DNA from: an uncultured Lachnospiraceae bacterium
GTDB lineage: Bacteria; Bacillota; Clostridia; Lachnospirales; Lachnospiraceae
Assembly: GCA_944384105.1 (NCBI GenBank)
Contig: CALWSC010000055.1
Location: 1-38,518 of the forward strand
DNA: 38,518 nucleotides
Direction of reading: 5' to 3'
The notes under the pieces were generated by a model. That model did not search any database. It had not been told where the DNA came from and saw only the letters and a program-made list of their open reading frames with translations. Shown here in pieces: positions 1 through 38,518 of the stretch (the first letter of the stretch is position 1; each line of letters starts with the position of its first letter). A program made the position numbers and the translations under genes.

Positions 1-187
1 GGATGGGTATATACAAGGCCATGTAAAGCGAAATATCAAGACGTTTTACTTCGTGTACCCAAAACCAGCTATTTTCGTATCAGATACAGAGAAATGTCCA
101 TCTCCATGGCTCATTCATCTGAGATAGTAACTTGAAAAATCCTTAATTTTAAAGGAAAAATCACTTGACAATATAGGGAGGAGGCTT
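1..187. other. Upstream region of the gerA-type operon
   Basis: No gene is seen here. An imperfect stem-loop can be drawn: GTAAAGCG at 23-30 pairs with CGTTTTAC at 42-49 (7 of 8), with GGGTA at 5-9 facing TACCC at 56-60. It may be the end of a preceding unit. No convincing sigma-A promoter was found: the TTGACA at 165-170 lies too close to the start codon at 188 to serve it. A sigma-G promoter is expected for a spore germination operon, but I could not place one with confidence. The ribosome binding site GGGAGGAGG at about 175-183 is very strong. Confidence 0.5.
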
Positions 188-1690
188 ATGGAGATTTCGC
201 TGAACATAAAGGAAAATGAATCGTATGTACGCGCCCAATGTGAGGGTTGTGCGGATATTCACATTCGGCCGATGAAGCTGGGCAGAGACAGGCAGCTTAC
301 CTGCTTTGTTGTCTATATCGAGACTGCAGTCAGCAATATGATGCTCAGGGATTCTCTCGTCGGGCAGATGATCAACCGTCTCTGGGACATGCCCCAGAGA
401 GAGATCTTAAAGTGCATACGGGAGAACAGTCTTGGAGTCTCGGATGTAAAAGAGCTTGCGACGATGGAGGAGGCAATGGCGGCAATGCTAGCCGGAAACG
501 CGGTAATGTTTCTGGATCGGTACGACCGTGCCGTGAAGATCGCATCCAAGGGATATCCGTCGCGCGGCGTGCCGAAGGCAGAGTCTGAGAAGGCTCTGCG
601 CGGTTCAAACGAGGGATTCTCGGAGTCCGAGAAGGTAAATGCGGCGCTTATAAGAAAAAGGATACGAAGCACTGACCTGAAAGTGGAGGAACTGACAGTG
701 GGCAAGCGCTCCCAGACAATGCTGGCGCTTGTGTATATGGACGGGCTCGCGTATGAGAGCCTGCTGAACGACATCCGGGAAAAGCTTCAGAACTTCGAAA
801 TCGACGGCGTATTTGACACGGGAATGATTGAGCAGCTTACGGAGGAGAGATGGCTCTCGCCGTTTCCTCAGTTTGAGACTACAGAGCGCCCTGACCGGGC
901 GGCGATGGAGATTTTAAACGGCAGGATCGTGCTGCTGTGTGACAATGCGCCGAACGCGCTGATCCTCCCCACGACGTTTTCGAGCTTTATTCAGGCAGGG
1001 GAGGATCGCTACAACCGGTTTGAGATTGTGACGTTCCAGCGGCTGATACGGTACGCTGCAGTGCTTCTGGCGATGATGTTTTCCGGCGCCTATCTGGCTG
1101 TCATCAATTTCCACACGCAGATTCTTCCGACGCATCTGCTTTTGTCGTTTGCCGAAGCGCGCCAGGGCGTACCGTTTCCGAGTATTCTCGAGGTGATTTT
1201 CATGGAGCTGGCGTTTGAGCTGATCCGGGAGGCGGGCGTGCGGATGCCGGGGCCTCTGGGCGGGACGATCGGTATAGTCGGAGGACTTATCATTGGGGAC
1301 GCGGCAGTCGGAGCTAATCTGGTAAGTCCGATGGCAGTTGTCGTGGTAGCCTTAAGCGCGTTAAGCTCGTTCGCAATTCCGGATGAGGAATTTTCCGCCC
1401 CGTTCCGGCTGCTGAAATATGGATTTATCCTGCTGGGCGGCTGGTTTGGTATCTTTGGAATTGTCTGCGGCTGTTACCTTGTATTGGGACATCTCGCAGG
1501 GCTTACAAGCTTTCGGATTCCGTATCTGATGCCGTTCATCGGAAGCGGCCTTCAGGGATACACGAAGGACAGGGACGGTATCTTCCGAGGACCGCTGATG
1601 CGCATGCGGCGCCGTCCGGTATTTGCCCGCCGCGGGGAGAGAGTACGCCTGCGCATGGGAAATGAGAAGCACGCCGGGAAAGGAGAGTAG
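188..1690 (+). CDS. gerAA: GerA-family spore germination protein, A subunit
   Basis: This is the large subunit of a GerA-type germinant receptor, which sits in the spore inner membrane and starts germination when it senses nutrients. At 500 residues it has the usual family length. The N-terminal hydrophilic domain (about residues 1-280) begins with a recognisable GerAA pattern, and a C-terminal membrane domain follows from about residue 290 with five or so hydrophobic segments. The conserved stretch around PLGGTIGIVGGLIIGDAAV is typical of the family. The C-terminus is a basic tail. The start follows a strong GGGAGGAGG site, and the next gene begins 2 bases after the stop, so it is the first gene of a germination operon. 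The germinant cannot be predicted. Expression in the forespore under sigma-G is known for the family but not shown here. Confidence 0.93.
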   Translation: MEISLNIKENESYVRAQCEGCADIHIRPMKLGRDRQLTCFVVYIETAVSNMMLRDSLVGQMINRLWDMPQREILKCIRENSLGVSDVKELATMEEAMAAMLAGNAVMFLDRYDRAVKIASKGYPSRGVPKAESEKALRGSNEGFSESEKVNAALIRKRIRSTDLKVEELTVGKRSQTMLALVYMDGLAYESLLNDIREKLQNFEIDGVFDTGMIEQLTEERWLSPFPQFETTERPDRAAMEILNGRIVLLCDNAPNALILPTTFSSFIQAGEDRYNRFEIVTFQRLIRYAAVLLAMMFSGAYLAVINFHTQILPTHLLLSFAEARQGVPFPSILEVIFMELAFELIREAGVRMPGPLGGTIGIVGGLIIGDAAVGANLVSPMAVVVVALSALSSFAIPDEEFSAPFRLLKYGFILLGGWFGIFGIVCGCYLVLGHLAGLTSFRIPYLMPFIGSGLQGYTKDRDGIFRGPLMRMRRRPVFARRGERVRLRMGNEKHAGKGE

Positions 1691-1692
1691 CT

Positions 1693-2745
1693 ATGTTTTC
1701 TGATAATGACCGGATTTCCGGAATACAGTTAAGACGCCAGATCGCAGTGGGACTTACGGGCGCATTCCTTCTGATTCTCACGAAGGAGAGTGCGCTGTTT
1801 GGAAGAAGCGGTTTTCTGGGACTGCTTTGCGGCTTTGGCGGTTTGCTGTTATATCTGCTTGTGCTGGTTCATGCATCAGCGTCCTACCGAGCCCCGGAGC
1901 TGCTGCTTGGAAGGACGGGCGGAGCGATTCTTCGGCTGTTTTATCTCTCCTATCTGGTGCTCACGGGTTCTTTTCTGCTTGCTGAGGCTACAGCGATGGT
2001 AAGAACGTATTTAATGCCGGGTTCGCAGGGACTGACTGCCGCGGTTCTTTTGCTGGCGGTGAGCCTGCTGGGAACGGGAAGTGACGTGCAGCGCCGCGGG
2101 CGCATGGGGGAAGCGTCGTATCCGCTTTTGATGCTTGGTTTTCTGGTGATGCTTGCAGTAGCTGCGGGCGCGGTCAATTCGGATCTGCTTGACGCAGCCC
2201 CGGCTCTTGACGGAGGCGATACTCTGCAGGGCGCATATGCGTACTATGGGGCGTGTATGATTCTGTCTGTGGTGCCGTTTCTCCTGAACCGCGTGCAGGA
2301 GGAACATATATTTTCTCACATGGCGCGGGCAATGGCAGCGGTCACGCTTATCACTGGCAGCGCGCTTTTGATTCTTCTGGGAATCTTTGGGTATGAAGGG
2401 CTGGTGCAGCAGAAGACGCCGATCTTAAAGCTTATGTCGCGCGTGATGCTGCCGGGAGGTTTTCTTGACAGGTTTGACATTATCTGGATAGCCTTTTTAT
2501 TATTCTCCCTTCTCTTTGGGCTGGGCACTGTGCTCTTTTACGGGCGGACGATCGGGGAGTTTGGTACATTCACAAAGGGCGGATATGTGCTTGCGCTGCT
2601 GATGCTGATCGGAGCGCTCGTGCCATGGGGCAGGGCGGATATCAGAAGCTTTTACGGCACGGCGCTGCAGTGGTTTTACACTCCGGCGCTGACAGTGGTT
2701 CCGATTTTCATGTGGCTTTACGGGAAATGGAGGAAGATGGGATGA
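1693..2745 (+). CDS. gerAB: GerA-family spore germination permease, B subunit
   Basis: This 350-residue, highly hydrophobic protein has about ten predicted membrane segments and resembles the GerAB/APC-superfamily permease subunit of germinant receptors, which is thought to bind the germinant. The N-terminus (FSDNDRISGIQLRRQIAVGL) matches the usual entry into the first helix, where GerAB proteins typically read xIsxxQl. It starts 2 bases after the gerAA-like stop and its stop overlaps the next start codon (ATGA at 2742-2745), so the three genes are probably translationally coupled. The length is close to the family norm of about 360. Other amino-acid permeases are less likely given the neighbours. 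Confidence 0.92.
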   Translation: MFSDNDRISGIQLRRQIAVGLTGAFLLILTKESALFGRSGFLGLLCGFGGLLLYLLVLVHASASYRAPELLLGRTGGAILRLFYLSYLVLTGSFLLAEATAMVRTYLMPGSQGLTAAVLLLAVSLLGTGSDVQRRGRMGEASYPLLMLGFLVMLAVAAGAVNSDLLDAAPALDGGDTLQGAYAYYGACMILSVVPFLLNRVQEEHIFSHMARAMAAVTLITGSALLILLGIFGYEGLVQQKTPILKLMSRVMLPGGFLDRFDIIWIAFLLFSLLFGLGTVLFYGRTIGEFGTFTKGGYVLALLMLIGALVPWGRADIRSFYGTALQWFYTPALTVVPIFMWLYGKWRKMG

Positions 2746-3374
2746 AGAAACTGATTTCCGCTGCAGTGGTTCTGTTTGCTCTTACAGAATTTCTGTGCGG
2801 CTGTGCGGCAATCGAACCGGAGAAGCGTGCGTATCCGCTCGCGTTTTCTGTGGATTATCGTGACGATGCGTATGAAGTTATCTATGCGGCAGCGAACCTG
2901 GCCGGAAGTACCGGGCAGGAGAAGCAGGAAGGGGGCCAGCAGAGCGAGGGAAGGCAGCCGCTCGTATTTTCAGGTACAGACTTTGGGCAGATTCAGGAGA
3001 GATATGACGAAAGCCAGGAATATTATCTCGATCTGGGACATGTGCAGGCAATTTTATTTTCACGAAGGCTTCTGCACCGCCCTAAAGAGTATGAGGAGAC
3101 ACTGCTGTATCTGCAGAATCAGGAGATCCTTGGGCAGAACGCCAGAGTTTTTGTCTGCGACGAGCCGGCAGAGGTGATTGCAGCAGCAGAGAGTACAGGG
3201 ATATCCTTCGGGGAGTTTATAAGCGGCATGTACGAGAACCGCCCGGACCAGGATAAGCCGCGGGCGCTGGAGCTTGGCGAGCTGTACCAGGAATTTTATA
3301 ACTATCATACAATCCCTTCTTTTCCGGAGCTTTCGGCTGACGATGGGTCAATCGTTCTGCACAGCGGCGTTTAA
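2742..3374 (+). CDS. gerAC: Short GerC-type germination lipoprotein lacking the C-terminal half
   Basis: This protein completes the A-B-C order of a GerA operon. It starts at the ATG overlapping the previous stop and encodes 210 residues. An N-terminal signal of about 20 residues ends at a lipobox-like FLCGC, so it is probably lipid-anchored outside the spore inner membrane. The following sequence (PLAFSVDYRDDAYEVIY) fits the start of the Ger(x)C N-terminal domain. The family is usually about 350-400 residues with a second, C-terminal domain. Here the gene stops after the first domain and the next gene starts 54 bases later, with no remnant of a second domain between them. It could be a lineage-specific short form or a truncation. 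The C-subunit role is supported by position and N-terminal similarity; function is unproven. Confidence 0.8.
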   Translation: MKKLISAAVVLFALTEFLCGCAAIEPEKRAYPLAFSVDYRDDAYEVIYAAANLAGSTGQEKQEGGQQSEGRQPLVFSGTDFGQIQERYDESQEYYLDLGHVQAILFSRRLLHRPKEYEETLLYLQNQEILGQNARVFVCDEPAEVIAAAESTGISFGEFISGMYENRPDQDKPRALELGELYQEFYNYHTIPSFPELSADDGSIVLHSGV

Positions 3375-3428
3375 ACCGCTCGGAATGCGGCAATCCTGTA
3401 GGTAAAATGAACAGAAGGATGGATTGCC

Positions 3429-4034
3429 ATGGAAAATAGAAACATCAAGCGTATATTAATGGCTGCAGTATTCCTGCTGGCTGCGGCTCAGGCAGCGGCG
3501 GCAGGCGCCCGGGAGCGAAGCTGGGTTCATGCGGCAGAACAGTCGGTAGTGCGGTTTCATATCCGCGCCAACAGTGATTCACAGGAGGATCAGAAGTTAA
3601 AGATGCAGGTAAAGGACGCGGTCGCGCAGAAACTTGCCGTGATTCTCGAGGATGCCGGGACAAAAGAAGAGACAGAACAGGTTCTCGAAGCATCTCTGGA
3701 TGAGATTGAGCTGTGCGCCAGAAATGCTGTGCGGGAAAACGGAGGCAGAGAAGATGTGGAGGTGTTCTGGGGCGAAGAGTCCTATCCTGAGAAACATTGG
3801 GGGGATGTCTCCCTGCCTGCAGGCAGTTATGAATCCCTGATCGTCAGTATCGGGGAGGGAAAGGGACATAACTGGTGGTGTGTGCTGTATCCGCTTCTGG
3901 GGTTTTCTGATATTTTAAGCGTAGAGCAGGGGAGCGGCGAGGAGAAGGTGCTTGAAGAATCGCTTCCCGGCGCCGTGCGTGAGGTCATGCTGCATCCGGA
4001 CCGTGTAAAGATTAAGTTTCGGTGGTTTGGGTAA
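3429..4034 (+). CDS. spoIIR: Stage II sporulation protein R
   Basis: SpoIIR is a secreted signalling protein made in the forespore under sigma-F. It triggers SpoIIGA to process pro-sigma-E in the mother cell. The 201-residue product starts with a hydrophobic signal segment (about residues 8-27) followed by the family block VRFHIRANSDSQEDQKLKMQ and, further on, GHNWWCVLYPLLGF, both strongly conserved in SpoIIR. The start is preceded by AGAAGGATGG. It lies 54 bases after the short gerC-like gene, and the two may be read together, although the expected regulators differ (sigma-G versus sigma-F). No sigma-F promoter could be placed with confidence in the short gap. Confidence 0.93.
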   Translation: MENRNIKRILMAAVFLLAAAQAAAAGARERSWVHAAEQSVVRFHIRANSDSQEDQKLKMQVKDAVAQKLAVILEDAGTKEETEQVLEASLDEIELCARNAVRENGGREDVEVFWGEESYPEKHWGDVSLPAGSYESLIVSIGEGKGHNWWCVLYPLLGFSDILSVEQGSGEEKVLEESLPGAVREVMLHPDRVKIKFRWFG

Positions 4035-4064
4035 ACGCCCGGACAGGTTTTGGCGGCGAAAGGG

Positions 4065-4093
4065 TTGAAATTTTACGGTGCGCAGGGTAGAAT
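4065..4093 (+). promoter_or_regulatory. Sigma-A-like promoter for murI
   Basis: TTGAAA (4065-4070) and TAGAAT (4088-4093) are separated by exactly 17 bases and lie about 30 bases before the murI start codon at 4124. This supports a vegetative transcript separate from the upstream sporulation genes. Confidence 0.7.
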
Positions 4094-4123
4094 AAGGAGA
4101 AAGCTTTGAGGTAGGAGGCAATT

Positions 4124-4945
4124 ATGAGTTTAGATAGAGAAGCGCCTATCGGAGTGTTTGACTCCGGAGTAGGCGGTCTTACGGTCGCGCGGGAGATCAT
4201 GCGCAATCTACCGCAGGAGCGCATCGTATATTTCGGCGATACCGCCAGAGTGCCGTACGGAAGCAAATCAAAAGAGACGATCCTGCGCTATTCCCGCCAG
4301 ATCATCCGTTTTCTAAAGACCCAGGATGTCAAGGCGATCGTGGTTGCGTGCAACACGGCGAGCGCGCTGGCACTGGAGACGGTGGAGCAGGAGCTTGATA
4401 TTCCGATTATCGGTGTGATTAAGCCGGGAGCGAAGGTAGCGGTAGAGACGACAAAGAATAACAGGATCGGCGTGATCGGGACGCGGGCGACAATCAGCAG
4501 CGGACTGTACCCGTCTCTGATTGCACAGAGAAATCCTGATATCTCTGTGTTCGGCTGCGCATGTCCGCTCTTTGTTCCGCTCGTGGAGGAGGGATGGACA
4601 AAGGATCCGCTCACCGAGGAGGTAGCGCGCCGGTATTTAAAGGAGCTGCAGGAAAAGGATGTGGATACGCTGATTCTGGGATGTACGCATTATCCTCTGC
4701 TGCGCTCGATGATCGGCAGGATAATGGGTGAGGGCGTGACGCTTGTGAATCCCGCGTATGAGACGGCGCTGGCGCTGGGCAGGATGCTGGATGCGAAGGG
4801 ACTGCGCAATACGAGGGAAACCTGCGGGGAATTCCCGTACCGTTTCTATGTAAGCGATGCGGCAGACCGTTTCAAGGAGTTCGCAAATTCGATTCTCCCG
4901 TACGACGTGGAGATGACACAGCAGATTCGGATAGAGGAGTATTGA
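4124..4945 (+). CDS. murI: Glutamate racemase
   Basis: This enzyme interconverts L- and D-glutamate and supplies D-Glu for peptidoglycan synthesis in the cytoplasm. The 273-residue length is normal. The N-terminal signature IGVFDSGVGGLTV carries the conserved Asp-Ser pair (residues 13-14), and the YFGDTARVPYG motif follows. The two catalytic cysteines sit in VVACNTASA (Cys76) and GCTHYPLL (Cys187). The start at 4124 follows GAGGTAGGAGG. The stop lies just before the DUF1934 gene, so the two are probably co-transcribed. Aspartate racemase is a distant relative but lacks this motif set. Confidence 0.96.
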   Translation: MSLDREAPIGVFDSGVGGLTVAREIMRNLPQERIVYFGDTARVPYGSKSKETILRYSRQIIRFLKTQDVKAIVVACNTASALALETVEQELDIPIIGVIKPGAKVAVETTKNNRIGVIGTRATISSGLYPSLIAQRNPDISVFGCACPLFVPLVEEGWTKDPLTEEVARRYLKELQEKDVDTLILGCTHYPLLRSMIGRIMGEGVTLVNPAYETALALGRMLDAKGLRNTRETCGEFPYRFYVSDAADRFKEFANSILPYDVEMTQQIRIEEY

Positions 4946-4953
4946 GAAACATT

Positions 4954-5406
4954 ATGAAAAAAGACGTGCTGATCAGCATCAGCGGCATTCAGTTTTCGGA
5001 AGGGGCAAATGAACTGGCGCCCGCCAAGACAGTGGTCGCAGGTGAGTATTATGAGAGAAACGGAGCCCATTTCCTGATGTACGACGAGGTCGTGGAGGAA
5101 TGGGGACAGACGATACATAACTTTGTTAAGATCCGCGGCGGCAGTGTGGAGATCCGGCGGCGCGGTCTGCTGAATACCCACATGGTATTTGAACAGGATA
5201 AGAAGAGCATGACGAGCTACAGGCTGCCGTTCGGAGAGATGAAGTTCGGGATATCCACCACAGGGGTGAAGGTGGAAGAGCAGCCCAGCCGGCTCACCGC
5301 GCTGGTGAATTATGCGCTCGATATCGACGGCAAGTTCTTCGCAGACTGTGAGGTTCATATCGACGTGCGAAGCAAGGAGGAGGCAGCAGAGCTGCTCGCG
5401 GAATAA
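4954..5406 (+). CDS. DUF1934 (YwiB-like) domain protein
   Basis: This 150-residue soluble protein resembles the DUF1934/YwiB family, a small calycin-like beta-barrel of unknown function common in Firmicutes. Supporting blocks are KDVLISISGIQFSEG at the start and, centrally, KIRGGSVEIRRRGLLNTHMVFEQ. The pattern of alternating hydrophobic residues suggests nearly all-beta structure. The ATG at 4954 is preferred; a TTG at 4942 overlapping the murI stop is an alternative four codons upstream. GAGGAG at 4933-4938 is somewhat far from the ATG and too close to the TTG, so the start is not certain. The gene follows murI closely, which is a frequent neighbour type in clostridia, but this does not define a job. 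Confidence 0.8.
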   Translation: MKKDVLISISGIQFSEGANELAPAKTVVAGEYYERNGAHFLMYDEVVEEWGQTIHNFVKIRGGSVEIRRRGLLNTHMVFEQDKKSMTSYRLPFGEMKFGISTTGVKVEEQPSRLTALVNYALDIDGKFFADCEVHIDVRSKEEAAELLAE

Positions 5407-5410
5407 TTAT

Positions 5411-5440
5411 AAAAGCCTGCCGGCTGCCCGGCAGGCTTTT
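5411..5440. terminator. Bidirectional terminator between convergent genes
   Basis: AAAAGCCTGCCGG (5411-5423) pairs with CCGGCAGGCTTTT (5428-5440) around a short CTGC loop. The stem is GC-rich, flanked by A and T runs that give a U-tract on either strand. It lies between the DUF1934 gene and the convergent minus-strand gene ending at 5449. Confidence 0.88.
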
Positions 5441-5448
5441 ATATGTAC

Positions 5449-5904
5449 TTATTTCTTGGAACCGCTCGCTTTCATTTTGAGACGGCGCAGGAATCCAACC
5501 TTCTTCTTCGGTGCTTCCAGAGGTCCGCGCATACCCTTGACTCCGATAATGTAGATACCGCTCACAGTGGCCTTTACTTCCTTCTTCAGCGGAATCAGAT
5601 CGAAGATCTTCTCGTCTGCAACGAGAGTCATAATTCTGGGGCCGATCTTTGCCTTTACGATCGGCAGCTTGGAGCGCCTGAGCAGCTTGGGGGTCTGGTC
5701 TATGACCATCTGAGGAAGACCGGATGACTTGACCGGCAGTTTCTTTTTATCAATGATCAGCATGGAAACTGTCTGCTTTGCCGCTTCCATCTGCTCGCGC
5801 TGCGCGTCCTGCTTTTTCTGCATCTTCCTTCCTACGAAATACAGACCCACGAGGGCACCGACCATCACAATCAGGATGATCACAATAGGTAACCAGATAC
5901 GCAT
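5449..5904 (-). CDS. Small single-pass membrane protein of unknown function
   Basis: I do not recognise a named family. The 151-residue protein has one N-terminal membrane helix (about residues 4-25, LPIVIILIVMVGALVGLYFVG), then a basic, amphipathic stretch (KKQDAQREQMEAAKQ) and a folded-looking domain of about 100 residues rich in Lys, Ile and Val. The C-terminus is very basic (KKKVGFLRRLKMKASGSKK). It has its own promoter and a good AAGGAGG site before the start. It ends convergently against the murI unit at a bidirectional terminator. Topology is probably N-out with a cytoplasmic basic domain under the positive-inside rule; this is inference. Confidence 0.75.
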   Translation of the reverse strand: MRIWLPIVIILIVMVGALVGLYFVGRKMQKKQDAQREQMEAAKQTVSMLIIDKKKLPVKSSGLPQMVIDQTPKLLRRSKLPIVKAKIGPRIMTLVADEKIFDLIPLKKEVKATVSGIYIIGVKGMRGPLEAPKKKVGFLRRLKMKASGSKK

Positions 5905-5973
5905 AAATCTCTGTTCCTCCTTGCGTTATTCGGAGAACACTTTATCTAATCGAAAGTCTCCGTATATTTTTTT

Positions 5974-6002
5974 ATTCTAACATTCTTTTGCGGAAAAGGC
6001 AA
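5974..6002 (-). promoter_or_regulatory. Sigma-A-like promoter for the small membrane protein
   Basis: On the minus strand TTGCCT (plus 5997-6002) and TAGAAT (plus 5974-5979) are 17 bases apart and about 70 bases upstream of the start at 5904. Confidence 0.5.
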
Positions 6003-6044
6003 TAAAGAGAGCCAATAGTTTTTTATAATAAAAGCAGGTGTGAA

Positions 6045-6073
6045 TTGTGCTGTGGGCAGTTTTGTGCTATACT
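6045..6073 (+). promoter_or_regulatory. Sigma-A-like promoter for the deacetylase-like gene
   Basis: TTGTGC (6045-6050), a 17-base spacer and TATACT (6068-6073), about 54 bases before the start codon at 6127. The -10 box is good and the -35 box is weaker. Confidence 0.55.
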
Positions 6074-6126
6074 GTTAAGTAATTGTTACATTATCATTAC
6101 AGAACTGAAAAGGATTGGAGGGTAAA

Positions 6127-7605
6127 ATGGCAGACAAGAACCGGGAGCGGCACAGGATTGATCCGCAGACACTCGATCCCGAGACAAGGCGCAGAATAGA
6201 ACGGCGCAGGGCACAGAGGCGGCGGGAGAGGCGCAGAAGGGCGCTGATTCTCCGCACGGTGTGCGTGCTGATGATGGTTCTCCTGATCGTGGGAATTGTA
6301 GTCGGGATTTCGACTGCAGTGAGAAGCAGCAAGGAAAAGCAGGCGGAAAAGGAGCAGAAAGCAAAGCAGGAGCAGCAGCAGGCGGAGGAACAGAAGAATA
6401 CAAGAGAGCAGAAGATCGCAGAGGCCAGAGCGCTTGCGGAGCAGTACGACTACGAGGCAGCCATTGAGAATATTAAAAGTATTGACAATGCAATGCAGGA
6501 TGCAGATCTGGTGACCATGCTGGCGGACTTCGAGGAGGCGAGATCTAACTTAAAGGCAATACCGGCAAGCAAGATTACGCATCTTATGGTGCGGACATTG
6601 ATTGCAGATCCCGGGCTCGTGTTCACAGAGCAGGGAGATCCGGCGGCGGCGCAGAACAGCCTGACAGTGGATGAATTTCAGAAGATGCTTCAGCAGCTCT
6701 ATGATAACGGATATGTGCTTGTGAGCATCCATGACATGGTAAGCGTCAATGATGACGGGGAGTTCGGCAGTTCGAGTGTATACCTGCCTGAAGGCAAGAA
6801 GCCGTTTATCCTGTCGCAGGAGGATGTCTGCTATAACACGTCTCTTGCAGGAAAGGGTTATGCAACGAAAATGATTCTGGAGAACGGCAAACCCGTCAGC
6901 CAGTATCAGCAGGCGGACGGGACGGTGGTGACCGGAGCGTATGATGTGGTTCCGATAGTGGACGCCTTTCTTGAGGAGCATCCTGATTTCTCATACCGCG
7001 GTGCGAGAGGATTGCTGGGATTTTCCGGCGAGAACGGCATTCTCGGTTATCAGACTTCTCCGGCGGATACAGCTTCATCCGGGAATTTATCTGATGAGAA
7101 GCAGGATACAGAAGAAAATACTTCCTCGGACAGCGGAAAGCCGGCTGCGTTAAATACGCAGGAGATTGAGAATGTGAAGCCGGTGCTGGAAGCCCTGAAA
7201 GCTGAGGGCTGGGAATTTGCCAGCAGCAGTTACAGCCATGTAAGCTATGGGGAGAGTTTTGAGCAGACGAAGACAGACGCCGATAACTGGGAAGCGTATG
7301 TGGGCAGTGTGATCGGAGAGACGGATGTGCTGTTCTTCCCCTACGGCACGGATATTGCTGACTATACGGGCTATGATGAAGAGAATGAGACTTATGTATA
7401 TCTGAAGGAAAAAGGATTTAAGTTCTTCTGCAACATAGATTCCAGCCAATATTGGGTGCAGATTGCAACGGACTATGTGCGCCAGGGAAGAAGGAGTATC
7501 GACGGACTGCGTCTTTATCAGGATGCCCGGGAGGGAACGGACAGGCTATCAGATTTGTTTGATGCCTCGCTCATTTACGATGCATCCAGACCGGATCTGA
7601 GTTAA
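6127..7605 (+). CDS. Membrane-anchored polysaccharide deacetylase-like protein with altered catalytic motifs
   Basis: The product has 492 residues. An Arg-rich cytoplasmic tail (about residues 1-40) is followed by one membrane helix (about 42-64), a Lys/Glu/Gln-rich probable coiled coil (about 70-110) and an extracellular domain resembling the NodB/polysaccharide deacetylase fold. The usual TFDDG motif appears as LSQEDVCY (about residue 229), the HxxxH motif as SSSYSH (about 366-371) and the third motif as FFPYGTDI. So the catalytic Asp is Glu and one metal-binding His is Ser. It may be a binding or scaffold protein of the cell wall, or a deacetylase with changed chemistry. The ATG at 6127 is chosen because GGAGGG lies 5-10 bases upstream; a TTG four codons earlier falls inside that site. 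Confidence 0.75.
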   Translation: MADKNRERHRIDPQTLDPETRRRIERRRAQRRRERRRRALILRTVCVLMMVLLIVGIVVGISTAVRSSKEKQAEKEQKAKQEQQQAEEQKNTREQKIAEARALAEQYDYEAAIENIKSIDNAMQDADLVTMLADFEEARSNLKAIPASKITHLMVRTLIADPGLVFTEQGDPAAAQNSLTVDEFQKMLQQLYDNGYVLVSIHDMVSVNDDGEFGSSSVYLPEGKKPFILSQEDVCYNTSLAGKGYATKMILENGKPVSQYQQADGTVVTGAYDVVPIVDAFLEEHPDFSYRGARGLLGFSGENGILGYQTSPADTASSGNLSDEKQDTEENTSSDSGKPAALNTQEIENVKPVLEALKAEGWEFASSSYSHVSYGESFEQTKTDADNWEAYVGSVIGETDVLFFPYGTDIADYTGYDEENETYVYLKEKGFKFFCNIDSSQYWVQIATDYVRQGRRSIDGLRLYQDAREGTDRLSDLFDASLIYDASRPDLS

Positions 7606-7712
7606 AGGACTGCTTACGAAAATGTGAAATCTGCGGAGAGGGACTTTTCTTTCCGTATAAATTGTGATATGATGCCAGAAGCGAAAGGCTTTGGAAGAAA
7701 GGAATTAATTTT

Positions 7713-8858
7713 ATGAAGAGAAAATTTGCAATACTGGCGCTGGCGCTGTGCCTTGGAGCCTCCATGACGTCATGCGGCTCGGACAAAGGAAAGGAAGATA
7801 CAAAGACAGAGAGTACCGACACGGCATCAGCCGATGATTATAATCTGGATGAGGCGGTGACGCTGGGTGAATATAAGGGAATCGCTGTGGACAAGGTGAT
7901 TACTCCCGTGACAGACGAGGACGTGCAGAATGAGATCGACTATGCACTGTCAAATCCTGTGGAGGTGACGGATGAGAATGCCGTGGCACAGGAGGGCGAC
8001 ACGGTCAACATCGATTACGAGGGCACAAAGGATGGTGTGGCATTCGATGGAGGAACTGCGCAGGGAACTGATCTTGAGCTGGGTTCCGGTCAATTTATCG
8101 ACGGTTTTGAGGATGGACTTATCGGCGCAAAGAAGGGCGAGAGCAGAGATCTGAACCTGACATTTCCGGAGGACTATCCGGAGGAGAGCCTGCAGGGCGC
8201 AGACGTTGTCTTTCATGTGACGGTAAATGCGATTAAGCGTCCGTCCGGCGAGCTGACAGACGCCTGGGTACAGGCCAATACGGATTATCAGACGATTGAC
8301 GAGTACCGCGCAGGTATCCGTACAAATCTGGAGGAGCAGAATCAGGCGCAGGCAGACCAGCAGATGCGCAATGATGCATGGACTAAGGTTGTAGAGGGCA
8401 GCGAGATCAAGGAGTATCCGGAATCTCTGGTTAAGAAGGGCGAGGACGCGTATGAGGAACAGGTGGAGTCCTATGCGCAGATGTTCGGCATGGAGATGGA
8501 GGATTATCTTGAGCAGCTCGGCATGAGCCAGGAGCAGTATAATTCCCAGAAGGAAGAGTACGGCAAGAGTATGACAGCCGCAAGGCTTGTACTCCAGGCA
8601 ATTGTAAAGGCAGAGGGATATACGACAGATGACGAGGATTACAAGAACCGACTTGCCGAGTATGTTGAGCAGCAGCAGACGACAGAGGAGGATTTCCTGA
8701 AACAGTACGGCGAGGATATTGTGGAAGAGCAGATTATGATGGACCGTGTATTCGATCTGATTGTAGATAATGCGGTTATCACCGAGAAGCAGGAAACTGA
8801 CAGCACCGACGCGGCGGCTGCGGATACGGATGCGGCGGATGCGCAGACAGATGAATAA
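7713..8858 (+). CDS. Extracytoplasmic FKBP-type prolyl isomerase, trigger-factor-like lipoprotein
   Basis: This 381-residue protein begins with a lipoprotein signal (about residues 1-20, lipobox MTSC, Cys21), so it should be anchored outside the membrane. A Ser/Thr/Asp-rich linker follows. Residues about 93-178 form an FKBP domain (GDTVNIDYEGTKDGVAFDGG through ADVVFHVTVNAIKR), as in trigger factor, with an all-helical region after it resembling the trigger factor C-terminal domain. The ribosome-binding N-terminal domain of true trigger factor is absent. It probably catalyses prolyl cis-trans isomerisation and helps fold exported proteins, a role comparable to PrsA. The acidic tail (TDAAAADTDAADAQTDE) is of low complexity. 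A weak promoter (TATGAT at 7668-7673) precedes it. Confidence 0.86.
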   Translation: MKRKFAILALALCLGASMTSCGSDKGKEDTKTESTDTASADDYNLDEAVTLGEYKGIAVDKVITPVTDEDVQNEIDYALSNPVEVTDENAVAQEGDTVNIDYEGTKDGVAFDGGTAQGTDLELGSGQFIDGFEDGLIGAKKGESRDLNLTFPEDYPEESLQGADVVFHVTVNAIKRPSGELTDAWVQANTDYQTIDEYRAGIRTNLEEQNQAQADQQMRNDAWTKVVEGSEIKEYPESLVKKGEDAYEEQVESYAQMFGMEMEDYLEQLGMSQEQYNSQKEEYGKSMTAARLVLQAIVKAEGYTTDDEDYKNRLAEYVEQQQTTEEDFLKQYGEDIVEEQIMMDRVFDLIVDNAVITEKQETDSTDAAAADTDAADAQTDE

Positions 8859-8883
8859 ATAAAACAGAAGATATGACTTATGT

Positions 8884-8906
8884 GTTGCCCGGTTATGCCG
8901 GGCAAC
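8884..8906. terminator. Hairpin between convergent prolyl isomerase and lacI-type genes
   Basis: GTTGCCCGG (8884-8892) pairs with CCGGGCAAC (8898-8906) around TTATG. It overlaps the last codons of the minus-strand regulator. There is no strong U-tract on either strand, so termination efficiency is uncertain. Confidence 0.5.
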
Positions 8907-9918
8907 AGTTGTTTACACTCATCCGCTCCCGCAGCCGCGCAGAGACTTCGATTTTGATCGGCGGCTCGGCAGTCTGAGAAATGCGATGGACGAGACGCTC
9001 TACGGCGAGCTTGCCAAGATACTGTTTCGGAACCTCCATGGTTGTAAGCGGAGGTTCGAGAAAATCGCATACAGGCATGTCGTCGAAGCCGATGAGGGAG
9101 ATGTCGTCCGGAATGGAGTAGCCGCACTCCCTGAAAGCGCGCATCGCTCCTGCCGCAATCAGGTCATTGTCCGCGAAATATGCCTGCGCTGTCTCAATAT
9201 GTCCGTCCTGCAAAAGATGCAGCATATCCTGATATGCGCCTTCGATGGACGGTGTCAGGCGGTGGACATACGGGTGTTCCGTTGGAATCCGGCGGTGGCG
9301 CAGAGCTTTGTAATACCCGTCCGCGCGCTCGGCGAAATTGCCGATCGGATAGGAGGAACGCAGATAACCCACCCGCGTCAGTCCGCTGTCAATCAGATAA
9401 TTTGTCGCCAGATACGCCCCCTGTACATTGTTGATAAGGACGGAATCGCAGTCCAGTTCCTCAAAATACGTATCCAGCACGACGAGCGGCATCTTCAGGC
9501 TGCGGAAATAGTGAAAATACTCCTTCTCAAGCTCCGTTCCGAGCAGCAGCAGCCCCTGAAACGTCTTATCTGCAAGCGCGCGGATTTGCGCATGGATATC
9601 CTGGTTGGCATAAAAATAAGAAATCTGCAGATCAAATCCGGCTTCCTTGCAGCCCTGGTCGATCCCCTCCGTGAGCTGGGCGAAAAAGTGCGTATCTGTC
9701 ACGACAGCTCCGTCTTTTTTATAAATCACAAGCTGGATGGCGCCCTTCGGCGCATCCGGATCTCCTTTTTTTGACAGATCATATCCATATTCCCGCGCTG
9801 CGGCGAGAACTAGATTTCTGGTCTTTTCGCTGATTCCGGGTTTGCGGTTCAGCACCATGGAAACTGTGGCAGCAGACAGGTTCAGCTTCTGCGCCAGTTC
9901 TTTTGCTGAAATTGCCAT
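8893..9918 (-). CDS. LacI-family transcriptional regulator
   Basis: This 341-residue regulator has the canonical LacI N-terminal helix-turn-helix (ISAKELAQKLNLSAATVSMVLN, residues 3-24) with the hinge after it and a periplasmic-binding-protein-like effector domain containing DISLIGFDDMPVCDFLEPPLTT near residue 280. The start is set at 9918 because AGAGGAGG lies just upstream; an ATG 24 codons earlier would add residues foreign to the family. It is divergent from the isomerase-transketolase-kinase-glycosidase operon and so is probably its local repressor, with a pentose or glycoside-derived sugar as inducer. The effector is not known. A TTGACA/TAGGAT promoter is seen upstream, and TTTCTGAA occurs twice, 18 bases apart (9933-9940 and 9951-9958), in its leader. 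Confidence 0.93.
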   Translation of the reverse strand: MAISAKELAQKLNLSAATVSMVLNRKPGISEKTRNLVLAAAREYGYDLSKKGDPDAPKGAIQLVIYKKDGAVVTDTHFFAQLTEGIDQGCKEAGFDLQISYFYANQDIHAQIRALADKTFQGLLLLGTELEKEYFHYFRSLKMPLVVLDTYFEELDCDSVLINNVQGAYLATNYLIDSGLTRVGYLRSSYPIGNFAERADGYYKALRHRRIPTEHPYVHRLTPSIEGAYQDMLHLLQDGHIETAQAYFADNDLIAAGAMRAFRECGYSIPDDISLIGFDDMPVCDFLEPPLTTMEVPKQYLGKLAVERLVHRISQTAEPPIKIEVSARLRERMSVNNCCPA

Positions 9919-9961
9919 TACAAAACCTCCTCTTTCTGAACCATGATTCATTTCTGAATTT

Positions 9962-9990
9962 ATCCTACCTGATTTTCCCACTGGTGTCAA
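9962..9990 (-). promoter_or_regulatory. Promoter of the lacI-type regulator
   Basis: On the minus strand TTGACA (plus 9985-9990) and TAGGAT (plus 9962-9967) are 17 bases apart. The start codon at 9918 is about 44 bases downstream. Confidence 0.65.
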
Positions 9991-10032
9991 TAGAAGTTTA
10001 GTTGTGATTAAGAAAAATTAAATGAGATTAAG

Positions 10033-10061
10033 TTGACAATTCAAAAATAATTAAGTATAAT
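10033..10061 (+). promoter_or_regulatory. Near-consensus sigma-A promoter of the sugar operon
   Basis: TTGACA (10033-10038), a 17-base spacer and TATAAT (10056-10061) match both consensus boxes exactly. It drives the operon starting at 10135. A promoter this strong would need tight repression, which fits the divergent LacI-type gene. Confidence 0.88.
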
Positions 10062-10080
10062 CTGGGTATAAACTTAAAAG

Positions 10081-10100
10081 AATTAAACGGAAATTTAATT
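10081..10100. promoter_or_regulatory. Candidate operator palindrome in the sugar operon leader
   Basis: AATTAAA (10081-10087) and TTTAATT (10094-10100) form a perfect inverted repeat around CGGAAA. It lies about 13 bases downstream of the predicted transcription start, a position where bound repressor would block transcription. The length is that of a LacI-family site, but the centre does not match the common central CG pattern. It may also simply reflect AT-rich sequence. Confidence 0.45.
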
Positions 10101-10134
10101 AATGATTTATCAAAAGAAAGAGAGGATGACGATT

Positions 10135-11541
10135 ATGGCTGAGATTACCTTGGGATTTGCCCCAACCAGAAGGAGTATTTTCAGCGCTCCAGATGCTTTG
10201 AAATTTGCGGGATTGACTAAAAAAAGATTAAATGAACTTCAGGTAAAGTTCGTAGATATTGATGATATTAACGAGGAGGGGCTTCTTTATAATGACGATG
10301 ATCTTCAGAAGATTATTAAAAAATTTCAGGAAGCCGGTGTGGACGGTCTTTTCCTGCCGCACTGCAACTTCGGTACAGAGTATGTCTGCGCAAGACTGGC
10401 AAAGGCGCTGAATGTCCCGGTGCTGCTCTGGGGTCCGAGAGACGAGCGGCCGGATGAGAACGGCGTCCGTCTGAGGGACAGTCAGTGCGGTCTGTTTGCC
10501 ACAGGAAAGGTACTTCGCAGATTCCGTGTGCCGTTTACATATCTGACGAACTGCCGCCTGACAGACCCTGCGTTTGCAAACGGTATCCGAAATTTCCTTG
10601 CTGTCTGCAACGTGGTGAAAGTTTTCCGCCGTACACGAATCCTCCAGATCGGACCGCGTCCCTTCGACTTCTGGTCTACGATGTGCAATGAGGGAGAGCT
10701 GCTGGAGAAATTTAATATTCAGTTATCCCCCGTGCCGATTCCGGAACTGACCTCCGAGATGAAGAAAGCCAAGGAGGAGAAAATTCCGGTCGATGAGGTC
10801 ATGGACTACTGCCGCGCCAACATGTGTATTAAAATCAAAGACAGTGAGCTTGAAAACGTGGCGGCTCTCAAGGTGGCAATGAAACGGCTGGCACAAAAGT
10901 ATGGCTGCAATGCCATAGCAATCCAATGCTGGAACGCGCTGCAGAGTGAGATCAGTATTATGCCGTGCGCGGCAAATTCTCTGCTGAACGAGGAGGGGAT
11001 TCCGGTTGTCTGCGAGACAGATATTCACGGCGCGGTCACTGCGGTTCTTGCCGAGGCAGCGGGTATGGACGAGGCGAGGACATTCTTTGCAGACTGGACG
11101 GTGCGTCATCCGGACAATGAGAATGGAGAACTGCTGCAGCACTGCGGTCCGTGGCCGATTTCGGTCGCCAGGGAAAAGCCGGCAATCGGATATCCGCTCG
11201 CATTTGATCATCCGGGCGCTGTGGAGGCCGAGGCAAAGCACGGAGACATGACGCTTTGCCGCTTTGACGGAGACAACGGCGAATATTCACTGCTGCTGGG
11301 ACACGCAAAAGGTGTGGATGGGCCGTACACCAAGGGCACCTATGTGTGGGTGGAGGTCGAGAACCTGAAGCGTCTGGAGAACAAGCTCGTCTGCGGACCG
11401 TATATTCACCACTGTGTGGGTATTCACAAAGATGTTGTGCCGGTTCTTTATGAGGCGTGCAAATATATCGGCATAAAGCCGGATCTGTACGATCCAATAG
11501 AAGAAGAGGTAAAAGAGGCAGTCTATAATCCTGTAAAATGA
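10135..11541 (+). CDS. L-fucose/L-arabinose isomerase-fold sugar isomerase
   Basis: The 468-residue product belongs to the FucI/AraA-like sugar isomerase superfamily. It starts ITLGFAPTRRSIFS, has a Rossmann-like N-terminal region (DGLFLPHCNFGTEYVCARLA, VPVLLWGPRDERP), and ends with a barrel-like domain. Candidate metal-binding residues are in VVCETDIHGAVTAVLAEAAG and in the C-terminal GPYIHHCVGIHKD. These enzymes interconvert aldoses and ketoses using a divalent metal. With the transketolase and FGGY kinase genes after it, it is the best candidate to convert an imported aldopentose, possibly D-apiose, to its ketose. Substrate is inference, and I am not sure that characterised apiose isomerases belong to this family. 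The ATG at 10135 is preferred over one at 10126 because AGAGAGGA is better spaced from it. Confidence 0.8.
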   Translation: MAEITLGFAPTRRSIFSAPDALKFAGLTKKRLNELQVKFVDIDDINEEGLLYNDDDLQKIIKKFQEAGVDGLFLPHCNFGTEYVCARLAKALNVPVLLWGPRDERPDENGVRLRDSQCGLFATGKVLRRFRVPFTYLTNCRLTDPAFANGIRNFLAVCNVVKVFRRTRILQIGPRPFDFWSTMCNEGELLEKFNIQLSPVPIPELTSEMKKAKEEKIPVDEVMDYCRANMCIKIKDSELENVAALKVAMKRLAQKYGCNAIAIQCWNALQSEISIMPCAANSLLNEEGIPVVCETDIHGAVTAVLAEAAGMDEARTFFADWTVRHPDNENGELLQHCGPWPISVAREKPAIGYPLAFDHPGAVEAEAKHGDMTLCRFDGDNGEYSLLLGHAKGVDGPYTKGTYVWVEVENLKRLENKLVCGPYIHHCVGIHKDVVPVLYEACKYIGIKPDLYDPIEEEVKEAVYNPVK

Positions 11542-11553
11542 CGGAGGTCAAAG

Positions 11554-12384
11554 ATGGAGAATTTAAAAGCAAAGGCATTTGCACTGAGAAAAAATGTACT
11601 GGACATGATATACGGCGCCAAAACTGGTCATATCGGGGGCGATTTCAGTGTCATGGAGATACTGGTCAGCCTGTATATGAAGGAGATGAATATAAGCCCT
11701 GAAAATCAGGACGACCCGGACAGAGATTATTTCGTGATGAGTAAGGGGCACTCCGTGGAGGCGTACTATTCCGTGCTGGCGGAAAAAGGATTCTTCCCAA
11801 TCGGGGAGGTGATTGAAAATTTCTCCCGCTTCGGGTCCAAATTTATCGGTCATCCGAACAACAAGCTTCCGGGCATTGAGATGAACTCCGGCTCGCTGGG
11901 ACACGGACTTCCGGTGTGCGTCGGCATTGCGAAAGCATGTAAGATGGACGGGCGCCCCAGCCGTGTGTATACCGTGATGGGGGACGGCGAGCTTGCGGAG
12001 GGCTCCGTATGGGAGGGCGTGATGGCCGCGTCTCACTATAAGCTTGATAACCTGTGCGCAACTGTAGACAGAAATCGGCTGCAGATTTCGGGCAGTACGG
12101 AAGATGTTATGCATCATGAAAATTTAAAGGCACGGTTTGCGGCATTTGGCTGGAACGTGATTTCCGTGGACGGAAACGATATCGATGCGCTGTGCGCGGC
12201 ATATGACGAGGCTAAGACGGTGAAAGGCTGTCCGACGGTCGTGATAGCAAATACGATAAAGGGATGTGGAGTATCCTTCATGGAAAATCAGGCAGGATGG
12301 CATCATAAGGTGCCGGATCAGGCGCAGTATGAACAGGCGGTAAGAGAACTTACAGAGAAAGAGGAGGCGGCACGAAATGAATAA
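11554..12384 (+). CDS. Transketolase, N-terminal (TPP-binding) subunit
   Basis: This 276-residue protein is the N-terminal half of a split transketolase. It carries the thiamine diphosphate motif (MGDGELAEGSVWEG, with a following DNLCATVDRN) and the substrate-side His motifs GHIGGDFSVMEIL and SKGHSVEAYY. GGAGG precedes the start. It overlaps the C-terminal subunit by 8 bases, as expected for a heteromeric enzyme. Transketolases move a two-carbon ketol unit between sugar phosphates. In the reported D-apiose pathway a two-subunit transketolase (AptA/AptB) converts apulose 4-phosphate and glyceraldehyde 3-phosphate into dihydroxyacetone phosphate and xylulose 5-phosphate, and this gene may be AptA. 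A general pentose phosphate role is the alternative. Enzyme family is sure, substrate is not. Confidence 0.93.
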   Translation: MENLKAKAFALRKNVLDMIYGAKTGHIGGDFSVMEILVSLYMKEMNISPENQDDPDRDYFVMSKGHSVEAYYSVLAEKGFFPIGEVIENFSRFGSKFIGHPNNKLPGIEMNSGSLGHGLPVCVGIAKACKMDGRPSRVYTVMGDGELAEGSVWEGVMAASHYKLDNLCATVDRNRLQISGSTEDVMHHENLKARFAAFGWNVISVDGNDIDALCAAYDEAKTVKGCPTVVIANTIKGCGVSFMENQAGWHHKVPDQAQYEQAVRELTEKEEAARNE

Positions 12385-13309
12385 GATTCCAAACAGGCAG
12401 GCAATCTGCGAAGTGCTCAGTGAGACGGCGAAAACAGATAAGGATATCGTAGTGCTCTGCAGCGATTCCAGAGGAAGCGCATCCCTGGCGCCGTTTGCAG
12501 AGGCGCATCCTGACCAATTCGTGGAGGTGGGAATCGCAGAACAGAACCTGGTGAGCATTTCCGCAGGAATGGCTAAGGCGGGCAAGCGTCCGTTTGCAGC
12601 ATCCCCGGCGTGTTTTTTGAGTACCAGAAGCTATGAGCAGGCAAAGGTTGACGTCGCTTACTCAAATACGAATGTAAAGCTGATCGGCATCAGCGGGGGA
12701 ATCAGCTACGGTGCGCTTGGCATGAGTCATCACTCTGCGCAGGATTTCGCGGCGATGTGTGCGATCCCGAATATGCGTGTCTATGTGCCGAGCGACCGCC
12801 ATCAGACGAAAAAGCTGATGGAGGAGCTTGTGAAGGACGACAAGCCGGCATATATCCGCGTGGGAAGAAATCCGGTGGAGGATATTTATGACGGAGAGGA
12901 TACTCCGTTTGAGATGAACCGGGCCACGGTGCTTTGCGAGGGAACAGATGCGGCAATCATTGCATGCGGAGAAATGGTGCGGCCTGCAAAGGAGGCTGCA
13001 GAGATACTCAGGCAGCGGGGGATATCGGCGTCTGTCCTGGATATGTACTGCTTAAAGCCGCTGGATGAAGAGAGCATTATCTGTGCGGCATCGGCGGCAA
13101 AGGTGGTCGTCAGTGTGGAGGAACACGCGCCGTTCGGAGGATTAGGCTCCATGGTAAGCCAGGTCGTGGCGTCAAACTGTCCGAGAAAGACTGTGACGAT
13201 GGCTCTGCCGGATGCACCTGTAATCACCGGAACCTCGAAAGAAGTGTTCGATTATTACGGGCTGAATGCTGAGGGGATTGCCGGGAAAGTGACGGAGCTG
13301 TTATCATGA
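12377..13309 (+). CDS. Transketolase, C-terminal subunit
   Basis: The 310-residue partner of the preceding gene contains the pyrimidine-binding domain with the activating Glu in VEVGIAEQNLVSISAGMA and a C-terminal transketolase domain (SVLDMYCLKPLDEESI, VVSVEEHAPFGGLGS). It would assemble with the N-terminal subunit into the active enzyme in the cytoplasm. Its start overlaps the upstream stop by 8 bases, and its stop overlaps the kinase start (ATGA at 13306-13309). The C half of 1-deoxyxylulose 5-phosphate synthase is related, but the split form and the neighbours argue for a transketolase. It may correspond to AptB of apiose catabolism; this is inference from the cluster. Confidence 0.92.
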   Translation: MNKIPNRQAICEVLSETAKTDKDIVVLCSDSRGSASLAPFAEAHPDQFVEVGIAEQNLVSISAGMAKAGKRPFAASPACFLSTRSYEQAKVDVAYSNTNVKLIGISGGISYGALGMSHHSAQDFAAMCAIPNMRVYVPSDRHQTKKLMEELVKDDKPAYIRVGRNPVEDIYDGEDTPFEMNRATVLCEGTDAAIIACGEMVRPAKEAAEILRQRGISASVLDMYCLKPLDEESIICAASAAKVVVSVEEHAPFGGLGSMVSQVVASNCPRKTVTMALPDAPVITGTSKEVFDYYGLNAEGIAGKVTELLS

Positions 13310-14802
13310 ATGAAAAGTATGTGATAGGAATTGATCAGAGCACCCAGGGAACAAAGGGTCTGCTGTTCGGCAGTAAAGGTGAGCTTCTCTGCCGGGCAGA
13401 CAGGGTACACAGGCAGATCATCGATGAACGCGGCTGGGTGGAACACGATCCGGAGGAGATCTATCGCAATACAGTGGCGGTGATCAGGGATCTGATAAAA
13501 AAAAGCGGTATTGATCCGGGCGCGGCAGCGTGTATTGGAATAAGTAATCAGAGAGAGACGGCGCTTGCGTGGAACCGCAGGACAGGGAAGCCTGTGTATA
13601 ATGCGATTGTATGGCAGTGCGCCCGCGGCGAGGAGATCTGCCGCCGCCTTGTTCATGAGGATCCGGGATTTGAGGCAGAGGTAAAGGCGCGCACAGGGCT
13701 GCAGTTATCGCCGTATTTTTCTGCTGCAAAGCTTGCCTGGATTATGGAGCAGGTGCCGGGCGTCAGGGAGCGGGCCTGGCAGGGGGAAATCTGCTGCGGG
13801 ACTGTGGATAGCTGGCTGATTTTCAAGCTGACCGGTGGAAAAGAGTTCCGTACAGATTATTCCAATGCGTCCAGAACGCAGCTGTTTCACATCACAGAGC
13901 TTCGATGGGATAAAGAGCTCTGCGGCAAGTTTGGTATCCCTGAAAAGTGTCTGCCGCAGCTTACGGATTCTGACGGAGTATTCGGTATGACGGATGCCGA
14001 GGGAATTTTCCCGCATCCGATTCCGATACACGGCGTGCTGGGGGACTCGCATGGCGCGCTGTTCGGGCAGGGCTGCACAGAGCGCGGAATGATGAAGACG
14101 ACGTACGGCACCGGATCATCTATCATGATGAATATCGGAGAAAAGCCGATATTCTCCGATCTGGGGATTGTGACGTCCCTTGCCTGGAAGAGAGAGGGAA
14201 AAGTGCAGTATGTACTTGAGGGAAATGTTAATTATACCGGAGCAGTCATCACATGGTTAAAAGATGATGTGGGAATTCTCGAGAGCGCCGCACAGTCAGA
14301 GGAGCTTGCCCGGAAGGCAAACCCGGCAGATAAGACGTATCTGGTGCCGGGATTTTCCGGCCTGGGCGCACCGTACTGGCGCAGTGATGTGTCCGCCATA
14401 TTCTGCGGAATGAGCAGAACAACCGGCAGAGCCGAGCTGGTGCGGGCAGGGCTTTCCAGCATTGCGTATCAGATTGCGGATATTGTAAGGCTGATGAAGG
14501 AAGCGGCGGATATCGGTGAAGTACAGCTGCGCGTCGACGGCGGGCCGACGAGAAACGGCTGGCTGATGCAGTTCCAGAGCGATATCCTTGCCAGCCGCGT
14601 GGAGGTTCCCGCCGCGGAAGAGCTTTCCGGTATTGGCGCGGCATATGCGGCAGGCATCGGGGCGGGCATCTACTGTGCAGATGAACTATTCTCCCGCATG
14701 AGCCGGACGGAATTTAAACCGCAGATGACGCAGGAGGAGCGCATGGATAAATACTGCGGCTGGCAGGCAGCGGTACAGATGGCGCTGGGTCAGAAAGGGT
14801 AA
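13306..14802 (+). CDS. FGGY-family carbohydrate kinase
   Basis: The 498-residue product matches FGGY sugar kinases in length and motifs: IGIDQSTQGTKGLLFG at the start (phosphate-binding loop), SNQRETALAWNRRTGKP, a DSWLIFKLTGG block, YGTGSSIMMN, and GGPTRNGWLMQFQSDIL toward the C-terminus. Such enzymes phosphorylate xylulose, ribulose, glycerol or related polyols and ketoses with ATP. Lying between a split transketolase and glycosidases, downstream of an aldose-ketose isomerase, it is likely to phosphorylate the ketose made by that isomerase; apulose is a good candidate. The YGTGSS and SNQRETALAW blocks look slightly glycerol-kinase-like, so glycerol kinase or xylulokinase remain possible. Its start overlaps the transketolase stop (ATGA). 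Confidence 0.92.
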   Translation: MNEKYVIGIDQSTQGTKGLLFGSKGELLCRADRVHRQIIDERGWVEHDPEEIYRNTVAVIRDLIKKSGIDPGAAACIGISNQRETALAWNRRTGKPVYNAIVWQCARGEEICRRLVHEDPGFEAEVKARTGLQLSPYFSAAKLAWIMEQVPGVRERAWQGEICCGTVDSWLIFKLTGGKEFRTDYSNASRTQLFHITELRWDKELCGKFGIPEKCLPQLTDSDGVFGMTDAEGIFPHPIPIHGVLGDSHGALFGQGCTERGMMKTTYGTGSSIMMNIGEKPIFSDLGIVTSLAWKREGKVQYVLEGNVNYTGAVITWLKDDVGILESAAQSEELARKANPADKTYLVPGFSGLGAPYWRSDVSAIFCGMSRTTGRAELVRAGLSSIAYQIADIVRLMKEAADIGEVQLRVDGGPTRNGWLMQFQSDILASRVEVPAAEELSGIGAAYAAGIGAGIYCADELFSRMSRTEFKPQMTQEERMDKYCGWQAAVQMALGQKG

Positions 14803-14806
14803 TCGT

Positions 14807-16333
14807 ATGGAATATAAGGAATATGTTGAAAGATGGGGGATGCAGGAGATTACGGTTCATGGACCATCCGATGGAAATCCATTTCAGGATTACCGTCTGA
14901 GCGGAACCTTCAGCGGCAGAAGCGAGACCGTGCAGACAGAGGGCTTTTATGACGGAGACGGTATGTATAAGATACGCTTTCTCCCGTCCTTTGAGGGAGA
15001 ATATCGCTTTCAACTGCAGGGAAATTTCACAGAGGCAAATCGGGAGGGAAAATTTTGCGTGACTGCGCCCGGGGAAGGGAATCATGGGCCTGTGCGAGTG
15101 GCGAATACCTATCATTTTGCGTATGAGGATGGAACGCCGTATTATCCGATCGGAACGACGTGTTATGTGTGGGAACTTCAGTCAGATGAGAGAATTTTGC
15201 AGACGCTTGAGAGTCTGCGGGAAGCAAGATTTAACAAGATACGTTTCTGTATTTTTCCGAAGCACTACGCGTATAATCTTGGAGAGCCGCGCTCGTATCC
15301 GTATGAGGGTACTCCGATGGACAGCAGTGTACTCACAGATGAGAACTTCTCACAGTATACGGATAAAACAGAGGGGAATCACTGGGATTTCACGCGTTTT
15401 AATCCGAAGCACTTTCGGCATATCGAGAACTGCATTATGGAACTGCAGAAACTGGGGATAGAGGCGGATATCATTGTAATGCATCCGTATGATCGCTGGG
15501 GCTTTTCCAATATGACGAAGGAGCAGGATGATTTCTGCTGGAATTATGTGATTGCGCGTTTTGCGGCGTTTCGGAATGTCTGGTGGTCACTTGCCAATGA
15601 ATATGACCTGTTAAAGCACAAGACCATTGCTGACTGGGAGAGATTCGCGCAGATTATCTGTAAGAAGGATCCGTACAGCCATCTGCGCTCTGTGCACAAC
15701 TGCCATCCGTTCTATGATTATAAGCGCCCGTGGGTGACGCACTGCAGCATTCAGCGCCAGGAGCTGTATCAGACAGCAGAGTATACAGATCAATGGAGAA
15801 AGGCGTTTGGGAAACCGGTGGTACTGGATGAGATCTGCTATGAGGGAAATATTCAGTATGCATGGGGGAATATAACTGCACAGGAAATGGTACGCCGCTT
15901 CTGGGAAGCTGCATGCCGGGGAGGGTATCCGGGGCACGGAGAGACATACTTAAATGCAGACAATGTGCTGTGGTGGTCGCATGGCGGAAAGCTGAGGGGA
16001 GAGAGCTGGGAACGTTTCGGTTTCCTGCTGGATCTTCTAAAGGAGACTCCGGGTCTTGGACTGGCACCGTATGAGAAGCGCTGGGACTGTGTCTGCGCGG
16101 TGCCGGAGGACGAGTGGCGCAGAGAAGTAAAAAGTTATTATCTGATTTATTACAGCTTCATGCAGCCCTCTTTCCGGGAATTCTATTTTGACGATGAGAC
16201 AGAATTTGAGATCGAGGTCATTGATACCTGGAATATGACAATAGAAAAACAGGGAACAGGAAAGGGCAGATTCACCGTGAGGCTGCCTGGCAGGCAGTAT
16301 ATGGCAGTGCGGTTACGAACAGTGAAGCACTGA
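14807..16333 (+). CDS. Apiosidase-like glycoside hydrolase with N-terminal DUF5060 domain
   Basis: This 508-residue protein has an N-terminal beta-sandwich of about 95 residues (DUF5060-like, starting YVERWGMQEITVHGPSDGNPF), a TIM-barrel domain of the DUF4038/apiosidase-like type (about 105-400), and a C-terminal beta domain (DUF5605-like). Candidate catalytic acids are Glu265 in WWSLANEYDLL and Glu342 in PVVLDEICYEG, placed as acid/base and nucleophile of a retaining clan GH-A enzyme. The catalytic type relates to GH140 apiosidase; I infer but cannot prove that it cleaves an apiosyl linkage. There is no signal peptide, so it acts in the cytoplasm on imported glycosides. It starts 4 bases after the kinase stop, in the same operon. 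Confidence 0.78.
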   Translation: MEYKEYVERWGMQEITVHGPSDGNPFQDYRLSGTFSGRSETVQTEGFYDGDGMYKIRFLPSFEGEYRFQLQGNFTEANREGKFCVTAPGEGNHGPVRVANTYHFAYEDGTPYYPIGTTCYVWELQSDERILQTLESLREARFNKIRFCIFPKHYAYNLGEPRSYPYEGTPMDSSVLTDENFSQYTDKTEGNHWDFTRFNPKHFRHIENCIMELQKLGIEADIIVMHPYDRWGFSNMTKEQDDFCWNYVIARFAAFRNVWWSLANEYDLLKHKTIADWERFAQIICKKDPYSHLRSVHNCHPFYDYKRPWVTHCSIQRQELYQTAEYTDQWRKAFGKPVVLDEICYEGNIQYAWGNITAQEMVRRFWEAACRGGYPGHGETYLNADNVLWWSHGGKLRGESWERFGFLLDLLKETPGLGLAPYEKRWDCVCAVPEDEWRREVKSYYLIYYSFMQPSFREFYFDDETEFEIEVIDTWNMTIEKQGTGKGRFTVRLPGRQYMAVRLRTVKH

Positions 16334-16381
16334 GAAATGTTGCAGGAGAGAAAGCAATAAAAGCGACCGGGAGGAAGAATC

Positions 16382-19027
16382 ATGCTGAATATAAAGAGAA
16401 TTCATATAGACTATCAGACAAATCCCGCGGGCATTTCCGAAGCGCCGCAGTTTGGCTGGGAGATGGAAAGTGACAGGCGCGGCGTGCTTCAGAAGTTTTA
16501 TGAACTGCAGATCGCGGAGGATGAGGAGTTTAACCGTATAGTATATGACAGCGGCAGGATTGAGAGCCAAAGCTCCGCGCAGGTTCGCGCGGAGGGATTT
16601 GAGATCGGGCCGATGAGAAAATATTATGTCCGCGCCGCAGTGTCTGACGGAGAGGAGCAAAGCGGGTGGGGTGAAGCAGCGCATTTTATTACAGCGCTTA
16701 CTGATCCGGCACAGTGGGAAGCGCCTTTTGTATCTGCTGAAACGGATGCATCTTTTCGTGAGTGTTCAAAGGGGACATATGTACGCGGAACCTTCGTACT
16801 AAGGAGAGGGATAAAGAAGGCGTTTGCCTGCACAACGGCGCTGGGACTCTATAACTTCTATCTGAATGGTCAAAAAGTCGGGGACGATGAGATGACGCCG
16901 GGTTGGACATCATATCAGAAGCATCTGCTGTATCAGACGTATGAAGTGACGGAATATCTGCGAGAGGGAGAAAACAGTGCGGGAGCAATGCTTGGCGCCG
17001 GATGGTATAAGGGCGTCATGGGGCTTACAAAGGCGCGCAATAATTATGGAGATCAGACAGGCTTTGCGATGCAGCTTCTGGTACGCTATGAGGACGGTAC
17101 ACAGGAGACCGTCTGCACGAACGACGGCTGGAAGGGTGCAGATTCTCCGATTGTATTCTCGGAGATTTATGACGGAGAAATCTATGACGCGTCAAAGGAG
17201 ATTCCCGGCTGGTCACACCCCGGAGAGCCGCAGGGAAATTGGAGATATACGGTTAGGGTTCCGTTTAACACCTCCGCACTCTGTGCACAGAGCGGGTCGC
17301 GCGTAAAGATGATGGATCGGATGCCCGCAAAGAGTGTGTTTCTTACGCCAAAAGGTGAGACAGTTATAGATTTCGGACAGAATATGACGGGCAGAATTCA
17401 TGTAACTGCCACGGGACGCACCGGTGATGTGATTGAGCTGCGCTGCTTTGAGGTGCTGGATCATGAGGGGAATGTATACCTGGACAATCTGCGCGGCGCA
17501 AAGACAACAATGAAATATATTTTCAGCAAAGACGGAACGATTACCTGACATCCGCGCTTTACTTATATGGGCTTTCAGTATGCTCTTGTAATCAGTTATC
17601 CGGGCAGGCCGACAGCAGAGAACTTTACAGCTTATACGCTGCACTCGGAAATGGAGCGCACCGGAAACATCGAATGTTCCAATCCGCTGCTGAATCAGCT
17701 CCATCATAATTACCTATGGGGATTAAAGGGGAATTTCCTCGATGTGCCCACCGACTGCCCCCAGCGCGATGAACGTCTCGGCTGGACCGGAGACGCCCAG
17801 ATTTTCTGCCGCACGGCATGTTATCTGATGAATACCTATACATTCTATAAAAAATGGCTCCGGGACGTGGAGGCAGATCAGACGGAGGAGGGCGGCGTAC
17901 CGCACGTGATTCCGAACATAGAAGAGGGAAAGACGGACGGCAACTGGCTTCTGAGCCAGGGACCGCATTCGGCGGCGGCATGGGCAGATGTGGCTGTTAT
18001 TGCTCCCTGGACACTGTATTTGATGTACGGAGACAGGGAAATTCTGAGCCGGCAGTACCGCAGTATGAAGGGCTGGATCAATTTTATGAAGAACCACTCG
18101 GAAGATTATATCTGGAATTATAAGCTTCAGTTCGGCGACTGGGTGGCGCTGGACGCCGAGGAGGGAAGCTACTTCGGGGCAACGCCGAATGATCTGACAT
18201 GTACGGCATACTTCGCGTACTCGACGGGGCTGTTTGCGAAAATTGCCAAAGTGCTGGGTGAGGAGAAGGATGCCCGGGATTACGGGGAACTCTATCTTAA
18301 TATTGTCAGAAAATTCCAGGATACCTTCTTTGATGAAAGCGGAAATATGACAGCGCAGACACAGACCGCTCATATCGTAGCGCTGTATTTTGGGCTTACT
18401 CCCAAGAAGTATATTCCTCAGACAGTCAAAAGCCTAAAGCGCCTGCTGGCAAAGGAGAACGGCCATCTGGTGACTGGATTTGTGGGAACGCCGTATTTCT
18501 GTCATGCGTTAAGCCAGAATGGCTGCGTAAAGGAGGCGTATGACCTGCTCTTAAAGGAGGACTTCCCTTCCTGGCTGTATCAGGTGAAGATGGGCGCTAC
18601 TACGATCTGGGAACACTGGGACGGCTTAAAGCCGGACGGCAGTATGTGGAGCGCGGATATGAATTCCTTTAATCACTATGCATACGGAGCCATTGGAGAG
18701 TGGATGTACCGTGTGATGGCGGGTATCGAGGCGGACGAACACTGTACCGGATTTAAACATGCTATCTTTTATCCGCGCATCGGCGGCGGGCTTACCTATG
18801 TGGACGGGACATACCATTCCGTTTATGGAGAGGAAGGTGTGCGCTGGGAGAATAATGAGGGAATCATCACCATGACGGTAAAAATTCCGGCAAATACCAC
18901 TGCGGCAGTTAGGCTGGATGAAGCGAAGGAAGTACTCGAAAGTGACGGGCTTAGCTTTGAGAGAAAAGAAAACTATATGGAAGCGAATGCCGGGTCCGGT
19001 ACATACAGGATTGTGTACAGGAGATGA
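16382..19027 (+). pseudogene. GH78 alpha-L-rhamnosidase interrupted by one in-frame TGA
   Basis: Two segments, 16382-17545 and 17549-19027, share one reading frame and together give a full-length GH78 protein of about 880 residues. The first carries the beta-sandwich domains (TTALGLYNFYLNGQKVGDDE, AGWYKGVMG). The second carries the (alpha/alpha)6 catalytic barrel with PTDCPQRDERLGWTGDAQ, in which Asp458, Glu464 and Asp471 are the expected acidic residues, and the distal Glu744 in TTIWEHWDG. The only fault is TGA at 17546-17548 (codon 389), where relatives usually have Trp before the PRFTYMGFQY block; TGG to TGA is one base change. No signal peptide is present. The last operon gene, it would remove alpha-L-rhamnose from imported glycosides. 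It may be a fresh pseudogene, an assembly error, or a leaky stop. Confidence 0.85.
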
Positions 19028-19075
19028 CAGAAGAGAAACACGAAGAAAGAATCGGGAATAAATCAAGGGAAACGC

Positions 19076-19104
19076 TGGACTTCCTTTTGTCTGCATGCTA
19101 TACT
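19076..19104 (+). promoter_or_regulatory. Sigma-A-like promoter for the NSS symporter
   Basis: TGGACT (19076-19081), a 17-base spacer and TATACT (19099-19104). It suggests the symporter is transcribed apart from the sugar operon. The roughly 90-base leader that follows contains GTTTAAAGCG (19128-19137) and CGCTTAAAC (19155 onward), able to pair with a one-base bulge. Confidence 0.6.
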
Positions 19105-19199
19105 GACGATAATCTGTACTTTTGCAGTTTAAAGCGCCGTGGCGTTAAAGAGAACGCTTAAACAGCAGAGGTAAAAATGAGGGAAAAGGAGAAAATTTC

Positions 19200-20522
19200 A
19201 TGGAACAAAAGCATGTAAACGGCGGCTTTGGCAGCAGCATCGGCTTCGTTCTGGCATGCGTCGGCTCGGCAGTGGGAATGGGAAATATATGGCTGTTTCC
19301 GTACAGGCTGGGACAGTACGGCGGTGCGGCATTTCTGATACCGTATATAATCTTTGTGTGTATCTTCGGTACAGTGGCGTTGTCCGCAGAATTTGCAATC
19401 GGCAGAAGAGCCGGAACGGGAACACTCGGATCGTACAAATACTGCCTCAGCAAAATTGGAAAAGGAAAAATCGGCAGCGTCATCGGATGGATTCCGCTGC
19501 TTGGATCTCTGGGGATTTCGATAGGATATGCAATCATCGTGGGCTGGGTGCTCCGCTCGATCTGGGGCGCGGCGTCAGGAGAAATGATGACCACGGACTC
19601 CGCGGAATATTTTGCCGAGGCTAGCGGCGCATTCGGAAGTGTTGGGTGGCACGCAGCAGTCATCGTGCTGGCGGCGGTCATTCTGATGTTTGGAGCCACT
19701 GCCGCAATCGAGAAGGTCAATAAGATCATGATGCCTGCGTTCTTCATTCTGTTTGCGATTGTCGCTGTGCGTGTGGCATTTCTGCCCGGAGCAGCGGAGG
19801 GATATAAGTTTTTGTTTATCCCGCGCTGGGAGTATCTGCTGAAGGTGGACACATGGGTTATGGCGATGGGGCAGGCGTTCTTCTCGCTTTCGATCACCGG
19901 CTCCGGCATGATCATCTACGGAACCTACCTGAGCAAGAAGGAGAATATCTTAAAGGCATCCGTGCAGACAGCAGTTTTTGATACCATCGCGGCCATGCTC
20001 TCCGCGCTTGCAATCATGCCTGCAGTATTCGCATTTGGAAAAGATCCGCAGTCCGGACCGCCGCTTCTGTTTATTACGGTGCCGGATATTTTCCGGCAGA
20101 TGCCGTTCGGAAGGGTGTTTGCAGTATTCTTCTTCGTATCCGTGCTCTTTGCCGGCATTACAAGCCTGATCAATATGTTCGAGGCGGTCAGCGAATCATG
20201 GCAGATGAAGTTCAGGCTGGGCAGAAAGCCCGCGGTTATGCTCTGCGCCTCAATTGCTTTTCTTGTAGGATTGTTTATTGAAGAAGAGCCGAAGATGGGA
20301 AGCTGGATGGATTTTATCAGCATCATAATCGTTCCGTTCGGAGCTCTGCTGGGCGCGATTTCCATCTATTATATTCTGGGATTCAAAGAGATCAGAAAAG
20401 AGCTCGAGGAGGGCAGAAGCACGCCTCTTCCAGGCTGGTTCGGACCTCTGGCAAAATATATATACGTTCCGCTTGCGGCCGTGGTATTTATCCTCGGCAT
20501 CGTTTACGGCGGAATCGGATGA
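19200..20522 (+). CDS. Neurotransmitter:sodium symporter (NSS) family transporter
   Basis: The 440-residue, highly hydrophobic protein has about eleven membrane segments and the NSS/LeuT family signature in the first helix (GFVLACVGSAVGMGNIWLFP), which forms the substrate and sodium sites. Bacterial members import amino acids or related amines with sodium. It starts after AAAAGGAG and ends at a strong hairpin. It follows the sugar operon but has its own promoter, so a role in sugar uptake is not supported; the family does not carry sugars. Substrate cannot be predicted from sequence alone. Confidence 0.92.
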   Translation: MEQKHVNGGFGSSIGFVLACVGSAVGMGNIWLFPYRLGQYGGAAFLIPYIIFVCIFGTVALSAEFAIGRRAGTGTLGSYKYCLSKIGKGKIGSVIGWIPLLGSLGISIGYAIIVGWVLRSIWGAASGEMMTTDSAEYFAEASGAFGSVGWHAAVIVLAAVILMFGATAAIEKVNKIMMPAFFILFAIVAVRVAFLPGAAEGYKFLFIPRWEYLLKVDTWVMAMGQAFFSLSITGSGMIIYGTYLSKKENILKASVQTAVFDTIAAMLSALAIMPAVFAFGKDPQSGPPLLFITVPDIFRQMPFGRVFAVFFFVSVLFAGITSLINMFEAVSESWQMKFRLGRKPAVMLCASIAFLVGLFIEEEPKMGSWMDFISIIIVPFGALLGAISIYYILGFKEIRKELEEGRSTPLPGWFGPLAKYIYVPLAAVVFILGIVYGGIG

Positions 20523-20523
20523 G

Positions 20524-20564
20524 ACAGATGGGGATGCCGCTCGCTGCGGCATCCCCATCTGTTT
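20524..20564 (+). terminator. Strong hairpin after the NSS symporter
   Basis: ACAGATGGGGATGCCGC (20524-20540) pairs along its whole length with GCGGCATCCCCATCTGT (20546-20562) around TCGCT, a 17-bp stem. The T tract behind it is short. Confidence 0.8.
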
Positions 20565-20642
20565 GCCCCGAAATCCTGATTGCAAAGTGGACACGAAGCG
20601 TCTATACTAGATAAAGAAAATAGGAAAAAGGAGGCTGTAATC

Positions 20643-21080
20643 ATGCAGTTGGAAGATTTAAGAAAAGATATGGTAGCAGCAATGAAGGCGAAGGACAAAC
20701 CGAGAAAGGAAGCGATTTCTTCTTTGATCTCCGCAGTCAAGAAAGCGGCAATTGATGCCGGATGCCGTGACGACATTCCGGAGGATATGGTTGCGCAGGT
20801 GATTCTAAAAGAGCTCAAATCGGTAAAAGAGCAGATCGACACCTGCCCTGCGGAGCGGACAGAACTTCTGGCCGAGTATCAGTTCCGCTATGACGTCATT
20901 AGCGAATATGCGCCGAAGCAGCTCTCTGCAGACGAGATCCGTGCGGTTCTGGAGGAGAAATTTGCCGATGTACTTGCGACGAAGAATAAAGGACAGATCA
21001 TGAAAGCTGTCATGGCAGAGTTGAAGGGAAAGGCGGACGGAAAGCTGATCAATCAGGTAGTTGCCCAGCTGTGTAAATAA
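20643..21080 (+). CDS. yqeY: GatB/YqeY domain protein
   Basis: This 145-residue, mostly helical protein matches the stand-alone YqeY family, related to the tail domain of the GatB amidotransferase subunit. The N-terminus (LEDLRKDMVAAMKAKDKPRKEAISSL) and the C-terminus (KGKADGKLINQVVAQLCK) are characteristic, and the length fits the family (about 148). A tRNA-related role is often suggested, but it is not established. The start at 20643 is set by AAAGGAGG 9 bases upstream. It sits between the NSS symporter terminator and the radical SAM gene, which starts 32 bases after its stop. Confidence 0.92.
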   Translation: MQLEDLRKDMVAAMKAKDKPRKEAISSLISAVKKAAIDAGCRDDIPEDMVAQVILKELKSVKEQIDTCPAERTELLAEYQFRYDVISEYAPKQLSADEIRAVLEEKFADVLATKNKGQIMKAVMAELKGKADGKLINQVVAQLCK

Positions 21081-21112
21081 GAGGCACTGTCTTTTGGTGC
21101 CCGGAGGTAAGC

Positions 21113-22222
21113 ATGAAGAATGTACAGTTACTGATAAAGCCCGCGTCATCGCTCTGCAACCTGCGGTGCGGATACTGTTTTTACAGGGATGAGACGCAGC
21201 ACCGCGAGGTGGAAAGCCATGGGATTATGAACAGGGAGACGCTGGAGCTGACCGTAAAAAAGGCACTGGAGGCGGCGCAGGAGTCCTGCATCTTCGGCTT
21301 TCAGGGAGGAGAGCCGACCCTTGCAGGACTCGATTTCTATAAAAATGTCGTGAAGCTGGCGGAAAAATACAGGAAAGCAGAGACGTACGTCGGCTACTCG
21401 CTCCAGACAAACGGAATACTTATCAATGACGAATGGCTGGATTTTCTGGAAGAGCACCGTTTCTGGGTAGGGCTGTCCATAGACGGCGACCGCGCGATCC
21501 ATGACCGCAACCGTCCGGACGCGCAGGGGAAGGAGACATATGCCCGCACGGTGAAGGTATGGAAGGAGCTGCAGAGGCGGCACAAAAACTCCACAGTTTT
21601 GTGCGTGCTGACCCGCCAGAGTGCCCGCCGCATTCGTTCAGTCTATGAGAATTTTAAGAAAATCGGTGCCTTCCAGCTTCAATTCATTCCCTGCCTCGAC
21701 CCGATGGAAAAGGAGCGCGGACAGGAGGCTTATTCTCTGACGCCGAAGCTCTATGCGGAAGCTTTAAAGACGCTGTTTGACATGTGGTTTGAGGATCTGC
21801 AAAAGGGAGTGGGGGTCTACATCCGGACGTTTGAGAACTATATTGGTATTCTGCGCGGACAGCCGCCGGAGGCGTGTGCAATGTACGGACGATGCAGCCA
21901 GCAGAACGTGGTGGAGGCGGACGGATCAATATATCCGTGCGACTTTTACGCCCTGGATGAATACTGTCAGGGAAATATCCGCGACACAGATTTTGAGAAG
22001 ATCCGTGAGAATATCGGCAGAGACCCGTTCTTTGCGGATGCCGAAAGGCGGGGAGACGGCTGTGCGTCGTGCCATTGGTACCCGCTGTGCCGCGGCGGCT
22101 GCCGCAGAGACTGTTTTGAGGATGCGCAGCATATCAGAAAGAATTATTACTGCGAGGCGTACCGGGAATTTTTTGCCTATGCGATCAGCCGCCTGGAATA
22201 CCTTGCGGGAGCGATACGATAA
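21113..22222 (+). CDS. Radical SAM/SPASM protein, anaerobic sulfatase-maturase type
   Basis: The 369-residue protein has the radical SAM CxxxCxxC motif (Cys15, Cys19, Cys22 in SSLCNLRCGYCFYRD), the GGEPTLAGLDF motif and, at the C-terminus, a SPASM domain rich in cysteines (CSQQNVVEADGSIYPCDF, then CASCHWYPLCRGGC) that binds extra iron-sulfur clusters. This matches anaerobic sulfatase-maturating enzymes, which oxidise a Cys or Ser of a sulfatase to formylglycine. No sulfatase is present in the window, so the target is elsewhere or is another protein. GGAGG lies before the start. Peptide-modifying SPASM enzymes are a less likely alternative. Confidence 0.88.
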   Translation: MKNVQLLIKPASSLCNLRCGYCFYRDETQHREVESHGIMNRETLELTVKKALEAAQESCIFGFQGGEPTLAGLDFYKNVVKLAEKYRKAETYVGYSLQTNGILINDEWLDFLEEHRFWVGLSIDGDRAIHDRNRPDAQGKETYARTVKVWKELQRRHKNSTVLCVLTRQSARRIRSVYENFKKIGAFQLQFIPCLDPMEKERGQEAYSLTPKLYAEALKTLFDMWFEDLQKGVGVYIRTFENYIGILRGQPPEACAMYGRCSQQNVVEADGSIYPCDFYALDEYCQGNIRDTDFEKIRENIGRDPFFADAERRGDGCASCHWYPLCRGGCRRDCFEDAQHIRKNYYCEAYREFFAYAISRLEYLAGAIR

Positions 22223-22267
22223 TACAAAAAACAGAAACGATTATATAAATCGTTTTGCATAAAGGTA

Positions 22268-22276
22268 TGGTAAAAT
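22268..22276 (+). promoter_or_regulatory. Extended -10 promoter candidate for the sugar-activation genes
   Basis: TGGTAAAAT (22268-22276) is an extended -10 element (TGn plus TAAAAT) about 61 bases before the start codon at 22338; no good -35 box is seen. A small hairpin (GGCGC at 22305-22309 with GCGCC at 22317-22321) lies in the leader just ahead of the ribosome binding site. Confidence 0.45.
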
Positions 22277-22337
22277 CAAGCCATCAAGAGATCAGGAAGC
22301 AACAGGCGCTTATCTGGCGCCGGAAAGGAAGATAAAG

Positions 22338-23261
22338 ATGAAGAAACCTGCACTGGTAGTAATGGCTGCCGGAATGGGAAGCCGTTACGGAGGATTAAAG
22401 CAGATTGACCCCATTGACAGAGAGGGTCACATTATCATGGATTTTTCGATCTATGATGCAGTCAGAGCCGGATTTGAGAAAGTTGTATTTATCATAAAGA
22501 AGGAGAACGAGGCTGACTTTAAGGCGGCGATCGGGGAGAGGATCTCCAAATACGTTAAGACCGAATATGTATTCCAGGATCTTCACAATATTCCGGAAGG
22601 CTATGAGGTTCCGGAAGGACGCGTGAAGCCATGGGGTACGGGACATGCGGTATTAAGCTGTCTGGATGTAATTGACGGACCGTTCGCTGTCATAAATGCG
22701 GATGACTACTATGGACAGAACGCATTTCAGATGGCGTATGATTTTCTGACCACCCACCAGGATGATGAGAAGTATCACTACATGATGGTAGGATACATGC
22801 TGGAGAATACTCTGACCGAGAACGGACATGTGGCGCGCGGCGTATGCTGGATCGATGGAGAGGGATATCTGGCCGGTATCCATGAGAGAACGAGAATCGA
22901 GAAGCGTCCGGAAGGGGCAGCGTACACGGAGGACGACGGAGCAACCTGGCATGTCCTGCCGCAGGAAAGCATCGTATCTATGAACCTGTGGGGCTTTACG
23001 AACAGCATTCTTCCTGAGCTTACATCACGTTTTACGACATTCCTCGATGAGAACCTGCCGAAGAATCCGCTCAAGTGTGAATACTTTCTCCCGTTCGTCG
23101 TGGACGAGCTGCTGGAGGAGGGAAAAGCCGATGTGCGTGTGCTCAAGTCCCCTGACCGCTGGTACGGAGTGACGTACAAAGAGGACAAGGAGACGGTGGT
23201 AAACGCGATCCAGAGATTAAAAGACAGCGGATTATATCCCCAGAAACTCTGGGAGGAGTAA
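22338..23261 (+). CDS. Sugar-phosphate nucleotidyltransferase
   Basis: This 307-residue protein has the nucleotidyltransferase N-terminus (ALVVMAAGMGSRYGGLKQID), the nucleotide-binding loop with GxGxRxG-like spacing, and the acidic metal motif INADDYYG. It would join a sugar 1-phosphate to a nucleoside triphosphate, giving an NDP-sugar. The following kinase starts 15 bases after its stop and can make a sugar 1-phosphate, so the two probably act in sequence as a salvage or activation pathway. The specific sugar and nucleotide are not deducible. It does not closely match GlmU, GalU or RfbA in length or in motif detail. AAAGGAAG precedes the start. Confidence 0.88.
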   Translation: MKKPALVVMAAGMGSRYGGLKQIDPIDREGHIIMDFSIYDAVRAGFEKVVFIIKKENEADFKAAIGERISKYVKTEYVFQDLHNIPEGYEVPEGRVKPWGTGHAVLSCLDVIDGPFAVINADDYYGQNAFQMAYDFLTTHQDDEKYHYMMVGYMLENTLTENGHVARGVCWIDGEGYLAGIHERTRIEKRPEGAAYTEDDGATWHVLPQESIVSMNLWGFTNSILPELTSRFTTFLDENLPKNPLKCEYFLPFVVDELLEEGKADVRVLKSPDRWYGVTYKEDKETVVNAIQRLKDSGLYPQKLWEE

Positions 23262-23276
23262 GAGAGGAAAATAGAG

Positions 23277-24380
23277 ATGGACATCGGGAGAATCAAAGAG
23301 GAAGCAGCCAAGGGCTTTGTATTTCCGGAGGGGCTTACGGAGCTGATCCCCTACGGAAGCGGACATATCAATGATACGTACCGTTTGACTTTTGAATATG
23401 GCGGAAAAGTGCAGCGCTATATCCTGCAGCGCATGAATACGGAGATTTTCCGTGAACCTGAGGCATTGATGGAGAACATCATCGGCGTGACCTCCTGGCT
23501 GAAAAAGAAGATCGCGGAAAATGGCGGAGATACAGAACGCGGGACGCTCAGCCTGATTCCGGCAAAGGACGGAAAATTTTGGTATGTAGACAGCGAGGGA
23601 GGCTGGTGGAGAGCGTATAACTTCATCGAGGGAGCCACAAGCTATGACCGGGTGAAGAATAAGACGGACTTCTATGAGAGCGCTGTGGCGTTCGGGCATT
23701 TCCAGCGGCTGCTCGCAGACTATCCGGCGGAAACACTGCACGAGACCATTCCGGATTTTCACAACACCGCTGACCGCCTGGAAAAATTTAAGGCTGCTGC
23801 TGCGGCTGACGTCTGCGGCAGGGCTGCCGGCGTGCAGAAGGAGATTCAGTTTGTGCTTGAGAGAGAAGCGCTTGCAAACCTGCTGTGCGGGATGCAAAGA
23901 GAGGGGAAGCTGCCTCTGCGCGTAACGCACAATGATACAAAGCTGAATAATATCATGATCGATGACGTGACAGGAAAGGGAATCTGCGTCATCGATCTGG
24001 ATACCGTGATGCCGGGGCTTTCCGTAAATGATTTCGGTGATTCCATCCGTTTTGGCGCAAGCACTGCTGCTGAGGACGAGCGGGATCTGTCAAAGGTATC
24101 CTGCAGTATGGAGCTGTTTGAAACATATGCAAGGGGATTCCTGAAGGGATGTGCCGGAAAGCTTACAGATGCCGAGATAGAGATGCTTCCTGAGGGGGCC
24201 ATGACGATGACGTTTGAGTGCGGCATGCGTTTCCTCACGGATTATCTGGAGGGCGACACATACTTTAAGATCCACAGGGAGGACCATAATCTCGATCGCT
24301 GCCGGACTCAGTTTAAGCTTGTAAAAGACATGGAGGAGAAGCTGCCGGAAATGAAGAAAATCATTGCTGGGCTTGTCTGA
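23277..24380 (+). CDS. APH-family phosphotransferase, N-acetylhexosamine 1-kinase-like
   Basis: The 367-residue product has the aminoglycoside-phosphotransferase/choline kinase fold. Residue blocks include YGSGHINDTYRL near the start, LPLRVTHNDTKLNNIMID (catalytic loop with Asp and Asn) and ICVIDLDTVMPG (metal-binding Asp). This matches the group containing NahK, which phosphorylates GlcNAc and GalNAc at C1. The preceding nucleotidyltransferase would use a sugar 1-phosphate, which supports this reading. An antibiotic-modifying role is unlikely given the context. The following AraC gene starts 3 bases after the stop, so the three genes form one unit. The exact hexose is unknown. Confidence 0.85.
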   Translation: MDIGRIKEEAAKGFVFPEGLTELIPYGSGHINDTYRLTFEYGGKVQRYILQRMNTEIFREPEALMENIIGVTSWLKKKIAENGGDTERGTLSLIPAKDGKFWYVDSEGGWWRAYNFIEGATSYDRVKNKTDFYESAVAFGHFQRLLADYPAETLHETIPDFHNTADRLEKFKAAAAADVCGRAAGVQKEIQFVLEREALANLLCGMQREGKLPLRVTHNDTKLNNIMIDDVTGKGICVIDLDTVMPGLSVNDFGDSIRFGASTAAEDERDLSKVSCSMELFETYARGFLKGCAGKLTDAEIEMLPEGAMTMTFECGMRFLTDYLEGDTYFKIHREDHNLDRCRTQFKLVKDMEEKLPEMKKIIAGLV

Positions 24381-24383
24381 GAC

Positions 24384-25274
24384 ATGGCATTTGAGAGCAT
24401 CACGCTGGATGAGGAAATCCGGATTGAACGGGTTGTCACGATTCATTACTTCGAGTATATGAACAACTTCTGTTTTCCCGGCGAACATCATAATTTCTGG
24501 GAATTTCAGTGCGTGGACAAGGGAGAGGTCAGCGTGCAGGCGGGAGAGAAGCTTCACACATTGAAGCGCGGGCAGATCATCTTCCATCAGCCGGATGAAT
24601 TTCACAATCTTAAGGCATCCGGCAGGACAGCGCCAAATGTGGCTGTGGTATCGTTTGAGTGCAGCTCGCCGTGTATGGAATATTTCAGAGAAAAGATTTT
24701 TGATACCACAGAGCAGGAGAGGAGCCTGATTGCAAGGATCATCGCCGAGGCCAGAAAGTGTATTGCATCTCCTCTGGACGATCCGTATCTGGAGAAGATG
24801 GAAAAGAGAAAGGATGCCTTTTTCGGCTCTGAGCAGCTGATCCGGCTGTATTTGGAGCAGCTCATGATCCACATGATCCGGCGGAACTTTCCGGAACAGT
24901 ACAGGGTATTGGTGCAAAGCGAGGCGCCTTCCAAAGGGGCGTCTCTCAACTACAGTCATATCCTGACATACCTGGAAGATCATATCCGGGAAAATTTAAA
25001 GCTTGAGGATATATGCAGGGACAACCTGATCGGCAGGTCGCAGCTTGAGAAAATGTTTCGGGAAAACCACTGCTGCGGGGTCATGGAATTTTTCTCCGGA
25101 ATGAAGATCAGCGCAGCGAAGCAGATGATCCGTGAGAGTGAATTCAACTTTACACAGATTGCGGAGTATCTGGGATATTCGTCGATTCACTACTTTTCCA
25201 GGCAGTTTAAAAAGATAAGCGGGATGACGCCGACAGAGTATTTATCCTCCATCAAAGCGCTATCCGAGAGATAA
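24384..25274 (+). CDS. AraC-family transcriptional regulator
   Basis: The 296-residue protein has a cupin-like N-terminal effector domain (FPGEHHNFWEFQCVDKGEVS, then KRGQIIFHQPDEFHNL) and a C-terminal double helix-turn-helix AraC domain (KLEDICRDNLIGRSQLEKMF; IAEYLGYSSIHYFSRQFKKI) ending about 15 residues before the C-terminus. It begins 3 bases after the kinase stop without a clear ribosome binding site of its own, so translation is probably coupled. It likely regulates its own sugar-activation operon or a related pathway. The effector is unknown. Confidence 0.92.
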   Translation: MAFESITLDEEIRIERVVTIHYFEYMNNFCFPGEHHNFWEFQCVDKGEVSVQAGEKLHTLKRGQIIFHQPDEFHNLKASGRTAPNVAVVSFECSSPCMEYFREKIFDTTEQERSLIARIIAEARKCIASPLDDPYLEKMEKRKDAFFGSEQLIRLYLEQLMIHMIRRNFPEQYRVLVQSEAPSKGASLNYSHILTYLEDHIRENLKLEDICRDNLIGRSQLEKMFRENHCCGVMEFFSGMKISAAKQMIRESEFNFTQIAEYLGYSSIHYFSRQFKKISGMTPTEYLSSIKALSER

Positions 25275-25279
25275 AACAG

Positions 25280-25322
25280 AACCGCTGCAGGGCGCAATGC
25301 ATTTCGTCCTGCAGCGGTCTTT
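25280..25322. terminator. Bidirectional terminator between araC-type gene and prs
   Basis: ACCGCTGCAGG (25281-25291) pairs with CCTGCAGCGGT (25309-25319); the loop sequence can pair further (CGCAATGC with ATTTCG, in part). Flanking CTTT on the plus side and TCTGTTTT read on the minus side provide U-tracts for both convergent genes. Confidence 0.82.
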
Positions 25323-25329
25323 GGTTTAC

Positions 25330-26514
25330 TCAGATTTTTTCGTGATTGCGGAACTTTGTCAGCACCTTCTGGATGCGCTCCGCAGGATTTAAGAGCTTGC
25401 TGATTGAGGAATCGTGATTCAGCGTATCAATGATAAGCGCAATATACTTGCTCAGATCACAGCTGATATAGTACGGTCTCTCGAGAAGCTCCGGAGTCTG
25501 GTATACCAGGTTTGTCGTCAGAAGATAGTCGAACAGACCCTCCTCATATGCTTTGTCAAAACGCTCCATGCCGTTTGTGAACAGTCCGAACGTTGCACAC
25601 AGGAAGATCTTGCCCGCATTGCGTTTCTTAAGCAGTCCTGCAACCTCGAGCATACTGTCGCCGGAGGAGATCATGTCGTCAACGATAATCATGGATTTGC
25701 CGGCAACATTTGCGCCGAGGAACTCATGCGCTACGATCGGGTTTCGTCCGTCTACAATTGTGGAATAGTCGCGGCGTTTGTAGAACATTCCCATGTCCAC
25801 GCCGAGATTGTTCGCGATATAGATCGCGCGGCTCATCGCTCCTTCATCCGGGCTGATGACCATGAGGTGATCCTTGTCAATCTGCAGATCCGGCGCATTG
25901 CGCAGGATATTTTTGATAAACTGATACGCAGGCTGAACTGTCTCGAAGCCATGCAACGGGATTGCGTTCTGGACGCGGGGATCATGCGCGTCAAAGGTGA
26001 TGATATTCTCAACGCCCATGTTTGTGAGCTCCTGAAGCGCCAGAGCGCAGTCGAGCGACTCACGGTTGGAGCGCCTGTGCTGGCGGCTCTCATAGAGGAA
26101 CGGCATAATTACATTGATGCGGCGCGCCTTGCCGCCGACAGCGGCGATCACACGTTTTAAATCCTGATAATGATCATCCGGGGACATATGGTTCTCTTTG
26201 CCGGACATGGAGTATGTCAGGCTGGAATTGCACACATCGACCATAAAGTACAGGTCATCTCCGCGCACCGACTCCTTGAGAACGCCCTTTGCCTCGCCGG
26301 AACCGAAGCGAGGGGACGCGGAATTGATGATATACGTGTCGCGCTCGTAGCCGTCAAAGGCGAGCGTGTGCTTTGCCTCGTGCTCCCGTTCCTTTCTCCA
26401 CTCTACCAGATAGCGGTCGACCTTCTCGCCGAGCTGCGCACAGCTCCGCAGGGGAATAATGCCGAGTCTCCCGTACGGCAGGTTCTCGTAATAATTCTCA
26501 GTGTTCTGACTCAT
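25330..26514 (-). CDS. prs: Ribose-phosphate pyrophosphokinase (PRPP synthetase), long form
   Basis: This enzyme makes PRPP from ribose 5-phosphate and ATP for nucleotide, His and Trp synthesis. Typical motifs are DAHDPRVQNAIP, KRRDYSTIVDGRNP and the PRPP-binding loop MIIVDDMISSGDSM. At 394 residues it is longer than the classical form (about 315), with an extended N-terminus and an insertion around SMSGKENHMSPDDHYQDL. The usual PYFGYARQDR stretch reads PFLYESRQHRRSNRES, so it is a divergent class; I assume it is active because the key acidic loop is kept. Its start overlaps the stop of the helicase loader gene (ATGA, 26511-26514), which links it to replication genes. Confidence 0.92.
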   Translation of the reverse strand: MSQNTENYYENLPYGRLGIIPLRSCAQLGEKVDRYLVEWRKEREHEAKHTLAFDGYERDTYIINSASPRFGSGEAKGVLKESVRGDDLYFMVDVCNSSLTYSMSGKENHMSPDDHYQDLKRVIAAVGGKARRINVIMPFLYESRQHRRSNRESLDCALALQELTNMGVENIITFDAHDPRVQNAIPLHGFETVQPAYQFIKNILRNAPDLQIDKDHLMVISPDEGAMSRAIYIANNLGVDMGMFYKRRDYSTIVDGRNPIVAHEFLGANVAGKSMIIVDDMISSGDSMLEVAGLLKKRNAGKIFLCATFGLFTNGMERFDKAYEEGLFDYLLTTNLVYQTPELLERPYYISCDLSKYIALIIDTLNHDSSISKLLNPAERIQKVLTKFRNHEKI

Positions 26515-27509
26515 AAATTCTTTCCTCCCATAAGTTTTTTCTGAATTCGGATATCGCGTCCGATAAGCTTAATCATCGTGTATGCACTTGAAATCCGGGA
26601 GAATGTTCTCTCGGAATAACGCTCCATAAACTGCTCAGTCGTAAGGTTCGTCGAGATAATTGTGGATTTCTTGCGAAGAATCCTCTCATTGACGCAGAGA
26701 AAGAGCTGTGAGGACACAAAGCTGTTCGTCAGCTCAGTGCCGAGGTCATCAATAATCAGCAGATCGCAGTCGAGTACGTGACCGGCGAGCTCCTCCGGCT
26801 CCTCAGAGCCGGAAAATGCGTTCTTTGCAAGAAGGTCAAACAGATCAAACGACGTGAAGTAAATCACGCAGTATGCCTTGTCCAGAAGCTCCCTGGCAAT
26901 GCAGTGGGTCAGAAATGTCTTGCCGACCCCCGTCTCCCCATAGAGAAAGAGATTCTCAAAGGAGGTATCAAACCGGGAGATAAACATCTGTGCCTTTTTC
27001 ACCGCATCGTGCGCAGTCTCTCTTGCATTTTTGCCTGTCAGCGGATTGATGATATCCGTACTGTAGTAATCAAAGGAAAAATGCGAGAAATTCTCTGTTT
27101 TTAATATTTCCCGGATATTGGACTGCGTATACAGAAGATCAATCTCCATCCGCTTAAAGCAGGAGCACTTCTTCCCGTCCACATATCCCGTGTCGCCGCA
27201 GAGCCTGCAGTGGCTGGGCAGCTTCAGATAATCCTCGGGAAAGCCATGTGTGCGCAGAAGCTCGGCGCGCCTTGCAGACAGCGCTAAGAGCCGCTCGGAC
27301 AGATCGAAGTCCTCTGTGCAGGTGTCTCTGGCCAGAAGGATACGCGCTTTCCTCAGACTGATCTCTGCTGCCTGGCGGTCAAGATCCTCAAGCTCCGGAA
27401 TCTCAGAGTACGCTTTCTGGATATGCTGGTCAAGCTGGCGGCGGTTTTCAAGCTGCATGCGGCTGTACTGCCGCATGATCATGTCATACTGTGAATTCTT
27501 CAGTGCCAC
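26511..27509 (-). CDS. DnaC/DnaI-like helicase loader ATPase
   Basis: The 332-residue protein has an N-terminal region with a zinc-ribbon-like cysteine set (CRLCGDTGYVDGKKCSCF) and a C-terminal AAA+ domain with Walker A (FLYGETGVGKTFL) and Walker B (LLIIDDLGTEL). This combination is that of the primosomal loader DnaI/DnaC, which places the replicative helicase at the origin. It lies between dnaD and prs in one leftward operon. IS21-type IstB ATPases share the AAA+ domain, but no transposase is nearby and the zinc domain and DnaD neighbour favour a loader. Confidence 0.92.
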   Translation of the reverse strand: MALKNSQYDMIMRQYSRMQLENRRQLDQHIQKAYSEIPELEDLDRQAAEISLRKARILLARDTCTEDFDLSERLLALSARRAELLRTHGFPEDYLKLPSHCRLCGDTGYVDGKKCSCFKRMEIDLLYTQSNIREILKTENFSHFSFDYYSTDIINPLTGKNARETAHDAVKKAQMFISRFDTSFENLFLYGETGVGKTFLTHCIARELLDKAYCVIYFTSFDLFDLLAKNAFSGSEEPEELAGHVLDCDLLIIDDLGTELTNSFVSSQLFLCVNERILRKKSTIISTNLTTEQFMERYSERTFSRISSAYTMIKLIGRDIRIQKKLMGGKNL

Positions 27510-27521
27510 GGCAAAACTCCT

Positions 27522-28589
27522 TTACTGTTGATTCAAAAGCTGCTTCTCGAGCTGACTCCAGTCGTAGTCGCGCTGCTCGAAATTGTTGAAACGGTTTGGT
27601 GATGAGGAGGGCGCAGCACCTCGCTGTTCACTGCGTGCTGCGCGCGCCTTCTGTCTTGCCGCCTCCTGCTCCGCTTTATGCGCTAAGTCCAGACGGCGGA
27701 TGTCCTCGAGATGGTGGACATTATGCTTCTTCCAGTCCGAGAGAATCCCGTCCGCATACTCAAAGCTCTGCTTTCCCGTCTTTGTAACTGTGCGGGAACA
27801 TGCCTCCTGAATAATCTCCATCGTGAAGTCATATTCCTTAATCCACTTGTTCATCAGGGCGATCTCGGAATCTATGGGATTGCGTCCCCGGATGCCGAAT
27901 GCACGCATGATGACAAAGTAGCTGCGATGCCATGTGGTAGTCTCCTTCTTAGCCATCTCCACAGTATGGATGCCGCTCTTATGCCACTCCTGGGCAACTT
28001 TCTCAATATAGTGGATGCTGGTGCTGCCCTTGGAAACGCAGTACTCCACGAGATATTCCACAAGATCCACCGGGAAATGCAGCTCATCATAATAATAGAA
28101 GAGCCGCTCGATTTCACTGGGGCTCAATGTCCGGCTCAGATACTGCTCGCAGACGAAGAGAAGCTGCGCAATCTCTGCGTTTTCCTCCTTGCGGCGCAGG
28201 ATTTCCTTCTGGCTGATGCGCGTGCGCTTTGCCTTCGGCTCCTCCTGGGTGGTCTGTTCCGGCATCAGCGATTTAGAAGGCTTCTTTCTCGGTGCTTCCA
28301 GCGGCAGAAAGAGAATGCTGCTGAGCTCGTCATTCTTGTAGGACAAAGACAAAACACCGGCGTCCTCCCAATACTTGAGCGCACGGCGTATATCGTTCTC
28401 CGGACAGGAGAAGGCGTCGGCGAGCATGGAAAGACTGATCTGTGTTCCGGTGTTGTGCATGCTTCTCAGAAGATATAAATATATTTTAACAAATTCACCG
28501 TTGGCGCGCGGCATATAGTAATCTACGAATACATCGGAGACCATGGTAATGCTGCAGCCTTCGGCGCTGTGAAGGGTAATCGAACTCAT
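27522..28589 (-). CDS. dnaD: DnaD-domain replication initiation protein
   Basis: The 355-residue protein has an N-terminal winged-helix-like region (NGEFVKIYLYLLRSMHNTGTQISL, ALKYWEDAGVLSLSYK) and a central DnaD/DnaB-type domain (LSPSEIERLFYYYDELHFPVDLVEYLVEYC) plus a second copy-like segment near the end (DFTMEIIQEACSRTVTKTGKQSFEYADGILSDWKKHNV) containing the YxxxIL-type pattern. In low-GC Gram-positives these proteins recruit DnaI and the helicase to DnaA at the origin. The C-terminal tail is rich in Ala, Arg and Gln. It begins the operon with dnaI-like and prs genes and is preceded by DnaA-box-like repeats. Confidence 0.92.
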   Translation of the reverse strand: MSSITLHSAEGCSITMVSDVFVDYYMPRANGEFVKIYLYLLRSMHNTGTQISLSMLADAFSCPENDIRRALKYWEDAGVLSLSYKNDELSSILFLPLEAPRKKPSKSLMPEQTTQEEPKAKRTRISQKEILRRKEENAEIAQLLFVCEQYLSRTLSPSEIERLFYYYDELHFPVDLVEYLVEYCVSKGSTSIHYIEKVAQEWHKSGIHTVEMAKKETTTWHRSYFVIMRAFGIRGRNPIDSEIALMNKWIKEYDFTMEIIQEACSRTVTKTGKQSFEYADGILSDWKKHNVHHLEDIRRLDLAHKAEQEAARQKARAARSEQRGAAPSSSPNRFNNFEQRDYDWSQLEKQLLNQQ

Positions 28590-28643
28590 ATAAGGATACC
28601 GTTCTTTCTATATATTAATAGTTAGTGTCTCTGTGCCATTCTC

Positions 28644-28672
28644 ATTATAGCATAGAGTTTTCGGAATGAGAA
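28644..28672 (-). promoter_or_regulatory. Promoter for the dnaD operon
   Basis: On the minus strand TATAAT lies at plus 28644-28649, with a weaker TTCTCA box at plus 28667-28672 (17-base spacer). The start codon at 28589 is about 55 bases downstream. The DnaA-box-like repeats lie just upstream of the -35 box. Confidence 0.6.
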
Positions 28673-28703
28673 TAGCCATTTTCCGACGATATCCACCGGG
28701 GAA

Positions 28704-28778
28704 AGTGGATAAGGGAAGAAAACGAAGATGTGTATAAGTCAGTGGAAAGTGTGGATAATGTGGACAAAATGTGGACGG
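28704..28778. promoter_or_regulatory. Cluster of DnaA-box-like 9-mers
   Basis: Five 9-mers resembling TGTGGATAA (the reverse complement of the DnaA box TTATCCACA) lie in 75 bases: 28704-28712 (8/9), 28729-28737 (8/9), 28750-28758 (exact), 28759-28767 (8/9, directly adjacent) and 28770-28778 (7/9). All are in the same orientation. This suggests DnaA binding and control of the dnaD operon, but the region is not next to dnaA/dnaN, so it is not obviously oriC. Confidence 0.65.
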
Positions 28779-28869
28779 GTTTATTATTTGCAACCGCTTT
28801 TGTCGTAAAACATCATAATCAAAGAGAAGTCGTGTAAAATGCAGTCGAAATTTATGTAAACCCGCGGCT

Positions 28870-28919
28870 AAAAAAAATCCACATGCTCATGCACATAAAA
28901 ATGTGTATAAGCATGTGGA
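28870..28919 (-). terminator. Terminator of murC
   Basis: The segments 28878-28896 and 28901-28919 form a 19-bp hairpin with two mismatches and an AAAA loop; on the minus strand the stem is followed by a run of seven to eight U residues (plus 28870-28877). It lies about 40 bases after the murC stop. The right arm includes a TGTGTATAA that resembles a DnaA box. Confidence 0.8.
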
Positions 28920-28957
28920 GAATGTGGATAACTTAAAAAATTTTTTTGAGAGCAGAT

Positions 28958-30340
28958 TTATTTTATGCCCAGAAGATCCTCGCCGATCTTTACGACATCC
29001 CCGGCGCCCATGGTGATCACCAGATCCCCCGATCCGCAGTGAGAGAGCAGATAGTTCTCAATTTCGTCAAACGACGGGAAATAATGGCATTCTGTTCCGC
29101 GTTTTTCAATTTCCTGCTGCAGATCGGCGGAGGAAATCCCCAGGGTGTCTGTCTCCCTGGCAGCATAGATCGGAGCAAGTACCACCTTGTCTGCTTTTGC
29201 AAGTGCCTGTGCGAACTCTGGCAGCAGAGCCTTTGTGCGTGTGTAGGTATGGGGCTGGAAAACACACCAGAGAGTCTTATGCGGATAATTTTCTGCAGAG
29301 GCGAGTGTGGCGGAAATCTCTGTGGGATGATGGGCGTAATCATCTACGATAGTGATATCGCCTAATTTTCCCTTATACTGGAAACGGCGGTCCGTACCGG
29401 TGAATTCCTGAAGCCCTTTTTGGATCACAGAAATAGGAAGTCCGGCCTTGCGCCCTACAGCGATTGAGGCAAGCGCATTGCTGACATTATGGATACCCGG
29501 AACGCTCAGAGTGAAATGTCCGATACATTCCCCGTGCAGCATACAGTCAAAGGACGGGTGTCCGAAATCGTTAAAATCAATGTTTGCCGCCGTGTAATCC
29601 GCTTCGTGCTCCAGACCGTAGCGGATCACCTCGCAGGAGAGATCTTCTGTCACAGTCTCATACTTCGGTGTGTCGCTGTTGATGATCAGTGTACCGTCAT
29701 CCGGAAGCAGTTCGGCAAATCTGCGGAAGGAGCGGCGGATATCGTCAATATCCTTAAAGAAATCCAGGTGATCGGCATCCATATTTAAGATCACGCTGAT
29801 CTTCGGGAAAAAGCTTAAGAAGCTGTTGGTATACTCGCACGCCTCCGTGATAAATGTCTCGGAGTTACCGACGCGGATATTGCCGCCGATGGAAGGGAGA
29901 ATACCGCCAACAGAGATTGTGGGATCACAGTCTCCGGCCAGAAAAATGTGGGATACCATGGAGGTCGTCGTGGTCTTTCCGTGTGTTCCGGCAATGGCGA
30001 TCGGAAGGTCATAATTCTTCATCAGCTGTCCGAGAAGTTCTGCCCGCGTGAGCATCGGGATATGGAGCTCTTTCGCACGGACGAATTCGGGGTTGTCCGG
30101 GTGGATTGCCGCGGTATATACGACTGCGTCGATATCGTCTGTGATGTTGGAAGCACGTTGTCCGTAGTGAATAACGGCACCCTCATCAGAGAGTTTTTTT
30201 GTCAGGGGGCTCTCTTTGGCATCAGATCCGGAGACCGTGAAGTGCTCCTCGAGAAGAATCTCCGCAAGTCCGCTCATGCTGATGCCTCCAATACCGATAA
30301 AGTGGACGTGAATGGGACGGGAAAAATTAATAGTGTACAT
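28958..30340 (-). CDS. murC: UDP-N-acetylmuramate--L-alanine ligase
   Basis: MurC adds L-Ala to UDP-MurNAc with ATP in the cytoplasm, the first step of the peptide stem. The 460-residue length is normal. The N-terminal Rossmann-like domain starts VHFIGIGGISMSGLAEIL, the ATP-binding Mur ligase motif is AIAGTHGKTTTTSMVSHIF, and the central block with NMDADHLDFFKD follows. The start at 30340 follows CAAAGGAG. The gene is not in a dcw cluster here but heads a leftward set ending in dnaD, dnaI and prs. No clear promoter was found between it and the upstream hairpin, so its promoter could not be assigned. Confidence 0.95.
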   Translation of the reverse strand: MYTINFSRPIHVHFIGIGGISMSGLAEILLEEHFTVSGSDAKESPLTKKLSDEGAVIHYGQRASNITDDIDAVVYTAAIHPDNPEFVRAKELHIPMLTRAELLGQLMKNYDLPIAIAGTHGKTTTTSMVSHIFLAGDCDPTISVGGILPSIGGNIRVGNSETFITEACEYTNSFLSFFPKISVILNMDADHLDFFKDIDDIRRSFRRFAELLPDDGTLIINSDTPKYETVTEDLSCEVIRYGLEHEADYTAANIDFNDFGHPSFDCMLHGECIGHFTLSVPGIHNVSNALASIAVGRKAGLPISVIQKGLQEFTGTDRRFQYKGKLGDITIVDDYAHHPTEISATLASAENYPHKTLWCVFQPHTYTRTKALLPEFAQALAKADKVVLAPIYAARETDTLGISSADLQQEIEKRGTECHYFPSFDEIENYLLSHCGSGDLVITMGAGDVVKIGEDLLGIK

Positions 30341-30372
30341 GATTCATTACTCCTTTGTTTGATTTAATAAGT

Positions 30373-30402
30373 AAAAAGCTGCCGCAGCTTAGCTGCGGCA
30401 GC
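30373..30402 (-). terminator. Terminator of the four-helix membrane gene
   Basis: GCTGCCGCAG (30378-30387) pairs with CTGCGGCAGC (30393-30402) around a short loop. On the minus strand it is followed by UUUUU (plus 30373-30377), giving a classic intrinsic terminator. Confidence 0.82.
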
Positions 30403-30423
30403 CCTGGCTGCAGATTCCATGCA

Positions 30424-30837
30424 TTATGAGTTCTTCAGAAGCTGCTCGCGCGTCTTGATTGCTATATAGATGAATACAGCAGGGATCAGGACAGCGGAGA
30501 GAAGGTTCAAAAGCAGCGCTGCGATCTCGATCGTGCCGGCTGCTGCGACAAAAGCGATCAGCATATACAGAACACAGAACGCAATACTTGCCCCGCACGC
30601 GTAAATGCAGCGGATTACTTTTTTGGCGTTTGCATAATAAATAATGCCGAAGATGCCGGCAGCTGCTTTGCAGATAACATATGCTGCGAACGCAACTGTC
30701 ACAAGAATTGTGAGGACATCGGGATTGCTGCTCAGAAGACCGACGCAAACCATTACCAGATTCAGAACATCCTGCACCATGAAAATCAGCATCAGTATAC
30801 CGAGAATACGCAGGATACCGTTTGTTGGCTGTTGCAT
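30424..30837 (-). CDS. Small four-helix membrane protein of unknown function
   Basis: I do not recognise the family. The 137-residue protein is very hydrophobic, with four predicted membrane helices, for example residues about 9-30 (LRILGILMLIFMVQDVLNLVM) and 45-70 (ILVTVAFAAYVICKAAAGIFGIIYYA). The layout resembles small DUF-type membrane proteins with alternating helices and short loops, and there are a few charged residues at the ends (KKVIRC, KTREQLLKNS). It has a strong AGGAGGAG ribosome binding site and its own terminator. Its neighbours do not suggest a function. Confidence 0.72.
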   Translation of the reverse strand: MQQPTNGILRILGILMLIFMVQDVLNLVMVCVGLLSSNPDVLTILVTVAFAAYVICKAAAGIFGIIYYANAKKVIRCIYACGASIAFCVLYMLIAFVAAAGTIEIAALLLNLLSAVLIPAVFIYIAIKTREQLLKNS

Positions 30838-31196
30838 GTTATAAAGCTCCTCCTAACTATAATACTTTATGCCCGGGGGCATTTGTTATCTCTTATACTA
30901 GCTGTTTGTATGGAAAAAGTCAATGAACAATTTGCAGAGCATAAGCTCCTGATGAAAATGGAAAAAATCACAAGAATTTGCGGAAAAAATTGTAAAATAT
31001 AGACAAAAAAATCGTAAATCTTGCGAAAAAAGCTCAGATAATCTCGGGTTTTCGGTTGTTCTGGTGTAAAAAGAAGAAAAAAGTAGTGTAAAATACATAA
31101 AAAATCGAATGAATATTAATGAAATATATAAAAAATGTTCACAACGGCGTAGAAGTATGTTATAATTTTTAATCATATATGACAAGAGGTGATTGC
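30838..31196. other. AT-rich divergent intergenic region upstream of glgC
   Basis: This roughly 360-base gap separates the membrane protein gene (-) from glgC (+). It holds the AGGAGGAG site of the minus-strand gene near 30850, a -10-like TATTAT on the minus strand (plus 30859-30864) without a good -35 box, and the glgC promoter at 31138-31166. The rest (30900-31130) is strongly AT-rich, with no gene and no clear repeat. Confidence 0.6.
31138..31166 (+). promoter_or_regulatory. Promoter of glgCD
   Basis: TTCACA (31138-31143), a 17-base spacer and a consensus TATAAT (31161-31166), 30 bases before the start codon at 31197. The short leader leaves little room for a riboswitch. Confidence 0.8.
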
Positions 31197-32468
31197 ATGA
31201 TTAAGAAAGAGATGATTGCAATGCTGTTAGCCGGAGGGCAGGGGAGCCGCCTTGGCGTGCTTACCCAGAAAGTAGCAAAGCCGGCTGTGGCATTTGGAGG
31301 AAAGTACCGCATTATCGACTTTCCTCTTAGTAACTGTATCAATTCAGGAATTGACACGGTAGGAGTTCTGACACAATATCAGCCGTTGCGTCTGAACACT
31401 CATATCGGAATCGGAATCCCGTGGGATTTGGATAAAAATGTCGGCGGAGTTACTGTGCTTCCGCCATACGAGAAGAGCACGAACAGCGAGTGGTACACCG
31501 GTACTGCCAATGCTATTTTCCAGAATATGGCATACATGGAGATGTATAATCCGGAATACGTTCTGATTCTCTCCGGCGACCATATTTATAAAATGGACTA
31601 TGAAGTAATGCTCGATTACCACAAGGCGAACAAGGCGGACGTAACGATCGCCTGCATGCCGGTACCGATTGAGGAGGCGAGCCGTTTCGGTATTATGATT
31701 ACCGACGGAAACGGCAAGATTACAGACTTCGAGGAGAAGCCGGAACACCCGAGAAGCAATCTTGCTTCCATGGGTATCTATATTTTCTCCTGGAAAGCGC
31801 TCAAGGAATCCCTGATGGCGTTAAAGGATCAGCCGGGATGTGACTTCGGAAAGCACATTCTGCCATACTGCAAGGACAAGGGCATGAATCTGTTCGCGTA
31901 TGAGTTCAACGGCTACTGGAAGGATGTCGGAACCTTAGGCTCCTACTGGGAAGCAAATATGGAACTGATTGATATTATCCCGGAATTCAATCTGTATGAG
32001 GAGTTCTGGAAGATTTATACAAAGGGAGATGTTATCCGTCCGCAGTATATTTCCGGAGACGCTGTTGTAGAGCGCAGCCTTATCAGTGAGGGCGCGGAGA
32101 TCTACGGCGAGGTGCGCAACTCCGTGATAGGAGCAGGCGTTACCATCAAGCCTGGCGCTGTTGTAAGGGACTCCATCATTATGCAGGGAACTGTGATTGG
32201 TGAGAGAACCACCGTGGACAAGGCGATCATTGCAGAAAATGTAACCGTAGGTTCCGATGTCGCCATCGGTGTCGGAGAAGAGGCGGAGAACGTTCTGAAA
32301 CCCAATATTTACCGTGATGGACTGGCTGTTGTGGGCGAGAATGCTGTTATTCCCTCCGGAGTCAGAATCGGCAAGAATACAGCAATTACCGGTGTGACCA
32401 CCCTGGAGGACTATCCGGGCGGAGAACTGCCGGGAGGCGGAGCAATAGCAGAGAAGGATGGTGAATAA
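31197..32468 (+). CDS. glgC: Glucose-1-phosphate adenylyltransferase, catalytic subunit
   Basis: This enzyme makes ADP-glucose from ATP and glucose 1-phosphate, the committed step of bacterial glycogen synthesis. The 423-residue protein starts with the pyrophosphorylase loop ([22 protein letters not shown]) and the [14 protein letters not shown] block, has the [10 protein letters not shown] metal site and the [12 protein letters not shown] motif, then a left-handed beta-helix of hexapeptide-like repeats in the C-terminal third. The start at 31197 follows AGAGGTGA. An ATG six codons upstream has no ribosome binding site. It is followed 2 bases later by glgD, and the two products are expected to form a heterotetramer. 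Confidence 0.95.
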
Positions 32469-32470
32469 AT

Positions 32471-33586
32471 ATGAGAGCACTGGGAATTATTCTGGCAGGC
32501 GGTAACAACAACCGGATGAGAGAATTATCAAATAAGAGAGCAATCGCAGCTATGCCGGTGGGAGGAAGCTACCGCAGTATTGACTTCGCGCTGAGCAACA
32601 TGGCGAACTCTCATATTCAAAGAGTGGCAGTTCTCACACAGTATAACGCCCGTTCACTGAATGAACACTTAAGTTCATCAAAGTGGTGGGATTTCGGAAG
32701 AAAGCAGGGAGGACTGTTCCTGTTCACACCTACCGTCACACCGGACAACAGCTGGTGGTACCGCGGAACGGCGGACGCAATCTACCAGAACCTGACATGG
32801 CTGAAGCAGTGCCATGAGCCGTACGTTGTGATTGCATCCGGAGACGGTATTTATAAACTGGATTATAATAAGGTATTAGAGTATCATATCGCAAAGCGTG
32901 CGGATGTGACGATTGTCTGCACGGACTGCAGGGAGGAAGACCCTACGCGTTTCGGCGTACTTAAGCTGAATGAGGATAACCGCGTGATTGACTTTGAGGA
33001 AAAGCCGATGGTATCGGATTCTCAGCTGATCTCTACAGGTATCTATGTAATCCGCAGGCGTCAGCTCATTGAGATGATTGAGCGCAGTGCGCAGGAGGAG
33101 CGCTCTGACTTTGTAACGGATGTTCTGATTCGATATAAGAATTTAAAGCGGATCTATGGATATAAGATGGATACTTACTGGAGCAACATTTCCACAGCGG
33201 AATCCTACTATCGTACAAACATGGATTTCCTGAAGCCGGAAGTACGTGAGTATTTCTTTGGAGGAGATGAGCAGATTTATTCCAAGATTGACGACCTGCC
33301 GCCAGCAAAATACAATCCGGGCAGCAGCGTGAAGAACAGCTTGATTGCCAGCGGCTGCATTATCAACGGACAGGTGGAGAATTCCGTTCTGTTTAAGAAG
33401 GTATATGTGGGAAATAACTGTGTGATCAAGAATTCCATCATTCTGAATGATGTATACTTAGGCGATAACGCCCATATCGAGAACTGTATTGTTGAGAGCC
33501 GCGATACCATCCGCGCGAACTCCTACCACTGCGGAGAGGACGGCATCAAGATTGTGATCGAAAAAAATGAGAGATATGTAATCTGA
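32471..33586 (+). CDS. glgD: Glucose-1-phosphate adenylyltransferase, GlgD subunit
   Basis: GlgD is the partner subunit found with GlgC in many Firmicutes; it is usually poorly active alone and modulates GlgC. The 371-residue protein is shorter than GlgC. Its N-terminal loop reads LAGGNNNRMRELSNKRAIAA in place of the catalytic GGQGSRL pattern, so the active-site Arg environment is altered, while SGDGIYKLDY and DFEEKP are kept. The C-terminal beta-helix ends with EKNERYVI. It starts 2 bases after the glgC stop, so the two are co-transcribed and balanced for assembly. A weak enzymatic activity of its own cannot be excluded. Confidence 0.94.
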   Translation: MRALGIILAGGNNNRMRELSNKRAIAAMPVGGSYRSIDFALSNMANSHIQRVAVLTQYNARSLNEHLSSSKWWDFGRKQGGLFLFTPTVTPDNSWWYRGTADAIYQNLTWLKQCHEPYVVIASGDGIYKLDYNKVLEYHIAKRADVTIVCTDCREEDPTRFGVLKLNEDNRVIDFEEKPMVSDSQLISTGIYVIRRRQLIEMIERSAQEERSDFVTDVLIRYKNLKRIYGYKMDTYWSNISTAESYYRTNMDFLKPEVREYFFGGDEQIYSKIDDLPPAKYNPGSSVKNSLIASGCIINGQVENSVLFKKVYVGNNCVIKNSIILNDVYLGDNAHIENCIVESRDTIRANSYHCGEDGIKIVIEKNERYVI

Positions 33587-33626
33587 CAGCTTGCATATAC
33601 GAGGCTGACAAAGGGGGAAATTTACC

Positions 33627-33905
33627 ATGAATATAACAGATGTAAGAGTACGAAAGGTAGCGAAAGAAGGCAAAATGAAAGCGGTCGTATCCATCACGAT
33701 CGATGAGGAGTTTGTCGTACATGATATCAAGGTCATTGAGGGAGAGAAAGGTCTCTTCATTGCAATGCCGAGCCGCAAAGCGACAGACGGCGAATACCGT
33801 GACATCGCGCATCCGATCAATTCTTCCACCAGAGAACGCATCCAGAGCATTATCCTGGAGAAATATCAGAAAGCAATGGAAGCGGAAGCGGCAGAAGCGG
33901 AATAA
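33627..33905 (+). CDS. spoVG: Septation/sporulation regulator SpoVG
   Basis: SpoVG is a small nucleic-acid-binding regulator with effects on septation, sporulation and, in other Firmicutes, virulence traits. The 92-residue protein starts [19 protein letters not shown] and contains the hallmark block [24 protein letters not shown]. The C-terminal tail is acidic and Ala-rich. AAAGGGGG precedes the start. It lies 40 bases after glgD, so read-through from the glycogen genes is possible, although regulation of spoVG is usually separate. Confidence 0.95.
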
Positions 33906-33974
33906 CGGGGGTTTTTCGTTTCGAGGACTTTTTTTGGTCAGGTATCTATATATGGGGCTGTGTCGGAAATGACA

Positions 33975-34004
33975 GTGACATTTGGGGGATAACAGTGGTA
34001 TAAT
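33975..34004 (+). promoter_or_regulatory. Promoter upstream of the RNA methyltransferase gene
   Basis: GTGACA (33975-33980) and consensus TATAAT (33999-34004) are 18 bases apart. Transcription should begin near 34010, at the left arm of the hairpin described next. Confidence 0.65.
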
Positions 34005-34007
34005 GGG

Positions 34008-34043
34008 CAGGACGCATCTGCGGGGGCAGATACGTCCTGTTTT
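34008..34043 (+). terminator. Hairpin plus T run at the start of the methyltransferase leader
   Basis: CAGGACGCATCTGC (34008-34021) pairs with GCAGATACGTCCTG (34026-34039), with one mismatch, and TTTT follows. It has terminator form but lies at the very start of the transcript from the 33975-34004 promoter, and 100 bases after the spoVG stop. It may end spoVG transcription, stabilise the leader RNA, or act as an attenuator. Confidence 0.6.
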
Positions 34044-34107
34044 GCGATTGCCCCTGTAATATATGCCGCCTAATCGGCGGCGGACTTTTATAAGAAGGAG
34101 ATTATGT

Positions 34108-35493
34108 ATGGAAAAATACCTGCCTCATGCCTTTGAGAAGAGAATGAAGGAAATGCTGGGTGAAGAGGAATTTGCCGAATATATCAGAAGTTATGATGAC
34201 GAGCGCCAGTATGGGCTTCGTGTAAACACGCTCAAGTGTACGCCCCAGGAGCTGGAGCAGAGCGGTATATTTGGTGTAAAAAGAATACCGTGGGTGGAAA
34301 ACGGATTCTTCTATGACGGGGAAGAGCGCCCGGCTCGTCATCCCTACTACAGCGCAGGCGTCTACTATCTTCAGGAGCCCAGTGCCATGACGCCTGCTTC
34401 CCGGCTTGAAGTTCATCCCGGAGAGCGCGTGCTCGATTTGTGCGCCGCACCGGGCGGGAAAGCGACAGAGTTGGGCGCCAAGCTGCAGGGCAGGGGAATC
34501 CTGGTGGCGAATGATGTCAGCAATTCGCGTGCCAGAGCACTGCTCAAAAACCTTGAACTCTTTGGCGTGAAAAATGCATTTGTGACGAATGAGCTGCCCG
34601 GCAAACTGGCGTCATGCTTTCCGGAATACTTTGACCGCATTCTCGTGGATGCGCCATGCTCCGGAGAGGGCATGTTCCGCAAGGACCCCGCAGTAGCAAA
34701 AGCATGGGACGAAGAGCGCCCGGAATACTTTGCAAAGCTTCAGCGCGATATTGTTTTAAGCGCCAGCCGTATGCTGCGTCCCGGAGGAACCATGCTTTAT
34801 TCCACCTGTACATTCGCAAAAGAGGAAAACGAGGGTACTATCAGTTGGCTGCTTGGCGAATGTCCTGAGCTTCATCTGGAGGAGATTAAGTCCTATGAAG
34901 GATTTTCGGAGGGAAGACCCGAGTGGGGAGACGGCAGAGAGGAGCTGAGAAAGTGTGTTCGGATTTTCCCCCACAAAATGCACGGAGAGGGACATTTCCT
35001 CGCGCTGCTGCGAAAAGACGGGGACAGCCGCTGGAACGGTCCGGTGCAGAAGACGGTTCCCGTGGATAAAAAATCATGGGGGATTCTGGAGGATTTTCTC
35101 AAGGATGTGCGTGGTGAGATCGACAGGAAACATGTCGAAATCCGTGCCGGAAAGGTCTATCTCGTGCCGGAGCTGCCCGAGACTGCGCGCGGCATTCATT
35201 TCCTGAGAAACGGTGTGTTTTTAGGGGAATTGAAAAAGGACCGCTTTGAACCTTCTCAGCCATTTGCCATGACGCTTGCAGCGGATCAGTATGATTCTGT
35301 CCTGCGCTTAAAGCCTGAGGATGAGCGGCTGGAGCGTTATCTGCGGGGGGAAACAATCTATGTGCAGCCGGGAGAGTGTGCCCGCGAAAAAGGCTGGCAG
35401 CTTGTCTGCGCGGATAATTACGCCCTGGGCTGGGGCAAGCTGGTCAACGGTGTTCTGAAGAATAAATATCCTGCGGGCTGGAGAAAAAATTGA
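34108..35493 (+). CDS. RsmF/RsmB-type RNA cytosine-C5 methyltransferase
   Basis: The 461-residue protein is a SAM-dependent RNA m5C methyltransferase of the NOL1/NOP2/sun group. The SAM-binding motif is VLDLCAAPGGKATELGAKL, the catalytic loop is DRILVDAPCSGEGMFRKD with one conserved Cys, and LYSTCTFAKEENEG carries the second. The C-terminal 150 residues look like the RNA-binding tail of RsmF (with YPAGWRKN at the end), so 16S or 23S rRNA is the likely target. The start at 34108 is set by AGAAGGAG; a longer form would include a basic leader not typical of the family. A second hairpin (CCGCC at 34067-34071 with GGCGG at 34077-34081) lies just ahead of the ribosome binding site. Confidence 0.92.
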   Translation: MEKYLPHAFEKRMKEMLGEEEFAEYIRSYDDERQYGLRVNTLKCTPQELEQSGIFGVKRIPWVENGFFYDGEERPARHPYYSAGVYYLQEPSAMTPASRLEVHPGERVLDLCAAPGGKATELGAKLQGRGILVANDVSNSRARALLKNLELFGVKNAFVTNELPGKLASCFPEYFDRILVDAPCSGEGMFRKDPAVAKAWDEERPEYFAKLQRDIVLSASRMLRPGGTMLYSTCTFAKEENEGTISWLLGECPELHLEEIKSYEGFSEGRPEWGDGREELRKCVRIFPHKMHGEGHFLALLRKDGDSRWNGPVQKTVPVDKKSWGILEDFLKDVRGEIDRKHVEIRAGKVYLVPELPETARGIHFLRNGVFLGELKKDRFEPSQPFAMTLAADQYDSVLRLKPEDERLERYLRGETIYVQPGECAREKGWQLVCADNYALGWGKLVNGVLKNKYPAGWRKN

Positions 35494-35801
35494 GAAGTAT
35501 GCTGTGTAAATGTTACAAAAATGTTACAAAAAGTGAAAAAGCACTTTCTCTTTCCCTGCTCATGTGATATAATAAACAGGAATACTGCGAAAAGGCAGTA
35601 CAAGGGGAGTGCGCAGAGTGAAAGATCCTCGCAGCAGCTGCCAGATGAACATGCAGGCATGTCCGCATGGCTCGCTGCATGGGGGAATAAACTGCGCCGC
35701 CGTCTGAAAAAGAACGGACGAGAAAGAAAACACAGCACCGGGAGCGTATTTCAGGGGAGCAAAGAGAGCCTGCCGGAGGCTGTACATAGAGGTATGTATG
35801 A
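35494..35801 (+). other. Structured leader of the 3D-domain gene, with a possible small coupled ORF
   Basis: After a -10-like TATAAT (35568-35573; weak -35) come about 225 bases before the start at 35802. Nested pairings can be drawn: ACTGC/GCAGT near 35583-35598, GCGCAG (35611-35616) with CTGCGC (35692-35697), CATGCAG (35650-35656) with CTGCATG (35675-35681), and CGTC (35701-35704) with GACG (35717-35720). A reading frame from ATG 35659 to 35805 (48 residues, basic) ends in an ATGA overlap with the next start. No known riboswitch motif was found. Either a regulatory RNA or a small gene is possible. Confidence 0.45.
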
Positions 35802-36998
35802 ATGAAAATGAAGAAAATGCTAAGCGCTGTTCTGGCGTCAGTACTCGTGATTGGTTCCGTTACCCCCTGTTTTGCAAGTTCGACTCAACAGAAGATTGAT
35901 GAGGCAAAACAACAGAAGCAGGAAATGGAATCCTCAATCTCAGAGGCACAGGATAAGATTGATGCATTGGAATCAAAGAAAGGGCAGTCCGAGTCATATC
36001 TGGAAGAATTGAACGGACAGCTTGAGGAACTGAAGAACAGCCTGCAGAAGCTCCAGGATGACTATGATGATAAGCAGGAGGAGCTCGGACAGGTACAGCA
36101 GGAATTGGAAGAAGCAAAAGAGAGCGAAGCACAGCAGTACAAAGATATGAAAATTCGTATCCAGTATATGTATGAAAATTCCAGCACGAGCTATGTGGAG
36201 ATGTTTCTCTCCGCTGACAGCATATCGGAATTTTTAAGCCGTGCAGTCAACATCGCACAGCTCTCAGAATACGACAGAGAGCTTCTGGATCAATACCAGG
36301 AGACGAGAGAACAGATCGCTGAGAAGGAAAAGCAGGTTATTCAGGAGAAGGAAGAGATCCAAGAGCTGCAGATCCAGAGTCAGGACAAGCAGGAAGAGGT
36401 AAGCGAGCTGATCGAGGCGACATACAATGAGATACGTTCCTACCAGGATAACATCAGCCAGGTACAGTCTGAACAGGCAGACCTGCTGGCTCAGGTGAGC
36501 GCCCAGGAGGAAGAGATCAACAGCCTGATCCGTCAGGCAAAAGAAGAAGAGATTGCGGCCCAGAAGGCGGAAGAAGAGGCGCAGCGCCGAAGAGAAGAGG
36601 AGGAAGCGGCGAGAAAGCAGCAGAGCAGCTCCTCGGGCTCAGGAAGCAGCACTGTGCAGACGCCCCCGCAGAATGAGACGGAAGAGAGTACCGAGGATAG
36701 CGGCAATTCCGGACAGGGCAAATATCTCGGAAGATTCCGCCTCACATCGTACTGTCCCTGCCCGATCTGCTGCGGAAGCTGGTCAGGAGGACTAACAGCC
36801 AGCGGAACCGTACCCACCGCCGGCAGAACCGTTGCCATGGGCGGAATACCATTTGGTACAAAGCTGCTGATCAACGGACACGTCTATACTGTTGAGGACA
36901 GAGGAACTGCATACGGTCATGTGGACATCTTCAATAACACACATTCCCAGGCACTTGCCTTCGGAAGCCAGTATGCAGATGTATATTTGGTCGAATAA
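35802..36998 (+). CDS. Secreted coiled-coil protein with C-terminal 3D domain
   Basis: The 398-residue product begins with a signal peptide (about residues 1-26, ending CFASS). Residues about 27-260 form a long Gln/Glu/Lys-rich coiled coil of the CwlO/PcsB type. A low-complexity Ser/Thr/Glu linker follows, and residues about 305-398 form a 3D domain (FRLTSYCPCPICCGSWSGG to GHVDIFNNTHSQAL) with the three conserved Asp-containing elements and an unusual Cys-rich start. Related proteins are secreted peptidoglycan lytic enzymes or wall-associated regulators. The Cys pairs may bind metal or form disulfides. It is preceded by a structured leader and followed by an inverted repeat. Exact activity is inferred. 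Confidence 0.88.
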   Translation: MKMKKMLSAVLASVLVIGSVTPCFASSTQQKIDEAKQQKQEMESSISEAQDKIDALESKKGQSESYLEELNGQLEELKNSLQKLQDDYDDKQEELGQVQQELEEAKESEAQQYKDMKIRIQYMYENSSTSYVEMFLSADSISEFLSRAVNIAQLSEYDRELLDQYQETREQIAEKEKQVIQEKEEIQELQIQSQDKQEEVSELIEATYNEIRSYQDNISQVQSEQADLLAQVSAQEEEINSLIRQAKEEEIAAQKAEEEAQRRREEEEAARKQQSSSSGSGSSTVQTPPQNETEESTEDSGNSGQGKYLGRFRLTSYCPCPICCGSWSGGLTASGTVPTAGRTVAMGGIPFGTKLLINGHVYTVEDRGTAYGHVDIFNNTHSQALAFGSQYADVYLVE

Positions 36999-37020
36999 GC
37001 TGTACAGACATCTACATAAT

Positions 37021-37055
37021 CCGCCCGCGGCACGCGGCTTACGCTGCCCGGGCGG
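37021..37055 (+). repeat. GC-rich inverted repeat after the 3D-domain gene
   Basis: CCGCCCGCGGCA (37021-37032) pairs, with one extra base, with TGCCCGGGCGG (37045-37055). No U tract follows on the plus strand. It may still act as a transcript end, but it does not meet the usual rules for an intrinsic terminator. Confidence 0.4.
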
Positions 37056-37093
37056 AAAAAATGGAAAAAACGAGAAAAATTAAAAAATAGGTA

Positions 37094-37122
37094 TTGACAA
37101 ACGACAATTTTTCTATTAAAAT
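37094..37122 (+). promoter_or_regulatory. Promoter for tRNA-Pro
   Basis: TTGACA (37094-37099), a 17-base spacer and TAAAAT (37117-37122), about 33 bases before the tRNA 5' end. The region from 37055 on is AT-rich. Confidence 0.8.
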
Positions 37123-37154
37123 GTTCAGTGTTGGCGGTAATCACCAGCAAACAT

Positions 37155-37228
37155 CGAAGCGTGGCTCAGTTTGGTAGAGCGCTGCGTTCGGGACGCAGAG
37201 GTCGTGGGTTCGAATCCCGTCGCTTCGA
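37155..37228 (+). tRNA. tRNA-Pro (anticodon CGG)
   Basis: A full cloverleaf can be drawn: acceptor CGAAGCG/CGCTTCG with discriminator A at 37228; D arm GCTC...GAGC; anticodon stem CTGCG/CGCAG enclosing loop TTCGGGA, so the anticodon is CGG, reading CCG (Pro); T arm GTGGG/CCCGT-type with the TTCGAAT loop. The 3' CCA is not encoded, which is usual for many clostridia. A promoter lies upstream and a strong terminator downstream, so it is transcribed alone. Confidence 0.93.
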
Positions 37229-37242
37229 TTTCCTTGACTTTG

Positions 37243-37270
37243 GCGAGACTCTTTGAGAGTTTCGCTTTTT
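37243..37270 (+). terminator. Intrinsic terminator after tRNA-Pro
   Basis: GCGAGACTCT (37243-37252) pairs with AGAGTTTCGC (37256-37265), with one G-U pair and a TTG loop, followed by TTTTT (37266-37270). Confidence 0.9.
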
Positions 37271-37304
37271 CCTTTTTTGCGGACACAGAAATGTGACTTT
37301 ATCA

Positions 37305-37332
37305 CTTACAGATTAAAAAAAATGGGTATAAT
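37305..37332 (+). promoter_or_regulatory. Promoter of trxA
   Basis: CTTACA (37305-37310), a 16-base spacer and consensus TATAAT (37327-37332), about 51 bases before the start codon at 37384. Confidence 0.65.
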
Positions 37333-37383
37333 AAAGACAACACTTGAAACACAGAAAGAATACAGAGAAAAGGAGAGATTCAT

Positions 37384-37695
37384 ATGTCAGTAATCACAAT
37401 CACAAGCGCAAACTTTGAACAGGAAGTATTAAATTCCAATAAACCCGTCCTCATTGATTTCTGGGCATCCTGGTGCGGTCCCTGCAAAATGCTTTCTCCG
37501 GTAGTAGATGAAATCGCTGAGGAAGTAGATGACGTAAAAATCTGCAAGATCAACGTAGACGACGAACCGAACCTGGCGTCTAAGTATCAGGTTATGAGCA
37601 TTCCGACACTGGTTGTAATTGAGAACGGAGCAGAGGTACGCAGATCTGTGGGAGTACAGCCCAAGGCGGCGATCCTTGGAATGATCGGAAAGTAA
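37384..37695 (+). CDS. trxA: Thioredoxin
   Basis: Thioredoxin is a small cytoplasmic disulfide reductant for ribonucleotide reductase, peroxiredoxins and other proteins. The 103-residue length and the active site WCGPC in LIDFWASWCGPCKMLSPVVD are canonical, as are the following KINVDDEPNLASKYQVMSIPT and the cis-Pro segment. The start is preceded by AAAAGGAG. It is a single-gene unit with its own promoter and a long terminator hairpin. No thioredoxin reductase is present in the window. Confidence 0.96.
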   Translation: MSVITITSANFEQEVLNSNKPVLIDFWASWCGPCKMLSPVVDEIAEEVDDVKICKINVDDEPNLASKYQVMSIPTLVVIENGAEVRRSVGVQPKAAILGMIGK

Positions 37696-37726
37696 TAGAA
37701 TTAAATAAACGACAGATAACAGAAAA

Positions 37727-37799
37727 AGAACCGGTACACAGAAACAAATCGCGGGAGAAGAGCGCGAGGAGGAGAGAGATGTGTGCAGGTTCTCTTTTT
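37727..37799 (+). terminator. Terminator of trxA
   Basis: AGAACCGGTACACA (37727-37740) pairs with TGTGTGCAGGTTCT (37780-37793) with one mismatch and one G-U pair, followed by CTTTTT. The interior can also form a TCGCG/CGCGA stem. Confidence 0.72.
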
Positions 37800-38405
37800 A
37801 TGTGATGGAGATGTGCGGCGAGGGAGAACTGAGAAAATTTAGTGAAAAAACTGGGAAATTCGAGAAATTTGGAATATATGTACAAAAGAAAACGGGAATC
37901 CAGGGTGATCCTCAAACTTTAAGGGAGAATAGGGGAGGAAAATTTTGTAGATGAGGAAGTTTTTGGAATTGTGTAAAATTGGGAAAAATTGATGGATTTT
38001 TAGGGGTGGAGCGGAAAGAGGGTAAATTTTTCTGAGGTAGGAAAATGGGGGTGGGTACGGCGGTTCCTCTGGAAATGGATATAAATTTGGGTGCGGATTT
38101 TGAGGGAGAATTTGATAAAGATGAGACTTAAAAAATAGCAAAATAGAATGATTTTTCTAAATCCCATCACGGATTCGGGATGAGATTTTGCAAAAAAACA
38201 CTTTGTATGGAACATACGTCGATATACAGAGAGACATCTATATGAAAGAGTGAATAATTTTTTATACTTTTAGAAAGCATTCTCATTCGTATAACTCGAT
38301 ATCATCTTAAGGAATATACAAGGATTCTTGTATGAAACACGCTATAAAATGTGATATCATTACATATTAATGGATTAAAATTGTGATGATAAGAGGGTGT
38401 AAAAT

Positions 38406-38451
38406 AAAGTGTGTAAGTTGAGAAAAACAAATTTCAAAACTTACGCACTTT
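38406..38451. repeat. Long imperfect inverted repeat upstream of the last gene
   Basis: The 20-base arms at 38406-38425 and 38432-38451 match at 17 of 20 positions with the six-base loop AACAAA. T-rich sequence (GTTTCTTTTA) follows. It could be a terminator/attenuator in the leader of the gene starting at 38500, or a regulator binding site. Confidence 0.55.
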
Positions 38452-38499
38452 GTTTCTTTTACGGAGTGTGTTAAGATAACAGGAAAGGAATTGAAAAGG

Positions 38500-38518
38500 A
38501 TGAACACACTTACTATGG
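38500..38518 (+). CDS. Start of a gene cut by the window end
   Basis: ATG at 38500 opens a frame (MNTLTM) that runs off the window. AGGAAAGGAA at 38481-38490 is a suitable ribosome binding site. Only six codons are visible, so function cannot be told. Confidence 0.5.

Follow-up and report, generated by a model that had tools for sequence, protein, structure and literature searches.

The question raised by a group of genes at positions 8893-19027 of the window (the whole stretch of DNA analysed here, 38,518 nucleotides from an uncultured Lachnospiraceae bacterium) is which sugar their products degrade, and from what source that sugar comes. Apiose is a branched sugar found in plant cell walls. 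A D-apiose pathway consisting of an isomerase, a kinase and a transketolase was reportedly described by Carter et al. in 2018 (MetaCyc PWY-8089). The cited portion of PMC13001218 reports growth on D-apiose for three Escherichia coli strains and one E. fergusonii strain carrying a cluster of the type used here as reference, as well as for P. carotovorum, whose cluster includes apsI, and states that Bacteroides and Clostridia had already been shown to degrade apiose. The reference copy in our comparisons is that of E. coli SE15, which is not among the strains listed as grown in that portion of the paper. No paper on the present operon in Firmicutes was found in the open-licence literature.

Here we describe an operon whose core, judged from its sequence, very probably encodes the D-apiose pathway (isomerase, kinase and two-subunit apulose-4-phosphate transketolase), and which we regard as a further instance of a pathway already known. 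The full explanation, a LacI-controlled cytosolic D-apiose operon fed by imported oligosaccharide, appears likely as well. A linked gene cassette, described below, is a more novel lead than the apiose core.

Gene organization of the locus

All of the genes named in the first-pass annotation were found at 8893-19027. A LacI-family regulator gene on the minus strand (8893-9918; Pfam LacI and Peripla_BP_3, with the ATG at 9918 taken from the translated reading frame) diverges, as had been claimed, from an operon on the plus strand. The operon begins with an aldose-ketose isomerase of the FucI/AraA type (10135-11541), predicted to be a D-apiose isomerase; its reading frame opens at 10102, but alignment with relatives starts only at the ATG of position 10135. 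There follow an AptA-like N-terminal transketolase subunit (11554-12384), an AptB-like C-terminal subunit (12377-13309), an FGGY kinase predicted to be an apulose kinase (13306-14802), a glycosidase predicted to be a cytosolic apiosidase (14807-16333), and an interrupted GH78 alpha-L-rhamnosidase reading frame (16382-19027). The tight packing noted earlier is also seen: the transketolase halves overlap by 8 bp, the C-terminal half and the kinase by 4 bp, and a gap of 4 bp separates the kinase from the glycosidase.

The association of isomerase, transketolase and kinase is not a chance grouping. Of the 80 best isomerase loci, 68 contain the isomerase together with both transketolase halves and the kinase; among the remaining 12 there are 9 whose contig breaks off no more than about 1.3 kb past the isomerase. 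Culturable relatives such as Blautia luti (locus L050) and Eisenbergiella porci (L036) also have the operon. A LacI-like gene is present in the locus of 51 of the 80 relatives, and it is divergent from the isomerase in 28 of the 80, besides the window and loci L004 and L005. Ahead of the isomerase gene sits a perfect sigma-70 consensus (TTGACA-17-TATAAT, 10033-10061, plus strand), recognized by its 12/12 consensus match only; shuffled sequence averages 9.5 sigma-70-like sites and the region holds 12, which leaves the perfect match as the only notable one. Upstream of the isomerase, an AT-rich palindrome turns up more often than chance would predict (11 of 31 divergent loci carry it with 3 mismatches or fewer, where shuffles yield about 1), in a test that is partly circular because the pattern was derived from the same 31 loci. 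Its copy in the window is poor (5 mismatches), and no LacI operator is claimed there.

Transketolase, kinase and isomerase

The first-pass annotation had named a grouping with xylulose or glycerol enzymes as the outcome that would speak against apiose. The window transketolase instead falls in one clade with AptAB of the enterobacterial apiose clusters (support 97/86), apart from 28 other split transketolases. It shares with the enterobacterial proteins 17 diagnostic columns (8 in AptA, 9 in AptB), defined by conservation in 90% or more of 66 Firmicute-type pairs and in all 4 enterobacterial pairs, each being present in no more than 10% of 48 others; AptB has Leu where TktA has Asp469. Identity to the SE15 proteins is 44% for AptA and 36% for AptB, and AptA is closer (49%) to the genome's own other transketolase, which belongs to a separate clade and adjoins a gene named from its sequence as a probable transaldolase.

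The kinase does belong to the GlpK superfamily, as does the reference apulose kinase, which scores 495 bits against the GlpK model; in both proteins two residues of the glycerol pocket are substituted. In raw identity the window kinase is closer to GlpK (42-45%) than to AplK (38.5%); the figure for SE15 AplK is 40%. Gln246 and Phe270, two glycerol-pocket residues of GlpK, are both Ser in the window kinase; Ser occupies both positions in 27 of 27 apiose-locus kinases, and Gln and Phe are found in 11 of 11 GlpK sequences. The kinase tree does not join the window kinase with AplK; forcing the two together is not rejected (AU p 0.303), nor is a placement of AplK with GlpK (AU p 0.38). GlpK as the true function is set aside on the replaced pocket residues, not on the tree.

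The isomerase is 27-28% identical to the isomerase of three enterobacterial apiose-type clusters, which we take to be ApsI from its place in the cluster, the records not carrying that name. Residues E294, D320, H336 and H426 are invariant in 14 sequences. The E. coli apiose cluster itself lacks ApsI. Three plasmid-collection records with the enterobacterial kinase (at 70-72%) also carry a homologue of the window isomerase.

Alternative substrates

The operon might serve another pentose or a deoxysugar, of the arabinose, ribose or xylose type, with a generic isomerase and kinase and a pentose-phosphate transketolase. The predicted isomerase fold is indeed closest to L-arabinose isomerases (TM about 0.7-0.8, model pLDDT 73), and related isomerases of 40-58% identity adjoin other kinases, in four loci together with a FucA-like aldolase, and mostly lack AptAB. 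The orthologue of the window isomerase, however, is accompanied by AptA, AptB and kinase in the 68 loci noted above, and the transketolase lies outside the clade of the genome's other enzyme, the neighbour of the probable transaldolase; we consider this alternative improbable. Still further from credible, with a probability close to nil, is the sulfo-transketolase route for sulfoquinovose. It would combine an SftI-like isomerase with a split transketolase, and in NCBIfam the isomerase matches sulfoquinovose isomerase (NF048012) and nothing else. At 112 bits that match is far below the cut-off of 700, and an equally weak one (118.7 bits) is obtained with the isomerase from the apiose-type cluster of Sodalis; moreover, no sulfoquinovosidase or sulfonate gene appears in the Pfam results for the operon, which does contain a kinase. 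To our knowledge, a kinase is not expected in that route.

It is highly improbable, too, that the kinase acts on glycerol or dihydroxyacetone and rides along with a pathway of some other kind. Its score exceeds the cut-off of the NCBIfam subfamily PRK00047 (573 versus 498), and every one of its 29 PDB matches at E<=1e-60 is a glycerol kinase or has a similar name, but it misses the GlpK equivalog cut-off (567.5 versus 590.35), Q246 and F270 are replaced, and a second kinase of the genome (G000:C10) falls in the GlpK clade. The D-apiose pathway is supported by the Apt-clade transketolase, by the replaced kinase pocket residues and by synteny with an importer, apiose-type ABC importer genes lying beside the operon in 21 of 80 related loci (BLAST criterion).

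Glycosidases of the operon

In the glycosidase, Pfam finds DUF5060, PF13204 ('Apiosidase'; 62 bits, cut-off 26.5) and DUF5605, and the predicted catalytic residues E265 and E342 are invariant in 14 sequences. The description of this protein as apiosidase-like holds for its domain, but its kinship to GH140 is not close: a phmmer comparison with GH140 structures 5msy and 8t9w gave no match at E<=0.01. It shares the PF13204 domain and a TIM-barrel fold with the GH140 beta-apiosidases (BT1012, 8t9w), and differs from them in its low identity (14-15% in fold matches), in having DUF5060 and DUF5605, and in its nearest PDB structure, 4n0r (360 bits), a putative glycoside hydrolase (BVU_0362). Among the 34 genomes that have the glycosidase gene, 13 place it no further than 10 kb from the isomerase, where about 0.16 would be expected; the other 21 have no copy that close, and in one of them (G209) both genes are at or near contig ends. 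We think that the enzyme probably acts on an apiosyl bond.

The GH78 gene was not borne out as intact. Reading frames 16382-17548 and 17567-19027 share one frame, with a single UGA at codon 389 (17546-17548) between them, either a true stop or an assembly error; a frameshift is thereby ruled out. Pfam finds GH78 domains on both sides of the UGA, and relatives, among them congener G299, have full-length copies. By eye, no signal peptide is visible in either the glycosidase or GH78.

The source of apiose

No importer was found within the window, and the genome, which is 78% complete, contains no close match to the binding protein of the E. coli apiose cluster (best 28%). An apiose ABC importer is not universal in such loci: that of Listeria carries a PTS. 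Another contig of the same genome, C41, carries a pectin-like locus with GH127, GH106-like, GH2, GH42, GH78 and GH29 genes, esterases and ABC permeases. The congener copy of this GH127, in G299, is nearest to 5mqo (544 bits; next 321), which we take to be the aceric-acid hydrolase BT1003. A 5mqo-like GH127 is found in 17 of 299 family genomes, and 16 of those 17 have the apiose isomerase, a co-occurrence that favours rhamnogalacturonan-II (RG-II) as the apiose source. The first-pass annotation had proposed plant apiosides or pectin fragments; of these, the partner loci speak for pectin RG-II rather than flavonoid apiosides. RG-II is, in our estimate, probably the main source. That apiose should come mainly from flavonoid or saponin apiosides seems rather unlikely: the small size of the window operon and glycosidases apparently devoid of signal peptides are in keeping with it, as is the joint occurrence of rhamnose and apiose in plant glycosides, but the GH127-isomerase association and the multi-glycosidase locus on C41 argue against it.

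A cassette of genes for an Asp/Glu-racemase-family enzyme, a 5mqo-like GH127, a DUF1537 kinase and BKACE (beta-keto acid cleavage enzyme) occurs in the apiose loci of G299, L080 and L089, and on C41. L-aceric acid is the branched acid sugar of RG-II, and a 3-C-carboxy sugar with a C2 ketone would be a beta-keto acid, a fitting substrate for BKACE. We tentatively suggest that the cassette may be an L-aceric acid catabolic pathway working with the apiose operon, and that the loci together may represent a Gram-positive import-then-digest strategy for RG-II.

The window appears to retain traces of rearrangement relative to G299. By eye, the spacer at 16334-16381 (plus strand) seems to join the leader of the G299 racemase gene to that of the G299 GH78 gene. 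A stretch at 19043-19061 (plus strand), matching the last 19 bp of the G299 Gfo/Idh gene, directly precedes a spacer to an SNF gene that is shared with G299, the match continuing into SNF (88.6% over 219 columns). These spacers could be read as deletions of the cassette and of the importer. The genome has not simply lost the cassette, however, for a copy is present on C41, so only loss from the apiose locus, or a move, is claimed.

Proposed pathway and comparison with known systems

We infer the substrates, direction and import route of the following scheme from the observed gene set, homology, AptAB clade, pocket residues, co-location and co-occurrence. An apiose-bearing plant oligosaccharide, likeliest from RG-II, would enter via the importer of the C41 locus; the PF13204 glycosidase would release apiose inside the cell, and GH78, interrupted here, would take off rhamnose. 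The isomerase would convert free D-apiose to apulose and the FGGY kinase apulose to apulose 4-phosphate, from which AptAB would transfer a two-carbon unit to glyceraldehyde 3-phosphate, yielding dihydroxyacetone phosphate and xylulose 5-phosphate. This last reaction is that of the published apiose pathway.

The enterobacterial pathway (E. coli ST131, Pectobacterium) likewise has a split AptAB, a GlpK-superfamily FGGY kinase, an isomerase of the same family and, as in 21 of 80 window relatives, an ABC importer. The window differs in its LacI regulator in place of a 'sugar-binding transcriptional regulator', in the distance of its isomerase, in its operon-borne glycosidases and in lacking the importer. 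The locus of Listeria monocytogenes (L005: LacI, isomerase, two transketolase subunits, kinase, PTS and DUF4038) has the same gene order, with 73% identity for the isomerase, 59% for AptA and 55% for AptB. Unlike the window, it has a kinase of just 38% identity, a beta-glucoside-type PTS and, replacing the DUF5060 protein, a DUF4038 protein with a 92-bit match to 8t9w, a GH140 apiosidase. With the Bacteroides RG-II system (BT1001, BT1003, BT1012) the genome shares apiosidase-like, rhamnosidase and 5mqo-like GH127 genes; here, however, they are spread over two contigs, with ABC import genes rather than SusCD, and at least the two window glycosidases are apparently cytosolic. PMC7939467 describes the apiosidase BT1012 and the rhamnosidase BT1001 as acting on an RG-II fragment, where they cleave the bonds of apiose and rhamnose.

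The residue markers described above would allow apulose kinase and apulose-phosphate transketolase to be recognized where sequence records speak of glycerol kinase and transketolase, and the operon suggests a role for the DUF5060/PF13204/DUF5605 proteins related to PDB 4n0r. An isomerase orthologue (at least 69% identity) in 50 of the 299 sampled family genomes suggests apiose use by about one-sixth of one family of mostly gut Firmicutes. If the link to C41 holds, it would become possible to test directly what becomes of aceric acid and how Gram-positive gut bacteria use RG-II.

The predicted apiose core

The window is one entire contig (C55) of a 2.93-Mb genome that is 78% complete, and its operon (8893-19027) is most likely a member of a known pathway, that for D-apiose. 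A perfect match to the sigma-70 consensus precedes genes for an isomerase, the split transketolase subunits AptA and AptB, an FGGY kinase, and a glycosidase, spaced successively by 12, -8, -4, and 4 bp (negative values being overlaps) and followed by an interrupted GH78 frame, with a LacI gene oriented divergently. The flanks carry spore germination, trigger-factor-like, SNF transporter, YqeY, and replication genes, among others. Genes for a radical SAM/SPASM protein, a nucleotidyltransferase, and an APH-type kinase stand consecutively at 21113-24380, perhaps a small-molecule decoration cluster, and a ribose-phosphate pyrophosphokinase-like protein (25330-26514) has 394 aa, longer than is usual for this enzyme. 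Of the named relatives, an uncultured Lachnospiraceae bacterium (locus L012) stands nearest, with an isomerase that is 91% identical.

One report names aplK, aptA, and aptB in E. coli SE15 and describes growth on D-apiose by P. carotovorum and by four Escherichia strains carrying the SE15-type cluster, three of them E. coli and the fourth E. fergusonii; the Escherichia cluster has two oxidoreductases in place of apsI (PMC13001218). Window AptA and AptB are 44% and 36% identical to their SE15 counterparts, but AptA is 49% identical to the second split transketolase of its own genome, which counts against an Apt reading. This conflict is settled by a tree of 53 concatenated pairs, in which, with long branches (enterobacterial stem 1.39), the Apt pairs form one clade (support 97/86) that excludes 28 further split transketolases from the family. 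The clade comprises 19 Firmicute-type pairs (including those of the window, Monoglobus, and Listeria), four from enterobacteria, and those of two divergent apiose-like loci (L160 and L189), and the apiose-type transketolase proposed in the first-pass annotation is thereby upheld. In an alignment of 66 Firmicute-type, four enterobacterial, and 48 other pairs, both Apt groups have 17 columns in common (at least 90% of the Firmicute-type and 4/4 enterobacterial pairs) that occur in at most 10% of the others. One corresponds to Asp469 of E. coli TktA, where Leu is found in 72/72 Apt sequences (the 66, the four, and the two divergent ones) and 1/48 others. Asp469 presumably touches the hydroxyl adjoining the cleaved bond, so its loss would fit a substrate that carries a tertiary alcohol at this point. 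His is retained at TktA positions 26, 66, 100, 261, and 473. The divergent locus L189 (4049-13000) combines its AptAB-like pair with an FGGY kinase with partial domain matches, an ABC importer, and a GH78 protein 50% identical to that of the window; no isomerase was recognized in this stretch.

By BLAST, the window kinase shares 40% identity with SE15 AplK (38.5% in a multiple alignment), and its identity to glycerol kinases (GlpK) is 42-45%. AplK itself reaches 495 bits against the GlpK equivalog model (cut-off 590), so an apulose kinase should be expected to score much as GlpK-type enzymes do. Trees give no clear branching order for the Firmicute-type, enterobacterial, and GlpK lineages, and of four groupings put to AU tests, none was rejected (p 0.15 to 0.38). 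At the positions of GlpK Gln246 and Phe270, which we take to be pocket residues under that numbering, Ser occurs in 27/27 apiose-locus kinases, whereas both residues are unaltered in 11/11 GlpK. The active-site half of the proposed kinase comparison thus separates the enzyme from GlpK, and its assignment as a predicted apulose kinase draws on pocket residues and synteny rather than on a resolved tree.

Sequence searches with the isomerase found no PDB relative, a profile search giving one chance-like match. Its predicted model (pLDDT 73) matches L-arabinose isomerases (TM about 0.7-0.8), and E294, D320, H336, and H426, invariant in 14 aligned sequences, appear to resemble what we take to be the arabinose isomerase metal-binding set. 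Homologues with 27-28% identity in Sodalis, Rahnella, and Klebsiella plasmid records sit between aptAB and an apulose-kinase homologue, with ABC genes, and by this position are taken for the apiose isomerase ApsI. Synteny, not a resolved tree, likewise underlies the assignment of the window protein as a predicted apiose isomerase. Paralogues with 28-58% identity (L161-L177) lie beside FGGY or RbsK-like kinases, mostly without AptAB and in four loci (L161, L162, L163, and L173) additionally with a FucA-like aldolase; they probably serve other sugars within the same isomerase family.

Distribution of related loci

A scan of a species-level genome collection (595 stretches) gave at least 586 relatives, of which the best 80 were kept, a set chosen by sequence proximity rather than at random. 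Among these 80, AptA is present in 77, AptB in 71, the kinase in 70, and all three in 68, while an apiose-type ABC importer occurs in 21, a DUF5060 glycosidase in 13, a DUF4038 glycosidase in three, GH78 in five, and a PTS in one. In nine of the 12 core-incomplete loci, the contig stops within ~1.3 kb past the isomerase; the exceptions with room on the contig are L016 (no kinase), L043 (none of AptA, AptB, and kinase), and L051 (no AptAB). In L016, a 904-codon open reading frame stands behind AptB, at the kinase's expected place. Among the taxa represented in this set are Blautia luti, Fusicatenibacter saccharivorans, Eisenbergiella porci, Candidatus Galacturonibacter, and Pectinatus. The operon is also found on a contig labelled Anaerolineaceae (Chloroflexota; L025, isomerase 78% identical), reflecting either transfer or a binning error. 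A Listeria monocytogenes record (L005, 4004-13086) holds a complete apiose-type cluster whose annotations go no further than isomerase family, transketolase, and glycerol kinase. It also encodes a PTS of the beta-glucoside type and a DUF4038 relative of the GH140 apiosidase 8t9w, a pairing that suggests an apiosyl disaccharide is taken up in phosphorylated form.

The glycosidase and the history of the locus

The glycosidase (DUF5060/PF13204/DUF5605; 14807-16333) had been called apiosidase-like. It shares the fold of the GH140 enzymes 5msy and 8t9w (model pLDDT 85), but at 14-15% identity the fold alone is in common and a close kinship with GH140 does not hold; the nearest solved structure is 4n0r (BVU_0362, a putative glycoside hydrolase; 360 bits). 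Two residues, E265 (in an ANE motif) and E342, do not vary among 14 sequences. Across 299 family genomes, isomerase orthologues occur in 50, the glycosidase in 34, and both in 20 (Fisher p 2e-9). The link is strong, the two lying at most 10 kb apart in 13 genomes (~0.16 expected), but not exclusive, as 21/34 glycosidase genomes have no copy within 10 kb of the isomerase. Among eight distant glycosidase places examined, LacI and ABC-like genes adjoin in two (L209 and L210, by eye), and DUF1537 and BKACE (beta-keto acid cleavage enzyme) genes in one (L214).

REARRANGEMENT. In the congener G299, the locus starts with LacI, isomerase, AptA, AptB, kinase, and glycosidase, their proteins 88-95% identical to those of the window, and continues with a racemase, GH127, a DUF1537 kinase, BKACE, and an intact GH78, then a sensor kinase, response regulator, binding protein, two permeases, an MGH1-like glycosidase, Gfo/Idh, and SNF. 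Compared with G299, the window spacer 16334-16381 looks like a join between the racemase leader with its start and the leader of GH78, and positions 19043-19061 correspond to the 3' end of the Gfo/Idh gene; in L012, a Gfo/Idh gene (70% identical) and SNF lie directly behind the kinase. Given these three features, the window locus looks like a G299-type arrangement that was probably shortened, with the importer absent and GH78 interrupted. The rhamnosidase previously placed in the operon is present as a reading frame (16382-19027), interrupted by UGA in the window and intact in G299. Gfo/Idh/MocA oxidoreductase genes stand next to the apiose core in L012 (13830-14966) and, in a second congener (L205, 1982-3109), at the opposite end of the locus, the nearest NCBIfam model for the latter being inositol dehydrogenase, far below cut-off.

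A possible link to rhamnogalacturonan-II

The four-gene cassette of G299 (Asp/Glu-racemase family, GH127, DUF1537 kinase, and BKACE) has a copy in the window's own genome on contig C41 (84-86% identical; DUF1537 73%), and another congener, G093, holds it on its C46. It recurs in L204 (5733-10649), L219 (8520-13598), L220 (11505-16423), L080 (14234-19269), L089 (213-5171), and L221-L225, with a GntR-like gene in some loci and no DUF1537 gene recognized in L225. The G299 GH127 is 5mqo-like, scoring 544 bits against that structure and 321 against the next GH127 structure; 5mqo is, we presume, BT1003. BT1003 is described as an aceric-acid hydrolase (PMC10850190), acting in rhamnogalacturonan-II (RG-II) breakdown (PMC5698469). 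The cassette is tied to the apiose isomerase across genera. A 5mqo-like GH127 (E up to 1e-140) occurs in 17/299 family genomes, 16 of them with an isomerase orthologue (p 6e-13, in a test that ignores shared ancestry, though nearly every genome comes from a different genus), and the remaining one, G247, has a 61% identical isomerase with AptAB (L160). BKACE (at least 59% identity) is found in 15 of the 299, 14 with the isomerase, shared ancestry again ignored.

Surrounding the C41 cassette are GH106-like, GH2, GH42, GH78, GH29, and esterase genes, two ABC permeases, a two-component system, and a probable binding protein (no Pfam match); for GH106, the support is weak, at 36 and 31 bits against a cut-off of 29. 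By themselves, the GH2, GH42, GH78, and GH106 genes would fit pectins other than RG-II too. Because the presumed hydrolase of the acid sugar that accompanies apiose in RG-II co-occurs with the isomerase, RG-II is our best guess as the apiose source, and the cassette may possibly constitute an aceric-acid pathway. Both this link to RG-II and the cassette merit a bench test.
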